A stretch of 64,000 nt of DNA from contig CACKOU010000002.1 of assembly GCA_902601895.1 (NCBI GenBank), forward strand, positions 1-64,000, written 5' to 3'. Positions within the stretch are counted from its first letter, which is position 1; each line of letters starts with the position of its first letter. The notes beneath the pieces are model-generated. The model was not told the DNA's origin, did not search any database, and worked only from the letters and a program-made list of their open reading frames with translations. This document shows, piece by piece, positions 1-64,000 of the stretch. The DNA is from an uncultured Pelagibacteraceae bacterium (GTDB lineage Bacteria > Pseudomonadota > Alphaproteobacteria > Pelagibacterales > Pelagibacteraceae). The position numbers and the translations under genes were made by a program.

Positions 1-501
1 CTTTTTTTTTATTCTCTTACTTTTTTTTAAAATTAATTTATAGCAATCTTCACAATATCTAACTCTATTTGTCTTTAATTTTGGAAAATATCTAAGAAGT
101 TTTATTTTCAGACATATTATGCATTTTTTATTAATTCTATTTTGACTTGATAACTTATTTAATCTTTTTTTTTCTCTTTCTTCCTTAATTCTCAATATTT
201 TAAGTTTCTTAATCCTATTTTTTTCATCTCTAATTCTTAAGTTTTCTTTTTTCACTTGGATTTGCCAATTTGGAAATTTTTTATTTGTCATTTTTAATAA
301 CGCTGGGTGAGATAAATTTCTTTTTGTTTTAATTTGAATTTCTTTAGATGCTTGTCTTAATGATAACTTTCCACTTTTAATTTGAATCAAAGTTTGTTTT
401 AAAATCTCAAGCTCGGTACTGATTGGATATAATATTTTTGAATTTTTACCTATTTTGTACCCAAAAGGTATTGTTCTTCCAATTTTAATTTTTGTTTTCA
501 T
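1..501 (-). CDS. Recombinase-domain-like protein with C-terminal zinc ribbon (partial)
   Basis: An open frame runs from an ATG at 501 off the left edge, so the C-terminus is missing after 167 residues. Residues 9-70 (RTIPFGYKIG, then LSLRQASKEI) resemble the small helical 'Recombinase' domain that follows the catalytic domain in large serine recombinases, but no serine-recombinase catalytic domain precedes it. Residues about 84-118 are Lys/Arg/Glu-rich and probably a coiled coil. Cys127, Cys130, Cys150 and Cys153 form a C-x2-C...C-x2-C zinc ribbon with the spacing seen in phage HNH-type proteins. DNA binding or cleavage is plausible, but no nuclease motif is visible in the part present. It lies 6 bases after the upstream gene on the same strand, so the two are probably cotranscribed. 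Confidence 0.7.
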   Translation of the reverse strand, partial: MKTKIKIGRTIPFGYKIGKNSKILYPISTELEILKQTLIQIKSGKLSLRQASKEIQIKTKRNLSHPALLKMTNKKFPNWQIQVKKENLRIRDEKNRIKKLKILRIKEEREKKRLNKLSSQNRINKKCIICLKIKLLRYFPKLKTNRVRYCEDCYKLILKKSKRIKKK

Positions 502-507
502 GAAAGA

Positions 508-822
508 TTACCATAAGGATTTTTTTTTATTTATATCAGTAGGTTCTCTCAAATTTTTATTCCTTATTTTGCTAGTTTTATCTTTAACAGATTTACTTAA
601 TGTTTGATTTGATAAATATTCTAACCCAGAATTATTATTCAACCATTCACTAGTTTGATTTAGCCCTGACAGTGAAGTCCTAATAGGTTTTTTACCCATT
701 AGTTTTCTTTTTTTTACTCTTCTTTCAAATTCTTTGTTGATTTTTGTTATTTCATCGAAGTTTCTCTCTTTTTTTGCATCAGAGAATAATTCCATTAAAT
801 CTTCGAAACTTAATCTATTCAT
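508..822 (-). CDS. Hypothetical 104-residue basic protein
   Basis: I do not recognise this family. The N-terminal half is helical and charged (MNRLSFEDLMELFSDAKKER), followed by a Lys/Arg-rich stretch and a Ser/Asn-rich, probably disordered, C-terminal half ending KKKSLW. There is no signal peptide, membrane segment or Cys pair. It is the first gene of a leftward pair with the zinc-ribbon protein and diverges from the unknown gene at 867, with only 44 bases between the two starts. That gap must hold both promoters. Confidence 0.6.
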   Translation of the reverse strand: MNRLSFEDLMELFSDAKKERNFDEITKINKEFERRVKKRKLMGKKPIRTSLSGLNQTSEWLNNNSGLEYLSNQTLSKSVKDKTSKIRNKNLREPTDINKKKSLW

Positions 823-866
823 TACTTAATAATTAACAAAACTTACAATCATTATATAATTAAAAT

Positions 867-1412
867 ATGAATATATCATCTAAAGTTCAAAATGTGATAA
901 ATATGATAGAAACAAAAGACTTTTCCAAGCAGGAACTGATTAATTATTTTAATAATATAAATAGCTATCCAGATATCTCAGACATAGAAAGAGAAGAATT
1001 AGTTAAGGTGGTAGAAAAGAAAATGAGAATACAATTTCCAAATTCAGCTAAAAAAATCTTAGGCGGAAAAAGCAAAAAAGCACAAGAATTTCTTGAAGAA
1101 ATATTTTCAGAATTAAAAAGAGATTTTGATTGGTCTGATAACAAAGTTGGTTCCCATGTTAAGCCTGGAGGCAGCATGATTAGTGGTAAGGAGTATGTTT
1201 GTTGGTATATTTCATATAAAAACGAAAGTGGTTTTTCTACAGGAATACACTATAGACAAAATACTCCAGAAACTGATCCGATACTTGAGATAGATTTTAG
1301 AAAAGTTGGTAAAGACTCTGAAAAATACAGAGATGTAAAAATACTACCTGTTGAACTTAAGGATGATGCATTGAAAATTTATAAAGAATACTTGAAAAAA
1401 ATTATTAATTAA
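867..1412 (+). CDS. Hypothetical protein, 181 residues
   Basis: No family recognised. The protein begins with a helical region of about 60 residues, has a basic middle (KKILGGKSKKAQEF), then a region around residues 92-165 whose alternating hydrophobic/aromatic pattern suggests beta strands (GKEYVCWYISYKN, GIHYRQNTPETDP). It has a single Cys and no membrane segment. Its stop codon overlaps the next start (TAATG), so the two genes are translationally coupled and probably work together. Neighbouring phage-like genes suggest accessory DNA. Confidence 0.6.
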   Translation: MNISSKVQNVINMIETKDFSKQELINYFNNINSYPDISDIEREELVKVVEKKMRIQFPNSAKKILGGKSKKAQEFLEEIFSELKRDFDWSDNKVGSHVKPGGSMISGKEYVCWYISYKNESGFSTGIHYRQNTPETDPILEIDFRKVGKDSEKYRDVKILPVELKDDALKIYKEYLKKIIN

Positions 1413-1915
1413 TGAAAGAGCTTTCAGATTATACAGATGAGGAATTAGCAAATTTATTTAAGAATGCTTTTGAAATAATAACAAAAAATAAACCTTTAAA
1501 AAATGAAGCAGAAAAGAAAATTATAGATATAAAAAAAGAATGGAACAAAAGAAAAATTGAATATTTAGATGGTAAAAGAAAAATTCAATTCCCAGAAAAA
1601 GGTTTACTAAGTACTCTAGGTTACCAAGCAGGAAATATGAATTTTGAAGAAAGAAAAGATTTATTAAAGTTTGTAATTGAAAGTGAGGAATTACCATTTG
1701 TTCAATCTCCTGCTTATATGGCGTCTTGGGGAGACCCAAAAAGCGAAAAAAGATTAATTAAACTAAGTTATCTATTAAGAAATTTAATTAATAAAAAAAA
1801 TCTTTACACGAGAGAAGAAACTATTAATAATTGGAAAGAAGATTTTGAATATATCTATCAAAATTATTATTTAAATAATTTTACGTTTAAGTGGCCGAAT
1901 TTAAAAAAAAATTAA
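1412..1915 (+). CDS. Hypothetical protein with LGYQAG / WGDPKSEKRL region
   Basis: The N-terminal third is helical and charged. The C-terminal two thirds carry the pattern LLSTLGYQAG, then LPFVQSPAYMASWG and DPKSEKRLIKLSYLLRNLI. I recall this arrangement (LGY-x-G, short helix, LPF...WG-x-P-S--RL) in uncharacterised bacterial and phage proteins, some near DNA-modification or defence genes, but that is memory and not a search result. No catalytic motif is apparent. It is the second gene of an overlapping pair. The 111 bases that follow show no gene. Confidence 0.6.
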   Translation: MKELSDYTDEELANLFKNAFEIITKNKPLKNEAEKKIIDIKKEWNKRKIEYLDGKRKIQFPEKGLLSTLGYQAGNMNFEERKDLLKFVIESEELPFVQSPAYMASWGDPKSEKRLIKLSYLLRNLINKKNLYTREETINNWKEDFEYIYQNYYLNNFTFKWPNLKKN

Positions 1916-2026
1916 TATATAAATTAAACAATTTACAAACTTTCAAATAGTTGATAATTTAAATAAGTCCTGATTTAGAAATTACTCTACTTGCTTGGAC
2001 TTTAAACACAACGCTAAAGGAGAAAT

Positions 2027-2200
2027 ATGAAAATAAAAATACAATCAATAAAAAACTTTTTTAAATCAAAAGAAAAAAGAGGTTTAAAACCTATATTTTT
2101 TGAAAGTATAGGAAATCATAGGACACCAAGAGATATTAAGCTTAAAAACCTTATAAAAGTTTTAGAAAAAAATGGTTTTGTAATAAAAAATAAAAAATAA
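2027..2200 (+). CDS. Small basic protein, 57 residues
   Basis: A short frame begins at an ATG preceded by a strong ribosome-binding site (AAAGGAG, 4 bases before the ATG). The product is Lys-rich: MKIKIQSIKNFF, then EKRGLKPIFFESIG and a helical C-terminus ending in FVIKNKK. It has no Cys and no clear transmembrane segment. Confidence comes mainly from the ribosome-binding site, which is better than most in this window. The stop codon overlaps the first hairpin of the structured segment that follows. Function unknown. Confidence 0.55.
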   Translation: MKIKIQSIKNFFKSKEKRGLKPIFFESIGNHRTPRDIKLKNLIKVLEKNGFVIKNKK

Positions 2201-2510
2201 AAAATTTCTGTTGAAATTTTTAACATAACCCATACATTAGTAATTGATAAAGATTTAATTCTTATCTAATGATGGGCTAAGCATAAACTCTAGCTTTCTC
2301 AGAGTTTATACTTAGCCCTTCGTTGAACTTTATCGAAGACCTACTCCGTAGCAGTTGCTAATGCGAGATTCGGAATGAGAAGTTCTAATAATTAGCTCTT
2401 TATCCTTTGAAATAAACCAATTTAAGAACCTTTGGTTTTTATTGGCATGAGAAAGCAGTTATTAGGTTTTTTCTACCCTTTTAAATCTAAGGTTCAGAAA
2501 GGATAGAAAA
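2200..2510 (+). ncRNA. Candidate structured RNA / cis-regulatory leader
   Basis: This 310-base gap is filled with complementarities. Hairpins: 2200-2208 with 2213-2221 (9 bp); 2229-2240 with 2266-2276 (11 bp, one bulged A); 2274-2291 with 2301-2318 (18 positions, one C/A mismatch); 2318-2322 with 2334-2338; 2349-2352 with 2357-2360; 2411-2420 with 2432-2443 (2-base bulge); 2469-2481 with 2498-2510 (one C/A mismatch). Loops also pair at a distance: 2293-2300 with 2449-2456 (8 bp) and 2426-2432 with 2489-2495 (7 bp, loop to loop). GGG at 2274-2276 can join either of two stems. It is probably an untranslated leader of the regulator gene or an independent RNA. I do not recognise it as a known class. 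Confidence 0.55.
2469..2510 (+). promoter_or_regulatory. Hairpin sequestering the ribosome-binding site of the next gene
   Basis: TTTTCTACCCTTT pairs with AAAGGATAGAAAA at 12 of 13 positions around a 16-base loop. The right arm contains the ribosome-binding site (AAAGGA, 2498-2503) and the A of the start codon. A second, perfect 8-base complement of the same site (TATCCTTT) lies at 2401-2408, so two upstream segments compete for it. This suggests control of translation initiation of the ribbon-helix-helix-like gene; no ligand or trigger is visible. Confidence 0.5.
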
Positions 2511-2725
2511 TGGCAGATCCATTAAAATATAAATCAATATCGATCCATATTGATTGTTACAAAAAAATAGATGAATTAACAAAAACTCTTGTTCCAGGAG
2601 TAGCAATCTCGAGAGCTCAAGTAGTTAGAATGTTAGTTAATCTTGCAAATGACAAATATAAACAAGAGGTAATAGAAGAAATAAATCCTTATACAGCTGC
2701 CGACCAAAAGTGGGAGGTTAACTAA
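2510..2725 (+). CDS. Ribbon-helix-helix-like small regulator
   Basis: The 71-residue product has a short strand (SISIHIDCYKK) followed by two helices (KIDELTKTL; SRAQVVRMLVNLANDKY), which fits the ribbon-helix-helix fold of CopG/Arc-type DNA-binding proteins. Such proteins bind operators as dimers, often in their own promoter. It heads an operon in which every gene overlaps the previous one, and its stop shares a base with the next start (TAATG). Its ribosome-binding site lies inside a hairpin, so its translation may be regulated. The fold assignment comes from the pattern only. Confidence 0.55.
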   Translation: MADPLKYKSISIHIDCYKKIDELTKTLVPGVAISRAQVVRMLVNLANDKYKQEVIEEINPYTAADQKWEVN

Positions 2726-2883
2726 TGGATAAAATACATGAGATTAGAGTTGAAGAAGTAAGAGATATAGAGGAGGGTAGACATTTCTATAGAGTTTATA
2801 TGGAGATAAATGAAACAATTAAGATTATAGGAGAGTCAGAAACAAAACCTCAATTAATAAGATACATATCGGAGGTATATTAA
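2725..2883 (+). CDS. Small hypothetical protein, 52 residues
   Basis: A short frame exactly fills the space between the regulator and the nuclease, overlapping both by one base (TAATG at each junction). A GGAGG ribosome-binding site precedes its start, inside the end of the upstream gene. The product is acidic and probably strand-rich in the middle (HFYRVYMEINETIKIIGES). Perfect tiling within the operon makes it credible despite its length. Function unknown; it could be an accessory of the nuclease. Confidence 0.6.
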   Translation: MDKIHEIRVEEVRDIEEGRHFYRVYMEINETIKIIGESETKPQLIRYISEVY

Positions 2884-3593
2884 TGACTATAGAATATTCA
2901 TTTTCACCTTCTGAGCTTGATTATAAAGCCAAGAAATGCTCAAGATGTTTTTATATTCATAAGCATAACAAAATTAATCCTGGAGATAGACCACCTCCAG
3001 TTTTTTCAAGTTTTGATGCAGTTCAAAAACCTTATTTTAAAAAAACAAATACAAAGTCTTGGTGCGACGACCTTCCAGATGGTGAGATTATGGATAGTAA
3101 TGAACTACCGGGCAAAATAGTATCTGAAGGTTTAGTTGATGATAAACAACGTAAATTTATCTTAGCTGGTAATCCTGATATTGTTATAAAATTTAAAGAT
3201 AAAAGTTTCGGAATAGTTGATTTTAAGACAACAGTAATTTCTTTAGATAAAGCTGAAAATTATAGGTTTCAACTGGAGGCTTATGCGCAAATATTTTCTA
3301 GCCCTGGATCAACCAAAAAAGCCAAAACACCAAAACTAAGTCCTATAACCCACATGGGTATTTTGCAATTTTATCCAGAAGAAATCACAAGCCATACTGA
3401 TCATGATTGTGATTTAAAAATGAAAACATCTTATTCCGCACTTAATAGAGATGAGAGTGGTTTTTATAATTATATAACTAAGTTAATAGATTTATTGGAG
3501 CAACCTAATATTCCAAGCTTTAACAAAGATTGTAATTTTTGCAATTTTACCAAAAAACAAATTGATTTGGGAGAACATCAAAATGAAAAATAA
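2883..3593 (+). CDS. PD-(D/E)XK nuclease, Cas4/RecB-like, with two Cys pairs
   Basis: The N-terminus (FSPSELDYKAKKCSRC) matches the start of AddB/Cas4-like nucleases. The core follows: Asp99 in GNPD, Asp113 and Lys115 in IVDFKTT (D-x-K), and Gln130/Tyr134 in QLEAY, which is motif IV of the RecB-like branch. Cys19/Cys22 and Cys217/Cys220 could together hold an iron-sulfur cluster or zinc, as in Cas4 and AddB; Cas4 usually has one N-terminal and three C-terminal Cys, so this 2+2 arrangement differs. Known relatives cut or resect single-stranded DNA ends. No Cas1, Cas2, CRISPR repeat or helicase is nearby, so a CRISPR role is not supported. The host pathway is unknown. Confidence 0.8.
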   Translation: MTIEYSFSPSELDYKAKKCSRCFYIHKHNKINPGDRPPPVFSSFDAVQKPYFKKTNTKSWCDDLPDGEIMDSNELPGKIVSEGLVDDKQRKFILAGNPDIVIKFKDKSFGIVDFKTTVISLDKAENYRFQLEAYAQIFSSPGSTKKAKTPKLSPITHMGILQFYPEEITSHTDHDCDLKMKTSYSALNRDESGFYNYITKLIDLLEQPNIPSFNKDCNFCNFTKKQIDLGEHQNEK

Positions 3594-3858
3594 ATTAGAT
3601 GAAATAATCAAAGAAAGATTAGAAAATAGACTCGAGTGGAGAAATTATCTTGGATGGTCTTTGACTCACAGAGATTTATATAGAAATGCTAAAAAAGAAT
3701 TTTATAAAGATAAACCTGTATTGGATCTTATTTTAAAATTGTATTTTCTTCCTTATAACACCATAAAGTATTTTAGTTATATTTGTGATCGTCATAAATT
3801 TGAAATGATTGAAACTGAAATAAGAATGTTACAAGAAAATAAAGATGAAAAAAAATAA
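3583..3858 (+). CDS. Hypothetical protein, 91 residues
   Basis: I chose the ATG at 3583, which overlaps the end of the nuclease gene by 11 bases and has GGGAG 9 bases upstream; an ATG 21 bases earlier has no such site. The product is helical, rich in Lys, Arg and aromatic residues (NRLEWRNYLGW, LYRNAKKEFYKDK), with a hydrophobic centre (LDLILKLYFLPYNTIKYF) that is short for a membrane helix. It has no recognised domain. Its place inside the nuclease operon suggests a linked role. Confidence 0.55.
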   Translation: MKNKLDEIIKERLENRLEWRNYLGWSLTHRDLYRNAKKEFYKDKPVLDLILKLYFLPYNTIKYFSYICDRHKFEMIETEIRMLQENKDEKK

Positions 3859-4231
3859 TAAAGATTTTAATAGAAACCCCAACGGATCCAACCAATGGAT
3901 CTTAAGATCAAATGAAGAAATACAAAAAATAATTGATAAGTATCCTAAATATTGGACAAAAAAAGATTTCAGAGGTGAAGGAAAGAATAATAAAAATAGA
4001 ATACTTACTAGAAAAGAAACAGAGAGAATGGGCTTAATTTTTGGAAATATAGGAGGGATAAAACAATATAACAGTGGAAAATTAAAATGTTCTATGTGTG
4101 GAGAATTTAAGGGTCTAGATGATTTTCCTGATGATAGATATGGTTCTTCCAATGGGAAAAGAAGCAATTGTTCAACCTGTGATGTATTAAGAAACAAGAA
4201 ATATAGAGAAAGCTTGAAAGAAAATAAGTAG
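3845..4231 (+). CDS. Zinc-ribbon protein of phage HNH-associated type
   Basis: The 128-residue product has a basic N-terminal half without known motifs and a C-terminal zinc ribbon: Cys82, Cys85, Cys109, Cys112 with the pattern K-C-x2-C-x5-G-L-x2-F and a final basic helix (RNKKYRESLKENK). The same kind of ribbon ends the truncated protein at the left edge of the window. Such ribbons accompany HNH or endonuclease VII-like domains in phage proteins, but the HNH catalytic motif is not visible here. It overlaps the preceding gene by 14 bases and closes the operon. Confidence 0.55.
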   Translation: MKKNNKDFNRNPNGSNQWILRSNEEIQKIIDKYPKYWTKKDFRGEGKNNKNRILTRKETERMGLIFGNIGGIKQYNSGKLKCSMCGEFKGLDDFPDDRYGSSNGKRSNCSTCDVLRNKKYRESLKENK

Positions 4232-4265
4232 AAGTTAAATTTAAATATATTCTTGAATTACTTCC

Positions 4266-5531
4266 TTACAACTTACTGGGTAACCAAGTTGAGAATATTG
4301 GAAAGAGTATCATTAGTATTCCATAAATTATTCCAACGATTGTAAATAGAGGAACTTCTTTAAAAGCTTTGGCTGGATTTTCTTTGATCACACCTGCAGC
4401 TGTATATATACCAACACATACGGGGGGTGTTATCATTCCTATTCCTGCAAATGCAACAAATACCACATAAAGATGAAGTAAACTCTGATTGAATGATAAT
4501 GTGATTGCAGCAAAAATTGGAACCGTTAAATAAAACACAGGTACTATTTCAATAAAAGTTCCAAGTATTAAACAAATTGCTCCAAGCATTATCCAGAACA
4601 GATTTACACTTACACCTTTATCTGTGAAGAACGCTATAATTTTTTGTGGAGCTTGAGTGTAAGTTAAAACTACACTTAAGAATGTAGCAGTTGCTATTAT
4701 TGCAAAAATTACAGCTGTTATGATTGCAGTTTCCCTTAAACAGCTCATCAAAGATGAAAAAGTAAGTTCACGGTAAATTAAAAATCCAATTAGAACTGCA
4801 TATACTCCTGCAACAGCGGCTGACTCAGATGGAGTTAATATTCCAGCATAAATTCCACCCAAAATTATCACTGGGGTGATCAATGCCGGTAATGCAGCTA
4901 TGAAAGAACTTACTCTTTCCTTAATAGATGCCTTCTCATCTGTTCTAATATGTCTGCATTTAAACAAAACTAGAAGAACCATCAAAACAAGTAGAACTAA
5001 ACCAGGTATAACACCTGCAGCAAAGGTTTTAGATACTGGGACATTAGTTAGAGCACTAAATAGTATTGCTGCATTAGAAGGAGGTATCAATGCTTCCAAT
5101 AAAGCAGCAGAAGCTGCTAGAACAACAACAAATGGCGTTGGATAACCTTGTTCAATCATTTTTGGCATCATGATAGTACCAACCGCAGTAATTGCAGCTA
5201 AGATAGATCCACAAAAAGCCGCAAAGAACCCCATCGCAATAACCATTGCAACACCTAATCCACCTGGCCAATGTCCAACTAGAGTTGTTGTAAATTTTAC
5301 TAATCTTGAAGCAGCCCCTCCTTTTAACATTGCCATCCCAGTAAAAATAAATAGTGGAACAGCGATAAGAACATGTTTTGTTAATGCACCAAATGAAACT
5401 TGAATCAAAACTGACCAAGGTAAATTTAATCCTGCAATTGCAGCTAAAGAACTTCCTAAACCAAATACTAAAAAAATTGGAACTGAGATAACTAATGTTA
5501 CAAGAGAAATAATAAAAGCTAATCCAAACAT
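4266..5531 (-). CDS. dctM: TRAP transporter large permease subunit (DctM type)
   Basis: The 421-residue protein is hydrophobic throughout, with about 12 membrane segments, and has the typical DctM features: the early FGALTKHVLIAVPLFIFTGM region, an Ala/Gly-rich GSILAAITAVGTIMMPKM segment, and the FAGIGMITPPVCVGIYTAAG motif near the end. It forms the ion-coupled channel of a tripartite ATP-independent periplasmic transporter. Its start directly abuts the stop of the small-subunit gene, and the order dctP-dctQ-dctM is standard. The substrate cannot be read from sequence; many such systems move carboxylates or organic acids. Confidence 0.95.
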   Translation of the reverse strand: MFGLAFIISLVTLVISVPIFLVFGLGSSLAAIAGLNLPWSVLIQVSFGALTKHVLIAVPLFIFTGMAMLKGGAASRLVKFTTTLVGHWPGGLGVAMVIAMGFFAAFCGSILAAITAVGTIMMPKMIEQGYPTPFVVVLAASAALLEALIPPSNAAILFSALTNVPVSKTFAAGVIPGLVLLVLMVLLVLFKCRHIRTDEKASIKERVSSFIAALPALITPVIILGGIYAGILTPSESAAVAGVYAVLIGFLIYRELTFSSLMSCLRETAIITAVIFAIIATATFLSVVLTYTQAPQKIIAFFTDKGVSVNLFWIMLGAICLILGTFIEIVPVFYLTVPIFAAITLSFNQSLLHLYVVFVAFAGIGMITPPVCVGIYTAAGVIKENPAKAFKEVPLFTIVGIIYGILMILFPIFSTWLPSKL

Positions 5532-6026
5532 TTATTCTTTTCCTGAAAGCTTTTTTAAATTATCTAAAATAAGTTCTAATGAGGTTAATGCTAAAATTAA
5601 AAAGCCAACTGGAAAAGCTAAAAACATCCACCAGATAGGAATATTAATTTCTAATTCCATCATCTGCCCTAAATTGTAATACATTTTAGTAGCATCAACT
5701 CCTGCTTTAAAGAAAACGCATGCAGAAATTAAGGCTATTAAATTTACTATTGTTCCAATTATGTTTTTTGATTTTTCTGATAAATAGTGACTTAAAAAAT
5801 CTACTTTAATATGTTGCCCCTGTTTTAATAAAGGACCAAGTAATGGAAATACTAACCAACTCACCATTACTGGCGGCAATTCAATAAACCACGCAAATCC
5901 TGTACCTGTGATAAATCTTGTTGTGGCGCTTAATGCTAAAGCTGCCACCATTAAAAAGACAATGAACATAGCGAGCGAAATTGCAGCTTTTGCTAGCAAA
6001 TTATTAATAGCTCGCAATGCCCTCAT
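5532..6026 (-). CDS. dctQ: TRAP transporter small permease subunit (DctQ type)
   Basis: The 164-residue protein has four hydrophobic segments, with the DctQ-like central sequence TRFITGTGFAWFIELPPVMV and WLVFPLLGPLLKQGQHIKVD between helices 2 and 3. It pairs with DctM in the inner membrane. Length and position between dctP and dctM fit the family. The DctP gene lies 28 bases upstream, and the three genes form one leftward operon. Confidence 0.93.
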   Translation of the reverse strand: MRALRAINNLLAKAAISLAMFIVFLMVAALALSATTRFITGTGFAWFIELPPVMVSWLVFPLLGPLLKQGQHIKVDFLSHYLSEKSKNIIGTIVNLIALISACVFFKAGVDATKMYYNLGQMMELEINIPIWWMFLAFPVGFLILALTSLELILDNLKKLSGKE

Positions 6027-6054
6027 AATCTTTATAGAAAAAGTTTAACTTCTT

Positions 6055-7071
6055 CTAATTACTCTTAGCATATGCTTGTGCTGCCTCTAATGCATCAGCA
6101 TCAATCATTTTAGCCATTGCTGGCATTACTTCGTCTTTCATAAGCTTATCAAACTTAGCTTTTTCAGCTCCTGAAAGCGTAGTAACAACTCCACCTCTTT
6201 CTTGGAATTTTTTAAGAGTGCTTTCTCCAGTATCCATAATTAAGTCAGTTGATCTTTTTCCTATTTCTTTACCAACATCCATTATGATTTTTTGTAAGTC
6301 TGGAGACAGACTATTAAACCAAGTTGAGTTTGCCATAATATATGCATCAGCATAATATTGATAAGGCTTCTGAGCGTATTTCAAAAATTCCCACCAGCTA
6401 TATGCCTCAATACTTCCTGGAGGACTGTTAATCGTATCAATCATTCCAGTTTGTAATGAAGTATAAACTTCACCAGTAGGCAAAGATACTCTGTTTGCGC
6501 CTAAAGCATCCCACATAGGCTCTTCACTTTTTAAAAGCCTTCTAGCCTTGAGACCTTTCATAGCATCAATACCTGTTAATTCTTTTGCGCTAGAAAAAGT
6601 CATTACAGGTCCTACTGGGTTATACATAACTAATGTTGAATTAGTTTTTTTAGTCAATTCACCCCAAATTTCTTTTCCCTTAGGTGAGTTTTGAAAAAAA
6701 CCTCTTTGCTGTTCCCATGAATTAAACAAACCTGGGAATGAAGCAACATTAAAGTTTTTATTGATTGGTGGAAAACTTACCACTCCAACAATTCCTCCAA
6801 GTTCAACTGCACCTGAAGTTACCGCTCCCATTACTTCTCTAATTCCAAACAATTGTTTAGATGGATAAACTTCTATTTTTAATTTTCCTTTTGCTCTTTT
6901 ATTTACTTCATCTGCAAAAATTTGTGCATGTTTTGCACTGTGGTGCTTCGGACTCCAGTGAACAGATAAACGTCCAACTATCTCTGAAAAAGCAGCTGTT
7001 GAAGTAAGAACAAATGAAAAAATAAAAGTAATACTTAGTATAATCTTATATAACGATTTAAATTTAATCAT
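6055..7071 (-). CDS. dctP: TRAP transporter periplasmic substrate-binding protein (DctP type)
   Basis: The 338-residue protein starts with a signal peptide (about residues 1-29, cleaved after TAAFS). The mature part has the DctP layout: KHAQIFADEVNKRAKGKLKIEVYPS, then GAVTSGAVELGG, and a conserved Arg in GLKARRLLKSEE that in the family binds the carboxylate of the ligand. It delivers solute to DctQM. A GAGAGG ribosome-binding site lies upstream of the ATG and a 109-base gap separates it from the divergent adhesin gene. The presence of the Arg favours an organic-acid ligand. Confidence 0.94.
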   Translation of the reverse strand: MIKFKSLYKIILSITFIFSFVLTSTAAFSEIVGRLSVHWSPKHHSAKHAQIFADEVNKRAKGKLKIEVYPSKQLFGIREVMGAVTSGAVELGGIVGVVSFPPINKNFNVASFPGLFNSWEQQRGFFQNSPKGKEIWGELTKKTNSTLVMYNPVGPVMTFSSAKELTGIDAMKGLKARRLLKSEEPMWDALGANRVSLPTGEVYTSLQTGMIDTINSPPGSIEAYSWWEFLKYAQKPYQYYADAYIMANSTWFNSLSPDLQKIIMDVGKEIGKRSTDLIMDTGESTLKKFQERGGVVTTLSGAEKAKFDKLMKDEVMPAMAKMIDADALEAAQAYAKSN

Positions 7072-7180
7072 TTTTCCTCTCTTTTTTAATAATATATCTT
7101 ATTATTTATGTTGATTTTAACAATGAAAAATTTCTTCAAATTCCATTAATATTAAATTAAATTTTAAAAAATCAAAAAAA

Positions 7181-9868
7181 ATGAAATTGAATCTTATCAT
7201 AACAACAAAATTTTTATTTGCTATTTTAATAACAATTTTCATTACAAATTCTTCAAAAGCTGGCCCTTGTTTGACAACGATCGCAAGTGCATCAACAAAC
7301 CAGTTAGCATGTGCAGATGATGATATTTTAAATGTTACTTCTGCTGGTTCTATTACTTACAATGACCATAAGGCTGTTGATCTAGAGGATGAAACTGGAG
7401 TTCAGATTACAAATGATGGAACAATTGAAACAGAAGATGAAACTAATAAACAAAAAGCAATTCATGCTGAGTCATCTTTAAATACAATAATAACTAATAA
7501 TGGAACTATCAACTCAGACAATAATGAAGGGATTTATATAGATTACGCAGAAAATATAACAATCACAAATAATGCAGGTGCCACTATTAGCGCTGAAGCA
7601 GGAAATGCGATTGAGGGTCGAAATGTTGGTTGGTGTGATAAGGCTGGTAATAATGAAAATTGTCAATCTAGTTTATCATCATCGGGCTCTACTGCAGTTG
7701 GGCTAATATTGCATAATCACGGTATGATTAGTGCAACACAAGGAACAATTTTATTAGGCACTGGAGGAGGAGGTTCACCACGAAGTCGAGGTGTTAAAAT
7801 TTATAACTATGATGGAGGAACAATTAAATCTACATCAGGTAATTCCTCAATTGTCGCAAAATATCTTACAGATAGTGAAATTATAAGTTATGAGGGAGCA
7901 ACAATAGAGAGTGCAGGTAGGTATGGTATACTAGCTGAAAATGGATCAAATATTACAATAGATAATCGTGGGACAATAACTTCAGATAGAAATACTATTT
8001 ATTGTAGAGAGTGCTCTGGAGTTACATTTACAAATTCAGGAACGATTAGCTCATCAAATACAGGCACTAATACAGGTACAGTTCTTATTGATAGACAGGG
8101 AGACAGTGACGACGCTCATACAATTACTAATAGTGGCACTATTGAATCAGCTTTCGGAGCAGCAATACAAGTAGCTAGAAACACTGGCGGAACAACTATC
8201 AACAATACCGGGACAATAACATCATCAACAGGTGCTATTGGAGCAGGCAGAACAAAGAACCTCACCATTAATAATCATGGAACGATCACATCAACAGGTG
8301 AGAATAATACAGGTCACTTTGGAATTGGATTTGGCAATGACTCTACATCTGTAGAAGCTGGTGAAAATGTAGTTCTAAATAATTTTGGAACAATTAGCGC
8401 AATTAATGGTGATGCAGATGGAATTAAAATTGGAGATTATCACGCCAATAAAAACTTTAATGGCTTAACGATTAATAATTCAGGAACTATCTCAGGAGGC
8501 GACAATTCTATTGTAATGGCAAATTCAAATAATACAGGATTAGAAATAGTTACTAAAGGCGATGGTACTTATCTTGGTGAAATTGAATTAAATAGTACCA
8601 CTACAACGATGACATTAGATTGTAGTATATCAAAAGATCAAAAGATAGAAATTCATAACAAAACAAATATGGTAATCACTAATAATCTTTGTGGAAATGA
8701 TACATATGAAATATTAGATAGTAATAGTGATCTGGATGCAGATAACTCAGAGACAAATGGGTTTTTATATGTTTACGGTGAAGATTTAGATATTGATAGT
8801 AATAATAAAAAATATCGAACAGAAATATTTTTATCTAATTTAAATAATACTTTTGACTCAGTAATTAATAATAAAGAACAATCATTTTTCAGTTCAAAAA
8901 AAAGTAGAAATGATATTTACTCAAGTTCTGAAAATGGTACTTCAGGATTTTTTAAAAATTACATAAGCGCAGATTACAAACCTTTTATAAGCTATTCATT
9001 ACAAAATGTAGATTTTAATAACAAAGAAAAAATTAATACTGAAAATTTATATTTTGGTTTTAAGAAAGAATTTAGCTCTGAGAAATTTATTTCATCTGTA
9101 ATACCTATGATTGGTATAGTTAAAAATAATGTAACCGATTTAGAAACAGAAACAAATCAAACTATTGAAAAGCAAACTTTCAGTCATCTTGCTGCTATAA
9201 ACTTAAAAACAACAAAAACTAGAAGATTTGATAACAAGAAAAATTTAATAATTGAAATAGACGGCAAATATGGGGTTCATAGATTGCCATCTTACTTATC
9301 ATCATTCACAGATGGGGATCTTTCTGTAAGTCAATCTGTTGATCAAGTATTAGCAGCTGGTTTTAAAGTAAAATATTCACACGAAAATCAAAATGGTTTC
9401 ATTATAGAACCATATTCTAAATTTTCTTTAAATAAGACATTAAGTAATGATATTTCAATTGTTGGAGATGGTGAAAATAAAAACGCAGTAAATATAATGG
9501 ATGATGCGATTTTAAGAAAAGTTGGTTTGAATGTTACAAAAAAAACAACAGTTATGAATTTAAGCTTAAATGTTCAAAGAGAGCAACAGGGAGATTTATC
9601 AGGTAACAAAGTTCAATTTTCAATGAGTAAAAAGCTTCAAAGGTTGGCAAAAATTAAAAGACTTAAAGAAAGAGCTGACCCTGAGTTGGAAAAACTCTTT
9701 GATCAATTACAGCTAGTAAAAGAAAACGAGAGAATTGCTGAACTAGCTGGTAAATTAAATGAAGAAAACAGAATAATGAAAGATTTAATAATTCAATTGA
9801 TTAAAGATAATCAAAAACTAAAAACTGAGAATAATTTATTAATAAAAAACATTAAAGATTTAAATTAA
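7181..9868 (+). CDS. Autotransporter-like beta-helix adhesin with C-terminal coiled coil
   Basis: The 895-residue protein has a signal peptide (residues 1-27, ending NSSKA). Residues about 65-460 are imperfect repeats around the phrase I-T/N-N-x-G-T-I (TITNSGTIES, INNTGTITSS, INNHGTITST), as in the parallel beta-helix passengers of autotransporters. Residues about 600-810 have alternating hydrophobic strands like an outer-membrane beta barrel. Unusually, the chain then continues for about 80 charged residues with heptad character (ELEKLFDQLQLVKENERI...), whereas classical autotransporters end with the last barrel strand. It is likely a surface protein; the role of the tail is unknown. The HIT gene starts 3 bases after it. 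Confidence 0.8.
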   Translation: MKLNLIITTKFLFAILITIFITNSSKAGPCLTTIASASTNQLACADDDILNVTSAGSITYNDHKAVDLEDETGVQITNDGTIETEDETNKQKAIHAESSLNTIITNNGTINSDNNEGIYIDYAENITITNNAGATISAEAGNAIEGRNVGWCDKAGNNENCQSSLSSSGSTAVGLILHNHGMISATQGTILLGTGGGGSPRSRGVKIYNYDGGTIKSTSGNSSIVAKYLTDSEIISYEGATIESAGRYGILAENGSNITIDNRGTITSDRNTIYCRECSGVTFTNSGTISSSNTGTNTGTVLIDRQGDSDDAHTITNSGTIESAFGAAIQVARNTGGTTINNTGTITSSTGAIGAGRTKNLTINNHGTITSTGENNTGHFGIGFGNDSTSVEAGENVVLNNFGTISAINGDADGIKIGDYHANKNFNGLTINNSGTISGGDNSIVMANSNNTGLEIVTKGDGTYLGEIELNSTTTTMTLDCSISKDQKIEIHNKTNMVITNNLCGNDTYEILDSNSDLDADNSETNGFLYVYGEDLDIDSNNKKYRTEIFLSNLNNTFDSVINNKEQSFFSSKKSRNDIYSSSENGTSGFFKNYISADYKPFISYSLQNVDFNNKEKINTENLYFGFKKEFSSEKFISSVIPMIGIVKNNVTDLETETNQTIEKQTFSHLAAINLKTTKTRRFDNKKNLIIEIDGKYGVHRLPSYLSSFTDGDLSVSQSVDQVLAAGFKVKYSHENQNGFIIEPYSKFSLNKTLSNDISIVGDGENKNAVNIMDDAILRKVGLNVTKKTTVMNLSLNVQREQQGDLSGNKVQFSMSKKLQRLAKIKRLKERADPELEKLFDQLQLVKENERIAELAGKLNEENRIMKDLIIQLIKDNQKLKTENNLLIKNIKDLN

Positions 9869-9871
9869 ATT

Positions 9872-10237
9872 ATGGCCTATGATGATAACAATATATTTGC
9901 AAAAATTCTTCGAGGTGAAATACCTTGTAATAAAATATACGAAGATGAATTTGTATTATCATTTTACGATATAAATCCTCAAAAAAAAATTCATGCTTTG
10001 GTCATACCAAAAGGGAGATACATAGATTTAGATGATTTTAATTTAAATGCATCAGATCAAGAAATTGTTGGATTAATGAAAGGAATAACAAATGTATCAA
10101 AAAAGCTTGGCATATCCTCTATTCATGGAAAGGGATATAGGGCTTTAGCAAATATAAGTGATCATGGCGGGCAAGAAGTTCCTCACTTACATTTCCATCT
10201 ATTTGGTGGTGAAAAAGTAGGAAAAATGGTTTCGTGA
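9872..10237 (+). CDS. HIT family nucleotide hydrolase/transferase
   Basis: The 121-residue product has the HIT family fold signature: FAKILRGEIPCNKIYED near the start and the catalytic triad H-x-H-x-H at His105, His107 and His109 (PHLHFHLFGG). Relatives such as HinT hydrolyse purine phosphoramidates and aminoacyl-adenylates. Length fits HinT. Its stop overlaps the next gene's GTG start (GTGA). The physiological substrate is unknown. Confidence 0.93.
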   Translation: MAYDDNNIFAKILRGEIPCNKIYEDEFVLSFYDINPQKKIHALVIPKGRYIDLDDFNLNASDQEIVGLMKGITNVSKKLGISSIHGKGYRALANISDHGGQEVPHLHFHLFGGEKVGKMVS

Positions 10238-10746
10238 TAACAAAAGTCCAAAGAAAATATTTAGAAATAAATTCCTTAAATGAAATTAATGTGTCTGACA
10301 AACCAAATTCCAGTTGCAATATTGATTTAAAAATACCGCCAGATTTTCAAATAAATAAGTTTTTTTATAAACAAATCGGAAAGAATTATAGATGGATCGA
10401 CAGACTTGTTTGGAATGATTTAAAGTGGATTAACTACACTAATAATAAAAATTTAGAAACTTATGTTTTAAGTGAAAATTCAAATTTAATAGGTTTTTTT
10501 GAGTTACTATTTCATCCTGATAAAAAAAAATGTGAAATTGCTTATTTTGGTATTCTTGATCAATATATAGGTAAGAAATATGGCAGTTACTTGCTCTCTG
10601 AAGCTTTAAAGCTTGGGTTTAGAAAAAATACAAAACAAGTATGGCTTCATACTTGTTCCCTAGACCATAAAAATGCTCTTAGTAATTATATTAAAAGAGG
10701 TATGAAAGTTTTCAAATCTGAGACTATAAATATTGATATTAGTTAA
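10234..10746 (+). CDS. GNAT family N-acetyltransferase
   Basis: This starts with GTG overlapping the stop of the HIT gene. The 170-residue protein contains a GNAT acetyl-CoA-binding segment (GILDQYIGKKYGSYLLSEALKLGF, with the Q/R-x-x-G-x-G/A loop degenerate as YIGKKYG), preceded by a strand pair around LIGFFELLFHPDKKKCEIAYFG and followed by VWLHTCSLDHKNALSNYIKRG, typical of the C-terminal half. It probably acetylates an amine on a protein or small molecule. It converges on lolA with an 8-base overlap. Confidence 0.85.
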   Translation: MITKVQRKYLEINSLNEINVSDKPNSSCNIDLKIPPDFQINKFFYKQIGKNYRWIDRLVWNDLKWINYTNNKNLETYVLSENSNLIGFFELLFHPDKKKCEIAYFGILDQYIGKKYGSYLLSEALKLGFRKNTKQVWLHTCSLDHKNALSNYIKRGMKVFKSETINIDIS

Positions 10747-11293
10747 TGTATTTTTGTACAATAAATATATCATCATCAATCATTAAATTTGTTTGAACAC
10801 CAAATAATTTAGTTTCAACTTTATTTTGATAAATGTCTAATGTTGTCCAACCAATTAAATTATAATTAATTTTGTCAAAAAAAATTGTCAAAGCATTTTC
10901 ATTATGAATTGTCTTAAAAGAATAGGTTTCGTTATTTTCATTTATTTGATCAATTTCGCTTAATTTTCTCAATAAATAGTTTTTATCTAATAATAAATTT
11001 AATGGAGTATCTTTTAGCTTATAATTTAAATAATTTCTTATTTTTTTGCTATTTATGACTAATGATTTTCCATTTGATACAAGAATCTTATTATATAAAT
11101 CATCATATTTACAATAAATTTTTTTTGGATAAGAAATATTACATTCTCCTTTCTCAATTTTATCATCTATTTTTTGAATAAATTTAAAATAAATATTATT
11201 TGTATTTTCTAATTTTATTTTTATTTCATCTTTAATATTTGCATTTAGTTTTAAGGGGTATAGAAATAAAAGTATAAATATTAAATATTTCAT
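10739..11293 (-). CDS. lolA: LolA-like outer-membrane lipoprotein carrier
   Basis: The 184-residue protein has a signal peptide (MKYLIFILLFLYPLKLNA) and a LolA-like beta-rich body: FKFIQKIDDKIEKGECNISY, followed by ILVSNGKSLVINSK, FKTIHNENALTIFF and a segment near the end (LIGWTTLDIYQNKVETKLFG). LolA shuttles lipoproteins through the periplasm. Position directly downstream of ftsK, sharing one base with its end, matches the order in many Alphaproteobacteria and supports the call. Sequence similarity to the E. coli protein is low. Confidence 0.8.
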   Translation of the reverse strand: MKYLIFILLFLYPLKLNANIKDEIKIKLENTNNIYFKFIQKIDDKIEKGECNISYPKKIYCKYDDLYNKILVSNGKSLVINSKKIRNYLNYKLKDTPLNLLLDKNYLLRKLSEIDQINENNETYSFKTIHNENALTIFFDKINYNLIGWTTLDIYQNKVETKLFGVQTNLMIDDDIFIVQKYIN

Positions 11294-13380
11294 TACTTTA
11301 GAACCTCTCTTTTGCCAACATGATTTGCTTTACTAACTTCACCATTAGCTTCCATTTGATCTATTATTCTAGCAGCTCGATTGTACCCAATTTGTAATTT
11401 TCTTTGTAAAAATGAGGTTGAGGCTTTTCTCTCTGATTTAATAATGCTCACTGCTTTTTCATACAAATCATCCAAGTCTTTTTTTTCCTCATCTATATTT
11501 TCTTTTTCTTTATTTTCACTAAAATTTAAAATCTCATCTATGTAGTCAGGTTCAGCCTGATCCCTTAAAAAATTATTTACTTTTTCTATTTCATCCTCCG
11601 ATACAAAAGGCGCATGTATTCTTACAATTCTATTTGCAGATGACATGAAAAGCATATCACCTTTTCCTAATAATTGTTCAGCTCCCTGCTCACCGAGAAT
11701 GGTACGACTATCTATTTTAGAAGTTACTTGAAAAGAAATTCTTGTTGGAAAATTTGCTTTAATTGTTCCAGTAATAACGTCAACGCTAGGTCTTTGAGTA
11801 GCCATTATTATATGAATACCTGCAGCTCTAGCCATTTGAGATAACTTTTGAATATAATTCTCGATTTCTTTTCCTGCAACAAGCATCAAATCTGACATTT
11901 CATCAACTATTACAACAATATAAGGCATAGGGACTTTATGTTTTTGATTATATCCATCTATATTTCGCACACCCACTTTAGTCATAAGTCTATATCTGCT
12001 TTCCATTTCTTTAACCACCCACCCTAGAACAGATGCTGCTTTTTTTGGTTCGGTGATCACTGGACATAGCAAATGTGGCACTCCTTCATATGTTGATAAT
12101 TCTAACATTTTTGGATCAATTAAAATAAACTTACATGTTTCCGGTTTATGCTTAAATAATAAAGATAGAATTATAGTATTTATACAAACTGATTTGCCTG
12201 AGCCAGTTGTACCTGCTATTAACAGATGAGGCATCTTACTCAGATCTCCGACAACAGGTTCTCCTGAAATATTTTTTCCTAGTGCAATGGGTAATTTAAT
12301 ATCTTTTTTTTTAAAATCATCATAAGAAATAATCTCTCTTAAATAAACATCTTCTCTTAAAGATTTAGGCAATTCAATTCCGATTGTATTACTACCCGGT
12401 ATTGTAGCAATTCTTGCTGATTCTGAGCTGGTGTTTCTAGCTATATCTTCTGACAAATTTATTATTTTTGAAACTTTGACACCAGGAGCTGGTTCAAATT
12501 CATTTAAGGATACTACAGGTCCTTTCTTGACTTTTTTTATTTTTCCTTCAACTCCAAAATCTAGAAGTATTTTTTCTAAACTTTCAGCACTTATATTTTC
12601 ATCTTTTCTTTCTTTATTATTTCTCAAATTTTTTTTTAATAATTCAATCGATGGTAGTTTGTATCTAATTGTGTTAATTTCATCTTGATTAAATTTTTTT
12701 TCAAAATCAAAATTTGATTGAATTCTATTTTTTGAATTAAAATCATTTGAAAAGTTATCCGTGTTTGATACTTCTTTTATTTCTATATCATCATCATTTT
12801 TCTTTACCTTACGTTTTCTTGAATTAGACAAAAACTTTAAAATGAATTTTAAATTAAAATTTATACTAAGTAAAAAAAATACAAATATTAATATTAATAT
12901 TAAATAATAACTAAAACTGATGTTAATATTGACAATCTCTTTAAATAAATTTCCAAACACTTGACCCACAAATCCTCCATTTCCATATATAATCAAGGAG
13001 AAATTTTCATTATTAAAAACAGAAAAAAATAACGCACCGAACGAAGAGTATAAAATTATAAAAAAAAAATTACTAAAAATAATAAGAGGGTTTTTATTTA
13101 AAAATATATTCAGACCAATCATGATTATAGAGATAGGTACAATAAATGATATAAGTCCAATAGACTGAAAAAAAAAATCTGAAACATAACTTCCATATAT
13201 TCCTAATTTGTTTTTTATTTCTATGTTTTCAGAAAATATAAAATTTGGATCATCTGGTGAATAGGTTACCAATGATAAGAATAATAAAATAGAAAATATA
13301 ATGAATAAAATTCCAATTAGCTCAGATAAGCGTTGAAATAGAAAAATTTTAGTATTGTTTAATATATTTTTTATATCCAT
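11293..13380 (-). CDS. ftsK: DNA translocase FtsK
   Basis: The N-terminal region has four or five membrane helices (to about residue 185), followed by a short charged linker. The motor domain has Walker A GTTGSGKS and Walker B VVIVDEMSDLM, and the chain ends with the winged-helix gamma domain (FLQRKLQIGYNRAARIIDQME) that reads KOPS sequences. FtsK pumps chromosomal DNA and helps resolve dimers at the division septum. At about 695 residues it is short because the linker is short. I prefer the ATG at 13380; an in-frame GTG lies 21 bases upstream. Neither has a good ribosome-binding site. Confidence 0.95.
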   Translation of the reverse strand: MDIKNILNNTKIFLFQRLSELIGILFIIFSILLFLSLVTYSPDDPNFIFSENIEIKNKLGIYGSYVSDFFFQSIGLISFIVPISIIMIGLNIFLNKNPLIIFSNFFFIILYSSFGALFFSVFNNENFSLIIYGNGGFVGQVFGNLFKEIVNINISFSYYLILILIFVFFLLSINFNLKFILKFLSNSRKRKVKKNDDDIEIKEVSNTDNFSNDFNSKNRIQSNFDFEKKFNQDEINTIRYKLPSIELLKKNLRNNKERKDENISAESLEKILLDFGVEGKIKKVKKGPVVSLNEFEPAPGVKVSKIINLSEDIARNTSSESARIATIPGSNTIGIELPKSLREDVYLREIISYDDFKKKDIKLPIALGKNISGEPVVGDLSKMPHLLIAGTTGSGKSVCINTIILSLLFKHKPETCKFILIDPKMLELSTYEGVPHLLCPVITEPKKAASVLGWVVKEMESRYRLMTKVGVRNIDGYNQKHKVPMPYIVVIVDEMSDLMLVAGKEIENYIQKLSQMARAAGIHIIMATQRPSVDVITGTIKANFPTRISFQVTSKIDSRTILGEQGAEQLLGKGDMLFMSSANRIVRIHAPFVSEDEIEKVNNFLRDQAEPDYIDEILNFSENKEKENIDEEKKDLDDLYEKAVSIIKSERKASTSFLQRKLQIGYNRAARIIDQMEANGEVSKANHVGKREVLK

Positions 13381-13441
13381 ATAAAAAAACAGATTTGTCA
13401 CTTTGTATCATTTAATTATTACTGTTAAAATTAAATTTATT

Positions 13442-14530
13442 ATGAAAATTTGTTTAATTGGAAATAATTTGACAAATCATATATTAGCTTGTCTCTTGAC
13501 TAAACTAGACTATGATATTGATATATATTATCAAAAAAGTTTAGAAATTATAAAAACAAACAGAACTTTGGCTATTTCAAATGATAATTTGAAATTTTTA
13601 AAAAGTTTAAGCAAAAATTTTAAAATAAATTCTAAAACATCAAAAAAAATTCAAATATTTTTAGAAAAAAATAAGATTGATCAATTACTTGAGTTTTCAA
13701 ATAATTCAAAAAAAATTTTTAATTTGTTTAAATATGATGATATTTTTTTGCATTTTCTAAATAATTCGAAAAAAAATAAAAAAATCAAATTTTTAAAGTT
13801 TAAAAATAATTACAAAGAAATCCTAAATTTAAAGGACAGGTATAATTTAATTATTAATTCAGAAACAAATAATCTAATTACAAAAAAATACTTTTATTCT
13901 AAAATAAGCAAAAATTATAATAGCACTGCATATACTTTTAATATTAAGCATAAAAAAATTGATAATGATACTGCAGTTCAAATATTTACTAATGTTGGTC
14001 CTATAGCCTTTCTACCTATCTCAAACTATGAAACTTCAGTAGTTTTATCTTACAATAGAAAAAAAATATTAAGTACTTATGAAGTTAGAGAAATTATTAG
14101 AAATTATAATAAAAATTACTTAATAAAAAATTTCACTGATATTCAGCATAAAAATTTAAATTTTATATTACTTAGAAATTATCATTTCGAAAATATCCTT
14201 TGTTTTGGAGATGTTATACACACGATACATCCCTTGGCTGGTCAAGGTTTAAATATGACAATTAGAGATATAAAAATGTTATCAAAAATCTTAAAAGAAA
14301 ATACTGATTTAGGTTTAGAAATTAATTCAAACGTTGCCAAAATTTTTGAAAAAAAAACAAAACATTTAAATTTTCTTTTTAGTTATGGAATAGATTTTAT
14401 TTATGAATTCTTTAATATTGATAATAAATTAAATAATATAATTTCTTTGCCGGTTTTTAAAAGATTATCAAAATCTCAAATTTTTAAAAAATACGTAAAT
14501 CATGCTTCTGACAAAGGATTGTATTTTTGA
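13442..14530 (+). CDS. UbiH/UbiF-like FAD monooxygenase, degenerate N-terminus
   Basis: The C-terminal half has the ubiquinone-hydroxylase signature FGDVIHTIHPLAGQGLNMTIRD, which binds FAD ribitol/phosphate. The N-terminal dinucleotide motif is eroded: where the family has G-x-G-x-x-G this protein reads IGNNLTNHILA, keeping only the first Gly. Length (362) fits the family of flavin hydroxylases in ubiquinone ring modification. The gene is extremely AT-rich with runs of Lys and Asn. I chose the ATG at 13442, before MKICLIG, because the strand pattern begins there. It may be a functional but divergent ring hydroxylase. Confidence 0.8.
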   Translation: MKICLIGNNLTNHILACLLTKLDYDIDIYYQKSLEIIKTNRTLAISNDNLKFLKSLSKNFKINSKTSKKIQIFLEKNKIDQLLEFSNNSKKIFNLFKYDDIFLHFLNNSKKNKKIKFLKFKNNYKEILNLKDRYNLIINSETNNLITKKYFYSKISKNYNSTAYTFNIKHKKIDNDTAVQIFTNVGPIAFLPISNYETSVVLSYNRKKILSTYEVREIIRNYNKNYLIKNFTDIQHKNLNFILLRNYHFENILCFGDVIHTIHPLAGQGLNMTIRDIKMLSKILKENTDLGLEINSNVAKIFEKKTKHLNFLFSYGIDFIYEFFNIDNKLNNIISLPVFKRLSKSQIFKKYVNHASDKGLYF

Positions 14531-15166
14531 TTATTGAATAGTTGTATTACTGAAATTATCTTTTAGATAAGTATCAATTATATTATCTAGTTTAATCTCT
14601 CTATCTTTAATATTTATTGTTTCTAACAAAACTTGCTTTTCCTCAATTGAAAAAGGTGAAGCCATTGCCAAAGAATTTATCATTTTTTTACTATCTTGAT
14701 TTTCTAACTCTTTCCAATCTATCGAGTAACCAAGTTTCTCGAATAAACTTTTAAATTTATTTATAATTTTGCTTAATTCTAAATTTTCATTTTTTTTGTT
14801 ACTTAAATCTTCCAAGTAATCCTCGTATTGCACATTGCATTCTCTGTATAATCTATTTGTTTCTATTTCTTTTTGAATTTTAAACCTACATAAACCATTT
14901 ATTAAAATTAAATATCGACCATCCTCAGTCTCATTAAAACTTGTTATCTTACCTATACATCCAATATTAAATAGGTCGGGTTTTTTTAATTCTCCACTTC
15001 TTTTTGGCTGCACTATTCCAATACATCTCTCACTTTTCATACAATCATCTACCATTTGTAAATATCTAGGTTCAAAAATGTTTAAAGGAACAGTTGTATC
15101 AGGAAAAATTATAAAGTTTGACAGGGGAAAAACAGGAATTTTAGTTGGTAATTCTTCTTTTTTCAT
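14531..15166 (-). CDS. Lon N-terminal (substrate-binding) domain protein
   Basis: The 211-residue protein is a stand-alone Lon N-domain: IPVFPLSNFIIFPDTTVPLNIFEPRYLQM, then CIGIVQPKRSG and the strand GRYLILINGLCRFKI. There is no ATPase or protease domain. Such proteins are common in Alphaproteobacteria, where they probably bind protein or peptide substrates. I start it at the ATG before KKEELPTK; an upstream in-frame start would overlap the divergent TPR gene. It ends head to tail with the UbiH-like gene on the other strand with no gap. Confidence 0.88.
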   Translation of the reverse strand: MKKEELPTKIPVFPLSNFIIFPDTTVPLNIFEPRYLQMVDDCMKSERCIGIVQPKRSGELKKPDLFNIGCIGKITSFNETEDGRYLILINGLCRFKIQKEIETNRLYRECNVQYEDYLEDLSNKKNENLELSKIINKFKSLFEKLGYSIDWKELENQDSKKMINSLAMASPFSIEEKQVLLETINIKDREIKLDNIIDTYLKDNFSNTTIQ

Positions 15167-15212
15167 TTTTAATAAGATAATAATTTTTTTTGATAAAGTA
15201 TAGATTTTTTTT

Positions 15213-16556
15213 ATGAATATAGAAATTGGTCGCAACTTAATAAAAAAAAGAGATTTTATTAAGGCTCTGAATTTTTTTCTAAGACTAGAAAAAAAAGAAA
15301 AAAATAAAACAAGGATATATTTTTTTCTAGGCTTAATTTATTCTGAATTAAATAACTATAAAAAAAGCATAGAAAATTACAAAAAGTGCTTAAATCTTCA
15401 ACCTGAACTTCCGCAAGCAATGTTTAACCTTGCAATAGAAAAACAAAATATTGGTAAAGTCCAAGAAGCAAAATCTATATACCTGAAAATATTAGAAAAA
15501 AATAAATTTAATATTAGAATTTATTTTGCACTATATTCGCTTAATCCAGACTTTATTTCTAATGAATATTACGATGTAATTGATGAGATAGAAAAATCTA
15601 ACAAACTAAATTTGAATGAAAGAAGTTTGTTATGCTATTTAAAATCAAAAAATCAAAAAAAAAAGAAAAACAAAGAGAGAGAGATTTTTTATTTAAAAAA
15701 TTTTCATAAATTTTGTTATAACGATAACAAAATATTTAATGAGCAATCTCAGTATTATTATTCGAAAATAATTAACAAGTTTTTTAATAACCTAAAATTC
15801 GAAAATGAAACAAAAAATGATATAAAAAATTTTAGACCTATTTTTATCATTGGTTTACCAAGATCTGGTTCTACTTTGATTGAATCTATATTGACATCTT
15901 CCGACCATGAAATTTTAAGTGCTGGGGAGTGCAATTATATAAATATGTGTATGGTCAGTCAATTAGATAAAAATATTTTAGTAAATAAAAAGAAAATTAA
16001 TGAATTTAGCGTCGACTTAAAAAAAGCATTAATTTTTTTAAAAAAAAATTATGAAAGTATAAACGTTTTAAATAATGATATTTTTGTAGACAAATCTTTA
16101 GAAAATTTTTTTAATATCGACCTAATACTGAAAATTTTTCCAAAAGCTAAATTTATTCATTCCTATCGTGATTACAATGATAGTGTAATTTCCATACACC
16201 AATCATTCTTAAATCAACTTTCATGGACACATAGTATTAAAGATATATTAGATTATGTAGACAATTATATTAAAATTATAGATTACTTTAATAGAAAATA
16301 TAAAGGCAAAATTTTAAATATAAATCTGAAAGATTTGACAAATAATAAGAAAATTTTTTCAAGAAAAATATTTGATTTTTGTGAACTTGAATGGTCAGAA
16401 AGTGTTTTAGATTTTTATAAAAGAAAAAATTTGCTCATAAAAACCTTGAGTAATTCACAAGTAAGAAATAAGATTTTTCAATATAAAGATAAAAAGTACC
16501 AAGATTATTATTATTTATTTGAGGAATATAAAAATAAATATTCCTGGCTAAAATAA
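15213..16556 (+). CDS. TPR-repeat sulfotransferase
   Basis: Residues about 1-130 contain tetratricopeptide-like helical pairs (YSELNNYKKSIENYKKCLNL, PELPQAMFNLAIEKQNIGK). From about residue 210 a sulfotransferase domain follows, with the PAPS-binding loop IIGLPRSGSTLIESIL and a later region (AKFIHSYRDYNDSVISIHQSF) matching the 3'-phosphate-binding R/S segment. The enzyme would transfer sulfate from PAPS to an unknown acceptor. The gene is strongly biased to A/T. It precedes tRNA-Gly and an FkbM gene, which may form a surface-modification patch. Confidence 0.88.
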   Translation: MNIEIGRNLIKKRDFIKALNFFLRLEKKEKNKTRIYFFLGLIYSELNNYKKSIENYKKCLNLQPELPQAMFNLAIEKQNIGKVQEAKSIYLKILEKNKFNIRIYFALYSLNPDFISNEYYDVIDEIEKSNKLNLNERSLLCYLKSKNQKKKKNKEREIFYLKNFHKFCYNDNKIFNEQSQYYYSKIINKFFNNLKFENETKNDIKNFRPIFIIGLPRSGSTLIESILTSSDHEILSAGECNYINMCMVSQLDKNILVNKKKINEFSVDLKKALIFLKKNYESINVLNNDIFVDKSLENFFNIDLILKIFPKAKFIHSYRDYNDSVISIHQSFLNQLSWTHSIKDILDYVDNYIKIIDYFNRKYKGKILNINLKDLTNNKKIFSRKIFDFCELEWSESVLDFYKRKNLLIKTLSNSQVRNKIFQYKDKKYQDYYYLFEEYKNKYSWLK

Positions 16557-16630
16557 TTTTAAGAGTGCTAACTTATAGTAAAACTTGCTAATTTTAAAAA
16601 AAGGTAATACTTTCAATACTAATAGAACAA

Positions 16631-16705
16631 GCGGGCATAGCTCAGTGGTAGAGCGTCTCGTTGCCAACGAGAAGGTCGTGGGTTCAAGTCCCATTGCCCG
16701 CTCCA
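16631..16705 (+). tRNA. tRNA-Gly (GCC)
   Basis: A full cloverleaf is visible: acceptor GCGGGCA pairs with TGCCCGC, the D arm is GCTC..GAGC, the anticodon stem is TCTCG/CGAGA around loop TTGCCAA, and the T arm is GTGGG/CCCAT around TTCAAGT. The anticodon GCC reads glycine codons GGC and GGU. The discriminator is T and CCA is encoded. The FkbM start codon lies 5 bases after the CCA. Confidence 0.97.
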
Positions 16706-16710
16706 AATGA

Positions 16711-17616
16711 ATGTTAAATATTTATTCTAAATTTTTCCAAAATTATATAAACGAAAAAAACATCAGGGATTATAAAAAAAATATTTTTTATTATTTTTTT
16801 TTTAGATTAATTAGAAAAAGATTAAAAGGTAACTTTAAAGTTAAAATTCATAATTTTTATATTTGGGCAAGTAGTAATCCTGATAAACAATCTTACTCGA
16901 TTTTACGAAAGTGTGACTTTGAAGATTTGAACGAATTAAATTTAATTAAGAAGATTTATAAAAACAATTCTATTTTCCTCTTAGACTGTGGTGCAAATTT
17001 TGGTTTTTATTCTTTATTTTCAGCTTCTCTTTCAACAACCAACAAAATATTATCATTTGAAGCTTCAACAAAAACATATAAAGATTTAGTAAATAATATA
17101 GAATTAAACAATTTTAAAAATATAAAACCTTTTAATTTAGCAATTTTAGATAAAGATAATGAAATCGTAAATCTTAATGAGAGTAAAAGAGATTGGGAAA
17201 GCTCTATATTACACGATGATTTTGAATTATTAAAAAAATCAAAAACTAAAACTATTAAAATTGATACAATTATAAAAAATGAGAATCTTAACAATAAAAA
17301 TGTAATAATAAAAATTGATATTGAAGGAAATGAAATGCAAGCAATTTATGGAGCTCAAGATTGTATAAAAAAGTATTCCCCTTTGATTATTATTGAGTTT
17401 TCAAAATATATTAGACAAAATTTATCTAAAGGATACAAAGAGTTAGAAAAATTTTTGTATGAATACAAATATGAAATATATGATGCGACATATAAAAATA
17501 TTACTATGATTGATGTTTATAACAGACTTGAAAAATTGCCAAAAAATATGTATGGAATTGGTAACAATTTCTTAATAAAAAAAAACTCTATAATTGAAAA
17601 TATACTAAAAAAATGA
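16711..17616 (+). CDS. FkbM family methyltransferase
   Basis: The 301-residue protein has the SAM-binding motif LLDCGANFGFYSLFSA and FkbM-type motifs further on (IIKIDIEGNEMQAIYGA). FkbM proteins methylate hydroxyl groups of sugars or lipids, often on cell-surface glycans. The start lies only 5 bases after tRNA-Gly; no other Met occurs before the conserved core. Its end overlaps the phhB start (ATGA). It may act with the sulfotransferase on one glycan, which is an inference from position only. Confidence 0.9.
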   Translation: MLNIYSKFFQNYINEKNIRDYKKNIFYYFFFRLIRKRLKGNFKVKIHNFYIWASSNPDKQSYSILRKCDFEDLNELNLIKKIYKNNSIFLLDCGANFGFYSLFSASLSTTNKILSFEASTKTYKDLVNNIELNNFKNIKPFNLAILDKDNEIVNLNESKRDWESSILHDDFELLKKSKTKTIKIDTIIKNENLNNKNVIIKIDIEGNEMQAIYGAQDCIKKYSPLIIIEFSKYIRQNLSKGYKELEKFLYEYKYEIYDATYKNITMIDVYNRLEKLPKNMYGIGNNFLIKKNSIIENILKK

Positions 17617-17960
17617 GCGATTTATCCGAAAAAAAATGTGTACCTTGTGAAGGTAATATTCCCCCATTTGAAATTGATGAAATTCATAAATATTTGAAAA
17701 AAGTTGATGGATGGGATGTGGTTGAAGATAAAACTGATGGATATCATTTGATCAAAAGTTTTAAGTTTGAAAACTTTTTAAAAAGTCAAGACTTTGTTAA
17801 TAAAGTTGGTCAAATAGCAGAAACTGAAGGTCATCATCCTGACTTATGGTATGGATGGGGTTATGCACGAATTAAAATTTATACTCATGCAATTAAAGGT
17901 TTGGCAGAAAGTGACTTTATATTAGCAGCAAAGATTGATAAAATTAGAGCTAATGGTTGA
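17613..17960 (+). CDS. phhB: Pterin-4a-carbinolamine dehydratase
   Basis: The 115-residue protein carries the PCD/DCoH signature ETEGHHPDLWYGWGYARIKIYTHA, with the paired His of the active site, and ends with the usual GLAESDFILAAKID helix. The enzyme dehydrates 4a-hydroxytetrahydrobiopterin. Its start overlaps the FkbM stop. The N-terminus has an unusual Cys pair (KKCVPCEG) not needed for the known reaction. No phenylalanine hydroxylase is in the window, so a molybdopterin or folate-related use is also possible. Confidence 0.93.
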   Translation: MSDLSEKKCVPCEGNIPPFEIDEIHKYLKKVDGWDVVEDKTDGYHLIKSFKFENFLKSQDFVNKVGQIAETEGHHPDLWYGWGYARIKIYTHAIKGLAESDFILAAKIDKIRANG

Positions 17961-19509
17961 AGTGTCTTGTTTTTGAAAAAATCAATATAGTTTTAGTTTT
18001 ATTGGCAAATTTAATTATTTCTTTATCATTTATCGAACCTCTTGGCTGTATAACAGCATCAACTCCAGCTTGGACTAAAGTTTCTATCCCATCAACAAAT
18101 GGAAAAAAAGCATCCGAGGCAGCAATCAACTGATCTTTAGAATTAATTTTTTGGAATTTTTTCATTTTACCAATAGCAATTCTACAACTATCTAGCCTGC
18201 TAGGTTGCCCTGATCCAATTCCTACGGTTTTAAAATCTTTGGTAATTACAATAGCATTTGATTTTATATTTCTACAAACATTAAACGCAAAAATTAATTT
18301 TTTCATAGTTTTTTTATCAGGCTTCTTTATCGAAACAACATGAAAATCTCTTTTTTTAAGTTTAATATTATCTGGGGTCTGTATTAATATATTATTAAAT
18401 TTACTTATAAAATTAAAATTAAATTTTTCATCTAGTTTTGATGAATCTATGATTCTTAAATTTTTTCTTTTTTTTAAAATTTTTATGGAATCTTTGTCAA
18501 ATCCATTTGCAATTACAACTTCAAAAAAAATCTTATTCACTTGTTTAGCCAAATTTTGACTCATTTTAAAATTACATGATAAAATTCCGCCATAGGCACT
18601 TACTGGATCACAGCTCAAAGCCTCATTGAAACTTTTAGTATTATTTGAATTTATCGAAACACCACATGGATTAGCATGTTTAATTATTGCCACACCTATA
18701 TTCTTAGGAAATGATTTTGTTAATGTTAACGCTGAATAAAGATCATTATAATTATTATAGCTTAACTTTTTTCCACCTAACTGAATTATATCCTTATAAT
18801 CATTTTGATTATATATTGCTCCTAATTGGTGTGGATTTTCCCCATATCTAAATTTGTCTAACAATTTTCCAGAAAAAACATTTTTTTTTGGAAAAAAATT
18901 CGCTCTCCTAGTTAAAAAATACTTAAATATTTTTGTTTCATAAAATGCAGTTTCCATAAAAGCTTCTTCTGCTAATTTTTCTCTAAATTTTAAACTGGTC
19001 GAACCTTTATATTTATTAATTTCTTCATTTAATTCTTCATATTGGTTTAAACTAGAAATCACTGTTACATCTCTATAATTTTTTGCTGCCGACCTAACCA
19101 TAGATGGTCCACCAATATCAATATTCTCTATTATCTCATTATGATTTCTTTTTCCTAGTAGTGCTTTTTCAAAAGGGTAAAAGTTAACAATTACTAAATC
19201 TATATTTTCATATCCATTTTTTTTCATTTGTTGTTTATGTTTTAAGTTTCCTCTAAGATTTAAAATTCCAGCATGGATTTTAGGATGCAATGTTTTGACC
19301 CGTCCATCTAAAATTTCATCAAAATTTGTATATTTTGATAATTCGCTGCACTTATATCCTAATTGCTTAATTTTTTTATACGTTCCTCCAGAACTGATAA
19401 TGTTTACTTTATGTTTACGTAAGGTATTTAAAATTATTTTTAGGTTTGATTTATCAGATAATGATATCAAGGCTGTTTTAATCTTTGTTAAATTTTTTCG
19501 AATTCCCAT
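17950..19509 (-). CDS. purH: Bifunctional AICAR transformylase/IMP cyclohydrolase
   Basis: The 519-residue protein shows both domains. The IMP cyclohydrolase half (residues 1-200) has ALISLSDKSNL, IISSGGTYKKIKQLG and DGRVKTLHPKIHAGIL. The AICAR transformylase half has AIIKHANPCGVSI and GIGSGQPSRLDSCRIA. It carries out the last two steps of IMP synthesis. It overlaps phhB by 11 bases at its end and the heparinase-like gene by 22 bases at its start, so it is probably translated from the same message as that gene. Confidence 0.98.
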   Translation of the reverse strand: MGIRKNLTKIKTALISLSDKSNLKIILNTLRKHKVNIISSGGTYKKIKQLGYKCSELSKYTNFDEILDGRVKTLHPKIHAGILNLRGNLKHKQQMKKNGYENIDLVIVNFYPFEKALLGKRNHNEIIENIDIGGPSMVRSAAKNYRDVTVISSLNQYEELNEEINKYKGSTSLKFREKLAEEAFMETAFYETKIFKYFLTRRANFFPKKNVFSGKLLDKFRYGENPHQLGAIYNQNDYKDIIQLGGKKLSYNNYNDLYSALTLTKSFPKNIGVAIIKHANPCGVSINSNNTKSFNEALSCDPVSAYGGILSCNFKMSQNLAKQVNKIFFEVVIANGFDKDSIKILKKRKNLRIIDSSKLDEKFNFNFISKFNNILIQTPDNIKLKKRDFHVVSIKKPDKKTMKKLIFAFNVCRNIKSNAIVITKDFKTVGIGSGQPSRLDSCRIAIGKMKKFQKINSKDQLIAASDAFFPFVDGIETLVQAGVDAVIQPRGSINDKEIIKFANKTKTILIFSKTRHFNH

Positions 19510-21110
19510 TTTATTTCCTGATTATAATCCTCTACTTTTCCAGAAATACATATATTTTGGTTTTCATTAGTTTGATCTTTATTACCGAAATAAATACCGC
19601 TTTCAATATTGATATTTTTACAATTTGTGGAAAATTTCCATCCAGAGTTCTCAATTTCTATCAATATCACTTTGTTAAGCAATGTTTTTGTTAATTTTAC
19701 ACCAGGCGCGAAATGAAACCTAATATCAAACTTTTTCGAGTCTGACTTTTTTTTACTTATCAATATATCTTTTCCAATAATTTTATTTTTTTTGATAAAT
19801 AATTCAACGACTCTCCGGTGTATTAACCCAAAATTTTTTAAATATCCATTATGTGATGCTTCAATCAACCAATGATCTTTTCCATCTATTATATTTTTTT
19901 CAATAATTTTTAATCCATTTTCTACACTATTATATTTTGAGGATTTATTTTCAAAGGAACAGCTGGAACAGTTATTTACTACAAGAGTAGAATGTGCTGC
20001 TGTTGATTTTGATATTATGTTAAATTTATTTTTATAATCTTGAAAATACCCACAATTTGAAACTAGCTTTACACCTTTGTAAAAAAATTCAAATGATAAT
20101 GCACCACTCTGATAGTTGCTAGAAAATTTTTTTGAAGGAGATGGTCCTATATCAACTGCTAATATATAATTTTTATTTTGCAAAATAGCATAACCTCCTG
20201 TTTCTTTATTTAAATTTTTAAAGTTATATTTATGTGAAGCTAAATACCTATTAAATTCAGTCAAATCACTCTGATGATTTCCATTAAATAATACACTTTC
20301 ATTTAGATTAGAAAAAGTGAAGTAAGACTTTCCAAGATAAAATATTATTTCTTCAAGGTAATCTGGCACATCAATTAAAGCTTCCTTTAATAATTCTCTT
20401 GTTAGAACAAAATATTTCAAATAAAAATTTAATTGTCTAATACTTCTTGTTTTAGGAAAGAATTCATTATCAAATGATGATAAAATAATTTTTTTTAATA
20501 GTTCAAGACCATAATTTAGTATTCTCTTATTGTTATATGACAGCCCTATCATCGTGATTGCAATGCAGCCTAATAGCCCATCATCTACCGATAAAGATCT
20601 TCTTGTTTCATTTATCAAATGATTAATTTGTTTATTAATAGACAAATTAAATTTTTGTTTATATTTGATATCAGAGTCTTCATAGACCATTTTACTATTC
20701 GCGATCCAAGAAATTATTCTTTTTGATAAAATATCAGTTTTCCAACTTTTCGAATTATAATTTTGATTTTTATCAATCCATCTTTCAATTATTGATTGAG
20801 TTATATTTTTTGAGGATTTTAGATCAATACTGAAGAGCCAATAAAAATTATTTAATTTATTGTAATGTCTGTTTGATAATTTACTATCCCAAATTATTTC
20901 TTTATCTAAATCCTCAATTTTAATCTTCTTTTTATCATATTTAACCAGACAACTTAAAATATTTAGACTTGGTTGGTAGTTAATATTGTTAATCTCTAAT
21001 TTTGAAATCTTATTGTTATAATATGAAGATTTTAAATATATATTTCTAAATTGATTTGTTAATCTTTTCAAAAATTCAATAATTAATTTTAAAGAATTTC
21101 CGAAGTACAT
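19488..21110 (-). CDS. Heparinase II/III-like protein
   Basis: The 540-residue protein has an N-terminal helical domain (residues about 1-300, including SKRIISWIANSKMVYED) and a C-terminal beta-sandwich (IGPSPSKKFSSNYQSGALSFEFFY, AAHSTLVVNNCSS), the fold of heparinase II/III-type polysaccharide lyases. In Alphaproteobacteria a protein of this family is regularly next to purH, as here, so it is probably vertically inherited. The natural substrate is unknown; a role in recycling an acidic cell-surface polysaccharide is possible. No signal peptide is visible. Confidence 0.88.
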   Translation of the reverse strand: MYFGNSLKLIIEFLKRLTNQFRNIYLKSSYYNNKISKLEINNINYQPSLNILSCLVKYDKKKIKIEDLDKEIIWDSKLSNRHYNKLNNFYWLFSIDLKSSKNITQSIIERWIDKNQNYNSKSWKTDILSKRIISWIANSKMVYEDSDIKYKQKFNLSINKQINHLINETRRSLSVDDGLLGCIAITMIGLSYNNKRILNYGLELLKKIILSSFDNEFFPKTRSIRQLNFYLKYFVLTRELLKEALIDVPDYLEEIIFYLGKSYFTFSNLNESVLFNGNHQSDLTEFNRYLASHKYNFKNLNKETGGYAILQNKNYILAVDIGPSPSKKFSSNYQSGALSFEFFYKGVKLVSNCGYFQDYKNKFNIISKSTAAHSTLVVNNCSSCSFENKSSKYNSVENGLKIIEKNIIDGKDHWLIEASHNGYLKNFGLIHRRVVELFIKKNKIIGKDILISKKKSDSKKFDIRFHFAPGVKLTKTLLNKVILIEIENSGWKFSTNCKNINIESGIYFGNKDQTNENQNICISGKVEDYNQEIKWEFEKI

Positions 21111-21111
21111 T

Positions 21112-21771
21112 TTACATTGATTTAAGTGTTTCTATATTTTTTTTAATATCACCATTATTTTCTTTGAATATTGTTGTCCCTGAAACTAATATATTTGCTC
21201 CAGCTAGTATAACCTCTTTTGAATTAGAGAAATTTATTCCTCCATCGACTTCAATATCAAATTTTGAATTATTATTTTTTTTTATTTGGTGAAGTTTTTT
21301 AATTTTTTCAATGACTTCTGGTATAAATTTCTGTCCTCCAAATCCTGGGTATACACTCATAATTAATACTAAATCAATTTCTTTTAAAATCTTTTCTATG
21401 ACATCTATTTCTGTATTTGGATTTAAAGATATACCTACTTTTTTCTTTAACTGCTTTATTAGTTGAATTGACCCAATCAAATTATCTGTTGCTTCAGGGT
21501 GAATTGTAATTATATCTGATCCCGCTTCAGCAAAATTTTTAATATATTTATGAACTGGTGAAATCATCAAATGTACATCAAAAGGTAATTTTGTATAATT
21601 TCTAAGTGTTTTTATTACTGGTGGTCCAATAGTAATATTAGGAACAAAGTGTCCATCCATCACATCAACATGAATTAGATCTGCGCCCCCCTCCTCTAAT
21701 CTTTTAATTTCTTTTCCTAATTGACTAAAATCTGCAGAAAGAATTGAAGGTGAAATTTGTATTTTTTTCAT
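21112..21771 (-). CDS. rpe: Ribulose-phosphate 3-epimerase
   Basis: The 219-residue TIM-barrel protein has the classic sequence ISPSILSADFSQLGKEI, HVDVMDGHFVPNITIGP, FDVHLMI and IMSVYPGFGGQKF, including the metal-binding His and Asp residues. It interconverts ribulose 5-phosphate and xylulose 5-phosphate. An ATG at 21771 is preferred over an in-frame TTG two codons upstream. It lies 1 base before the heparinase-like gene. Confidence 0.97.
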   Translation of the reverse strand: MKKIQISPSILSADFSQLGKEIKRLEEGGADLIHVDVMDGHFVPNITIGPPVIKTLRNYTKLPFDVHLMISPVHKYIKNFAEAGSDIITIHPEATDNLIGSIQLIKQLKKKVGISLNPNTEIDVIEKILKEIDLVLIMSVYPGFGGQKFIPEVIEKIKKLHQIKKNNNSKFDIEVDGGINFSNSKEVILAGANILVSGTTIFKENNGDIKKNIETLKSM

Positions 21772-21818
21772 TGACAATTAAAAACTAGTACTATCAATTT
21801 TTGAATATATTTGAATTA

Positions 21819-22154
21819 TTATTTACCAAAAATCTTATAAATTTCTGCAGCTATTTCACTTTCTAATGGAAACGATAACATTCCCATTACAGAATAACCC
21901 ATTAAATAAGGCATTAAATAAAATCTAAACATGTAAAAAAACCACGCAACATAAAGTGGAACTAACGGTCCTATAATGAAACTGGGAGTTATGAATTTAA
22001 AAATTTTAATAATTGGATTTGTGTATTTCACAAATACTTTCATAAAAAAAAATTCAGAGTCTTCTTTTTGAAAAATATTCATTGCAGTTCTTCCAATCAA
22101 AGTCCACATGATGATACCTAAAATGTAATCTATAATTAAGATATATAATGGCAT
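21819..22154 (-). CDS. Conserved membrane protein, YggT-like
   Basis: The 111-residue protein has two hydrophobic blocks: residues 3-22 (LYILIIDYILGIIMWTLIG) and 58-90. The middle VKYTNPIIKIFKFITPSFI resembles the loop between YggT helices (NP-hhh-hhhhITP), so a distant YggT relationship is plausible. The exact role is not known. It sits between a terminator and rpe. Confidence 0.65.
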   Translation of the reverse strand: MPLYILIIDYILGIIMWTLIGRTAMNIFQKEDSEFFFMKVFVKYTNPIIKIFKFITPSFIIGPLVPLYVAWFFYMFRFYLMPYLMGYSVMGMLSFPLESEIAAEIYKIFGK

Positions 22155-22161
22155 TTATTTG

Positions 22162-22188
22162 AAAAAATGGGGGCGAATATCGCCCCCA
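22162..22188 (-). terminator. Rho-independent terminator after the symporter operon
   Basis: On the minus strand a perfect 9-bp stem TGGGGGCGA/TCGCCCCCA with a 3-base loop is followed by six T. It lies 12 bases downstream of the symporter stop. It is by far the most GC-rich hairpin in the intergenic DNA here, a textbook intrinsic terminator. Confidence 0.92.
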
Positions 22189-22199
22189 AAAAGTTTAAT

Positions 22200-24038
22200 T
22201 TAGTGTTGCTTACCAAGTATTGTCTTACCTGATGGAACACGAACTTCATCTACCATTTGCTGTGTAGCTTTATCTGGTTCTTCAGTCATTAAACTTACTA
22301 CAACCATTACAACTAAACAGACCGACGCTCCAATTATACCGAAACGTAAATGGTCAATACCTAACCAAGGTGCATTACCCATAAACTTAGGATACACATA
22401 AATTAGATAAGCTGTTCCTGATGCAAGACCTGCTATCATACCTGCTATTGCTCCTTGTCTTGTTGCTCTCTTCCACCATACACCAAGTATTAATGGGAAG
22501 AACAATCCTGACATTGCAAAGTCAAATGCCCAAGCAACTGCACCAAGGATACTAGTGATCCTCATTGATGCAATGTATGCTCCAGCGGCACCAATAACTA
22601 TTAAAAGTGCTCTAGCAACTAACAATCTTTTTCTTACATCTGCTTTTGGATCAATGATTTTGTAATAGATATCATGTGATAAAGCGTTTGCGATAGCAAG
22701 AATTAGACCATCAGCAGTTGACATCGCAGCAGCCATTCCTCCTGCAGCAACTAGTCCAGAGATTACGTATGGTAATCCAGCAACTTCAGGAGTTGCTAGT
22801 ACAACTACGTCACCTCTCATAAACCATTCATTTAACTGAAGAATACCATCTCCGTTAAAGTCTGCTATGAAGGCTTGTTTTACATTAATCCAAGCATTTA
22901 CCCACTCAATTTGCATAATTTCAGCAATTGGTTTTCCAATAATACCTGTTGGTAAGTTTGGATCTATTAGTGAGATTTTGGATAATGTTGCAAGCATTGG
23001 CGCTGAAGTATAAAGCAATGCAATAAAGAATAGTGACCATGCCACTGATTTTCTTGCAGCTTTAACACTTGGAGTAGTGAAGTATCTCATTAAAATGTGC
23101 GGTAAAGAAGCTGTTCCTACCATCATACATAGTGCTAATGAAATAAACTTCCATGCAGCCATTCCACCTTCTGGCACACCTGCGTGCGATACAGCGATAG
23201 ATTTTAGACCACCTGGTACACCTGCAGCTTTAATGTCTGCAGCAGCATTTTTAACTAATCCAAATTGCGATTCAAGTGCACCTAATCTAGCTACTTCCTC
23301 ACCTAACATAAAGTGTGGAAAGAAACCAAATCCTGATTTGTTACTAATCCAGAATACTGGAATTAGATAAGCAATAATCAATACTATGTATTGAGCAACC
23401 TGTGTCCAAGTTACCGCTCTCATTCCGCCTAGCATTGAACAAAGTAAAATACTTACTAGTCCAACCCAAACTCCTAATTCAAATGGAATACTTAGTGCTC
23501 TTGATGCGATTGTTCCTGTTGCGTTAATTTGAGCTGTTACATAAGTGAAAGATGCCAATGTTAAAACAACTACGGCACAGAACCTTGCAAAGTTTCCGCC
23601 ATATCTTGTTCCAATGAAATCTGGCACAGTATAACATCCAAATTTTCTTAAGTATGGTGCTAAAAGTGATGATACTAAAACGTATCCCCCAGTCCATCCG
23701 ACTAAGAAAGCCATATAAGTATAACCACCAAAGTAAATACCACCAGCCATTGCAACGAATGAAGCACCTGACATCCAGTCAGCTGCAGTTGCCATTCCGT
23801 TAAATACTGTTGGTACCTGTCTTCCAGCAACATAATAAGCGTCGACCTGTACAGTTCTAGATAGATATCCAATTATGGCATATATACAAACTGTAAAGGC
23901 GACAAACAAAATACCAATTGTTTTTGCGGTCATACCTGCTTGCTCTGCTATTGCCATCAAAATGATGAATATAAAGAAGCCTCCAGTATATGTTCCGTAA
24001 ATTTTTGGTAGGTTGTCAATAAAATTGCCTTTAAACAT
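22200..24038 (-). CDS. Sodium:solute symporter (SSS family, ActP-like)
   Basis: The 612-residue protein has about 13 membrane segments and SSS hallmarks: YYVAGRQVPTVFNGMATAADWMS with the sodium-site region, GTRYGGNFARFCAVVVLTLASF, and AAGGMAAAMSTADGLILAIANALS, matching ActP-type short-chain-acid carriers. The small subunit gene overlaps its start by 1 base. Proximity to acetyl-CoA synthetase suggests uptake of acetate or a similar monocarboxylate, but the substrate is not proved by sequence. A strong terminator ends the operon. Confidence 0.93.
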   Translation of the reverse strand: MFKGNFIDNLPKIYGTYTGGFFIFIILMAIAEQAGMTAKTIGILFVAFTVCIYAIIGYLSRTVQVDAYYVAGRQVPTVFNGMATAADWMSGASFVAMAGGIYFGGYTYMAFLVGWTGGYVLVSSLLAPYLRKFGCYTVPDFIGTRYGGNFARFCAVVVLTLASFTYVTAQINATGTIASRALSIPFELGVWVGLVSILLCSMLGGMRAVTWTQVAQYIVLIIAYLIPVFWISNKSGFGFFPHFMLGEEVARLGALESQFGLVKNAAADIKAAGVPGGLKSIAVSHAGVPEGGMAAWKFISLALCMMVGTASLPHILMRYFTTPSVKAARKSVAWSLFFIALLYTSAPMLATLSKISLIDPNLPTGIIGKPIAEIMQIEWVNAWINVKQAFIADFNGDGILQLNEWFMRGDVVVLATPEVAGLPYVISGLVAAGGMAAAMSTADGLILAIANALSHDIYYKIIDPKADVRKRLLVARALLIVIGAAGAYIASMRITSILGAVAWAFDFAMSGLFFPLILGVWWKRATRQGAIAGMIAGLASGTAYLIYVYPKFMGNAPWLGIDHLRFGIIGASVCLVVMVVVSLMTEEPDKATQQMVDEVRVPSGKTILGKQH

Positions 24039-24295
24039 TAATCATCCTCCTTTTCGGTAAAACCAAACTCTTCATCGATTTTTTCCTGTCTATTTGCAAA
24101 CCAAAAAATTAGGACCACAAATGCAATGATGGAACCTTGCGCACACATGTAATACGCCAATGGATATCCCATAAAACTTGAAGTGTTTAGGTCAGAACCA
24201 AACATGAAGATCAGATAACCGAAAACAAACCAAATAATTAATGTAATTATCATTAATCCTTTGGTTTTTTCCCAGTGCTTTTCTTTGTTTGACAT
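24038..24295 (-). CDS. SSS small subunit (DUF4212)
   Basis: The 85-residue protein has two membrane helices (MIITLIIWFVFGYLIFMFG and YYMCAQGSIIAFVVLIFWF) and the start HWEKTKGLM, as in the sodium/solute symporter small subunit family (DUF4212). Members sit beside ActP-like symporters and are thought to form a complex with them. An AGGGAGG ribosome-binding site precedes the ATG. The 111-base divergent gap to the unknown gene holds the operon promoter. Confidence 0.92.
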   Translation of the reverse strand: MSNKEKHWEKTKGLMIITLIIWFVFGYLIFMFGSDLNTSSFMGYPLAYYMCAQGSIIAFVVLIFWFANRQEKIDEEFGFTEKEDD

Positions 24296-24406
24296 TATTT
24301 TAATCCTCCCTATAGGTTAAAGATATAATTCATACTCATTTAATGTGATAATTAAAGGGTAAAAAATGGCATATATTTATAGTAAAAGTAGTAATATCGG
24401 TTCTAA

Positions 24407-25036
24407 ATGGGCATTAAATACAAATTAAAGCTCAAAGATTTGAAATTTGAGTATTTAAAGGAATATTTCATTCCATTCTTAAAATATTTCAAAAAAACAA
24501 AAAAAATCGAAAATTATTCTGATTTAAAAGAATTCATTCAAAAAAAATCTGCTTGGGTAAGTCAAGTTACACTTTATGGTTATCTAAAAACACGAATGGG
24601 AGCAAAATACGTACTTATGTTTGAGGACGAAATATTCTTGGGCTCAATTAATAAAGCTAAATGGAATATTTACTCAACTGCTTTACAAGATTTAACTTTT
24701 TATACTATTTCTTTTTTAAAAAATATTAGAAATCAACATGATACTGAAAAAGCAAATGAAATATATTTTCAAATTTTAGATAATGAACTTCAAAAGAATG
24801 AAATGCCAAAAGAAATATATGAAAACGCAAAAGAAAAATTTCTTGATAGATATGAAAAAATTAATTGGAGTGAATATCACGATTCATTGCCATTTAACAC
24901 AAGTGCTTTATCTTTATATGAATGGTCTCCAATAGCTGAAGAGTTAAAATCTTTAGACAAAAAAATAGTTTTAAATTCTATGATTTTAAAATGGGATAAT
25001 GTTAAAAAGGAATTTATAGAATTAATAAATTTTTAA
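24407..25036 (+). CDS. Hypothetical protein, 209 residues
   Basis: No family recognised with confidence. The protein is soluble and helical with a Lys-rich start, a conserved-looking centre ([32 protein letters not shown], residues about 46-77), then helix-rich sequence with Trp and Tyr ([29 protein letters not shown]). No signal peptide or membrane span. It lies between the symporter and acetyl-CoA synthetase genes on the opposite strand and overlaps the latter's end by 4 bases, a position that hints at regulation of acetate use but does not show it. Confidence 0.7.
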
Positions 25037-27054
25037 ATATTTTTTCTATTTTCAACTAAACTTTTCACAACACTTGGATCTGCCAAAGTTGTTGTATCAC
25101 CTAATTGATCATGCTCATTAGCTGCAATTTTTCTAAGTATTCTTCTCATAATCTTACCTGATCTAGTTTTTGGAAGTCCAGGTGAAAATTGAATTAGATC
25201 TGGCGTAGCTATTGGACCAATTTGTTTTCTAACCCAAAGCTTTAAATCTCTTTCTAAATCTAAAGTCGATTCTTCTCCCACATTTAGAGTAACATAACAA
25301 TACAAACCATTGCCTTTAATATCATGTGGATATCCAACTACGGCAGCTTCTGCTACTTTCGGATGAGCAACAAAAGCACTTTCTATTTCGGCAGTTCCAA
25401 GATTATGTCCTGAAACAATAATTACATCATCAACTCTTCCTGTTATCCAGTAATATCCATCTTTATCTCTTCTGCACCCATCTCCTGTAAAATATTTACC
25501 ATCAAATTGAGAAAAATAAGTATCAATGAATCTTTGATGGTCCCCATAAACAGTCCTCATCTGCCCAGGCCAAGATTGTGAAATACACAAACGACCTTCA
25601 GCTTCTCCTTTTAAGACTTTTCCGTCTTTATCAACTATTACTGGTTTAATTCCATAAAATGGTTTTGTAGCTGAACCTGGTTTTAAGTTTATAGCTCCTG
25701 TTTGTGGACTAATTAATATTCCACCAGTTTCAGTTTGCCACCAAGTATCAACAATTGGACAATTAGAATCTCCTACAGTTTTATAATACCATTCCCAGGC
25801 CTCTGGATTTATTGGCTCACCTACGGTTCCTAATAATTTCAATGATTTTCTTGATGTTTTTTTAACAGGCTTATCACCCTCTCTCATTAATGCTCTTATT
25901 GCTGTCGGAGCAGTATAAAAAATATTTACTTTATATTTATCGACAATTTGCCACCACCTCGAACTGTCAGGATAGGTTGGAATTCCTTCAAACATTATTG
26001 TTGTTGCACCATTCGATAATGGTCCGTAAATAATATAACTATGACCAGTTACCCAACCAATGTCAGCTGTACACCAATAAATATCTTTAGGTTTGTAATT
26101 AAATATATATTGATGGGTCATTGATGCATAAACCATGTACCCACCGGTTGTATGCATCACCCCTTTTGGTTTACCTGTTGAACCCGATGTATATAAAATA
26201 AATAAAGGATCTTCTGCACTCATTTCTTCGGGTTCGCATTTATTAGAAACTTTTTTTGTTAATTCGTGGTACCAAACATCTCTTCGTTCATCCCAATTTA
26301 TTCTATTACCTGTTCTTTTAACAACAACACATTTTTTTACATTTGGGCAATTTACTAAAGCTTCGTCAGCTATTGACTTTAAAGGTATTATTTTTCCACC
26401 TCTTACGCCTTCATCAGCTGTAATTAGATAATCAGAATCGCAATCGTTTATTCGTCCAGAAATACTATCGGGAGAAAAGCCTCCAAAAATTATTGAATGA
26501 ACTGCTCCTATTCTTGCACAAGCTAACATAGTATATGCAAGTTCAGGTATCATAGTTAAATAAATTGTTACTCTATCGCCTTTTTTAACCCCTAATTCTT
26601 TAAGACCATTTGCAGCTTTAGAAACTTCTTTGTGTAATTCTTTGTAGGAAATTTTCTTTTGAACTTTTGGATCATCTCCAACCCATATAATTGCAGTTTT
26701 GTCTTTATTCTTTTTTAAGTGTCTATCAATACAATTTGCCGATGCATTAAGAGTACCATCGTAAAACCATTTTATCTTAACATCTGATTTACTATATTTG
26801 ACATCTTTGATCTTTGTATATGGTTTTATCCAATTAATTCTTTTTCCTTCTTTTTTCCAGAATCCATCGTTATCTTTTATTGAAGCTTTATATTTTTTTT
26901 CATACTGAGATTTATTTACTAGAGCTTTACTAATCCAGTCTTTCTTTGTTCTATATATAAGTTCTTTTTCTTGCTTTGGAGCTAAAGACTTTGATTTAGT
27001 TTTTCTTTTTGTGATTATTTTTTTCTTTCTTTTTTTTATTTTTTTTTTTGGCAT
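25033..27054 (-). CDS. acs: Acetyl-CoA synthetase with basic N-terminal extension
   Basis: The adenylation-domain landmarks are clear: [20 protein letters not shown] (P-loop), [44 protein letters not shown], and the catalytic/acetylated Lys in [14 protein letters not shown]. Acs makes acetyl-CoA from acetate, ATP and CoA. At 673 residues it is slightly long because of an N-terminal stretch of about 30 residues dominated by Lys and Arg, before the canonical [17 protein letters not shown] region. No other start fits well. It is the partner gene of the nearby symporter. Confidence 0.96.
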
Positions 27055-27068
27055 GTAATATAAATTTT

Positions 27069-27488
27069 CTAGATACTACTCATCTTCAAAATAATTTTCC
27101 AGCATTTAGTGTCTATTGGCATGACAGACAGTCTGCTTTGTTTTATTAGTGCAATATCTTTTAAATCTTTATTTTTTTTAATATTTTCAAGAGAAACTGG
27201 TATTTTTAGTTTGCTTTTATACTTAACTTTTACTGCTACAAATCGCTTCCCTTTATCTGTTGGGTCGATAAATGCTGTTTTAATTACTTCAACAATTCCA
27301 ACAATTTCTTTACCAATATTTGAATGGTAAAAAAAACAAAGATCACCCTTCTTCATTTTTCTCAAATTATTTGCTGCTTGATAATTTCTTACTCCATCCC
27401 AGTCTGCACCTTTTGGACCAACCTTTAATTGTTGATCTATCGACCAAACATTAGGCTCTGATTTGAGTAACCAATATGATTTTCGCAT
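27069..27488 (-). CDS. EVE domain protein
   Basis: The 139-residue protein is a single EVE (PUA-like) domain: [60 protein letters not shown] and the C-terminal [16 protein letters not shown] domains bind modified nucleobases in nucleic acids; the target in bacteria is not settled. It sits 14 bases upstream of acs on the same strand. A 22-base gap separates it from the DUF5989 peptide upstream. Confidence 0.93.
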
Positions 27489-27510
27489 AGTTTATAAGAT
27501 ATCTTTTAAA

Positions 27511-27672
27511 TTATATAGCTATATAGGTAAATGGTAAAAAAATTTGAAAAAAAACAAAGACAGAAAAGATTAGTATGAAAATTATAAAAATTAGAAAAAA
27601 AAAAGTTTTAATTAAGCCATATTTTTTTTTAAAATCACCAATTAAAATAAAGTAATTAATTAATTTTTTCAT
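27511..27672 (-). CDS. DUF5989-like membrane peptide
   Basis: The 53-residue product begins with a polar segment (MKKLINYFILIGDFKKKYG) then one membrane helix (FFFLIFIIFILIFSVFVFF) and ends LPFTYIAI. It matches the DUF5989 pattern of a short single-span protein ending in PF-hY-hhh, a family known beside NodU/CmcH-type carbamoyltransferases. Its ATG overlaps the carbamoyltransferase stop (ATGA), which supports it strongly. It may anchor or assist that enzyme at the membrane. Confidence 0.8.
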   Translation of the reverse strand: MKKLINYFILIGDFKKKYGLIKTFFFLIFIIFILIFSVFVFFQIFLPFTYIAI

Positions 27673-29363
27673 ATATCTTTTATCTGATACAAACCATCAT
27701 CCATTAAAATAAATGTAATTTTCATTCTTTTCATATTTACATAAACATCAAATAAATCGAACACAACTGGATCTTTTGAAATATTAAAAGAGGTGTTAAC
27801 TAATATATCAAGGCCATGATTTTTAACATTTTTCAAAATTTTATAAGTGATGGAATTTTTATCTTTAATGACTTGCGTTCTACAAGTTCCATCAACATGT
27901 ATAATAGAGCTATATTTATTGTAAAGCGTTTGCTTAGCGTCACACAAAGTTCCCATCCATTCTAAATTTTTTACAATACTTTTGTTTATTGAAAAATACT
28001 TTTCAAAATCTTCCTCAAGTAAAATGGGTGCTAATGGTTGAAAATGTTGTCTTTTTTTTAAATTTAGATTTAAATTAATCACAGATTCATAGTTAGCAGC
28101 GTTACATAAAATCGAAGTATTGCCAAGAGACCTGGGCCCAACTTCATTTGATCCATAGTAAGTTGCAATTATTTCACCATTTATCAATTTATTCGCTGCA
28201 TCAATTAAATAATCGTTGGTTAAATTTACTTTTAAAAAAAAATTATCTTTATTTTCTTTTTTGTTGATAAGTTTTTTTTCAGGACCAAGATAAATATTAC
28301 TAAAATTAAGCGTTTTATTTTTCGATTTTTCTAAAAAAGCAAAATTTGCTGCACCTACAGCAGATCCAGAGTCTCCTGGCGATGGTGGAACAATTAATTC
28401 TTCAAAAATATCTTGTTTAGATAAATTGTGAATCATTTTACAATTTAAGGCGACTCCGCCTGTTAATACGATCTTCCTTTTACCTGATAAATCATAAGCT
28501 TTTTTGATTAGGTTTTTCATTGTATGCTCTAAAATTAACTGTGCCGAGCTTGCGATGTTTGCATATTTATTAAAATTTTTTTCCTCTTTTATATCTAAAT
28601 AGGGCTCTCCAAATAAATCATATAATTTTTTTGAAAAGGATTTACTCGGGTTTTTGTGAAATTCAAAATAGTCCATGTTGATTTCGAAATTATTAATATC
28701 AAAAATTTCCTTAAGTTCGTTTTCATATATTGGTTTTCCAAATGAGCTTAGAGACATGACTTTAAATTCTCCTTCATTTATTTCAAAACCTAGATATTCT
28801 GTAATTGTAGAGAAGAATAAGCCGATGGAATTTGGATAAAAATTAGTCCAAACCTTTTTAATTTTAAAATTGTTATCAATTGTATAAACAGACATTGTTT
28901 CTCCCTCACCAACACCATCACAAGTAATATAAACATAATCGGAAACATTTTTAATAACTGATAAACCATATAGGCAATGACTTAGGTGGTGTGAAGAATA
29001 AACAATCTTGTTTCTTGAAATATTTATTAGTTTATTTATATCTGTGTAAAAAAAAATTGATCCATCATTAAAATTTTTTAGATGATGAATTAAAAAATCT
29101 CTGTTTTCTAAAGGATTTTTAATTGAATATTTAAATATTTCCCACCATGATTTAAATGGTTTCTCATAAAAACAAATAGATTTAATATTATCATTTTTTA
29201 AATCAAATTTTTTAATTAAGAACTTTAAACATCTTTTAGGGAAATTTTTATCACCTTTTACTCTACTAAAAGATTCTTCTTTAATAAAACAATCAGTTCC
29301 ATTGTTATCTGTAAGAAAAACTGATGACTCATGATAATAAGCAGATATTCCAATATAAAACAT
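27669..29363 (-). CDS. Carbamoyltransferase (NodU/CmcH family)
   Basis: The 564-residue protein has the two-domain layout of the family: an N-terminal Kae1/TsaD-like domain (YYHESSVFL, HHLSHCLYGL with metal-binding His, ITCDGVGEGETMSVY, VLTGGVALNCKMIHNL) and a C-terminal YrdC-like domain (ATYYGSNEVGPRSLGNTSIL, QPLAPILLEE). Family members transfer a carbamoyl group from carbamoyl phosphate to hydroxyls of sugars, antibiotics or toxins. The acceptor here is unknown. The gene lies 1 base after the ferritin-like gene. Confidence 0.94.
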   Translation of the reverse strand: MFYIGISAYYHESSVFLTDNNGTDCFIKEESFSRVKGDKNFPKRCLKFLIKKFDLKNDNIKSICFYEKPFKSWWEIFKYSIKNPLENRDFLIHHLKNFNDGSIFFYTDINKLINISRNKIVYSSHHLSHCLYGLSVIKNVSDYVYITCDGVGEGETMSVYTIDNNFKIKKVWTNFYPNSIGLFFSTITEYLGFEINEGEFKVMSLSSFGKPIYENELKEIFDINNFEINMDYFEFHKNPSKSFSKKLYDLFGEPYLDIKEEKNFNKYANIASSAQLILEHTMKNLIKKAYDLSGKRKIVLTGGVALNCKMIHNLSKQDIFEELIVPPSPGDSGSAVGAANFAFLEKSKNKTLNFSNIYLGPEKKLINKKENKDNFFLKVNLTNDYLIDAANKLINGEIIATYYGSNEVGPRSLGNTSILCNAANYESVINLNLNLKKRQHFQPLAPILLEEDFEKYFSINKSIVKNLEWMGTLCDAKQTLYNKYSSIIHVDGTCRTQVIKDKNSITYKILKNVKNHGLDILVNTSFNISKDPVVFDLFDVYVNMKRMKITFILMDDGLYQIKDI

Positions 29364-29364
29364 A

Positions 29365-30081
29365 TTAAGTTATTGAATTGGGATCAATATTTTCCATTAC
29401 ATTATCATCGGCGATAGATTTTTTTAAATTTAAAAAATGCACTACGAAACTTATTATTATGATGATTGATATTAAGATGGGTTTAAATACAAAAGAGAAT
29501 TTAGTAAAGCTGTTTGCGTAGATGTGTCTAAAAAAACTCAGTATTTTCTCTTTAACTAACTTTATTTTATATGAGATTAAACCATTATTATTTTTTGCAA
29601 ATCTAAGTGAATACTCCGCATGTTTTTCTTCGTCTTTTAAAATATCTTGAATTTGTTTATATGCCAAAGGTTTGTGTTCTTTAATATGTTCTGTGAAAGC
29701 TATTAATTTTTTTTCTGCAATTTCTTCATTTGCTCCTATAAATATAGCAAAATCGTTTAATTTTTTTTTTTCAAAAATAAAGTGATCTTTATAAATATAT
29801 CCTTTATTGTAAATGTGATTAGGTATGAAACTTAATTCTTTATTGTTAATTTTATATTCTGAAATTATTTGATTTTTGATTTTTGTGAAAATAGAACAAT
29901 GTTTATATTCGTCTAGAGCATGTCTTATGAAACCGTTAGATAGCTTTTTATTATCAACAACTTTAGCCGCATATAGCATTTCAATTGCAGATGAGAATTC
30001 TGCTGAAGCAAATTCATTTAAAACAAAGCAACTTCTTTCAGGATCAAATTTTTTAAAACTACTTTTTGGTATTAAAAACAT
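29365..30081 (-). CDS. Ferritin-like di-iron protein with membrane tail
   Basis: The 238-residue protein has the ligand set of a ferritin-like four-helix di-iron protein: Glu28, Glu58-x2-His61 (DEYKH), Glu119/Glu120, and Glu151-x2-His154 (DEEKH). It has one membrane helix near residues 201-217 (PILISIIIIISFVV). The function is not recognised; di-iron proteins of this type can be oxidases, oxygenases or iron binders. It lies immediately upstream of the carbamoyltransferase, so a joint role in a tailoring pathway is possible. I read motifs by eye and have no structural proof. Confidence 0.75.
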   Translation of the reverse strand: MFLIPKSSFKKFDPERSCFVLNEFASAEFSSAIEMLYAAKVVDNKKLSNGFIRHALDEYKHCSIFTKIKNQIISEYKINNKELSFIPNHIYNKGYIYKDHFIFEKKKLNDFAIFIGANEEIAEKKLIAFTEHIKEHKPLAYKQIQDILKDEEKHAEYSLRFAKNNNGLISYKIKLVKEKILSFFRHIYANSFTKFSFVFKPILISIIIIISFVVHFLNLKKSIADDNVMENIDPNSIT

Positions 30082-31018
30082 TTTACTAATTATATTAATT
30101 TATTTTATCTTATTTACCAATTCTTCAAATGCAAAGATTTGTTTATCATTTCTACCGTATGGTTTTAATGAATCATATGTACATTTACCTCAAAGTGCAT
30201 CTTTTTGTGTTAAACAGGGAAAAAATAAATACGAATATCAAACAGATAATTATGGTGGAAGATTACTTTATGATGATTACCAGAATAATAAAATCCAAGT
30301 CTTTGGTGATAGCCAAGTATTAGGTTTAGATGTAGATAAGATTGAAGAACATTATTTAAATACTTTATATAAAAAAAGTAATTTTATTATTTATGCAGCA
30401 CCAAATAATGGTCCTTATGAAGTTATAAATTTTTTGAACCAGAATAAAAAAATTTTACAAAAAAAAATTATTGTTACATTTAGTTTTTCTACTGATCTTT
30501 ACAGAATTTTGAATTATTGGAACCCAGAAAATTTTGTAGCTTTGAAAGATTATGAGCTTGATGAAATTTTAGAAAACCCTTTTAAATATAGATTAATAGT
30601 TTTTAAAAGTTTATTACTAAACAAAAATTTTACTCTAAGCAGATATGATAATAAAAAAATGCAAAACTTATTTTTAAATTCAGATCAAGATGAGTTTTAT
30701 AATAATTTAACTAAATATTTTGACGAATTAAACGAGACAGCAACCAATATTGGCATAGAAATAGACTTTATAGTTACTCATCCTTATTGGGTATATTCCA
30801 TAGATAAAAAAAATAATAAACTTTTATTAGATAAAACATTAAATGATAAAGTAGAAAAATTGATTTGTAACTCTTTTCAGAGTACAAAAAAAATAAGTAA
30901 AATTTTAATTTCTAAATTACCAGAAACTTTACAATTAAATGATCTTACTTATGATAAGAGACATTTAAAATCTTCAAAAATTAATCTTAAAGATATAAAA
31001 GAAATATGCGGAATTTAA
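30071..31018 (+). CDS. SGNH-hydrolase-like exported protein (ATT start inferred)
   Basis: From the ATT at 30071 the frame reads a signal peptide (KNILLIILIYFILFTNSSNA) and about 294 mature residues. VFGDSQVLG places a possible catalytic Ser at 81 (block I of the SGNH fold), with a later DKRHL near the end as the Asp-x-x-His block. No ATG, GTG or TTG fits between the overlapping divergent gene and the signal sequence. The reading frame extends further upstream inside the divergent gene, but that part is not plausible as protein. An esterase/deacetylase acting on an envelope glycan is a fair guess. Confidence 0.65.
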   Translation: MKNILLIILIYFILFTNSSNAKICLSFLPYGFNESYVHLPQSASFCVKQGKNKYEYQTDNYGGRLLYDDYQNNKIQVFGDSQVLGLDVDKIEEHYLNTLYKKSNFIIYAAPNNGPYEVINFLNQNKKILQKKIIVTFSFSTDLYRILNYWNPENFVALKDYELDEILENPFKYRLIVFKSLLLNKNFTLSRYDNKKMQNLFLNSDQDEFYNNLTKYFDELNETATNIGIEIDFIVTHPYWVYSIDKKNNKLLLDKTLNDKVEKLICNSFQSTKKISKILISKLPETLQLNDLTYDKRHLKSSKINLKDIKEICGI

Positions 31019-31069
31019 TAATTAGAATATAATATAGAAATTATATCTCATATCTGATATGATTAATTT

Positions 31070-31735
31070 ATGAAACGTTCATTTTTGTTTTTACCTTTTG
31101 TCTTGATGTTATCCACAATAGTTCGAGCAGATATTGAAATTGCCAAAAGTCAATGTGCCGATCTCGGTTTTACACCTGGAACTGAAAAGTATGCTGATTG
31201 CGTGATGAAATTACTGCCAAAAGAGGATAGTAAAAAAAAAAAATCAAGTACAGACAAGGCAATTAGTAAAAAAGACAAAAAAGTTGTGGAAAAAGTTGCT
31301 AATTCCCTAAAATTTAATGAGGCCACATACGTAGGTGAAATTAAAAAAGGTAAAGCCCATGGTGTTGGTGTTTTCACTTTTTCCGATGGATCTATATATG
31401 AAGGTAATGTTTATAAAAATAGAATTAAGGGGCAAGGAAAATACATAGATTCTCAAGGCAATGTTCATGAAGGCAAATTTAAAAATGGAACCTTAAGAAT
31501 TAAAGTAGATAAAAAAACTAGGGAAATAATTAAATTAAGACCTAAAACAGGTGTTGAAATGTATGCCGAAATAAGAGGTAAAGGTGTTGTTTCAAACCAG
31601 TGGTTTAGAGCTGAAAAAAATTCATCAGGAACTTACGAACTGACTGCTAAAGGTAAAAGAGATATGGAAAAAGCTATACAGGATAAAAATTCTGGTGGTG
31701 ATTCAGGCGGCGGTGGCGGCGGCGGTTGTGGTTAA
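31070..31735 (+). CDS. Exported MORN-repeat protein with Gly/Cys tail
   Basis: The 221-residue protein has a signal peptide (MKRSFLFLPFVLMLSTIVRA) and two or three MORN repeats around residues 84-145 (YVGEIKKGKAHGVGVFTFSDG, YEGNVYKNRIKGQGKY, HEGKFKNGTL). The tail is SGGDSGGGGGGGCG, a flexible segment with a lone Cys. MORN repeats are found in envelope-associated and scaffold proteins; the function is unknown. A gap of 51 bases upstream contains a palindrome CATATCTGATATG-like. Confidence 0.85.
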   Translation: MKRSFLFLPFVLMLSTIVRADIEIAKSQCADLGFTPGTEKYADCVMKLLPKEDSKKKKSSTDKAISKKDKKVVEKVANSLKFNEATYVGEIKKGKAHGVGVFTFSDGSIYEGNVYKNRIKGQGKYIDSQGNVHEGKFKNGTLRIKVDKKTREIIKLRPKTGVEMYAEIRGKGVVSNQWFRAEKNSSGTYELTAKGKRDMEKAIQDKNSGGDSGGGGGGGCG

Positions 31736-31739
31736 TAAT

Positions 31740-32813
31740 TTAATCTAAATTTACTCCAGCACCTTTAAGAAAAATCGCATCCTCATCTAATGGCCATCTA
31801 GGTTTTGCTGGAAAATCTAAATAATTAAATTGATTTAGTTTAAATTTTTCTAAACCTACCATTGCAATCATTGCTGCATTATCTCCACATAGTTTAATAT
31901 CTGGAAAAATTGCTTTAAAGCCATTCTCATTACTCACTTCGATTAGTTTTTTTCTTATACCTTTGTTTGCCGCAACTCCTCCTGCAACGATAAAAGATTT
32001 TTCTTTAAATGAGTTTTTTAAAAATTCTTTAAAAGCAATCTTAGATTTAATATACAATATTTCTTCGATAGTTTTTTGAAAAGACGCTGCTAAATCATAT
32101 TTTTCTTGTTCTGAATTTATATCTTTTGTTATTCTTAGTATTGCGGTTTTAAGTCCTGCAAAAGATAAATTGCATCCACCTCTATTAATTATTGGTTTGG
32201 GTAATTTATATTTATTTGGATCACCCTTTTCTGCAAATTTTTCTAATTTTGGACCACCTGGAAATTCTATTCCTAAAAGTTTCGCAGTTTTGTCAAATGC
32301 TTCTCCTAAAGCATCGTCAATTGTAGTTCCTAATCTTTTGTAACTACCCAATCCATTCACACTTAAAAATTGACTGTGTCCACCCGAAATCAACAGAAGT
32401 AAATAAGGATAATTAATATTAGTTTGAAGTCTTGGACTTAAAGCATGACCTTCTAGATGATTAACACCAATAAATGGAACCTTTAAAGATGATGCCAGTG
32501 ATTTTGCAAAATTTAAACCAACACTAAGACAAATTATTAAACCAGGTCCAGATGTTGCGGCAACAGCAGATACTTTATCTAGAGTTACACCACTCTCATC
32601 CAAAGCTTTTTTTGCTATTAAATTAATTTTTTCAACATGTGACCTTGCTGCTAATTCTGGAACAACTCCCCCAAATTCTTTATGAATGTCAAATTGACTT
32701 GAAACTACATTTGATAAAATTTTTGGTATACCGCTTTCGTTATCTTCAATAATTGAAACAGCTGTTTCATCACAACTTGTCTCAATTCCTAATATTATTG
32801 GGCTTTTATTCAT
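31740..32813 (-). CDS. tsaD: tRNA threonylcarbamoyladenosine biosynthesis protein TsaD
   Basis: The 357-residue protein has the Kae1/TsaD pattern: LGIETSCDETAVSI at the start, GVVPELAARSHVEKI, NHLEGHALSP with the metal-binding His pair, LLISGGHSQFL and VAGGVAANKGIR. It transfers the threonylcarbamoyl group to A37 of tRNAs that read ANN codons. It converges with the MORN gene and diverges from hemC. Confidence 0.98.
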   Translation of the reverse strand: MNKSPIILGIETSCDETAVSIIEDNESGIPKILSNVVSSQFDIHKEFGGVVPELAARSHVEKINLIAKKALDESGVTLDKVSAVAATSGPGLIICLSVGLNFAKSLASSLKVPFIGVNHLEGHALSPRLQTNINYPYLLLLISGGHSQFLSVNGLGSYKRLGTTIDDALGEAFDKTAKLLGIEFPGGPKLEKFAEKGDPNKYKLPKPIINRGGCNLSFAGLKTAILRITKDINSEQEKYDLAASFQKTIEEILYIKSKIAFKEFLKNSFKEKSFIVAGGVAANKGIRKKLIEVSNENGFKAIFPDIKLCGDNAAMIAMVGLEKFKLNQFNYLDFPAKPRWPLDEDAIFLKGAGVNLD

Positions 32814-32871
32814 AAATTATTTTTTATAATTAATACAATTAATCTATAAGAATGTAATAAAAATAACTTTT

Positions 32872-33783
32872 ATGAAAAGAGCTAATATTGTAATTGGGAC
32901 ACGTGGAAGTAAGTTAGCAATGATTTATGCAGAAAATGTGAAAAAAGAGCTAAAAAAATATTTTTCTAAAGAGATTGAATTAAAAAAAATATTAACAACA
33001 GGAGATCAAAAGCAAGATGAGAGATTATCTGAAATAGGAGGCAAAGGATTATTTTCAAAACAAATTGAAAAAGATTTATTAAATAAAAATATAGATATAG
33101 CAGTACATGCCTTTAAAGACATGCCTACTGAAGAAACTGAAAATCTTTTAACTAATAATTTTTTAAAAAGAAATTCTCCTAATGAAATTTTAATAAGTAA
33201 AAATAATATAAAATTTGAAGATTTAGAGCCAAACTCAATTATTGGTACATCATCATACAGACGAGAATATCAACTTAAGAAAAAAAGACCCAACTTAAAA
33301 TATAAACTTATCAGAGGAAATGTTGATACTAGAGTTCAAAAGTTAGAAAAAGGCGAATATGATGCAATAATTCTCTCAAAAGCAGGAGTAGATGCTTTAA
33401 ATTTACATCATAAAATTTCTCAAGAATTCAGTGTTGATGAACTTATACCTTGTGCGGGCCAAGGAATTATAGCAATTCAATGCAGAGAAGATGATAATGA
33501 AATTAAAAAATTACTTGAAAACATTAATGATCAAGAAACAAGAACTGTCGCAAAAGCAGAAAGAGAGGTCTTAAAAGTTCTTGAAGGAGATTGTGACACT
33601 GCAGTTGGTGTATTTGCAAAATCAAATGGTAAAAAAGTAGACCTAGTCACTGAATTGTTTTCTGTCGATGGAAAGAATAGATATTTCATAAAAAAAAGTC
33701 TTCAAAAAGATAATATTGAGTCTACTAGTAGAATGTTGGGAGAAGAGCTTAAATTAAAATCAAAAGGTTCTTATAAAAATTAA
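32872..33783 (+). CDS. hemC: Porphobilinogen deaminase
   Basis: The 303-residue protein shows GTRGSKLAMIYA, HAFKDMPTE, GTSSYRREYQLKKKRPNL and the cofactor-binding Cys in VLEGDCDTAVGVFA. It joins four porphobilinogens to hydroxymethylbilane. It is directly followed by hemD, one base apart, in the usual order. Confidence 0.98.
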   Translation: MKRANIVIGTRGSKLAMIYAENVKKELKKYFSKEIELKKILTTGDQKQDERLSEIGGKGLFSKQIEKDLLNKNIDIAVHAFKDMPTEETENLLTNNFLKRNSPNEILISKNNIKFEDLEPNSIIGTSSYRREYQLKKKRPNLKYKLIRGNVDTRVQKLEKGEYDAIILSKAGVDALNLHHKISQEFSVDELIPCAGQGIIAIQCREDDNEIKKLLENINDQETRTVAKAEREVLKVLEGDCDTAVGVFAKSNGKKVDLVTELFSVDGKNRYFIKKSLQKDNIESTSRMLGEELKLKSKGSYKN

Positions 33784-33784
33784 A

Positions 33785-34483
33785 ATGCATATTTTATTAA
33801 CCAGACCATTAGATGATAGCAAAGAATTAATTTTAAAATTTACTTCAATGAAACATAAAGTTTCTCATTTACCCTTATTACAAATAAAAAAAATAGAAAC
33901 ACAAGAAATAGATTTTAGCCAATTCAAAGGTGTCATTTTCACGAGCGCAAATTCTTTAAAAAATCTAAATATTTCAAAAATAGATAAAAAAATAATTTGT
34001 TTTTGTGTTGGTCTTGCAACAGAAAAAAAGGCAAAAGAATTAGGCTTTCAAGATATTTTCTGCGCCGAGGGTAACGTAAATAATCTTAAAGAATTAATTT
34101 TACAAAACTTTGACCCAAAGATTGGACCAATGGCCTACATTAGTGGAGAAATTGTCTCTTATAATCTTGATCAAGATTTAATTTCAGAAAACTATGTCAT
34201 CAAGAGAATTATAAATTATACTGCGATACCCAATGAAAATTTAAGTGACGATTTTTTAAAAGATATTAAATCTTCTGTGCCAGAAATTGTTTACATATAT
34301 TCTGAAAATAGTGCGAAGACATTTTTTACATTAATAAAAAAATATAATTTAGATAATATTTGGATGGAAACTAACCTAATGTGTATGGGCGAAAAAGCAT
34401 CATCAGCATTGAATGACATAAAATGGAAAAAAATTTTTCTTTTTAACCCTGGTGAAGAGGAGTTTTTGCTATATAAAATTTAA
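33785..34483 (+). CDS. hemD: Uroporphyrinogen-III synthase
   Basis: The 232-residue protein is weakly conserved, like the whole family, but has ILLTRPLDDSKELILKF at the start, GVIFTSANSLKNL and the later IVYIYSENSAKTFFTLIKKY. It cyclises hydroxymethylbilane. Position behind hemC supports the call. It is 2 bases from the mechanosensitive channel gene. Confidence 0.9.
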   Translation: MHILLTRPLDDSKELILKFTSMKHKVSHLPLLQIKKIETQEIDFSQFKGVIFTSANSLKNLNISKIDKKIICFCVGLATEKKAKELGFQDIFCAEGNVNNLKELILQNFDPKIGPMAYISGEIVSYNLDQDLISENYVIKRIINYTAIPNENLSDDFLKDIKSSVPEIVYIYSENSAKTFFTLIKKYNLDNIWMETNLMCMGEKASSALNDIKWKKIFLFNPGEEEFLLYKI

Positions 34484-34485
34484 AA

Positions 34486-35571
34486 ATGGACGTTTTAAAT
34501 AAACTAAATGAGTTATTTTTATCTGTTTGGAAGCAGGGAATCCTTGGGGTAGATTTCTTTCAGATAATAGTAGGTCTTGGAATATTTGTATTATTTTTAA
34601 TATTTAGAGGTCTAATCAGCAAACTTGTAATAAAAAAATTGGAATTAATTTCAAAAAGAACAACTAATAAATTAGATGATACGTTTGTAAAATCCATGGA
34701 AGGTCCTGCCAGGTTTCTTCCAATTGTGCTCGGTGTCTTTTTTGCTAGTTACTATATGTCATTTGATAATGAGACTAGGGGTTTCATAGATAACGTTAAC
34801 AGAACTCTAATAACAATTTTAATATTTTGGATAATTCATCAAATAATTGAACCAATATCATATATTTTAAGTGGATTAGATAAAGTTCTTACAAAAGAAT
34901 TAATAGGCTGGATTATAAAGTCTCTTAAAATTTTAATTTTTATTTTAGGCGCAGCAGCTGTTCTTGAGTTATGGGGAATTAAAATTGGACCAATAATTGC
35001 AGGGTTAGGTTTATTTGGAGTAGCAGTAGCATTAGGCGCTCAGGATTTATTTAAAAATTTAATCTCCGGAATTTTAGTTTTAGTTGAAAAAAGATTTAGA
35101 ATTGGTGATTGGATTAAAGTTGAGGGAGTTATCGAAGGGGTTGTTGAGAACATTGGCTTCAGATCAACTGTTATAAGAAAATTTGATAAATCACTGGCAA
35201 TTATTCCTAATTTTCAATTTGCAGAAAATGCAGTGATTAATAACACAAGAAAAACTAACTGGGCTATTAGTTGGATAATAACTCTTCAATATGACACTAC
35301 AATTGATCAATTGAAAACAATAAGAGATGAGATTGAACATCATATAAATAAAGGTGACGATTACGACCAATCTGTAGGAGTTGCTGTAAGAATAGATAAG
35401 TTTTCAGATAGTTCGATTGATATGTATGTTAGATGTTTTACAAAAACAAATAGTTGGACTAATTATTTACAAGTAAAAGAAAATTTGGCACTTGAAATAA
35501 AAAAAATTGTTGAAGGTAAGGGAGCTGCTTTTGCATTTCCAAGTCAGTCTATTTATGTTGAAAAAAAATGA
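34486..35571 (+). CDS. MscS family mechanosensitive channel
   Basis: The 361-residue protein has N-terminal membrane helices (to about residue 185) and the MscS pore and beta-domain signature: GLGLFGVAVALGAQDLFKNLISGILVLVEKRFRIGDWIKV. The cytosolic part continues with VIPNFQFAENAVINNTR-like sequence. Such channels relieve osmotic downshock. Its stop overlaps the yggT start (ATGA). Confidence 0.94.
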   Translation: MDVLNKLNELFLSVWKQGILGVDFFQIIVGLGIFVLFLIFRGLISKLVIKKLELISKRTTNKLDDTFVKSMEGPARFLPIVLGVFFASYYMSFDNETRGFIDNVNRTLITILIFWIIHQIIEPISYILSGLDKVLTKELIGWIIKSLKILIFILGAAAVLELWGIKIGPIIAGLGLFGVAVALGAQDLFKNLISGILVLVEKRFRIGDWIKVEGVIEGVVENIGFRSTVIRKFDKSLAIIPNFQFAENAVINNTRKTNWAISWIITLQYDTTIDQLKTIRDEIEHHINKGDDYDQSVGVAVRIDKFSDSSIDMYVRCFTKTNSWTNYLQVKENLALEIKKIVEGKGAAFAFPSQSIYVEKK

Positions 35572-35858
35572 TTGCTATATTTTATTTAGCTCTTCAAATT
35601 TTAAAACTTTATTCATATGTTGTAATTGCCAATGTCGTTATAAGTTGGTTGGTCGCTTTTAATGTACTAAATACAAGCAATCGGTTTGTATATTTAATAT
35701 TAGATTTCACTTATAAAATGACAGAGCCGATTTTAATGAGAATAAGAAGATTTTTACCTAACCTTGGTGCTTTTGATATTTCTCCTATCGTACTTCTTTT
35801 GTTGATATGGTTCATAGAAATGTGTATGAAACTCTACATTGCACCACTAATATTTTAA
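35568..35858 (+). CDS. YggT family membrane protein
   Basis: The 96-residue protein has two membrane helices (YVVIANVVISWLVAFNVLN and PIVLLLLIWFIEMCMKLYI) around the loop TEPILMRIRRFLPNLGAFDISP, the core YggT motif. YggT proteins are small inner-membrane proteins, linked in some bacteria to cation tolerance or cell division. It overlaps the upstream gene and is 3 bases from folD. Confidence 0.93.
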   Translation: MIAIFYLALQILKLYSYVVIANVVISWLVAFNVLNTSNRFVYLILDFTYKMTEPILMRIRRFLPNLGAFDISPIVLLLLIWFIEMCMKLYIAPLIF

Positions 35859-35861
35859 TAA

Positions 35862-36707
35862 ATGATTTTAATTGATGGAAAAAAAGCTGCTGCTGATTTA
35901 AGAGAAGAGCTCAAAAAAGAAGTCTTATTTTTAAAAGATAAGCACAATAAAGTACCAGGTTTAACAGTCATATTGATTGGTGATTTAGCACCTAGTCAAA
36001 TTTATGTTAGAAATAAAGAGAAATCTGCCAATGAAGTAGGTCTTAAATCAGAGGTGATTAGATACCCTGACAGTGTTGAAGAAAGTGAAGTTTTAAAAAA
36101 AATCGATGAACTTAATAAAGATGATTCTATTTCAGGAATTTTAGTTCAGCTCCCACTCCCTAAACATATTGATAAACAAAAAGTTATAGAGGCAATTATG
36201 CCAGAGAAAGATGTAGATGGATTTCATCCCATGAATGTTGGTAATCTGTCGTCAGGTTATGAAAGTTCTATTCCATGCACTCCTTTAGGTTGTTATTTAT
36301 TAATAAAAAATATTGAACCAAACCTTAATGGAAAAAAGGCTGTAATTGTTGGAAGATCAAATTTAAATGGTAAGCCAATGACACAGTTGTTGTTGAAAGA
36401 AAATTGCACAGTTACAATAACTCATTCAAAAACAAATGATCTTAAAGGTGAATGTCTAAAAGGAGACATTATAGTTGCTGCAGTTGGTATTCCTGAGCTT
36501 GTAAAAGGTGATTGGGTAAAAAAAGATGCAATTGTGATTGATGTTGGAATAAATAAAACTGAAAACGGTTTAGTTGGCGATGTTGCATTTGATGAAGTAT
36601 CAAAGGTTGCAAAAGCTTTAACTCCAGTTCCAGGTGGAGTTGGACCTATGACTATTGCATGTTTGCTTAAAAATACAATCGAGTGCTTTAAAAGAGCGAA
36701 TAAATAA
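35862..36707 (+). CDS. folD: Bifunctional methylene-THF dehydrogenase/cyclohydrolase
   Basis: The 281-residue protein has the catalytic Lys region YVRNKEKSANEVGL, GILVQLPLPKHI, PEKDVDGFHPMN, the nucleotide-binding GRSNLNGKPMTQLLLKENCTV and PVPGGVGPMTIA. It supplies 10-formyl-THF for purine synthesis, linking it to purH. It converges with the ABC permease with 6 bases between. Confidence 0.98.
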   Translation: MILIDGKKAAADLREELKKEVLFLKDKHNKVPGLTVILIGDLAPSQIYVRNKEKSANEVGLKSEVIRYPDSVEESEVLKKIDELNKDDSISGILVQLPLPKHIDKQKVIEAIMPEKDVDGFHPMNVGNLSSGYESSIPCTPLGCYLLIKNIEPNLNGKKAVIVGRSNLNGKPMTQLLLKENCTVTITHSKTNDLKGECLKGDIIVAAVGIPELVKGDWVKKDAIVIDVGINKTENGLVGDVAFDEVSKVAKALTPVPGGVGPMTIACLLKNTIECFKRANK

Positions 36708-36713
36708 AATATA

Positions 36714-39251
36714 CTATTGATTTCTTATTAATGGATAAACTTTAGGACTTAAGTATTTAAGATTAGTTAGCATAATTAAAATTAAGGTCACAATTCCTAT
36801 AGAGGCACCAAGGTAAATTAAAACTTTAAAATCAAATTGCCAAACTAATTCAAAAATATTCTCCATAATAAATTTTGATCCTATTACTGCAAAAAAAATT
36901 GCAATTAATATTACCGACGTAAAAATAATTATAAATTCTATCAAAGACGAAAATATAATTTCTTTTTTTGAAAAACCTAAAATTTTAAATACAAGATTTT
37001 GGTACTCTTTTACTTTTCCTTGGACCATTATAGCACTTGAGATAACAATCAATCCAATTACAATTGTTACACCAGAAATTAGGGTTACAGCTATGAAAAC
37101 TTTATTCAAAACTGATGTTACTTTGTTTAAGTAATCAGCAATTTTTATCATAGACAAACTCGGTAATACTTCTAACATTTTGATTTCATCAAAATTATCT
37201 GGATTTTTAAACTTAGCAGTTGCTAAATATTCATGAGGAATTTTTTTTGCAAATTGTGGATTAAATAACATGGCAAAATTAATACTTAGATCACGATAAT
37301 CAACTTCTCTAAAATTAACTATTTCTCCATCAATTTCTCGGCCATAAATGTTTAAAGTAAAAATATCTCCCAACTCAATATTAAAATCTTTAGCCACTTT
37401 TGCATCAAGTGATATCTGAAGTTGGTTAGGTTTAGATAAATCCCACCATTCTCCTTTTAAAATTGGGTTGTCTTTAGGTATATTTTCAACCCAAGAAGAT
37501 CTTCTTTCACTTCCAATTACCCAATAACTATCATTATCTGGTTTAATATAACTATTTGGATTGACACCATTAATTTTTACTATTCCGGAAGAAACCATAG
37601 GCACTATTTCAATATTCGCATCAGGGTTCATTTTGTAAACACCTTGTTCAAATTTTTTCTTTTCACCTTTTTGAATTCCAACAAAAAAATAATCAGGTGC
37701 AATATCTGGAATAGATCTTGCAATTTCTCTTTTAAAATTTGTTCCAACTAAAGCTAAAGTTAATAATAAAGTTACACCTAAGCCTAAAGACATAATTGTG
37801 ATAGGAGTGATACTTTTTGTTTGAGTTATATTTTTTATTGATACTTTTAAAGAGATATTTGAAATAAAATTAAATTTTTTCAGTAAATAAATTATAATTT
37901 TCGAAAGTAAAAAAAATACAATTAGACATACAAAAAAAGCAAGAAAATAACCCAAGCTATAAGAGGGTCTTTCAGATCCTAGTGTAAACAATAAAACTAA
38001 AAACGATAACAAGATCAAACTCAAAATAACAGACTTTTTTGAGTAATAAAATTGTAGATTTTGGAATACATTTCTAAATAGGTTTGATGCTTTAACTTGA
38101 TCAATTGAACTTATTGTTGGTATTGAAAAAATTATAAGAACTAACAAACCCACAATAAATATTTTTATAAAATTAATTAAAGAGAATTTTGGATAAATAT
38201 TTAATCCCAACCCATCAGATAAATATCTATCAGCAATTGGTACAATTAAAAAACTTGAGCAATAAGAAATTACAGTAATAATAAATAATAATATTAATAA
38301 TTGAAGATAATAAAGTGTTTTTATATTCCCTGAATAAAATCCTACAGCTTTTCTTACAGCTATAGACATATTATTCTGGTTTATAAATGATAACAATGTA
38401 TTAGCGATACCTATTCCAGCAATTAACATTGCACTAATTGAAACTAAAGAAAGAAATTGGGAAAAATTATTAATTATTCTTTTTAAGCCACTTGCTGAAT
38501 TTTCTGGAAATCTAAGTTTTACTTTTTGGTCATCTTTAAAAATATCTTTGATCTTACTTTCTATTTTTTCTGGATCATCACTTGGCTTAAACCTTACTTT
38601 ATATTCATAATTTAAGAAACTACCTATTCCATTTAGTTTTAGTATCTCTAAAGTTTGTTTTCCTGCTAATGCCCAATCTCCAAAAGCTACAAACCCACTG
38701 ACATCAGGTACAGATTTTATAATTCCAACAACTATGAAACTTTGATCTTGTACCTTAACTTTGTCATTTATTTTTATCTTTAAAGTTTTTGATAAACTTT
38801 CATTAATCAAAATTGTCTTGGGTTCCTTTTGCATTCTTTCATAAGCATCTTCTGGCTCATAAACAACTTCACCGTATAACGGATATTTTTCATCAACTGT
38901 TTTAATTCTTGTAAATAATGATTTATTTTTTTCTCTACCTATCGTAGAAAGCATTGTACTGAACTCTATCATTTGTGAGACAGTTGAAAATTCCTTTACT
39001 TTATCGACTAAATTAAGATCGCCCTGATTACGGTTATAATCGATTTCGAGATCTCCACCCAAAAGAACTTTTGCATTATCATTAAGTTCTTTATTTAAAC
39101 CATCTTCGATTGTAAAGATGGCACTTAAAATAAAAAGACTTATAAACAGTGTTAGAATAATACTTGAAATTTTTTTATAATTTCTGCTTAAATCCTTTAA
39201 AGCATATTTGAATATTAAACTAAACTCCGAAGGATTATTTAATTTTTCCAT
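36714..39251 (-). CDS. FtsX-like ABC transporter permease (YbbP type)
   Basis: The 845-residue protein has an N-terminal helix, a large periplasmic (MacB-core-like) domain, then a block of three membrane helices (about residues 265-380), another region of helices, a second large external domain and three final helices. That is the double-FtsX layout of YbbP-type permeases. With the adjacent ATPase and tesA on the other strand it matches the ybbA-ybbP/tesA arrangement of Proteobacteria. The exported substrate is unknown. The start overlaps the ATPase gene by 17 bases. Confidence 0.92.
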   Translation of the reverse strand: MEKLNNPSEFSLIFKYALKDLSRNYKKISSIILTLFISLFILSAIFTIEDGLNKELNDNAKVLLGGDLEIDYNRNQGDLNLVDKVKEFSTVSQMIEFSTMLSTIGREKNKSLFTRIKTVDEKYPLYGEVVYEPEDAYERMQKEPKTILINESLSKTLKIKINDKVKVQDQSFIVVGIIKSVPDVSGFVAFGDWALAGKQTLEILKLNGIGSFLNYEYKVRFKPSDDPEKIESKIKDIFKDDQKVKLRFPENSASGLKRIINNFSQFLSLVSISAMLIAGIGIANTLLSFINQNNMSIAVRKAVGFYSGNIKTLYYLQLLILLFIITVISYCSSFLIVPIADRYLSDGLGLNIYPKFSLINFIKIFIVGLLVLIIFSIPTISSIDQVKASNLFRNVFQNLQFYYSKKSVILSLILLSFLVLLFTLGSERPSYSLGYFLAFFVCLIVFFLLSKIIIYLLKKFNFISNISLKVSIKNITQTKSITPITIMSLGLGVTLLLTLALVGTNFKREIARSIPDIAPDYFFVGIQKGEKKKFEQGVYKMNPDANIEIVPMVSSGIVKINGVNPNSYIKPDNDSYWVIGSERRSSWVENIPKDNPILKGEWWDLSKPNQLQISLDAKVAKDFNIELGDIFTLNIYGREIDGEIVNFREVDYRDLSINFAMLFNPQFAKKIPHEYLATAKFKNPDNFDEIKMLEVLPSLSMIKIADYLNKVTSVLNKVFIAVTLISGVTIVIGLIVISSAIMVQGKVKEYQNLVFKILGFSKKEIIFSSLIEFIIIFTSVILIAIFFAVIGSKFIMENIFELVWQFDFKVLIYLGASIGIVTLILIMLTNLKYLSPKVYPLIRNQ

Positions 39252-39900
39252 CTTTGATTTTAATTTTTCGTTTTGCTTTGTCTGCTAATTTTGGATCATG
39301 TGTCACCATTATTAAAGAAGACCCCTCTTCTTTGACGTATTTAAATAAAATCTCAGATATCATTATTGAGTTTTCGGTATCCAGGTTACCAGTTGGTTCA
39401 TCAGCTAAAATCAAATCTGGTTTCATCGCAATCGCTCTTGCAATTGCCACACGTTGTTGTTCTCCACCAGATAATTGACTTGGAAGATTATTAAATCTAT
39501 GTTTAAGACCAAATCGATCTAACAAAATTTTTGCTTCTTTCTCAGGATTTTTAAATTCATTGAGTTCAAGTGTTAAAGCTACATTTTCAACAGCTGTATA
39601 ATTAGGAATTAAATAGAAAGACTGAAATATAATTCCTATACCCTGCTTTCTTATTTCAGAAACTTCGTCTTCGTTAAGATTTGTTATTTCTTTTTCTTGA
39701 AATATAATTTTCCCTGAAGTTGGTCGTTCTAGTCCACCAATTAACATGATTAAGCTTGTTTTTCCTGATCCACTTTCTCCAATTATAGAAATTGTCTCTT
39801 TTTTTTTTACAATTAAATCAATATTTCTTAAAACACTTATATTCTTTTCACCAGTTTGGTATTTGAGATTTATTTTTTTTAATTTAAGAATTGTACTCAT
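39235..39900 (-). CDS. ABC transporter ATPase (YbbA/LolD type)
   Basis: The 221-residue protein has Walker A (IGESGSGKTSL), the Q-loop (GIGIIFQSF), the signature LSGGEQQRVAIARA, Walker B (DLILADEPTGNLD) and the H-loop (MVTHDPKLA). It powers the FtsX-like permease. I chose the ATG at 39900, which overlaps the divergent tesA start, over an upstream in-frame start lying within tesA. Confidence 0.95.
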   Translation of the reverse strand: MSTILKLKKINLKYQTGEKNISVLRNIDLIVKKKETISIIGESGSGKTSLIMLIGGLERPTSGKIIFQEKEITNLNEDEVSEIRKQGIGIIFQSFYLIPNYTAVENVALTLELNEFKNPEKEAKILLDRFGLKHRFNNLPSQLSGGEQQRVAIARAIAMKPDLILADEPTGNLDTENSIMISEILFKYVKEEGSSLIMVTHDPKLADKAKRKIKIKDGKIK

Positions 39901-40507
39901 GAACAAAAGTTTATTTATAAAAATTTTGTTATTCTTTCTAGTGCACATAAATGCAAGTGCAATAGAAAAGGTACTATTATTTGGAGATAGTTTGATGGCT
40001 GGTTATGGATTATCAAAAGAATACCACTTATCCTCAGTTTTAGAAAATAATTTTAAAAAGGATGGATTAGATATTAAAGTTCTTAATGGTAGTGTGTCAG
40101 GAAGTACTTCCTCAGGTGGGGTAAACCGAGCAGAGTGGACATTATCGGAGCCTGGCATAGATTTTATAATATTAGGATTAGGTGCAAATGATATGCTCAG
40201 GGGAATAAATCCCTCAGAAACAAAAAAAAATCTAGAGAAAATCATTTTAATTGCAAAGAAAAAAAATATTGAAATAATTTTAGCTGGGATGATAGCTCCA
40301 ACAACACACGGACTAAATTATAAAAAAAAATTTGATAAAATTTACCCAGATTTATCAATTGAATATAATTTACAACTTATACCTTTTTTATTGAAAGGTG
40401 TTGCAATGAAACCAAAGTTTAATTTAAGCGACGGTATACATCCAAACAAAGAAGGCACAAAAATAATTAGTAATACAATAAGAAAAATTATTTTAAAGAA
40501 TTTATAA
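39899..40507 (+). CDS. tesA: TesA-like GDSL/SGNH esterase
   Basis: The 202-residue protein has a signal peptide (MNKSLFIKILLFFLVHINASA) and the SGNH blocks in order: LLFGDSLMAGYG (Ser), SGSTSSGGVNR (Gly), LGLGANDMLRG (Asn), and DGIHPNKEG (Asp/His). It is a periplasmic lysophospholipase/thioesterase. The start is chosen because it gives the complete signal peptide. The start codon shares ATG/CAT bases with the divergent ABC ATPase. Confidence 0.95.
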   Translation: MNKSLFIKILLFFLVHINASAIEKVLLFGDSLMAGYGLSKEYHLSSVLENNFKKDGLDIKVLNGSVSGSTSSGGVNRAEWTLSEPGIDFIILGLGANDMLRGINPSETKKNLEKIILIAKKKNIEIILAGMIAPTTHGLNYKKKFDKIYPDLSIEYNLQLIPFLLKGVAMKPKFNLSDGIHPNKEGTKIISNTIRKIILKNL

Positions 40508-40526
40508 TAATGAATTGTAGAAAATA

Positions 40527-41528
40527 ATGAAAAAAAAATATCATAATTTAAATAATGGAAAATTTCAAAATCCTGAAGGATCGAAAGCAATAGATATAAA
40601 TTTCAATTGGTCATTCAAAGTTTTTAATCAAGAGAAAAAAAAACTGGATATGAATTTCCCAGAAGGCAATATTGTAAAAAAAGAAAAGGTATTATCTGAT
40701 TTAAAGAATCTTCATAAAGAGGATTATGTTGCTTGGATAGGTCATGCTACATTCTTAATAAAATTAGGAGAAACAATAATAATTACAGATCCAGTCTTTT
40801 CAAAAAATGCAGGACCTTTATTTTTTGGGCCAAAGAGATTTACCGAACCAGCATTAAAACTTAATGAGATACCAAGAACAGATATATTTTTATTAACCCA
40901 CAATCATTATGATCACCAAGACATGAAAACAATAATGAAGTTTCCTTATAAAGACTCCAAAGTTCTTACACCTTTAGGACTTGGAAAATATTTCAGAATT
41001 AACAGTTTCAAAGATGTAAACGAAATGGATTGGTATGATCAAATACTATTAAATAATAATTTAAATATTACATTTTTACCTTCAGTCCACTGGTCAAAAA
41101 GGAGTTTAACGGACACTAACAAAACTTTATGGGGTAGCTATTTGATTGAATACAAAGGAAAAAAAATATTATTTTCATGTGATACTGGTGTTGGAAAAAT
41201 ATATAAAGAATTGGGAGATAAGTATGGTCCAATTGATTTAACATTTATTAATATTGGCGCATATAATTTTTATCCTATGGCTTCAATTAAAGATTCTTCT
41301 GCTTACCACACTAACCCTGAAGAAGCACTTGGACTTGCTAAAGATTTAAAAAGTAAAAAAGTAATTGGAATGCATTGGGGAACTTTTGTTTTATCACTTG
41401 AACCAATATTAGATCCACCTTTAAGATTTAAGCAAAATGCAGAAAAATTTGGATTTAAAAAAGATGATGCAATTATTTTTAAAATTGGTGAGTTTAAATT
41501 ATTTAAAGAACTTTTTGATACTAACTAG
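40527..41528 (+). CDS. MBL-fold hydrolase, NAPE-PLD/UlaG-like
   Basis: The 333-residue protein has a metallo-beta-lactamase fold: WIGHATFLIKLGETIIITDP, then the metal motif LLTHNHYDHQD (HxHxDH), a His in PSVHWSKRSL, Asp in LFSCDTGVG and a final IGMHWGTF. The arrangement (WIGHAT, FGPKRF) is that of the NAPE-hydrolysing phospholipase D-like group, which cleaves phosphodiesters. The substrate in bacteria is unknown. It overlaps the sugar dehydrogenase gene by 8 bases, tail to tail. Confidence 0.9.
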   Translation: MKKKYHNLNNGKFQNPEGSKAIDINFNWSFKVFNQEKKKLDMNFPEGNIVKKEKVLSDLKNLHKEDYVAWIGHATFLIKLGETIIITDPVFSKNAGPLFFGPKRFTEPALKLNEIPRTDIFLLTHNHYDHQDMKTIMKFPYKDSKVLTPLGLGKYFRINSFKDVNEMDWYDQILLNNNLNITFLPSVHWSKRSLTDTNKTLWGSYLIEYKGKKILFSCDTGVGKIYKELGDKYGPIDLTFINIGAYNFYPMASIKDSSAYHTNPEEALGLAKDLKSKKVIGMHWGTFVLSLEPILDPPLRFKQNAEKFGFKKDDAIIFKIGEFKLFKELFDTN

Positions 41529-42585
41529 AATTTTCCATCAACCACAATCCATCTTGATTTAAAAAATATAGTTTACCATTTATAGGATGAATTTGTATGT
41601 CTCTTATTCTTCCAATTTTATCTTTAAATATTATTTCCTCTTTTACCTCTGATAAATCATTAAACTCTAATTTTCTTAAAGACTTATCTTTAAGAGATGT
41701 AATTAATGCATGACCATTCCACTCTTTAAATTCATTCCCTTTGTAAATTGTGATTGCACTTGTGGCTATAGATGGAACCCAATATTGAATGGCTTTTGTA
41801 AAGCCAGGTTTCCATTTTGGCCCTATTGGTATACCTGAATAATTTGTGCCACCCCATCCAAGAATTTTCCAACCATAATTTTCACCTTTCTTTGCTTCAC
41901 CAAACCAATCGCCTCCTTTTGCACCATGATTGCTCATATAAATTTTTCCATCAAAAGGTGATAAAGTTAAACCTTGAGGATTTCTTACACCAATTTGATA
42001 TATTTCAGGTAGCCAATCAGATTTCCCCTCAAAACGAGGATTGTCTTTTGGAATGCCACCATCTAGATAAATTCTAATTATACTTCCTGGATGTTTATTT
42101 CCATCTTGAGCAATCATTCCCCCACCTCTTTCACCCGCAGAAGCAAATAAATATTTGTCTTTAATTACCAGTCTTGAACCAAAATGATAAGGTGAGTCAA
42201 TTGGTGGATTGGCTTGAAAAATATTTTTAAAATTTAATTTGTTTTTATTAAATTTTGCACGTGCAATTGAAGTACTGGTCTTCCAATTATTTCTATTTTC
42301 TGTGTATGAGATGTAAATATAATCTTCATGATACAGAATATCCAATAATCCTCCCTGTCCATATTCTACAAAATTTAAGTTATGACCAATTTCATTTATC
42401 TCTTTTGTAGAAATATTAACAAATTTTATTTTACCACCTTTTTCGGTAACAATCATTTCATCATCATTAACGAATGACGAACCCCAAGGTGCTTCTAATT
42501 CAATAATTTTATTAAAGTTAAAATTTTTACTAAATGAATTAGTTGAGAATAATATTAAGTATAAAAGAAATAATAATTTCTTCAC
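41521..42585 (-). CDS. PQQ-dependent soluble sugar dehydrogenase (YliI-like)
   Basis: The protein has a signal peptide (KKLLFLLYLILFSTNSFS) and a six-bladed propeller with PQQ-glucose-dehydrogenase features: YGQGGLLDILYHEDYIYISY, GERGGGMIAQDGNKHPGSIIR, GVRNPQGLTLSPFDGKIYMSNHGAKGGDW and ENYGWKILGWGG. It would oxidise an aldose in the periplasm. I start it at the GTG one base after the SDR stop, which yields a clean signal peptide; an upstream ATG lies in the SDR gene. PQQ synthesis genes are not in the window. Confidence 0.9.
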   Translation of the reverse strand: MKKLLFLLYLILFSTNSFSKNFNFNKIIELEAPWGSSFVNDDEMIVTEKGGKIKFVNISTKEINEIGHNLNFVEYGQGGLLDILYHEDYIYISYTENRNNWKTSTSIARAKFNKNKLNFKNIFQANPPIDSPYHFGSRLVIKDKYLFASAGERGGGMIAQDGNKHPGSIIRIYLDGGIPKDNPRFEGKSDWLPEIYQIGVRNPQGLTLSPFDGKIYMSNHGAKGGDWFGEAKKGENYGWKILGWGGTNYSGIPIGPKWKPGFTKAIQYWVPSIATSAITIYKGNEFKEWNGHALITSLKDKSLRKLEFNDLSEVKEEIIFKDKIGRIRDIQIHPINGKLYFLNQDGLWLMENSS

Positions 42586-42586
42586 T

Positions 42587-43297
42587 CTATGAAAGTTTTG
42601 ATCTACCACCATCGACAGCAATAATTTGTCCTGTAACCCAAGAACTGTCTTCAGTTATTAAAAATTTTGCAAGTGAAGCTGAGTCTTTACCTTCTCCAAG
42701 TCTCTTTAATGGATGAGCTTTTGCGATACCATCAGCTAAAACTTTATTTTTAAGCATCGGTTCTGCAATTTTTGAATTAGTTAAACTTGGTGCAATGCAA
42801 TTTACTCTTATATTTGGAGCAAATTCTGCTGCTAAAGAAACAGTTAATCCTTCAACAGCTGCTTTAGTTGAAGCTATAATTGCATGATTTGTAAAACCTC
42901 TTTGAGCAGCTACAGTTGAAAACAAAACAATCGATCCCTTATTTTTCTTTAAACTTTCTTGATAACCTTTAATTAAATCTACTGCAGAATATAAATTTAG
43001 TTTCATGCATTTTGTAAAATCTTGTTCTGAAACCATTCTCAAAGGTTTTAAATCAATTGAACCAACGCAATAAGCTACACCTTTGATATCATTTATTTCG
43101 GACTTAATTTTTTCAACAAAACCATTTTCTAAAACATCAGAAACTGTATATTTACAATTTAGTTTTTCAGATAAAGATTTTGTTCTTTCTTCATCCCTAC
43201 CAACTAAATGTACTTCTTTGCCGGCTGCATATAACTGTTCGGCTAAATTAGAACCGATAGATCCTGTCGCACCTACTACTAAATATTTTTCTGACAT
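42587..43297 (-). CDS. SDR-fold protein lacking the catalytic Tyr
   Basis: The 236-residue protein has the Rossmann motif VVGATGSIGSNLA, Ser in VLFSTVAAQRG and the end TGQIIAVDGG. At the catalytic Y-x-x-x-K site it reads IIASTKAAVEG, so Lys is kept but Tyr is replaced by Ile. Loss of Tyr argues against normal dehydrogenase chemistry. I recall similar Tyr-lacking SDR proteins beside photolyase-like genes, and here the photolyase-related gene is divergent with 27 bases between. The true role is unknown. Confidence 0.88.
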   Translation of the reverse strand: MSEKYLVVGATGSIGSNLAEQLYAAGKEVHLVGRDEERTKSLSEKLNCKYTVSDVLENGFVEKIKSEINDIKGVAYCVGSIDLKPLRMVSEQDFTKCMKLNLYSAVDLIKGYQESLKKNKGSIVLFSTVAAQRGFTNHAIIASTKAAVEGLTVSLAAEFAPNIRVNCIAPSLTNSKIAEPMLKNKVLADGIAKAHPLKRLGEGKDSASLAKFLITEDSSWVTGQIIAVDGGRSKLS

Positions 43298-43324
43298 AAA
43301 TTTTTAAAGAGTTATATATAGTTA

Positions 43325-44815
43325 ATGAAATTATTTTTTCTACTTGGAAATCAGCTTTTCTCAGAGAAATATCTAGAAAAGTACAGAAAAGACCACTTTT
43401 TCTATATGGCAGAAGATTATCAGCTTTGTACATACGAAAAGCATCATAAACAAAAGATATTATTATTCTTATCTTGCATGCGATCTCACGCAGATAGACT
43501 AAAAAAAAATAGATTTAAATTAGAATATTCTTCGATCGAAGATAAATCTTTCAAGCTGGATTACACAGAAAAATTAAAAAAAATAATTAAATCAAAGAAA
43601 ATCAAAGAAATTTCAAGTTTCGAAATTGAGGATAAGTTTTTTGAAAATAAAATTACCAATTTTTTAAAAAAAGAAAAAATTAAATGGAATATTATTCAAA
43701 CACCAATGTTTTTGAACTCAAGAGAAAAATTTAAAGATTATTTATCAAATTCAAAAAAACCTTTTATGGCAGTTTTTTATAAAGAGACCAGAAGAGATTT
43801 GGATATACTCATGAAAAAAGATGGTAATCCAGAAGGAGGGAAATGGAGTTTTGACGAAGAAAATCGAAATAAACTTCCAAAAAATATATCTATACCCAAA
43901 TTTCCTAAAATTACTGAGACTGTTCATACCAAAAAACTAAAAATTTTAATTGATAAAAATTTTAAAAGTCACCCAGGTAATACGAAAGACTTTTGGTTTG
44001 CTACGGAATATGATGATGTAATTAAATTATTAAATTTTTTTATTAAAGAGAAATCAAATTTATTTGGGGATTATGAAGATGCAGTTGATCATAAAGACAA
44101 TATATTATTTCATAGTGCTTTAAGTCCTTACATCAATTTAGGTCTTATCACTCCAGAATTTATAATTAAAAAAGTTTTAGATTTTCACAACAAAAATAAA
44201 ATAAGATTAAATTCTTTAGAGGGTTATATTCGTCAAGTAATCGGATGGAGAGAATTTATGAGGGGAATTTATCAAAGCTATTCAAAAGAAATGGAAACTA
44301 GAAATTTTTTTAAACAAAATAGAAAAATGAAAAACTCATGGTACGAAGGAACAACAGGATTACCACCTCTAGATTATGCTATTAAAAATGCAGTGAATTA
44401 TGGTTGGTCACATCATATTGAAAGGTTAATGATTTTATCAAACATAATGAATTTATGCGAGGTGAAGCCAACGTATGTTTACAAATGGTTTATGGAAATG
44501 TTTGTAGACTCCTCTGACTGGGTAATGGTCCCGAATGTTTATGGAATGGGGCTTTTCAGTGATGGAGGAATATTTGCAACAAAACCATATATTTGCGGCT
44601 CCGCTTATTTCATGAAAATGATGGATTTTAAAAAAGGAGAATGGTGCAATACCATGGATGGTCTTTATTGGAGATTCATAAATAGAAATAGAGCCTTCTT
44701 TTTAAAAAATCCTAGACTTTCTATGATGGTTAGAATTTTCGATAAAATGAAACCTGATAGAAAAAAATTAATTTTAGCTGAGGCAGAAAAATTTATTAAA
44801 CAAAATACTGCATAG
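43325..44815 (+). CDS. Photolyase/cryptochrome-related protein (DPRP type), cluster Cys lost
   Basis: The 496-residue protein matches the prokaryotic FeS-photolyase-related family: an N-terminal Rossmann part (FLLGNQLF, FLSCMRSHADRL), ARG-like HPGNTKDFWFAT, VIGWREFMRGIY, YGWSHHIERLMILSNIMNL and WVMVPNVYGMGLFSDGG with the FAD pocket. Canonical members bind a 4Fe-4S cluster with four Cys including Y-C-x-G-C; here the matching segment reads MMDFKKGEWCNTMDGLYWRF, leaving only Cys441. Repair of (6-4) photoproducts is the known activity of the family; whether this one keeps it is uncertain. No RBS is clear; 27-base divergent spacing. Confidence 0.9.
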   Translation: MKLFFLLGNQLFSEKYLEKYRKDHFFYMAEDYQLCTYEKHHKQKILLFLSCMRSHADRLKKNRFKLEYSSIEDKSFKLDYTEKLKKIIKSKKIKEISSFEIEDKFFENKITNFLKKEKIKWNIIQTPMFLNSREKFKDYLSNSKKPFMAVFYKETRRDLDILMKKDGNPEGGKWSFDEENRNKLPKNISIPKFPKITETVHTKKLKILIDKNFKSHPGNTKDFWFATEYDDVIKLLNFFIKEKSNLFGDYEDAVDHKDNILFHSALSPYINLGLITPEFIIKKVLDFHNKNKIRLNSLEGYIRQVIGWREFMRGIYQSYSKEMETRNFFKQNRKMKNSWYEGTTGLPPLDYAIKNAVNYGWSHHIERLMILSNIMNLCEVKPTYVYKWFMEMFVDSSDWVMVPNVYGMGLFSDGGIFATKPYICGSAYFMKMMDFKKGEWCNTMDGLYWRFINRNRAFFLKNPRLSMMVRIFDKMKPDRKKLILAEAEKFIKQNTA

Positions 44816-44943
44816 TGAGAAAAGAAAATTTACCCACAAAAATTTGCCCTGTATGTAAGAGACCTTTTACTTGGAGAAAAAAATGGAAATTAAACTGGGA
44901 TAAAGTGAAATATTGTTCTAAGAAATGTTCAAAAAATAACTAA
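44815..44943 (+). CDS. DUF2256 zinc-binding peptide
   Basis: A 42-residue frame starts with GTG overlapping the photolyase-like stop (TAGTG). It reads KENLPTKICPVCKRPFTWRKKWK... with Cys11, Cys14, Cys34 and Cys38 in the DUF2256 pattern (C-P-x-C-x-R-P-F-x-W-R-K-K-W...Y-C-S-x-x-C). DUF2256 genes are often next to photolyase-related genes. It is probably a zinc-ribbon peptide. Function unknown. Confidence 0.9.
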   Translation: MRKENLPTKICPVCKRPFTWRKKWKLNWDKVKYCSKKCSKNN

Positions 44944-45174
44944 TTAACAACAAGAGCAGCTTTTCTTTTTCTCTGGTTTTTTTGTTTCAATCACTTCTTC
45001 TTTAGGGGCTGATTGTTCAAGAATTTTTGCTGCTTCAGCCTCTTTCTCTTTTAATATTTTATTTTCAATGTATGCGTAAAGAGAGTTGAAACCTAACTTT
45101 GAAGCTTTCTTTTCTTCGTAATTCCTTCTACCTTTAAGATTTTCAATAATTTCAAGAACTTGCGGGTTATTCAT
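44944..45174 (-). CDS. Small protein ending in CSCC
   Basis: The 76-residue product has a helical N-terminus (MNNPQVLEIIENLKGRRNYEEKKASKLGFNSLYAYIEN), then acidic/Lys-rich linker and tail KKSCSCC. Three Cys in the last four residues suggest metal binding or a redox tag. I do not recognise a named family. It directly follows DUF2256 on the opposite strand, and the photolyase-like gene lies 41 bases upstream. Confidence 0.65.
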   Translation of the reverse strand: MNNPQVLEIIENLKGRRNYEEKKASKLGFNSLYAYIENKILKEKEAEAAKILEQSAPKEEVIETKKPEKKKSCSCC

Positions 45175-45215
45175 ATTATTGTTATCTCATAATTTTGATA
45201 ATTTACAATAGTTCT

Positions 45216-46358
45216 TTAAAAAAATTCTTTAATTATAGTTGGTATATGCTTTTTGAAATTAAAAAAGCCTTTATTGCAATATTTCCAAAAACCTCGGTCT
45301 AAATTACGATAAAGAAATTTTATATTATTTATTCCTTGAGAAGTTAAAAAATCTAAGTTTTCTCCAACACAAGGATATAAAAAATAACTATTCTCAATTG
45401 TTTTAAGGTTACCAATATCAATAATTTCACAATCCAAAGATTTTTCATCCAACCTTTTTTTTTGATCCTGAATTAAATTAGTCTTAAATTTCAATGTTTT
45501 TTCACTAAGTTTAATATTTCTACTTTCGTTATTATTATTAACTAAATAAATCTTTTTAAATTTATGGTCTTTGAAATCAGTCAACTCAAAAGAAAGATTA
45601 TTATCAAAAATAATTAAATTTTGCTCATCCAAACTTACTGGATTACTAAAATCTTTTAAGACAGCCTTGTATATTTTTTCGCTAACTTTAGGTGATGCAT
45701 TTTCATTTAAATTAATATTATTAAATCTATTGTTAGTAAATTTTTTTATATTCCACTCACTTGCTAAATAATGCTTGCCTTGTGTTTGTATTCCAGCAAC
45801 CCATCTCCATCCCAATGTATTAGATGCTGCATCTCCATCATAGAGATGCTTCATAAAAAATTCGGCTCCTAATTGCCAAGGTAAATTTAAAGTAAAAATC
45901 CAGATACTAGCAAACCACATCCTTGTATGATTATGAAGGTAATTAAATTCTTTTAGTTCTTTAACCCATTCATTAAAACATTCTATATTTGTATTTCCAT
46001 CAATGGCATTTAAATAATCTTTATTATCTTTATATTTTTCTTTAATAATTTTTAGTTCTATTATGTAATCTGTCCATACATTAGGTCTTAATTCTAACCA
46101 TCCTTTCCAATAAGTACGCCACAAAACCTCCTGAATAAACTTTTCATTTTTAGAAAATGAAAATTTCTTTAAGGCTTTATCTATAACTTCTAACTCATTT
46201 AATATTCCATGAGATATATATGGAGAAATACAAGATATATTTGATCTTTTATCCGGACCAAAATCAAAATTTCTCAATCTTGAATATTCAGAAAGATTAT
46301 TTTCAACAAAATTATCTAGTTTATTAGTGGCTTGCGCCCGACTTGGTTCAAATTTCAT
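45216..46358 (-). CDS. FAD-binding photolyase-like protein, permuted architecture
   Basis: The first 225 residues match the C-terminal FAD domain of photolyases/cryptochromes: SPYISHGILNELEV, FIQEVLWRTYWKGWLELRP, YLHNHTRMWFASIW, YDGDAASNTLGWRWVAGIQTQGKHYLASEWNI. The N-terminal antenna domain is absent at its usual place. The last 150 residues (NLIIFDNNLSF, KKIYLVNNNNESR, LDCEIIDIGN) have alternating strands and helices like a rearranged Rossmann domain, which I infer. Light-dependent repair or sensing is likely but unproved. It is 6 bases from argG. Confidence 0.88.
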   Translation of the reverse strand: MKFEPSRAQATNKLDNFVENNLSEYSRLRNFDFGPDKRSNISCISPYISHGILNELEVIDKALKKFSFSKNEKFIQEVLWRTYWKGWLELRPNVWTDYIIELKIIKEKYKDNKDYLNAIDGNTNIECFNEWVKELKEFNYLHNHTRMWFASIWIFTLNLPWQLGAEFFMKHLYDGDAASNTLGWRWVAGIQTQGKHYLASEWNIKKFTNNRFNNINLNENASPKVSEKIYKAVLKDFSNPVSLDEQNLIIFDNNLSFELTDFKDHKFKKIYLVNNNNESRNIKLSEKTLKFKTNLIQDQKKRLDEKSLDCEIIDIGNLKTIENSYFLYPCVGENLDFLTSQGINNIKFLYRNLDRGFWKYCNKGFFNFKKHIPTIIKEFF

Positions 46359-46364
46359 GATATT

Positions 46365-47549
46365 TTATTTTAATTTTTTCTTGTGAAAATTAATAAATCT
46401 TTCAACATTTGATTTATTAAAAGTTTTATTTTCTTCAAATGAAACTTTTTTCATAGAATAAGCTGAACTTTTAGTTATTCTTGAATGAATAATAACATTC
46501 CCTTTATATAACCTCAATTTAACTGATCCATTAACTTTACTTCTCTTAAGATCTACAATTCTTTGTAATTTAAATCTCTCTTTAGAAAACCAATATCCAT
46601 TGTAAATCAGTTCCGCATATCTAGGCATAATTTTTTCTTTCTTATGCATTGTATCTTTATCAAGTGTAACAGATTCTATAGCCCTATGAGCATGCATTAA
46701 TAAAGTTCCGCCTGGTGTTTCGTATACACCTCTTGATTTTATACCGATAAATCTATTTTCTACTAGATCAACTCTTCCAACAGCATTTTTTCCAGCTATG
46801 TTGTTTAATTTTCCAAGCAATTTAGATGGAGATAATTTTTTGCCATTCACTGCAATCGGATCTCCACTTTTAAAGTCTATTTTTACAATTGAAGATTTCT
46901 TAGGTGCTTTTTCTGGAGATACCGTTCTTTGAAAGATAAAGTCAGGTGCAGAGTTTTTTGGATTTTCTAACAACTTTCCTTCTGTTGATGTATGAAAAAT
47001 ATTATCGTCTACTGAAAAAGGTGGCGCTCCTTTCTTGTCTTTAGGTATTTCAATTTTATTTTTTTTTGCATAATTAATTAGATCTGATCTAGATTTCAGC
47101 TTCCAAATTCTCCAAGGCGCAATAACTTTTATTTTAGGACCAAAATAATGATAACCTAACTCAAATCTTACTTGATCATTTCCTTTTCCTGTTGATCCAT
47201 GAGACACAGCATAGGCATTAAATTTTTTAGCAATTCTAATTTGATCTTTGGCTATTAAAGGTCTAGCAATTGAGGTCCCAAGCAAATAAACACCTTCATA
47301 TATTGCATGTCCCCTAATCATTGGATAAACATAATCTTTTACAAAAATATCTTTTAGATCTTGAATAATAATATTTTTTACGCCAAGTTTTTTTGCGTTT
47401 CTGAAAATTTTATTTCTATCTATTTCTTGACCAATGTCTGCAGTATAACAAATTACTTCTGCATCATAATTTTCCTGTAACCATTTTAATATTATTGATG
47501 TGTCCAAACCTCCAGAATAGGCAAGAACTATCTTTTTCTTTGATTTCAT
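46365..47549 (-). CDS. argG: Argininosuccinate synthase
   Basis: The 394-residue protein has the PP-loop VLAYSGGLDTSIILKWL, ATP-binding SHGSTGKGNDQVRFELGYH and APWRIWKL. It condenses citrulline and aspartate. It is followed downstream by the FAD photolyase-like gene and preceded by the IalB-like gene; the whole run from 48044 is on one strand. Confidence 0.97.
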   Translation of the reverse strand: MKSKKKIVLAYSGGLDTSIILKWLQENYDAEVICYTADIGQEIDRNKIFRNAKKLGVKNIIIQDLKDIFVKDYVYPMIRGHAIYEGVYLLGTSIARPLIAKDQIRIAKKFNAYAVSHGSTGKGNDQVRFELGYHYFGPKIKVIAPWRIWKLKSRSDLINYAKKNKIEIPKDKKGAPPFSVDDNIFHTSTEGKLLENPKNSAPDFIFQRTVSPEKAPKKSSIVKIDFKSGDPIAVNGKKLSPSKLLGKLNNIAGKNAVGRVDLVENRFIGIKSRGVYETPGGTLLMHAHRAIESVTLDKDTMHKKEKIMPRYAELIYNGYWFSKERFKLQRIVDLKRSKVNGSVKLRLYKGNVIIHSRITKSSAYSMKKVSFEENKTFNKSNVERFINFHKKKLK

Positions 47550-47552
47550 TAT

Positions 47553-48053
47553 TTAACTGCAGCTTTTTTTAGCCGCGTTATATGCTTTAGTGAAGCCCAT
47601 CAAAGAATAATGATCAATTGTTTGAGAACCAGATTTATTATATCCAGTAACCATTAATCTTGAGGCCTTTTTCATTCTGCTAACAACTTTTTTTTCAATT
47701 TTATTACTTGAAATCCATGCAAAATTATCTTGAGCTATATCAAATTTATATTTTGATTTACCAGAGCTAGCTGTAATTGAATTTTGACTGTTGTATTCAT
47801 AGCCTGAGGTTGTGCTTACTTCGTCTTTAATTTTTTCAGATGGTCTAAAAGTTACAAATAATCTTGCATCTCTATCATTTTTTTTAGGAGATTGAAGAAC
47901 AGGTTTAGATTGAGCAAAACATACTTTACTATCCCCATTAGTAACAACAATTGCATCCCAGTCTTTAAATGTTCCTATTTTATTTAATTCTTCTGAATAA
48001 GAAGTTGATCCTAATAAGAGAATAAAAAAAATTATTTTAAAAATTATGGACAT
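47553..48053 (-). CDS. IalB-like periplasmic protein
   Basis: The 166-residue protein has a signal peptide (MSIIFKIIFFILLLGSTSYS) and the invasion-associated locus B fold: IGTFKDWDAIVVTNGDSKVCFAQSKP, RLFVTFRPSEKIKDEVS, MVTGYNKSGSQTIDHYSLMGFTKAYNAA. In Alphaproteobacteria the family is widespread and its role is not really invasion. It is 3 bases from argG, and its start overlaps the aldo/keto reductase gene by 10 bases. Confidence 0.88.
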   Translation of the reverse strand: MSIIFKIIFFILLLGSTSYSEELNKIGTFKDWDAIVVTNGDSKVCFAQSKPVLQSPKKNDRDARLFVTFRPSEKIKDEVSTTSGYEYNSQNSITASSGKSKYKFDIAQDNFAWISSNKIEKKVVSRMKKASRLMVTGYNKSGSQTIDHYSLMGFTKAYNAAKKSCS

Positions 48054-49078
48054 GGATTTGGATATTTTTTTTGAATTTCATTAATTTCATTAATTATTTC
48101 TTTATCAAGATTCACTTTTACACTTTCTATATTTGTTTTCAACTGCTCCATTGTTGTTGCACCAATAATAACGCTAGACATGAAATCCTGTATCTCACAA
48201 AATTTTATACACATTTGACTCATATCAATGTTGTATTTTTCACTAATATTAAAATACTCATCAACAGCTTCGTTAGTATTTGGTTTTCGATATCTTGTCC
48301 AAAAATCCCAATCTCTTTCCATCCGAGATCCTTTTGGAAATTGCTTATTTCTATATTTACCACTTAAAAAACCACTGGCTAAAGGAGAATAAGATAAACA
48401 GCCAATATTTTCTCTTATAGACACCTCAGCTAATCCAACTTCATATGACCTATTTAATAAACTATAGGGATTTTGTATGGACATCATTCTTGGCAAACTC
48501 TTTTCTTTTGAGAGTTTGAGATAATTCATAACACCCCAAGGAGTTTCATTAGATAAACCTACATGTCTAATTTTACCTTGCTCAATATACTTTTGTAATT
48601 CAACCAACACGTCTTCGAATTTATTCCATTCATTTTCTTTATGCACATAACCAAGTCTTCCAAAATTGTTTACATTTCTTTCTGGCCAATGAAGCTGATA
48701 TAAATCTATATAATCAGTTTTAAGTCTTTTAAGACTGTTATGAAGTGCAGTTTCGAGATTCTTCCCTACAAAACTATTTTCACCATTTCTAATGTAATCT
48801 CTTGCAGGACCACAAACTTTAGTTGCAAGTATTACATCTTTTCTTTTTTTTGTTTTTTCAAACCAATTTCCAATGATCGTCTCTGTATGACCAAAAGTTT
48901 CAGCTTTAGGAGGTACCGCATAAAGTTCTGCTGTATCCCAAAAATTAACCCCATTTTCTAGTGAGAAATCCATTTGTTCGAAGGCCTCTTCTTGGCTATT
49001 TTGTTCACCCCAAGTCATGGTGCCGAGACAAATTGTGCTAATATCTATATCAGTTGTTCCTAATTTTTTATAATTCAT
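48044..49078 (-). CDS. Aldo/keto reductase (Tas-like)
   Basis: The 344-residue TIM-barrel protein has the AKR layout: ISTICLGTMTWGEQNSQEEA, FWDTAELYAVP with catalytic Asp/Tyr, ILATKVCG with Lys, LYQLHWPERNVN, and FMSSVIIGATTMEQL. It reduces aldehydes with NADPH; the physiological substrate is unknown. Tas-type sequence start (MNYKKLGTTDIDISTICLG) fits. Confidence 0.95.
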   Translation of the reverse strand: MNYKKLGTTDIDISTICLGTMTWGEQNSQEEAFEQMDFSLENGVNFWDTAELYAVPPKAETFGHTETIIGNWFEKTKKRKDVILATKVCGPARDYIRNGENSFVGKNLETALHNSLKRLKTDYIDLYQLHWPERNVNNFGRLGYVHKENEWNKFEDVLVELQKYIEQGKIRHVGLSNETPWGVMNYLKLSKEKSLPRMMSIQNPYSLLNRSYEVGLAEVSIRENIGCLSYSPLASGFLSGKYRNKQFPKGSRMERDWDFWTRYRKPNTNEAVDEYFNISEKYNIDMSQMCIKFCEIQDFMSSVIIGATTMEQLKTNIESVKVNLDKEIINEINEIQKKYPNPCP

Positions 49079-49150
49079 TAAATATTAAGTATTTGTTACC
49101 TATATTTTGACTGCTTGAAAAATTTAAAATTTATTACTATATATTTAATT

Positions 49151-49909
49151 ATGGAATTCAATAGAGACAATATTCTAAATAGATCAACGACAGCAAAAAA
49201 AGCTGTTGTGATGGATGAAGGCCTTAGAGCCTATATGCTTAAAGTTTACAACTATATGGCAACTGGAGTTTTGCTAACGGGAATCATTGCATTGCTATGT
49301 TTTAAAATGTCAGTAGTTACAGATGCAAGTGGATCAATAGTTGCTTTAACTGAGTTCGGAAATGCAATTTATCTATCAGGATTGAAATGGGTGGTTATGT
49401 TAGCTCCTCTCGGAATTGTTTTTTATATGAGTTTTGGGATAAATAAAATGAGTTCTTCAAAAGCTCAAACTACTTTTTGGATTTTTGCAGCCTTGATGGG
49501 TTTATCACTATCATCAATTTTATTAGTTTACACAGGACTTAGTGTGACGAGAGTATTTTTCATATCTTCAGCTACATTTGGAGCTATGAGTATATATGGT
49601 TACACAACTAAAAGAGACCTCACAAAATTTGGATCATTCTTAATGATGGGTTTGATCGGTATTATAATCGCATCTTTAGTAAATATTTTCTTAAAATCTT
49701 CAATGATGTACTTTGCTATTTCAATCATTGGAGTTCTTATATTTGTTGGATTAACTGCATACGATACACAAAAAATTAAGAATATGTACGCAGCATCAGA
49801 TTCAGGTGAAGTAATTGGCAAGAAAGCTGTTATGGGAGCCTTAACATTGTACTTAGATTTTATAAATTTATTTATAATGCTTTTAAGATTGTTTGGTCAA
49901 AGAAGATAA
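49151..49909 (+). CDS. Bax inhibitor-1/YccA family membrane protein
   Basis: The 252-residue protein has seven membrane segments after a soluble N-terminus, with the BI-1 end YDTQKIKNMYAAS, KKAVMGALTLYLDFINLFIMLLRLFG. BI-1 proteins are pH-sensitive calcium-leak channels or membrane-protease partners. I chose the ATG at 49151 (MEFNRDNILNRS) instead of an earlier in-frame ATG. It converges with DUF2794. Confidence 0.94.
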   Translation: MEFNRDNILNRSTTAKKAVVMDEGLRAYMLKVYNYMATGVLLTGIIALLCFKMSVVTDASGSIVALTEFGNAIYLSGLKWVVMLAPLGIVFYMSFGINKMSSSKAQTTFWIFAALMGLSLSSILLVYTGLSVTRVFFISSATFGAMSIYGYTTKRDLTKFGSFLMMGLIGIIIASLVNIFLKSSMMYFAISIIGVLIFVGLTAYDTQKIKNMYAASDSGEVIGKKAVMGALTLYLDFINLFIMLLRLFGQRR

Positions 49910-49916
49910 TCAAAAA

Positions 49917-50252
49917 CTATAGTTTTTTCCAATTTGTTTTTTTTAGAAGTATTTCTAAATCATAAGCATTATTTAAAATTTTACCATTTCTATCAGTTAT
50001 TAAATATTTCAAATTCTTATTGTAAGGTTTAAAATTTTTACTAATGTTGTAGATAGCATTTTCTGCTGCATTTTTAAAAATACTAAAACTTACTCTTTTA
50101 CTTGATATTGAGAGGCCATAGTCTTTCCAAGATCCTTCAGATACCATTTTAGCATAAAGGTCTAATATAATTTTTAGTTCTTTTTTTTCAAAAAAATACC
50201 TTTGGTTTTGTTCTTTATTTGAATTATTTATTACTAATTTTAAATTACTCAT
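49917..50252 (-). CDS. DUF2794 protein
   Basis: The 111-residue protein matches DUF2794: RYFFEKKELKIILDLYAKMVSEGSWKDYGLSIS, VSFSIFKNAAENAIYNISKNF. The family is alphaproteobacterial and uncharacterised. It overlaps the septation-like gene by 8 bases. A perfect AT palindrome spans its stop codon. Confidence 0.87.
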   Translation of the reverse strand: MSNLKLVINNSNKEQNQRYFFEKKELKIILDLYAKMVSEGSWKDYGLSISSKRVSFSIFKNAAENAIYNISKNFKPYNKNLKYLITDRNGKILNNAYDLEILLKKTNWKKL

Positions 50253-50796
50253 TTAATTTGTGTTTATTGATCAACCCAACTTGTGATGCTGTAAAGATAA
50301 ATGTAATTGGTAGCATTCCCCAAACTTTAAAGTTAACCCAAAATTCTTCTGTTTGAGTTCTCCAAACAATTTCATTTAATATAGCTAAAAAAATAAAAAA
50401 ATAAGTCCATCTGTTATTCAAAATCTTCCAACCTTCATCAGACATTGGCAGTGTTTTTCCAAGTATTAATTTTAAAACTGGTTCATTGGTGAAGTATTTT
50501 CCAAAGTATAAAGCTAAGGCAAATAAAATATTTATAATAGTGGGTTTCATATAAATAAAAATTGGATTATCAAAATAAATTGTTAAACCTCCAAATAGAG
50601 TAATTAAAATTCCTCCTAACAAAGGAACCATTGGAACTTTTTTTTCCAGTATCCAAACCAAGAGAACAGAAATTATTGTTGCGACAATTAGAGGTGGTAT
50701 TGCAACTTTTAAATTTTTATCACTGTTATAGTAAAAGAAGAAAAAAATAGCTAAAGGCCCAACGTCTGTAATGAATTTTAGAAGTGATTTATTCAC
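50245..50796 (-). CDS. YciB/IspA-like inner membrane septation protein
   Basis: The 183-residue protein has five membrane helices and the family pattern FITDVGPLAIFFFFYY, ILITLFGGLTIYFDNPIFIYMKPTIIN, and MSDEGWKILNNRWTYFFIFLAILNEIVWR. It starts at GTG since no ATG fits the frame. YciB links envelope synthesis and division. Confidence 0.92.
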   Translation of the reverse strand: MNKSLLKFITDVGPLAIFFFFYYNSDKNLKVAIPPLIVATIISVLLVWILEKKVPMVPLLGGILITLFGGLTIYFDNPIFIYMKPTIINILFALALYFGKYFTNEPVLKLILGKTLPMSDEGWKILNNRWTYFFIFLAILNEIVWRTQTEEFWVNFKVWGMLPITFIFTASQVGLINKHKLNE

Positions 50797-50874
50797 TGCT
50801 ACATATTAACAGATTAATTAAACATTTATATTTTTTTTATTGATTTTTTTCATCAAATATCCATATTTAATATC

Positions 50875-51195
50875 GTGAGTACTCAAAAAGCTAAATTTTC
50901 AATTGGAGATGTTGTAAAACATAGACACTTCGATTTTAGAGGTGTGATTTACGATGTTGACTTTGAATTTAATAACTCAGAGGAGTGGTATCAATCGATC
51001 CCAAAAAACGTTAGACCTAGAAAGGATCAGCCATTTTATCATTTACTAGCAGAGAATGACGAAATTACTTACGAGGCTTATGTGTCTGAGCAAAATCTAT
51101 TATTTGATGACTCTGAAGAGCCTATAAAACACCCTCTAATTAATGAAATTTTTTCAGGTAAGCGTGGATCAAGCTACTTTAAGCCTTCAAATTAA
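50875..51195 (+). CDS. hspQ: HspQ-like hemimethylated-DNA-binding heat-shock protein
   Basis: The 106-residue protein has the HspQ core KFSIGDVVKHRHFDFRGVIYDVDFEF, QPFYHLLAENDEITYEAYVSEQNL, and ends with HPLINEIFSG. HspQ adapts Lon substrate selection in enterobacteria. The start is GTG (50875). A stand-alone Lon-N-domain protein is elsewhere in the window. Confidence 0.93.
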   Translation: MSTQKAKFSIGDVVKHRHFDFRGVIYDVDFEFNNSEEWYQSIPKNVRPRKDQPFYHLLAENDEITYEAYVSEQNLLFDDSEEPIKHPLINEIFSGKRGSSYFKPSN

Positions 51196-51265
51196 CTAAT
51201 AGCCAATATTTAAACATAATTGTCCCAAATCTCTGTCATATCTTTTTGTTATAAAATATTTAATT

Positions 51266-51315
51266 CTGATCAAGAGTACTGTTTTTCCTCTATCTCCCTC
51301 TGTATTCTTGGTCAG
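51266..51315 (+). ncRNA. 14-bp hairpin with pyrimidine-rich loop upstream of ccmC
   Basis: CTGATCAAGAGTAC pairs with GTATTCTTGGTCAG at all 14 positions (two G-U pairs). The 22-base loop TGTTTTTCCTCTATCTCCCTCT contains CCTCT and CTCCC, complementary to ribosome-binding-site sequence. It lies in the 167-base gap between hspQ and ccmC, 47 bases before ccmC. No T-run follows, so it is not an ordinary terminator. It could be a leader control element or small RNA. Confidence 0.55.
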
Positions 51316-51362
51316 AAAATTTTGAGCAATTTTAATCTAAAATTTATGTGTTATAAAAAATT

Positions 51363-52070
51363 ATGATTAATTATTTCAATCCAAATAATACTTTAAAGAT
51401 AATTAATAAAATACAAAAGTTTGTATTGGCGCTATTTATAATTGTATTGTTGCTTGGATTAGTTGAAGCTTTAGTTCTTTCTCCCGAGGATTATAAGCAG
51501 AGTGACTCAGTTAGGATTATGTATGTCCATGTTCCATCAGCTTGGATATCACTCGGAATATTTTCATTTATATCCATTCTTTCTTTTGGAGTTTTTGTTT
51601 TTAAAAATAAAAATTTCTCTTTAATAACAAAAAGTTTAGCACCTTCTGGTTTTGTTTTTAGCATAATAGCTTTAGTTACAGGATCAATTTGGGGAAAACC
51701 AACCTGGGGAACTTGGTGGGCTTGGGATGCAAGAATAACTTCAATGCTCTTACTTTCAATTTTTTATTTATTGTTCATTACTTCTTGGAAGATTACGACA
51801 GATACTAGTAAAGCAGAAAAAATTAGCTCAATAATAGCAATTATTGGTCTTATAAATATTCCAGTTATAAAATTTTCAGTAGAATGGTGGAATACTTTAC
51901 ACCAACCTGCGTCAGTAAAAATTTTGGAAGAAACAACAATTCATTCATCAATGTTGACACCATTAGCTATAATGACTGCGGCATTTGCTCTATTTTCACT
52001 TTTGATATTTTTAATGAAATATAATACAGAACTGTTAAAGATTAAAAATAAAGGTCTTAATAGATTATGA
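51363..52070 (+). CDS. ccmC: Heme exporter protein CcmC
   Basis: The 235-residue protein has six membrane segments and the heme-handling motif PTWGTWWAWDARITSMLLLS, flanked by VHVPSAWISLG (His) and NTLHQPAS (His). CcmC loads heme on CcmE. It heads the ccm operon; its stop overlaps ccmD (ATGA). Confidence 0.97.
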   Translation: MINYFNPNNTLKIINKIQKFVLALFIIVLLLGLVEALVLSPEDYKQSDSVRIMYVHVPSAWISLGIFSFISILSFGVFVFKNKNFSLITKSLAPSGFVFSIIALVTGSIWGKPTWGTWWAWDARITSMLLLSIFYLLFITSWKITTDTSKAEKISSIIAIIGLINIPVIKFSVEWWNTLHQPASVKILEETTIHSSMLTPLAIMTAAFALFSLLIFLMKYNTELLKIKNKGLNRL

Positions 52071-52300
52071 TTAGTGAAATACTAAATATGAATGGATACG
52101 GTGTATACGTTTGGTCATCATTTATATTTACTCTATTTTCTTTTAGCTTCTTGTACGCGGTAGTAAAATTAAATTTAATTAAAGAGAAAAAGAAATTTGA
52201 GGAAAATTATAAATCACTAGATGAAAAGAAACTTGCATCAGTAGCTAAGCAAAAAACGTACAGAGAGATATTAGCAAACACTTCCACATCTAAAGTTTAA
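52067..52300 (+). CDS. ccmD: CcmD-like small membrane protein
   Basis: The 77-residue protein has one membrane span ([21 protein letters not shown]) followed by a charged cytoplasmic helix ([17 protein letters not shown]). The [12 protein letters not shown] start region is typical of CcmD, which aids release of heme-bound CcmE. It lies between ccmC and ccmE. A later start at the second Met is possible. Confidence 0.88.
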
Positions 52301-52311
52301 CTAAAATTCAC

Positions 52312-52734
52312 ATGTACGGAAAAAAAGTTAAATTTAGAGCCCTTTTTATTTTTTTAATTTTAATTTCATTAGTTCTTACAATTTTTTTGGTGGTTAAATC
52401 TCTTGAGGAAAACGTAGTATATTTTAAGTCTCCAACAGACATTAAAAACCTTAATGAAATCAAAAATGCTCAAAAAATTAGAGTTGGTGGAATGGTAAAA
52501 AAAAATTCTATTAAAATAAACGATAAAGAAATTTTTTTCGTAATTACGGATTTCAAAAATGAATTATTAGTCAACTTTAATGGATCGGTACCCAATCTGT
52601 TTGAAGAGGGTAAGGGTGTAGTTGCCGAAGGTTTCTTAAAGGATAAAAGTTTTCTAAATGCTGACAAGATTTTAGCAAAACATGATGAAAATTATATGCC
52701 TCCTGAAGTCAGCGAAGCTATGAAAAACAATTAA
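52312..52734 (+). CDS. ccmE: Cytochrome c maturation protein CcmE
   Basis: The 140-residue protein has an N-terminal membrane anchor and an OB-fold body ([41 protein letters not shown]). His124 in [14 protein letters not shown] is the covalent heme ligand, with Tyr128 beside it. It carries heme from CcmC to CcmF. Confidence 0.97.
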
Positions 52735-52739
52735 TTTGT

Positions 52740-54620
52740 ATGTCTAATTATTTAGGAAATTATTCTTTATATATTGCTTTAATTGCATCTGTTTATTTAA
52801 TTTTTAAGTCATACTTGGATGCAAATTCAGAAAATAAATATTTAGATAAAAACTTTATTTTAATTACTTCAATACAAACTATAATGATTACGGTAAGTTT
52901 TTTTAGTCTAGTTGCAGCTTTTGTAATTTCAGATTTTAGTAATGAAACTGTTTTTAACAATTCTCATACTTTAAAACCTTTATTTTATAAAGTTTCAGGT
53001 ACATGGGGAAATCATGAAGGAAGTTTATTACTGTGGTTATTAGTTCTTTCAATTTTTCTATTTATTTTTTTATTAAATTCAAGATCACAAGATACTAAAT
53101 ACAAACTTCTAACGATACTATTTCAACAAATTATTATTTCAGGTTTTCTAGTTTTTATTTTATTAACCTCCAACCCATTCAAAACGCTTTATCCAATTCC
53201 TACCGAGGGATTAGGTTTGAACCCTATTTTACAAGATCCTGCTTTAGCGATTCACCCTCCAATTTTATATTTAGGTTATGTTGGAACATCTATTATCTTT
53301 TCAGCTTCACTTGCCTCAATGATTAGCGGAAATATCGGAGATAAGTGGGCGAGACATATAAAAAAATGGGTTTTGGTATCTTGGGTATTTTTAACAATCG
53401 GTATTTTACTAGGATCTATATGGGCATATTATGAGTTGGGCTGGGGAGGTTTTTGGTTTTGGGATCCTGTAGAAAATGTTTCATTAATGCCGTGGTTTTG
53501 CTTAACAGCACTCCTGCATACTGTAATTGTACTACAAAAAAGAAATTCGTTTAAAGAGTGGACTATTATTCTGTCAATTACAACTTTTTCACTGAGTATG
53601 AGTGGCACTTTTCTTGTTAGATCTGGAATTTTAAATTCAATTCACACTTTTGCAAATGATCCATCAAGAGGGTTATATATATTAAGTTTCCTTTTTATCT
53701 TAATATTGATGTCTATATTAATTTTCTTTTTTAATCAGAACAAAATATCAAACACAGCCAAAGAGAATTTTATTTTAAGTAAAGAAACTGCAATATTAGT
53801 GAATAACTGGTTTATGATGTTTTTTTTATCAGTTGTTCTTGTTGGTACAATTTATCCAATTTTTCTTGAAGTTTTAAATGGTTCAAAAATTTCTGTAGGT
53901 CCACCTTTTTATCATAAACTTTTAATACCTTTCTTAATTCCCTTTTTAATATCCATGAGCTTTGGCCCAAGTTTGAAATGGATTAAAGATAAATTAAAAA
54001 AGTTTAACTATAATATTTTAATTATTTTTTTTGTTTCATTGCTTATTTCATATGTGATTTTAACAAAAACAGAAAATTCATTTTTGTTATCTCTTCCTTT
54101 GATAGTTTTAAGCATCTATCTCTTATTAGTAACGATTAAGGATTTTTTTGTTAGTAAATCCTCGATTAGCCAAAAAATTTCACATTTTGGTTTTAGTTTA
54201 TTAATTACTAGTATCTTATTGAATGGACTTTTTTCTAATGAATTCAATTCAAACATGAAAGTAGGAGATGAAAGAATATTCAATGAAAAAGTTTTAAAAT
54301 TAAAAGAAGTTAATGTTACAGATGTGGACAATTATAAATCTCTTAAAGCTAGCTTTGAAGTTACAAATAAAAATTCTGCTTTTGCTTTATACCCAGAAGT
54401 TAGGATTTACCAACAGCCTTTAACTATTACGAGTGAAGCAGATATTAAGACAACATTATTTTCAGATAATTTTTTAGTATTTAATATTCTAAAAGACGAT
54501 GGTTATTATAATGTAAGATATCAATATAAACCCTTAATGATTTGGATATGGATCTCAACTATATTTATTAGTCTTGGTGGTTTATTAAGTGTTATTAGAA
54601 AAAATGAGCAAAAATATTAA
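52740..54620 (+). CDS. ccmF: Heme lyase CcmF
   Basis: The 626-residue protein has about 15 membrane spans and the WWD motif WGGFWFWDPVENVSLMPWF, with conserved GTWGNHEGSLLLWLLVLS and HPPILYLGYVG. It attaches heme to apocytochrome c. The end overlaps ccmG by 17 bases. Confidence 0.97.
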   Translation: MSNYLGNYSLYIALIASVYLIFKSYLDANSENKYLDKNFILITSIQTIMITVSFFSLVAAFVISDFSNETVFNNSHTLKPLFYKVSGTWGNHEGSLLLWLLVLSIFLFIFLLNSRSQDTKYKLLTILFQQIIISGFLVFILLTSNPFKTLYPIPTEGLGLNPILQDPALAIHPPILYLGYVGTSIIFSASLASMISGNIGDKWARHIKKWVLVSWVFLTIGILLGSIWAYYELGWGGFWFWDPVENVSLMPWFCLTALLHTVIVLQKRNSFKEWTIILSITTFSLSMSGTFLVRSGILNSIHTFANDPSRGLYILSFLFILILMSILIFFFNQNKISNTAKENFILSKETAILVNNWFMMFFLSVVLVGTIYPIFLEVLNGSKISVGPPFYHKLLIPFLIPFLISMSFGPSLKWIKDKLKKFNYNILIIFFVSLLISYVILTKTENSFLLSLPLIVLSIYLLLVTIKDFFVSKSSISQKISHFGFSLLITSILLNGLFSNEFNSNMKVGDERIFNEKVLKLKEVNVTDVDNYKSLKASFEVTNKNSAFALYPEVRIYQQPLTITSEADIKTTLFSDNFLVFNILKDDGYYNVRYQYKPLMIWIWISTIFISLGGLLSVIRKNEQKY

Positions 54621-55134
54621 ATTTTTAGGATTACTACTAACTTTAATAATAATTTTTATAATCTTGCTTAAGGGATTGAACGTATCTAAAGATTACTCTA
54701 ACGAGAAATTAAAAAGTAAAATAGATTTTTCACTCAATGCAAAAAAATTATTTTCTGATGAAATAATAAATATTTCAGACTTATTTGATAAAAATAGTCC
54801 TTCAGTAGTAAATATTTGGGCTTCTTGGTGTGCACCATGTAGAGAAGAGCATCAGTTTTTAATGAAATTAAAAGATATGAACATAAATATAATTGGAATT
54901 AATTATAAAGACAGTCCAAAAAATGCGAAAAATTTTTTAAGCTTACTTGGAAATCCTTATTCAGAAGTTATTACTGATAATGATGGAACAAAATCAATAG
55001 AATTCGGAGCCATTGGTGTTCCTGAAACTTTTATTATAAGTGGTAAAACAAACGAGATAATAAAAAAGTATATTGGTCCATTGACGAGCGAAAATTTAGT
55101 AGAAATAAAAGATTTATTAAAAAAAAATGCCTAA
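54604..55134 (+). CDS. ccmG: Thiol:disulfide interchange protein CcmG/DsbE
   Basis: The 176-residue protein is membrane anchored (FLGLLLTLIIIFIILL) and has a thioredoxin domain with Cys76 and Cys79 in NIWASWCAPCREEH, and cis-Pro in GVPETFII. It keeps apocytochrome Cys reduced. I prefer the ATG giving MSKNIKF to an earlier start in ccmF. Confidence 0.96.
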   Translation: MSKNIKFLGLLLTLIIIFIILLKGLNVSKDYSNEKLKSKIDFSLNAKKLFSDEIINISDLFDKNSPSVVNIWASWCAPCREEHQFLMKLKDMNINIIGINYKDSPKNAKNFLSLLGNPYSEVITDNDGTKSIEFGAIGVPETFIISGKTNEIIKKYIGPLTSENLVEIKDLLKKNA

Positions 55135-55486
55135 AATTATAAAGTTAGTATTCTTACTATATTTTTGTTTTAATTTTTCCTATGCTAAAGGGATAAATAC
55201 TAAAGTAGAGCAAATTACAAAAAACTTAAGGTGTTTAATATGCCAAGGTCAATCTGTTTACGACTCCCAGTCCGACTTTGCAATAAGTATGAAGCTTGTT
55301 GTAAAAAATATGATTGATGAAGGAAAAAAAGAAAAAGAAATTTATGATTATTTAAAAAGTAAATATGGCGAATGGATTGTCTATGAACCAGAATTAAATC
55401 AAAACACATTTTTACTTTGGTTATTACCTTTGATTTTATTCATTTTTGGTGGTCTTTTAATTATTAGAAAAGTGTCTATAAAATAG
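55127..55486 (+). CDS. ccmH: Cytochrome c maturation protein CcmH (CycL)
   Basis: The 119-residue protein has a signal-like start, the redox pair Cys36/Cys39 in LRCLICQGQSVYDSQSDFA, KSKYGEWIVYEP and a C-terminal membrane span ending before KVSIK. It is the short CcmH form without the CcmI TPR extension. It overlaps ccmG by 8 bases. Confidence 0.95.
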   Translation: MPKIIKLVFLLYFCFNFSYAKGINTKVEQITKNLRCLICQGQSVYDSQSDFAISMKLVVKNMIDEGKKEKEIYDYLKSKYGEWIVYEPELNQNTFLLWLLPLILFIFGGLLIIRKVSIK

Positions 55487-55493
55487 ATTAATC

Positions 55494-56006
55494 ATGAAAA
55501 GAATACAAAAATTAATGTTCATACTTTTTTTCACTTTTTTTTTAAATTTTTCAGTAAGTGCAGAAGTCAACAAAATCTATAACAATAAATGGAGCTTTTA
55601 TTCTGGAGTTTTTGACTTCAGCGATGAAGGAAAAAAATCATCAGTTTTTGGAATTCAACACCTAAATGAAAACATGTATAAAGATACAATATTTGGCACT
55701 CTTCAACCTATATCAGGTTTAATGTTTACCGCCGACAATGCAGGCTACATTTATACAGGTGTCCAGTCAAATTTTAATGCTGGATTAATTAATATAACAC
55801 CAAGTTTTACACCTGGTTTATATAGCGAAGGAAATGGTAAAGATCTTGGACATTTAGTCGAATTTAAAAGCGAAATCCAATTATCATTAAATTTATCAAA
55901 ATTAAGTCAAATAGGCTTTTCGTATAATCATATATCCAATGCAAGTCTTGGAGAAAAGAACCCTGGGGCTAATAGTTATATGTTTAATTTCTTAAAAAAA
56001 TTTTAA
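55494..56006 (+). CDS. PagL-like lipid A deacylase/outer membrane beta-barrel
   Basis: The 170-residue protein has a signal peptide (about residues 1-23, ending SVSA) and an outer-membrane barrel ending in Phe. His146 and Ser148 in YNHISNASLGEKNPG match the active-site pattern of the PagL/acyloxyacyl hydrolase family; the third residue (Glu) is not obvious. PagL removes a 3-O-acyl chain from lipid A. It is 7 bases after ccmH and 8 bases before the oxidase gene. Confidence 0.85.
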   Translation: MKRIQKLMFILFFTFFLNFSVSAEVNKIYNNKWSFYSGVFDFSDEGKKSSVFGIQHLNENMYKDTIFGTLQPISGLMFTADNAGYIYTGVQSNFNAGLINITPSFTPGLYSEGNGKDLGHLVEFKSEIQLSLNLSKLSQIGFSYNHISNASLGEKNPGANSYMFNFLKKF

Positions 56007-56014
56007 TGTAAAGT

Positions 56015-57169
56015 ATGAGACTAAAAGATTGTCATAATTTTTATGACTTTAGAAAATTAGCAAAACAAAAGCTTCCATCTCCTATATTTCATTATATCGA
56101 TGGAGCCGCTGATGATGAAATAACGTATGCGAGGAATAGTAGTGCGTTTAACGACGTAGATTTAGTTCCAAATGTTTTAAGAGGAGTTGAAAATGTTGAT
56201 CTTTCAACAACGATATTTGGAAAAAAACTAGACCTACCATTTTATTGTTCACCAACAGCATTACAAAGATTATTTCATTACGAGGGTGAAAGAGCAGTCG
56301 GAAAAGCAGCAAAGAAGTTTAACACGATGTTTGGTGTTTCAGCATTAGCTACAGTTAGCGTTGAGGAAATTTCATCTTTAATAGATACTCCAAAAATGTT
56401 TCAATTTTATTTCCATAAAGACAGAGGACTAAATGACTCTTGTTTAGAACGAGCAAAAGCAGCAAAATTTGATGTGATGGCTTTGACAGTTGATACCATT
56501 ACTGGTGGAAATCGTGAGAGAGATTTAAGAACTGGATTTACATCTCCTCCAAAATTAACACTTTCGAGTTTGTTTAGTTTTGCCACAAAACCAATGTGGG
56601 GAATAAATTATTTAACTAAAGGTAAATTTGAACTACCTCATCTTCAAGATTTCGTTAAAGAAGGCACTGACACAAATACTTCAATTGGTAATTATTTTTC
56701 TACTATGTTGGATCAATCTATGAACTGGGACGATGCTGAAAAATTGTGCTCTCAGTGGGGTGGCCATTTTGCGCTTAAGGGAGTTATGAGTGTTGAGGAT
56801 GCTAAAAGAGCAGTTGATATTGGATGCACTGGTATAATGGTATCAAATCATGGAGGAAGACAACTTGATGGATCTAGATCACCTTTCGATCAATTAGCTG
56901 AAATTGTTGATGCAGTTGGTGATAAGTTGGATGTTATTTGTGAAGGTGGATTTCAAAGAGGAACTCACATGTTAAAAGCTTTATCGATGGGTGCAAAAGC
57001 ATGTGCTGGTGGAAGATTATATCTTTATGCTTTGGCAGCAGCAGGTCAAGACGGTGTTGAGAGAGCACTTAACTTATATAAAACTGAATTAGTAAGAGAT
57101 ATGAAGTTAATGGGCTGCACAAAGATCAGCGATCTTAATCGAAGTAATTTAAGATTCCGAAATGCATGA
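56015..57169 (+). CDS. FMN-dependent alpha-hydroxy-acid oxidase (paralog 1)
   Basis: The 384-residue TIM-barrel protein belongs to the LldD/glycolate oxidase family: FHYIDGAADDEITYARN, TALQRLFHYEGERAVG and active-site IMVSNHGGRQLDGSRSPFD with catalytic His. The FMN-phosphate region, canonical D-G-G-V-R-R-G, reads ICEGGFQRGTHML here, an unusual change. It could oxidise lactate, glycolate or another 2-hydroxy acid. The stop overlaps the start of paralog 2 (ATGA). Confidence 0.93.
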   Translation: MRLKDCHNFYDFRKLAKQKLPSPIFHYIDGAADDEITYARNSSAFNDVDLVPNVLRGVENVDLSTTIFGKKLDLPFYCSPTALQRLFHYEGERAVGKAAKKFNTMFGVSALATVSVEEISSLIDTPKMFQFYFHKDRGLNDSCLERAKAAKFDVMALTVDTITGGNRERDLRTGFTSPPKLTLSSLFSFATKPMWGINYLTKGKFELPHLQDFVKEGTDTNTSIGNYFSTMLDQSMNWDDAEKLCSQWGGHFALKGVMSVEDAKRAVDIGCTGIMVSNHGGRQLDGSRSPFDQLAEIVDAVGDKLDVICEGGFQRGTHMLKALSMGAKACAGGRLYLYALAAAGQDGVERALNLYKTELVRDMKLMGCTKISDLNRSNLRFRNA

Positions 57170-58317
57170 GTTTAAAGAATTGTTATAATTTTGAGGATTT
57201 TAGAAAGCTAGCAAAAAAAAAACTACCAGCTCCAATTTTTCATTACATTGATGGCGGCGCAGATGATGAAACTACTTTAAAGAGAAATACAAATTCATTC
57301 GATGATTGTGATTTAGTCCCTAATATTCTTAGAAGTGTAGGAGAACCAGATTTATCAACAACAGTTTTTGGCAGAAAAATTGATATGCCAATTTTTTTAT
57401 CACCTACTGCTATGCAAAGTTTATATCATCCTGATGGAGATAAAGCTTCAGCTAGGGCTGCAGAAAAATTTGGTACCATGTATAGCATGTCAACGATGGC
57501 TTCATTTTCCATTGAAGAAATTGCTAATATTTCAAGTGGACCTAAATTATTTCAACTTTACATTCATAGAGATAAATCATTTACAGATGATTTGATTGAT
57601 AGGTGTAAAAGAGCAAACTTTGATGGCCTATGTTTAACAGTTGATACAATTGTTGCTGGAAATAGAGAAAGAGATCACAGAACTGGATTTACAACTCCTC
57701 CTAAATTTACTTTAGAAAGTATAATGAATTTTGCAATGAGACCAGGATGGTTATTTAGATATTTTACAAACAAAAAATTTGAACTAGCTAATATTAAACA
57801 CAAAACTGATAAAGGAACTAATATTACAAAATCTGTAATTGATTATGTTAATGAACAGTATGATCCAAAAATGAACTGGGATGATGCCGAATATTGTATA
57901 AAGAAATGGGATGGACCTTTTGCCTTAAAGGGTGTGATGTCAGTTGAGGATGCAAAGAGAGCAGTTGATATTGGTTGTACTGCGATAATAATTTCTAATC
58001 ATGGAGGAAGACAGCTTGATGGATCAAGAACTCCATTTGATCAATTAAAGGCTATCTCAGATGCAGTCGGCGATAAGCTTGAGATAATTTTAGATGGAGG
58101 TGTTAGACGAGGATCGCATGTTCTAAAGGCTTTAGCTGCAGGCGCAACTGCTTGTAGTTTTGGAAAAGCTTTTTTGTTCAGCTTAGGAGCGGGTGGTCAG
58201 CAAGGAGTAGAGAGGCTGCTTCAAAATATGCACGATGAAATTAGACGAAATATGATCCTTATGGGCTGCAAAAGTGTAAAAGAGTTAGATAGATCAAAGA
58301 TAATTTACCGTAATTAA
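57166..58317 (+). CDS. FMN-dependent alpha-hydroxy-acid oxidase (paralog 2)
   Basis: The 383-residue protein is very like its neighbour, a tandem duplicate: FHYIDGGADDETTLKRN, SPTAMQSLYHPDGD, and IIISNHGGRQLDGSRTPFD. Its FMN-phosphate segment is canonical (LDGGVRRGSHVLKALAAGA). Substrate specificity cannot be read; lactate and glycolate are usual. The two may form a heteromer. Confidence 0.95.
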   Translation: MSLKNCYNFEDFRKLAKKKLPAPIFHYIDGGADDETTLKRNTNSFDDCDLVPNILRSVGEPDLSTTVFGRKIDMPIFLSPTAMQSLYHPDGDKASARAAEKFGTMYSMSTMASFSIEEIANISSGPKLFQLYIHRDKSFTDDLIDRCKRANFDGLCLTVDTIVAGNRERDHRTGFTTPPKFTLESIMNFAMRPGWLFRYFTNKKFELANIKHKTDKGTNITKSVIDYVNEQYDPKMNWDDAEYCIKKWDGPFALKGVMSVEDAKRAVDIGCTAIIISNHGGRQLDGSRTPFDQLKAISDAVGDKLEIILDGGVRRGSHVLKALAAGATACSFGKAFLFSLGAGGQQGVERLLQNMHDEIRRNMILMGCKSVKELDRSKIIYRN

Positions 58318-58406
58318 ATATTTTTTATAAATAATTTTTATTATTATTTTCTCTTTAAATAAATAGACATGAAGTTGCTTTTCAGTTAGTTTGTCGGCGA
58401 AAAATT

Positions 58407-59576
58407 ATGATTGAACTATCAAAAGCATTAGACCGTTTAGGAACTGAAAGTGCGTTTTCTGTTTTAGCAGAGGCAAAAAAATTAGAAGCACAAGGAAAAC
58501 CTATGATCCATTTAGGTCTAGGTCAGCCTGATTTTAAAACACCGAAACATGTAGTCGAAGCTGCAAAAAAAGCATTAGATGATGGACATCACGGTTATGT
58601 ATTATCAAATGGTATTCCAGAATGTCGTGAAGCTGTAGCAAGATGGGTAAAAAGACTTTACAGTACAGATATTGATCCAAATAGGGTTTTAATAATGCCA
58701 GGTGGCAAACCAACAATGTATTACGCAATCACTTGTTTTGGTGAACCGGGTGCTGAAATAATTCATCCAACTCCAGCTTTTCCAATTTATGAATCAATGA
58801 TTAACTACTCTGGAGCAAAAGCTGTTCCATATGACTTAACTGAGGATAAAGATTTAAAATTTGACCCAGATAAACTTTTATCTTTAATAACAGATAAAAC
58901 TAGACTTTTAATTTTAATAAACCCTAATAACCCAACTGGAAGTTTTGTTGAAAAACCTGCGATAGATTACTTAGCAAAAGAATTAGAAAAACATCCTCAC
59001 GTAACAATTTTAAGTGATGAAATTTATAGTAGACAAGTTTTTGATTATAAAGAAATGCCAACCTTTTTTAATTATCCAAACTTAAGAGATAGATTAATTG
59101 TTCTTGAGGGTTGGAGCAAAGCATATTCTATGACTGGATGGAGACTGGGATGGAGTTTTTGGCCAGAACATTTAGTTGAGCATGTAAACAAACTATTGAT
59201 TAATAGTGTATCATGTGTAAATGCTGCAGCTCAGTATGCAGGAATTGCTGCATTAGATGGTCCAGAGGATTCAATCAAAGATATGCTTGATAAGTTTACA
59301 TTAAGAAGAAATTTAATTCATAAAGGATTAAATGATTTACCAGGAGTTGAGTGTAGTTTGCCGGGAGGAGCTTTTTATGCTTTTCCAAATATAAAAGGGA
59401 CTGGTATGAATGGATCTGAGTTCTGCAAAAAAGCAATGCATGAAGCTGGAGTTGCGATTGTTCCTGGCACTGCGTTTGGTAAAACCTGTAATGATTACGT
59501 TAGATTTAGTTTTGCCGCATCTAGGGATAATATAATGCAAGCCCTGGAAAACATAGGCAAGATGCTTTCTAAATAA
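58407..59576 (+). CDS. Class I/II PLP-dependent aminotransferase
   Basis: The 389-residue protein is of fold-type I aspartate-aminotransferase type: IHLGLGQPDFKTPKHV, HGYVLSNGIPECREAV, INPNNPTGSFVE and the PLP lysine in EGWSKAYSMTGWRLGW. It may transaminate oxo acids made by the neighbouring oxidases, such as pyruvate or glyoxylate; this is an inference from context. Confidence 0.94.
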   Translation: MIELSKALDRLGTESAFSVLAEAKKLEAQGKPMIHLGLGQPDFKTPKHVVEAAKKALDDGHHGYVLSNGIPECREAVARWVKRLYSTDIDPNRVLIMPGGKPTMYYAITCFGEPGAEIIHPTPAFPIYESMINYSGAKAVPYDLTEDKDLKFDPDKLLSLITDKTRLLILINPNNPTGSFVEKPAIDYLAKELEKHPHVTILSDEIYSRQVFDYKEMPTFFNYPNLRDRLIVLEGWSKAYSMTGWRLGWSFWPEHLVEHVNKLLINSVSCVNAAAQYAGIAALDGPEDSIKDMLDKFTLRRNLIHKGLNDLPGVECSLPGGAFYAFPNIKGTGMNGSEFCKKAMHEAGVAIVPGTAFGKTCNDYVRFSFAASRDNIMQALENIGKMLSK

Positions 59577-59613
59577 ACTGTATTTTTAACTAATATTTTT
59601 GTATTATTAATTA

Positions 59614-60987
59614 ATGAATGAAACTGTCCAAGCAGAATTAAAAAAGATATTTAACGGAAGATTTTCCACATCTGAGTCTACCCGTGCAAATTATGCAAGA
59701 GGAGAAGATACCTATAACCCAATATTATCGAAGGCAGTTGTATTTCCAGAAACTAATGAAGAAGTTTCAAAAATCCTAAAAATTTGTAACGAGCACAAAA
59801 TTCCTGTCGTTCCGTTTGGAACCGGAACTTCTCTTGAAGGCCATGTTGTTGGAAATCAAAATGGTATTACAATTTCTCTAGAAAAAATGAATAAAGTTTT
59901 AAGCGTAAATGCTGAGGATTTTGATTGCAGAGTACAAGCAAATGTAACAAGAAAGCAATTAAATGAATATTTAAGAGAAGATGGTGTATTTTTTCCAATA
60001 GACCCTGGCGCAGATGCTGCACTTGGTGGAATGGCATCTACTTCAGCTTCAGGAACAATGGCAGTTAAATATGGAACAATGAGAACAGTTATTTCTGGTT
60101 TAACAGTTGTTTTACCGAATGGAGACATAATTAAAACCGGTGCAAGAACCAAAAAAACTTCTGCGGGATATAACTTAACTAATTTGTTTATTGGATCTGA
60201 GGGAACATTAGGAATTATTACAGAAGTTCAATTAAGATTATCACCAATACCTGAAAGCATAATGAGCGCAGTTTGTTATTTTCCAGATTTAGACTCAGCA
60301 GTAAAGACAGCGCAAGAGGTTATTCAGTATGGTGTTTCAATTGCAAGAATTGAAATGTTAAACAAAGACCAAATGGAAATTAGCATTAAATATTCAAAGC
60401 TAGAAAACATCAAAGCATCACCAACTTTATTCTTTGAATTTCATGGAAGTGAGCTATCGAATAATGAGTCTATTAAAATTGTAGAAGAATTATCAAAAAA
60501 TAATGGTGGAAGTGATTTTCAATGGGCATCTTCTCCGGAAGAACAAAAAATACTTTGGAAAGCAAGACATGATGTTTATTATTCAGTAAAAGCTTTAGGT
60601 CATGATATGAAAGTTTACTCTACAGATGTTTGTGTACCAATTTCAAAGTTAGTAGAGTGTATTTCATGGGCAGAAAAAGAAGTTAAAAAGTTAGGTCTAA
60701 CTGCACCGATGGTTGGTCATGTCGGGGATGGAAATTTTCATTCTATAATATTGTATGATCCTGATGATGAAGAAAAACAAAAAAAAATTAGGCAGTACAG
60801 CGATGATTTAATTAACAAAGCTTTAGAGTTAGAGGGAACAATTACAGGAGAACATGGAATTGGTCTTCAAAAAAAACATTACCTTTTAAGAGAGCATCCA
60901 GATAATTTGCCAGTGATGAAAGCTATTAAAAGAAGTATTGATGTAAACAATATAATGAATCCTGGTAAGGTTTTTGATCTAAATTAA
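59614..60987 (+). CDS. FAD-linked D-hydroxy-acid oxidase (GlcD-like)
   Basis: The 457-residue protein has a PCMH FAD domain (VPFGTGTSLEGHVVGNQNGIT, DPGADAALGGMASTSASGTMAVKYGT, GSEGTLGIITEVQLRL) and a C-terminal GlcD/D-LDH domain (HVGDGNFHSIILYDP, GTITGEHGIGLQKKHYL). Such enzymes oxidise glycolate, D-lactate or D-2-hydroxyglutarate. No glcE/glcF partner is present, so a single-subunit D-lactate dehydrogenase-like enzyme is more likely. Confidence 0.93.
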   Translation: MNETVQAELKKIFNGRFSTSESTRANYARGEDTYNPILSKAVVFPETNEEVSKILKICNEHKIPVVPFGTGTSLEGHVVGNQNGITISLEKMNKVLSVNAEDFDCRVQANVTRKQLNEYLREDGVFFPIDPGADAALGGMASTSASGTMAVKYGTMRTVISGLTVVLPNGDIIKTGARTKKTSAGYNLTNLFIGSEGTLGIITEVQLRLSPIPESIMSAVCYFPDLDSAVKTAQEVIQYGVSIARIEMLNKDQMEISIKYSKLENIKASPTLFFEFHGSELSNNESIKIVEELSKNNGGSDFQWASSPEEQKILWKARHDVYYSVKALGHDMKVYSTDVCVPISKLVECISWAEKEVKKLGLTAPMVGHVGDGNFHSIILYDPDDEEKQKKIRQYSDDLINKALELEGTITGEHGIGLQKKHYLLREHPDNLPVMKAIKRSIDVNNIMNPGKVFDLN

Positions 60988-60998
60988 TCCAAAACAAA

Positions 60999-61952
60999 AT
61001 GAAAAAAATTTTAATCACGAGAAGGCTTTTAAGATCTTGTGAGGATAAAGCTAAAGAATTATTTGATGCTAACTTTAATTTAAATGATGAACTCTATTCA
61101 CAAAAGAAGCTACTAGAGATGAGTGTGGGCTGTGATGGTATTTTATCAGCTCTAACAGATAAACTCGATGCAGAAACAATTAATCAATTACCTGATAGTG
61201 TTAAAATTATATCAAATTTTGCTGTAGGTTTTGGAAATATAGATTTAGAAGCAGCAAAGAAAAGAGGTATAGTAGTTACAAATACACCAGATGTTTTAAC
61301 TGATGCCACTGCAGAAATTGGGGTTTTGTTGATATTAGGTGCATGTAGAAGAGCGTCTGAAGGAATTGAAAAAGCTAGAGAAGGCGGCTGGGTTTGGTCA
61401 GCAGATATGTTAATTGGTAAACAATTAACTGGCACTAGACTTGGAATACTTGGCATGGGTAGAATTGGTCAAAAAATAGCGAAAATAGCTAAATCATTAG
61501 GCATGATAATTCATTATCATAATCGTTCAAAATTAAGCGAAGAAAAAGAACAAGGTGCAACTTACCACGACAACTTAAATGATCTAATGAAAGTTTCTGA
61601 TGTTCTTTCGGTGTGTTGTCCTGCATCTAAAGAGACAATAAATTTAATTAACAAAGATACTCTTGAATTACTACCAAAAGGTGCAGTTGTGACCAATGTT
61701 GCAAGAGGAGATATAATTGAAGATGAAGCTTTAATAGATGCTTTAGAAAGAAGAAAAGTTTATGCAGTTGGGCTGGATGTGTATAAAAATGAACCAAATT
61801 TAAATCCTGGATATCTAAAACACAAAAGTGCTTTTATTCTCCCTCACTTAGGCAGTGCAACAAAAGAAACTAGAACTGCAATGGCCAATCTGGCTATAGA
61901 TAATATGGATGAGTTTTTTAAAACAGGCGGATGTAAAAACAAAGTTAATTAA
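60999..61952 (+). CDS. D-2-hydroxyacid dehydrogenase (glyoxylate/hydroxypyruvate type)
   Basis: The 317-residue protein has the Rossmann motif LGILGMGRIGQKIAK, ATAEIGVLLIL, NVARGDIIEDEALIDAL, and catalytic LPHLGSATKETR. It probably reduces glyoxylate or hydroxypyruvate, or oxidises D-glycerate, with NAD(P)H. It lies 11 bases after the FAD oxidase gene. Confidence 0.94.
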   Translation: MKKILITRRLLRSCEDKAKELFDANFNLNDELYSQKKLLEMSVGCDGILSALTDKLDAETINQLPDSVKIISNFAVGFGNIDLEAAKKRGIVVTNTPDVLTDATAEIGVLLILGACRRASEGIEKAREGGWVWSADMLIGKQLTGTRLGILGMGRIGQKIAKIAKSLGMIIHYHNRSKLSEEKEQGATYHDNLNDLMKVSDVLSVCCPASKETINLINKDTLELLPKGAVVTNVARGDIIEDEALIDALERRKVYAVGLDVYKNEPNLNPGYLKHKSAFILPHLGSATKETRTAMANLAIDNMDEFFKTGGCKNKVN

Positions 61953-61996
61953 CAATCTCAAGTTGTATTTTGCTATTTAAAATTATTCTAACTTTC

Positions 61997-62025
61997 TAGA
62001 CATATTTTTTATTTCAATTTAGAAT
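61997..62025 (+). promoter_or_regulatory. Candidate sigma-70 promoter for the alcohol dehydrogenase
   Basis: TAGACA (-35; five of six match TTGACA) is followed after 17 bases by TAGAAT (-10; five of six match TATAAT), 34 bases upstream of the ATG. Spacing is optimal, and the 107-base gap has no other gene. In such AT-rich DNA this match could arise by chance. Confidence 0.45.
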
Positions 62026-62059
62026 TTGTTTATAAAAAATAAAATTAGAGAGGATAATA

Positions 62060-63121
62060 ATGAAAGCACAGGTTTTACATAAGTACGACCCAGAAATGAA
62101 AGAAGGAACTTGGGTTACAAATCAAGAAATGCCTGATCCAAAAATAGAAAAGGCTTCTGATGTAATAGTTAAAATTGGTGCAGCTGGTGTTTGTAGAACT
62201 GATCTACACATAATTGAAGGAGTTTGGAAACATATTCAAGATCCAGACGGAAAACTACTTCCTTGCGTTATGGGTCATGAAAATGCTGGTTGGATAGAAG
62301 ATGTTGGAAAAGACGTTACAGAATTTAAAAAAGGAGATCCAGTAATTTTACACCCTCTTATATCCGGAACAGATGGAACTTGCCTTGACTGCAGACGAGG
62401 CAATGACATGCATGCTGCTGCGGGAGCCTTTCCTGGATTAAGTATTAAAGAAGGCGGATACTCAGAACTTTTAAAAACAAGTGTTAGGAATTTAATTAAA
62501 TTGCCAACAGTATTGGCACCTAAAGATGTTGCACCATTTTCTGATGCAGGATTAACAGCATATAGAGTTGTTAAAAAAGCTACTAGACATTTGCTACCTG
62601 GTCAAAGTTGTACAATCATAGGTGCCGGAGGTTTAGGTCATATTGCTATTCAGTGTTTAAAAGCAATGTGTGCAGCAGATATAATTATTGTAGAGAAATC
62701 AGAAAAAGCTCTTAAACATGCAATGGAGTTGGGTGGAGATCACGGAGTTTTGATCGATGGAAACGAAATTGAAAAAGTCCAAGAGTTAACTAAAGGTAAA
62801 GGTTCTGAGGCTGTAATTGATTTTGTTGGTGAAAAAGGATCGACTGCAATGGGAATTCAAATGACTTCAAATGGAGGTTTTTATTATATTGTAGGTTATG
62901 GAGAGGAGATCAAATCTTTAGCTGTAGATTTAATAATATCTGAAAAAACAATAGTCGGAAATTTAGTAGGAACGTGGTCTGAATTATACGAACTCATGGA
63001 ATTAGCTGATAGAGGAAAAGTTAAGCTATCCATGCAGGAATATAAATTAGATGATGCTAACAAGGCGCTACATGATCTTAATGATGGAAAAGTCAAAGGT
63101 CGTGCAGTGCTAGTTCCATAA
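62060..63121 (+). CDS. Zinc-type NAD(P)-dependent alcohol dehydrogenase
   Basis: The 353-residue MDR protein has GAAGVCRTDLHIIEG (catalytic Cys), GHENAGWIEDVG with His/Glu, and Rossmann motif IIGAGGLGHIAIQCLKA. The structural-zinc lobe, usually four Cys, shows only two (TCLDCRRGNDMHAAAGAFPG), so the structural zinc is probably lost. Substrate unknown. An AGAGAGG ribosome-binding site precedes the ATG. Confidence 0.93.
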   Translation: MKAQVLHKYDPEMKEGTWVTNQEMPDPKIEKASDVIVKIGAAGVCRTDLHIIEGVWKHIQDPDGKLLPCVMGHENAGWIEDVGKDVTEFKKGDPVILHPLISGTDGTCLDCRRGNDMHAAAGAFPGLSIKEGGYSELLKTSVRNLIKLPTVLAPKDVAPFSDAGLTAYRVVKKATRHLLPGQSCTIIGAGGLGHIAIQCLKAMCAADIIIVEKSEKALKHAMELGGDHGVLIDGNEIEKVQELTKGKGSEAVIDFVGEKGSTAMGIQMTSNGGFYYIVGYGEEIKSLAVDLIISEKTIVGNLVGTWSELYELMELADRGKVKLSMQEYKLDDANKALHDLNDGKVKGRAVLVP

Positions 63122-63145
63122 TTAACAATAAAGAGAGGAAAAAAG

Positions 63146-64000
63146 ATGAAGACAATAAAAACTTGCGTAACCGCTCTAATATCAGCTTTGTTGGTATTTA
63201 GTCCTGTTGCGTATGCTGATAAGTGGAGCGATCAGTTTCCACATATCAAAGCAACTGGGGATATTCCTGGTGATTGTTCTTACGAGTCTATGTCTAAGAA
63301 AAATTATAAAGGCAAGACGCTTAAGATTAATACACATGCTGTACCAGTCATGGGAGAGCCAACAGCTTTACATGCTGAGCAGTTCGCTAAACTTACTGGA
63401 GCAAAAGTTGATGTTACTCATACGCCAGCAGGTGACTTATATGCGAAAGCTATGGTACCATTTCAAGCTGGACAAGCTCCATATGACATCGTTTTTGGAT
63501 TTTCAAACTTCATTAACGATTGGAGAAGATACTTAGAGCCAGTTCCTAAGAAATACGTTGAGATGAAACAAATGAAAGACGTTACTCCATCGCACATTGG
63601 TGTAGCATCTTGGGATGGTGTTATGTATCAGTTTCCGGTTGATGGAGACAGACATTATCTAAAATATAGAAAAGATGTAATTGATAATCCAGAGTATCAA
63701 AAGAAATATAAAGCTGACACTGGCAAAGATTTAAAGGTGCCAACAACTTGGAAAGAGTATGGAGAAATGGCAGCTTACTTTAATGATTGGGACTGGGATG
63801 GAGATGGAGAGAAAGAATACGGATCTGCTGAAGTGATGAAAAAAGACGATCTAATGTATGCTGCTTTCTATTCAAGATCTGCTGCTTACTCAAAAAATCC
63901 TAAAACACCTGGTGGTTTTTTCTTTGATTTAGAGACTATGAAACCACTAATTAACAATCCAGGTTTTGTTGAAGCTTTAACTGACTGGGTTGAGGCAACT
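63146..64000 (+). CDS. ABC transporter sugar-binding protein (partial)
   Basis: The gene starts at an ATG preceded by AGAGAGG and runs off the right edge after 285 codons. The product has a signal peptide (MKTIKTCVTALISALLVFSP, ending VAYA) and the fold of family 1 solute-binding proteins (LKINTHAVPVMGEPTALHAEQFAKLTG, then YDIVFGFSNFINDW). It includes WDWDGDGEKEYG, an unusual acidic loop that looks like a calcium-binding DxDxDG motif. Ligand unknown; permease genes would lie beyond the window. Confidence 0.9.
   Translation, partial: MKTIKTCVTALISALLVFSPVAYADKWSDQFPHIKATGDIPGDCSYESMSKKNYKGKTLKINTHAVPVMGEPTALHAEQFAKLTGAKVDVTHTPAGDLYAKAMVPFQAGQAPYDIVFGFSNFINDWRRYLEPVPKKYVEMKQMKDVTPSHIGVASWDGVMYQFPVDGDRHYLKYRKDVIDNPEYQKKYKADTGKDLKVPTTWKEYGEMAAYFNDWDWDGDGEKEYGSAEVMKKDDLMYAAFYSRSAAYSKNPKTPGGFFFDLETMKPLINNPGFVEALTDWVEAT

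Follow-up and report, generated by a model that had tools for sequence, protein, structure and literature searches.

The 64,000 nucleotides analysed here (the window) belong to a SAR11 genome in which a small nuclease operon is preceded by a gap of some 300 nucleotides, lying between a 57-aa ORF (2027-2200) and the 71-aa ORF that opens the operon. The question this locus raises is whether the gap encodes a structured RNA and, if so, what such an RNA might do ahead of these genes. SAR11 genomes are streamlined and contain little intergenic DNA; keeping a conserved leader of about 265 nt therefore comes at a cost, and the element probably matters. The stretch from 2245 to 2509 is read as the 5' leader of the operon; its features are collected in Table 1.

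Table 1. Coordinates of the leader, its parts and the operon in the window
Feature	Position	Strand	Basis or remark
Promoter TTGAAA (2211-2216), 16 nt, TACATT (2233-2238)	2211..2238	+	pattern scan
Structured leader RNA, whole element	2245..2509	+	fold z -5.0; type-A covariance-model match
P1 5' strand GATAAAGA	2246..2253	+	pairs with 2397-2404; direct reading
P2 long hairpin	2274..2318	+	arms 2274-2291/2301-2318, mismatch C2282-A2310, apical loop 2292-2300
PK1 5' strand GCTTTCTC (P2 loop)	2293..2300	+	perfect complement of 2449-2456; p 0.006 for window
Variable central domain (P3 region)	2319..2396	+	replaced between types; covarying stem in type A
P1 3' strand TCTTTATC	2397..2404	+	pairs with 2246-2253; direct reading
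P4 hairpin CCAAT..AAGAACC ttt GGTTTTT..ATTGG	2417..2445	+	fold prediction
PK2 5' strand GAACCTT (P4)	2426..2432	+	pairs with 2489-2495
PK1 3' strand GAGAAAGC	2449..2456	+	perfect complement of 2293-2300
P5 hairpin pairing ribosome-binding site AAAGGA (2498-2503)	2469..2510	+	fold
PK2 3' strand AAGGTTC (P5 loop)	2489..2495	+	pairs with 2426-2432
71-aa putative ribbon-helix-helix protein, first gene	2510..2725	+	two-helix model, mean pLDDT 66
52-aa conserved small protein	2725..2883	+	ORF list, conservation
PD-(D/E)XK nuclease	2883..3593	+	Pfam PF12705 E 6e-6; PHROG 298 exonuclease
91-aa conserved protein, no assigned function	3583..3858	+	ORF list, conservation
Endonuclease-VII-like HNH protein	3845..4231	+	PHROG 1035 E 9e-8

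Extent of the leader

The minimum free energy of 2200-2510, computed like all folding energies here without pseudoknots, is -81.7 kcal/mol, against -57.3 +/- 4.8 in dinucleotide shuffles (z -5.1, none of 100 as low), and the energy lies far from that of the shuffles in every full-length type of leader. The first-pass annotation had described a densely structured RNA that heads the nuclease operon and extends over the whole of 2200-2510. The dense structure is borne out by this energy and by covariation in relatives, but the start is not, the RNA probably beginning near 2245 with a promoter upstream. I infer a start near 2244-2246 from the computed position of this promoter; the count of promoter patterns by itself is not above chance, and TTGA and TATATT, 16 or 17 nt apart, are found at the same position before the leader in other types. 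All hairpins and loop complements listed in the annotation are present in the gap, but two of the features, the hairpin at 2200-2221 and the CCC (2229-2231) suggested as an alternative partner of the GGG, are probably outside the RNA, since they lie upstream of or inside a promoter of conserved position.

Nothing in Rfam 15 matches the leader or the leaders of relatives at the gathering threshold, which upholds the initial impression that the RNA belongs to no known class; elsewhere the same search found only tRNA and RNase P. A permissive Rfam scan of 1900-2800 gave only a chance-level match in the gap, and neither ARAGORN nor Rfam detected a tRNA or tmRNA in the leader, the only hit being a tRNA-Gly at 16631. 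Two candidates were rejected: a Cripavirus IRES match (20 bits, gathering 44.5) as chance, and the guide RNA of IscB or TnpB (omegaRNA), as the neighbouring proteins match neither.

Relatives and sequence types

Searches that took the 71-aa protein and its alignment as queries identified over 20 distinct loci in the Pelagibacteraceae, and in nearly all of these relatives a leader of 250-300 nt is located upstream of the first gene. The leaders fall into at least six sequence types: A (L172-L175, L177-L180, L187, L189, L196, L075), B (L176, L181, L182, L188, L074, L200), C (the window and L170), D (L171), E (L186, L198) and F (L183), in addition to reduced forms (L184/L185, L199). The reduced leaders of L184/L185/L191 and L199 have no long P2 loop and fold near the shuffled level (z -0.8 and -1.8). 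The nearest genome (G198, AG-900-G16) carries a copy of the gap with 100% identity and is identical over the first 5 kb save for one base, and therefore gives no covariation information; apart from this copy, only short AT-rich chance matches turned up when related genomes were searched with the gap at the DNA level.

R1, a covariance model derived solely from type A, matches the window at 2252-2510 over model positions 1-301 and stops at the start codon, with 25.4 bits and an E-value of 5.6e-6 for 901 bases with filters off, this and other R1 E-values being rough due to a shortened calibration. With speed filters on, R1 misses the window in a 404-kb search. It matches types D, E and F from end to end under default filters, and L188 of type B at 20.6 bits with filters off. 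On 397 genomes the model located two further loci (L203 and L204), one of them in another genus. The leader of the window groups with types A to F by its full-length match to the type-A model, ending at the start codon, and by a P2 loop that pairs upstream of the ribosome-binding-site hairpin (PK1). Among the loci examined, copies of the leader occur solely before this operon. Judged by sequence comparison, the leader is a new RNA family with clear covariation.

Architecture

The types have one computed architecture in common, consisting of a closing helix (P1), the long hairpin P2, a variable central domain, a hairpin with GAACC (P4) and a hairpin that hides the ribosome-binding site (P5). 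P1 occupies the same position in both type A and type B, its pairs in type A vary on one side only, and it competes with a local hairpin (2246-2250/2262-2266). P2 is the 18-position stem of the first-pass annotation, recovered with one C-A mismatch, and by local folding all the full-length types share its layout, in which 7-9 bp are followed by one mismatch, usually by 2 bp and another mismatch, and then by 6-9 bp, often with an AUAUA or UAUAU core. Across types, 11 of 16 pairs in P2 show compensatory changes, and the covariation score was reached by none of 500 shuffles. The GAAC hairpin is also present in the other full-length types, type E excepted. The ribosome-binding site is located in the 3' arm of P5 in types A to E, with arm sequences that differ, and P5 is weak or absent in type F and L199. 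The energy of the P5 end is unusual on its own in types A, D and E, not in B and C, and that of the Shine-Dalgarno hairpin is ordinary in the window alone (55 of 200 shuffles as low).

Within types, the covariation points the same way. In type A, 70 pairs show 94.2% pairing, 12 pairs have compensatory changes and the score was reached in 0 of 500 shuffles, while slid controls are 32-48% paired; in type B the corresponding figures are 64 pairs, 94.7% and 4 compensatory pairs, two of which are in PK1. A shorter complement, 2325-2330/2380-2385, is kept without variation in L170, the only relative of the same type as the window. All three outcomes that had been named beforehand as counting against the RNA turned out otherwise: covariation is present, the energy is not at the level of shuffles and there is no match to an Rfam class.

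Two long-range pairings

The pairing of the P2 loop with 2449-2456, noticed early as a perfect complement, is confirmed across types. The strand that best complements the P2 loop sits 53-61 nt ahead of the start codon in 10 of 12 loci (at -72 in type D and -88 in type E). The pairing is 7-12 bp long, with p between 0.0035 and 0.043 in all tested loci except L172 (0.12), and it is found at the same place in most types despite unrelated sequences: GCTTTCTC/GAGAAAGC in the window, AGACCTACA/TGTAGGTCT in L188, GACTTGCA/TGCAAGTC in L200 and TACTTTCTTT/AAAGAAAGTA in L171. L203 and L204 serve as an out-of-sample check, as R1, with which they were located in the 397 genomes, does not contain PK1. They pair TTACTGACCA/TGGTCAGTAA and TTTATTGACCA/TGGTCAGTAAA over 10-11 bp at -57 (p 0.0035 and 0.0045), with C-G and A-U pairs in place of the U-A pairs of type A. 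From these compensatory changes, PK1 appears as a genuine pseudoknot, in every full-length type examined.

PK2, which would join P4 to the loop of P5, is backed less evenly than PK1. Its perfect complement in the window, as first reported, is there, but at 7 bp it is not significant in the window alone, where a T-T mismatch splits the 13-bp helix seen in L170 (p 0.004). Most members of type B reach 9-12 bp (p 0.001-0.007), L182 being one mismatch short, with 6 bp and p 0.06; type E has 11 bp (p 0.003), and the pairing is weaker in type A and absent in type F. In types B, C and E, P4 and P5 can form a duplex of 7 to 13 bp, which in type B captures the strand masking the Shine-Dalgarno sequence. 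In L170, L188, L200 and L198 this duplex is predicted to be about as stable as the two hairpins or slightly more so, and elsewhere less stable than the separate hairpins, which makes a two-state switch possible.

Energy alone does not fix the strand, as the opposite strand of 2200-2510 folds equally well (z -5.9). The + strand is favoured by the position relative to the ribosome-binding site and by G-U pairs retained in relatives; in type A they replace Watson-Crick pairs on this strand (UA:6 UG:6, GC:6 GU:6), which argues for RNA rather than DNA palindromes. If the constraint were instead on the DNA, and RNA hairpins were mimicked by the inverted repeats of operators, an origin or a recombination site, the equal folding of the other strand would be expected, and P2 and P5 of type A indeed match the minus strand too, most types have a TATATA-like core in P2, and a putative DNA-binding protein is encoded alongside. 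However, a DNA palindrome has no need of G-U pairs, PK1 joins a loop to a strand 150 nt away and P5 overlaps the ribosome-binding site, and I consider a DNA element the most improbable of the alternatives.

Replacement of the leader between strains

Identity between leaders of different types is about 42-60%, where a shuffled control gives 41-50%. Between the window and L171 (AG-894-N17), the tail of the 57-aa ORF is 89% identical, the first gene 93%, the 52-aa gene 96%, the nuclease 98% and the next gene 97.5%, while the leader in their midst has just 44-55% identity, near the random level, with its architecture retained. Similarly, L180 and L183 share 96% of the first gene and 60% of the leader. 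By these comparisons, the leader is exchanged as a unit between strains with its shape kept. The combination of a strict architecture with allele-like replacement of the sequence is unusual for a bacterial leader and suggests a specificity under diversifying selection.

A ligand-binding riboswitch, with the variable central domain as aptamer and P5 as expression platform, would suit the leader position and the SAM-II-like element that these loci carry ahead of the 57-aa ORF, a sign that riboswitches are used nearby. Unlike an aptamer, however, the central domain is unconserved between types, and no Rfam riboswitch matches, so that such a riboswitch is quite improbable. As a metabolite riboswitch the leader was also rejected on its identity between types, which is at or near the shuffled level with no conserved aptamer core.

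The protein encoded directly after the leader in L203 and L204 lacks the putative ribbon-helix-helix domain and is followed by a 53-aa and a 90-aa protein. The leader is thus tied to the operon and not to this domain, and a dependence on the domain was rejected. The ribbon-helix-helix identity of the 71-aa protein, and with it the early designation of this protein as a regulator, finds no confirmation in the databases searched: it has no Pfam match, and none was obtained in a PDB sequence or fold search.

L034 (G158:C1) lacks the leader along with the beginning of the first gene and retains the 57-aa ORF and the next small ORF; its junction carries a ATCTTGCAAA stretch, which occurs again ahead of the type-D leader and within the gene. 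At L203:194-1438, in the other genus, leader and operon directly follow a gene reading as rpoD (sigma-70), which suggests a different insertion site.

Genomic neighbourhood

Neighbours of the operon in relatives include genes for C5 methyltransferases, AIPR/MzaE with DUF4420, a DUF4011 helicase-nuclease, SNF2 and methylases, and the region has the appearance of a variable defence island that includes parts derived from phages. Different sets of defence-type genes are observed upstream of the same module: SNF2/ParB/methylase, DUF4420/AIPR/C5-methylase and DUF4011 helicase (L058:3048-7886 in G198, L171:221-4268 and L186:182-4510).

Annotated phages gave no match, and viral searches with the first protein or the nuclease as lone query returned nothing. 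With the alignment as query, pelagiphage-like contigs were found to carry homologues of the first protein, and in one of these (L124) the downstream ORF reads, by inspection, like a PD-(D/E)XK exonuclease. The long leader was not seen upstream of the pelagiphage-like homologues in the regions inspected, and two DNA patterns of the leader yielded nothing in IMG/VR apart from one chance match in unrelated sequence. The viral contigs L089-L168 have genes for the same protein, here of 56-62 aa, with a short leader, TCCTATATG near the promoter and an apparent small hairpin over the ribosome-binding site.

The 57-aa ORF is conserved beside the leader; it ends in LIKVLEKNGFVIKNKK and has a weak match to PHROG 353 'toxin' (E 0.046). 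Before it, at 1966-2027 of the window, lies a SAM-II/SAM-V-like riboswitch, GUCC UGAUUUAG ... GGAC ... CGCUAAAGGAG, which is also present in L172:4351-4422, L182:4443-4520 and others (16 distinct copies) and has P1 altered to GUCUG/CAGAC in L073. Its matches to Rfam SAM_alpha are below gathering (20 bits, E 0.022 in L182; 17.4 bits in the window). One idea is that a SAM sensor with genes for methyltransferases and abortive infection as neighbours might respond to the SAM lyase of a phage.

In L172-L175, L177-L180, L184, L187, L189 and L193, repeats like TAGAGCAGAGCCCTGAAAA occur upstream of the leader, at most a few hundred nt away. They resemble part of the tRNA anticodon arm; L174 has a truncated tRNA-like sequence, and a tRNA-Thr is located beside L188. 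Possibly, these repeats and tRNA sequences are attachment sites of a tRNA-targeting island.

A candidate mechanism and its rivals

The reading I favour, with a probability of roughly 0.6, is that the leader represents a new family of RNAs that act in cis to control how the operon is translated, with a pseudoknot set against a hidden ribosome-binding site. Transcription would start near 2245, and the leader would form the 5' part of the operon mRNA. P1 would close a domain holding P2 and the variable domain, the loop of P2 would reach 150 nt downstream and form PK1 just 5' of P5, and P5 would hide the Shine-Dalgarno sequence. Through a strand of P4 complementary to the P5 loop, an alternative P4:P5 pairing could form, and the folding of the leader, by PK1 and P4:P5 pairing, would decide between translated and silent mRNA. 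The P2 loop could be the contact for a partner in trans, be it an antisense or phage RNA or a protein. Structure, covariation, the promoter position, the placement of the ribosome-binding site within a hairpin and the operon context are computed here; I infer that translation is controlled, in which direction the switch works and that a partner acts in trans.

In plasmids of the IncI type, a hairpin in the repZ leader pairs through its loop with bases that adjoin the masked ribosome-binding site farther downstream, and the system has a leader peptide, repY, and an antisense Inc RNA. Control by antisense RNA of this kind would be a special case of the favoured reading with the partner named: the P2 loop would be the target, and loop swaps would make new incompatibility groups. 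As in repZ, the apical loop of P2 pairs just upstream of the masked ribosome-binding site, and the loops diverge while the architecture stays. The gap (2200-2510) has no listed ORF of at least 40 aa, and consensus scans of the window and L180, which are weak evidence in such AT-rich DNA, found no antisense promoter over the leader or near P2. I regard antisense control as unlikely, if the least so of the alternatives.

A further variant is a fast-swapping RNA lock of satellite or defence islands in SAR11, in which the P2 loop and central domain recognise RNA from phages or rival elements and thereby open or close the operon. Strains would then swap entire leader alleles to keep pace with new phages and retain the knotted frame, but I consider this doubtful. 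Equally doubtful is a noncoding RNA acting in trans for the mobile or defence island, as a decoy, guide-like or packaging RNA, that is transcribed before the operon by chance. Its large compact fold, long-range pseudoknot and wholesale swapping while neighbouring genes stay 89-98% identical would be in keeping with such an RNA, as would the adjoining phage-like exonuclease and endonuclease VII and the restriction and abortive-infection genes upstream in relatives. However, in every relative the leader stops at the start codon of the gene whose ribosome-binding site it pairs, it was not found away from the operon in the loci examined, and a scan of the window detected no terminator inside it.

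Comparison with known systems

In abundant ocean bacteria, a new RNA family with covariation is here tied to a nuclease operon near restriction and abortive-infection genes. The structured RNAs described from Candidatus Pelagibacter ubique, the rpsB, rpsL and ffh motifs and SAM-V (PMC2704228), come from the same bacterial group and are likewise 5' leaders, some with pseudoknots, but precede housekeeping or methionine genes.

Similar in anatomy are leaders of type I toxin-antitoxin mRNAs. The timP leader of enterobacteria (timPR) has a hidden ribosome-binding site and a covarying pseudoknot of 7 bp that is essential for translation (PMC11228461), and in the structure computed here a pseudoknot between distant stem-loops is again combined with a hidden ribosome-binding site. 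Whereas timP encodes a small membrane toxin with TimR as antitoxin RNA, the present operon encodes a charged putative DNA-binding protein and nucleases. The tisB leader of Escherichia coli is structured, with a masked ribosome-binding site and a far-upstream pseudoknot needed by the ribosome, and depends on processing as well as on a standby site that is single-stranded and lies about 100 nt upstream (PMC7708055); the computed leader resembles it in being highly structured, with a masked ribosome-binding site and a pseudoknot upstream. The combination of a masked ribosome-binding site with an upstream covarying pseudoknot, as in type I toxin-antitoxin mRNAs, is therefore present in the computed structure, but in place of a small hydrophobic toxin there is a charged protein of 71 aa with two predicted helices, whose sequence is not that of a membrane peptide. 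By likeness of anatomy, with no sequence relation known, the leader may work in the way that the timP and tisB leaders do.

Follow-up and report, generated by a model that had tools for sequence, protein, structure and literature searches.

What does a strong hairpin with a CU-rich loop do in the gap between hspQ and ccmC of a Pelagibacteraceae genome: is it an RNA in its own right, or does it serve one of the two neighbouring genes? In the window, that is, the whole stretch of 64,000 nucleotides that was analysed, this gap measures 167 bases, both genes are on the + strand and the hairpin lies between them. The first-pass annotation had described a fully paired 14-bp hairpin with two G-U pairs. 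This was confirmed, and the stem was found to extend two pairs beyond that description, to 16 perfect pairs (51264-51279/51302-51317) with the G-U pairs at 51270-51311 and 51276-51305. The loop sequence in the window is TGTTTTTCCTCTATCTCCCTCT, including CCTCT (51287-51291) and CTCCC (51294-51298). The features of the locus are as follows.

50875 to 51195, + strand: hspQ (YccV-like), the upstream neighbour; NCBIfam TIGR02097, E 1.1e-35
51204 to 51249, + strand: promoter-like block; C at 51204, 51215, 51226 and 51237, in steps of exactly 11 bp, with A after each of the last three
51250 to 51255, + strand: -10-like box TATAAA, consensus TAnnnT, with conserved T and A in the blocks of relatives
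51264 to 51279, + strand: 5' stem arm, from sequence and fold; pairs with 51302-51317
51280 to 51301, + strand: CU-rich loop of 22 nt; conserved core TCTCCCT at 51293-51299
51302 to 51317, + strand: 3' stem arm, from covariation counts
51363 to 52070, + strand: ccmC, the downstream neighbour in most, not all, members; NCBIfam TIGR01191, E 6.4e-66

The + strand folded with an energy of -20.9 kcal/mol, compared with -7.8 +/- 2.4 kcal/mol for shuffled versions (z -5.5), and none of 200 shuffles was as good. The - strand reached merely -12.3 kcal/mol (z -2.0; 10 of 200 shuffles), because the G-U pairs turn into A-C there. The G-U pairs of the same-genus hairpins favour the + strand as the RNA strand, as does folding. 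Within the window, 25 hairpins combine a TCCC loop with at least 10 pairs; the one between hspQ and ccmC has six G-C pairs, and all the others have two or fewer. A single hairpin dominated the centroid fold of the intergenic region and also the fold of each of 25 members, two of which showed a short extra helix within the loop. Loop length among members ranged from 17 to 37 nt.

Several other identities were considered. No tRNA or Rfam family overlapped the hairpin in an Rfam 15 scan, the permissive threshold included, and at gathering score a tRNA was the sole match in the whole window. The single open reading frame covering the hairpin (51220-51366, TTG start, 48 residues) was rejected as a small gene on the basis of the 17-37-nt loop lengths and the paired changes in the stem. 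A repeat element was dismissed since the hairpin is present as one copy per genome. The other match in the own genome corresponds to the AT-rich promoter part and is located within an open reading frame; in four same-genus genomes with a match, second matches up to E 0.03 were the opposite strand of the palindrome, and the remainder had E 0.1 or weaker. Carriage by phages was also discarded, with no matches in viral contigs for the one exact pattern searched.

In order to evaluate conservation, 60 same-genus relatives were searched; 46 contain hspQ and ccmC and 14 contain neither. With the own genome included, the hairpin lies between the two genes in all 47 genus-level genomes that keep both, at hspQ-ccmC distances of 147 to 188 bases. 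The hairpin pattern caught 45 of the 47 and missed G020 and G037, though the hairpin is visible in their alignment, and a later member scan flagged none of the 47 as lacking it. When the covariance model R1 was run against 397 genomes of the order, 281 gave a match with E up to 1. E was below 1e-6 in 249 of 271 same-genus genomes, a count that takes rows without a match as kinship-ordered. Ten of the remaining 22 were tested for hspQ and none has it, and an eleventh, G022, is also without it. In these eleven the locus is therefore missing or unassembled. The ten that showed neither hspQ nor a strong hairpin match (G119, G129 and G134 are examples) include nine that are 90-97% complete; the hspQ-hairpin locus may have been lost from these ten or may be hard to assemble in them.

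A second set consisted of named loci, the best 80 of 583 hspQ matches, whose titles all read Pelagibacteraceae, Pelagibacterales or Pelagibacter. R1 found the hairpin in each of these 80, with the better-scoring match on the + strand every time. In the stretch from 41 to 190 bases past hspQ, the motif CTCCC was present in 46 of 47 same-genus genomes, 17 of 17 from other genera and 79 of these best 80 named loci. One named locus, L239, carries CTTCC instead of CTCCC; it was missed by the member scan and found by R1.

The hairpin extends over the family. Eighteen genomes from seven other genera of Pelagibacteraceae were tested; hspQ was detected in 17, and all 17 have the hairpin, starting 66-81 bases past the hspQ stop codon. 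Linkage of hspQ and hairpin on the same strand thus covers 47 same-genus and 17 other-genus genomes. The stems differ strongly between genera (GTCCAGTTTGAAG/CTTCAAACTGGAC in genus g5, for example), and CTCCCT is kept in 17 of 17. In six genomes of the sister family f2, the hairpins seen beside hspQ and ccmC were all weak, with two G-C pairs at most, and the model R3 gave no match. Over 385 genomes of the class, R3 matched ten with E up to 0.1, three of them same-genus members. Both matches in g5 sit elsewhere than the real g5 hairpins, which R3 missed, showing that its sensitivity is limited. Neither hspQ nor ccmC is near the matches in L384, L386, L387 and L389. In G591, labelled as another family, an R3 match falls on a contig (L383) with a Pelagibacter-like hspQ-ccmC locus, and this contig is perhaps misassigned. 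The class-wide R3 search, at its limited sensitivity, gave no convincing member outside Pelagibacteraceae among the 385 genomes, and the hairpin has been found so far only in that family.

Covariation was determined at two depths. Alignment A1 holds 40 distinct hairpins from the 47 same-genus genomes, five duplicates as well as G020 and G037 being left out. Over its 15 pairs, 98.7% of cells were paired, with 42 double-change cells against 8.5 in shuffles. Alignment A4 joins 15 of the 17 other-genus hairpins (two near-duplicates were left out) to 10 of the 47 same-genus ones, giving 25 hairpins from eight genera. In this set, 16 of 17 pairs showed double changes that keep pairing, in 92 cells against 33 in shuffles, and the covariation score was 0.62; shuffled versions gave 0.32 and slid versions no more than 0.17. 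Relatedness is kept by the slid versions and lost in the shuffles. The check for covariation in other SAR11 genomes that had been proposed at the outset was therefore passed within and across genera, the stem being conserved with compensating changes; of the two refuting conditions set in the first-pass annotation, the one that required an unconserved stem was not borne out. Comparison among these relatives shows a + strand RNA hairpin under selection. The loop core CUCCC (mostly CTCCCT across members) is nearly fixed while the stem is replaced.

The position of the hairpin would also fit a cis-acting leader at the start of the ccmC operon message, controlling translation, stability or elongation. 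Consistent with this, ccmC follows the hairpin on the same strand in 47 same-genus and 15 of 17 other-genus genomes, and a conserved promoter-like block stands upstream of the hairpin. The exceptions argue against it. In genera g10 (G328) and g12 (G430), with one genome each, the next gene after hspQ and the hairpin is PagL-like, recognized by Pfam PagL in g12 and as a similar protein by eye in g10. In both genomes ccmC is found on a different contig, and the 400 bases upstream of it contain no CTCCC. Because the hairpin is kept beside hspQ in two genera where ccmC is elsewhere, it is not simply, or not necessarily, a ccmC leader, and the role tied to the ccm operon that the first-pass annotation had put forward as a possibility finds no support in these genomes. 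In addition, the sequence from hairpin to ccmC looks poorly conserved by eye, and ccmC in the window has no Shine-Dalgarno sequence that the loop could cover. A leader function is considered unlikely.

The other neighbour offers a different explanation, in which the hairpin is a transcription terminator or a 3' stabiliser of hspQ. In every member examined in detail it comes directly after hspQ and shares its strand, and some T enrichment was observed at the fourth to sixth base after the stem. No intrinsic terminator was called in 50800-51500, however, and long T runs are few: runs of at least five T within 15 nt after the stem occurred in 14 of 90 distinct same-genus members. The combination of a GC-rich stem, a short loop and a T run directly after it was not found in this hairpin. 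Such a function would also leave unexplained the 17-37-nt loops with their almost invariant core, the 11-bp block and the -10 box, and it is regarded as quite improbable.

The sequence upstream of the hairpin was examined for signs of a dedicated promoter. All four C's of the block are kept in every one of the 47 same-genus genomes, as counted on an alignment made without anchoring on the C positions. They are also present in 17 of 17 other-genus genomes, and the first C in all of the best 80 of 583 named loci, both by anchored counts; the anchoring pattern contains three CA steps and so favours them, mismatches were allowed and three genomes were re-anchored. The last three C's are almost always followed by A. 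Alignment A3 represents 35 of the 90 distinct blocks. The T of the -10 box (position 37) was found in 88 of 90 distinct same-genus blocks and the A (position 38) in 87; the corresponding values for other genera were 16 of 17 and 17 of 17. The TA of this box is 13 bp past the last C of the block. Compared across relatives, the hairpin shows its own conserved upstream block and putative -10 box.

Of the 82 distinct same-genus members measured, 73 have a distance of 4-9 nt from the last base of the -10 box to the stem; eight more are outside this count. Transcription usually starts about 7 bases after a -10 box. Given these two distances, it is expected to start around position 51262, at the foot of the stem. 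In the named genomes L274, L281 and L282, whose loci were picked by eye, about 20 extra bases appear to separate the -10 box from the stem, giving distances of 27-32 versus mostly 4-9. A further observation concerns genera g7 and g11 (L180, L183, L184 and L185), in which ACAAACTTTGTCACATT stands directly after the stem and resembles the third CA step of the block; it may serve ccmC as a second promoter element.

Passages of PMC9275681 present tandem repeats near 10 bp as usual for OmpR-family regulators. The block has such a layout, with direct repeats in tandem at steps of 11 bp ahead of the -10 box, and it is likely to be a binding site, predicted from its spacing, for an OmpR/PhoB-family regulator. 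A model of the block, R2, gave one strong match (E below 1e-7) per genome in 8 genomes, at the hairpin locus. The next best match was in G109, with E 4e-4 and covering half of the block, and the remainder were weaker. With one strong match per genome, the regulon of the regulator could therefore not be read off. Candidate regulators are encoded in these genomes. The complete same-genus genome (G012) contains four OmpR-type DNA-binding domains, three of them in full-length response regulators (PhoB and two others). PhoB scored above its curated cut-off, and the other OmpR-type proteins of this genome reach no family cut-off; one of the full-length regulators looks ChvI-like, as we tentatively assume. 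Three OmpR-type proteins were found in the own genome, which is 84% complete, and none appears by eye to be PhoB. One of them, L376 on contig C3, has an OmpR-type DNA-binding domain and no receiver domain in Pfam, and is the counterpart of the fourth domain of G012.

These observations can be joined in one proposal. It is slightly more probable than its opposite, in our estimate, that the locus is a small RNA gene of Pelagibacteraceae, producing an RNA of about 60-75 nt with one hairpin from its own promoter, activated by the OmpR/PhoB family and acting in trans through an anti-Shine-Dalgarno-like loop. A response regulator of that family would bind the 11-bp-spaced sites and activate transcription from a start at the stem foot. 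The RNA would be one hairpin, its end perhaps aided by the somewhat T-rich stretch past the stem, and its loop would pair with the GGGAG-type Shine-Dalgarno of a few messages and block their translation in trans. A trans-acting RNA is favoured by the variable stem with its fixed CU-rich loop, as in NfeR1-like RNAs. The anti-Shine-Dalgarno reading in the first-pass annotation is strengthened in this respect, since the CU-rich loop is nearly fixed on a varying stem as in alphaproteobacterial anti-Shine-Dalgarno RNAs, and weakened in the part that gave it a role in the ccm operon.

Possible targets were searched in two ways. Complementary 11-mers (AGGGAGATAAT with at most one mismatch) occurred 331 times on both strands of 12 genomes, versus 404 for the reversed control. 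Among the matches listed, 32 hand-picked complementary sites included three with a start codon in range, one of which is inside a long open frame; the two remaining lie ahead of genes identified by eye, a probable periplasmic binding protein in G107 and a probable rpsN in G102. A pairing energy of -8 kcal/mol with the loop was reached by 6 of the window's 61 gene starts; the reversed loop also gave 6, and interior controls 35 of 305. Loop pairing was thus no better at the 61 gene starts of the window than in gene interiors, a comparison by which short seeds are not judgeable, and pairing to messages could proceed through such short seeds. The best-pairing gene start in the window, at -10.9 kcal/mol, belongs to a small gene at 3582-3858 with GGGAGA at ribosome-binding distance. 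By comparison of genomes the RNA element and its block are well supported; the targets are not.

The same searches bear on whether the CU-rich loop captures an RNA-binding protein instead of pairing with messages. A fixed loop on a freely varying stem would fit a protein ligand equally well, and neither the complementarity nor the pairing search gave an excess of targets. On the other hand, the loop resembles described anti-Shine-Dalgarno motifs, and we know of no protein that reads exactly this loop. The probability given to a protein ligand is low. Returning to the small RNA that pairs with messages, a more specific and rather doubtful extension is that Pelagibacteraceae possess a private circuit, in which the one-per-genome, four-step 11-bp site and its regulator drive a one-hairpin anti-Shine-Dalgarno RNA silencing only a few messages. 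Since few gene starts of the lineage pair well with the loop (6 of 61 in the window), the genes that do have a suitable Shine-Dalgarno would form its regulon.

SAR11 bacteria belong to the most abundant cells of the ocean. According to the abstract of PMC13198564, bacteria whose genomes are reduced in this way are believed to possess few transcriptional regulators and to rely on post-transcriptional control. If the proposal is true, a family-wide small RNA with its own promoter would give a concrete handle on post-transcriptional control in SAR11, and the compact design, with one hairpin and one regulator site, would allow a direct test in cultured strains. Other conserved RNA elements located between SAR11 genes are the structured RNA candidates reported for Pelagibacter ubique (Meyer 2009; passages of PMC2704228). 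Table 1 and the main-text parts considered from that paper name no region between genes called hspQ and ccmC, and the text portions considered from PMC5069720 do not mention a hspQ-ccmC hairpin. To the extent of these sources, the hairpin RNA is apparently undescribed in the Pelagibacter/SAR11 literature on small and structured RNAs.

Among known systems, ChvR of Caulobacter is a small RNA activated by the ChvI response regulator (passages of PMC9731502), and the complete SAR11 relative likewise encodes full-length OmpR-family regulators. However, the ChvI motif proposed in the same passages, TTGC-N3-GCAA (PMC9731502), is unlike the 11-bp-spaced block. SisA-D (alpha-R8) of Caulobacter differ in being a four-member family, in contrast to the single copy in SAR11, and the Rfam scan indicated no sequence relation. 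A parallel in design may be drawn to the alpha-r14 (NfeR1) and cuckoo RNAs, with three differences. They have three hairpins, whereas the SAR11 element has one; their motif is CCUCCUCCC, whereas the SAR11 loop core is CUCCC; and the SAR11 hairpin matches no Rfam model. Models of the alpha-r14/cuckoo families are presumably included in Rfam. Like the SAR11 element, these RNAs are alphaproteobacterial and keep a conserved anti-Shine-Dalgarno motif unpaired while their hairpin stems are highly different; passages of PMC10746234 describe variable stems and an ultraconserved motif in unpaired regions for known alphaproteobacterial anti-Shine-Dalgarno RNAs.
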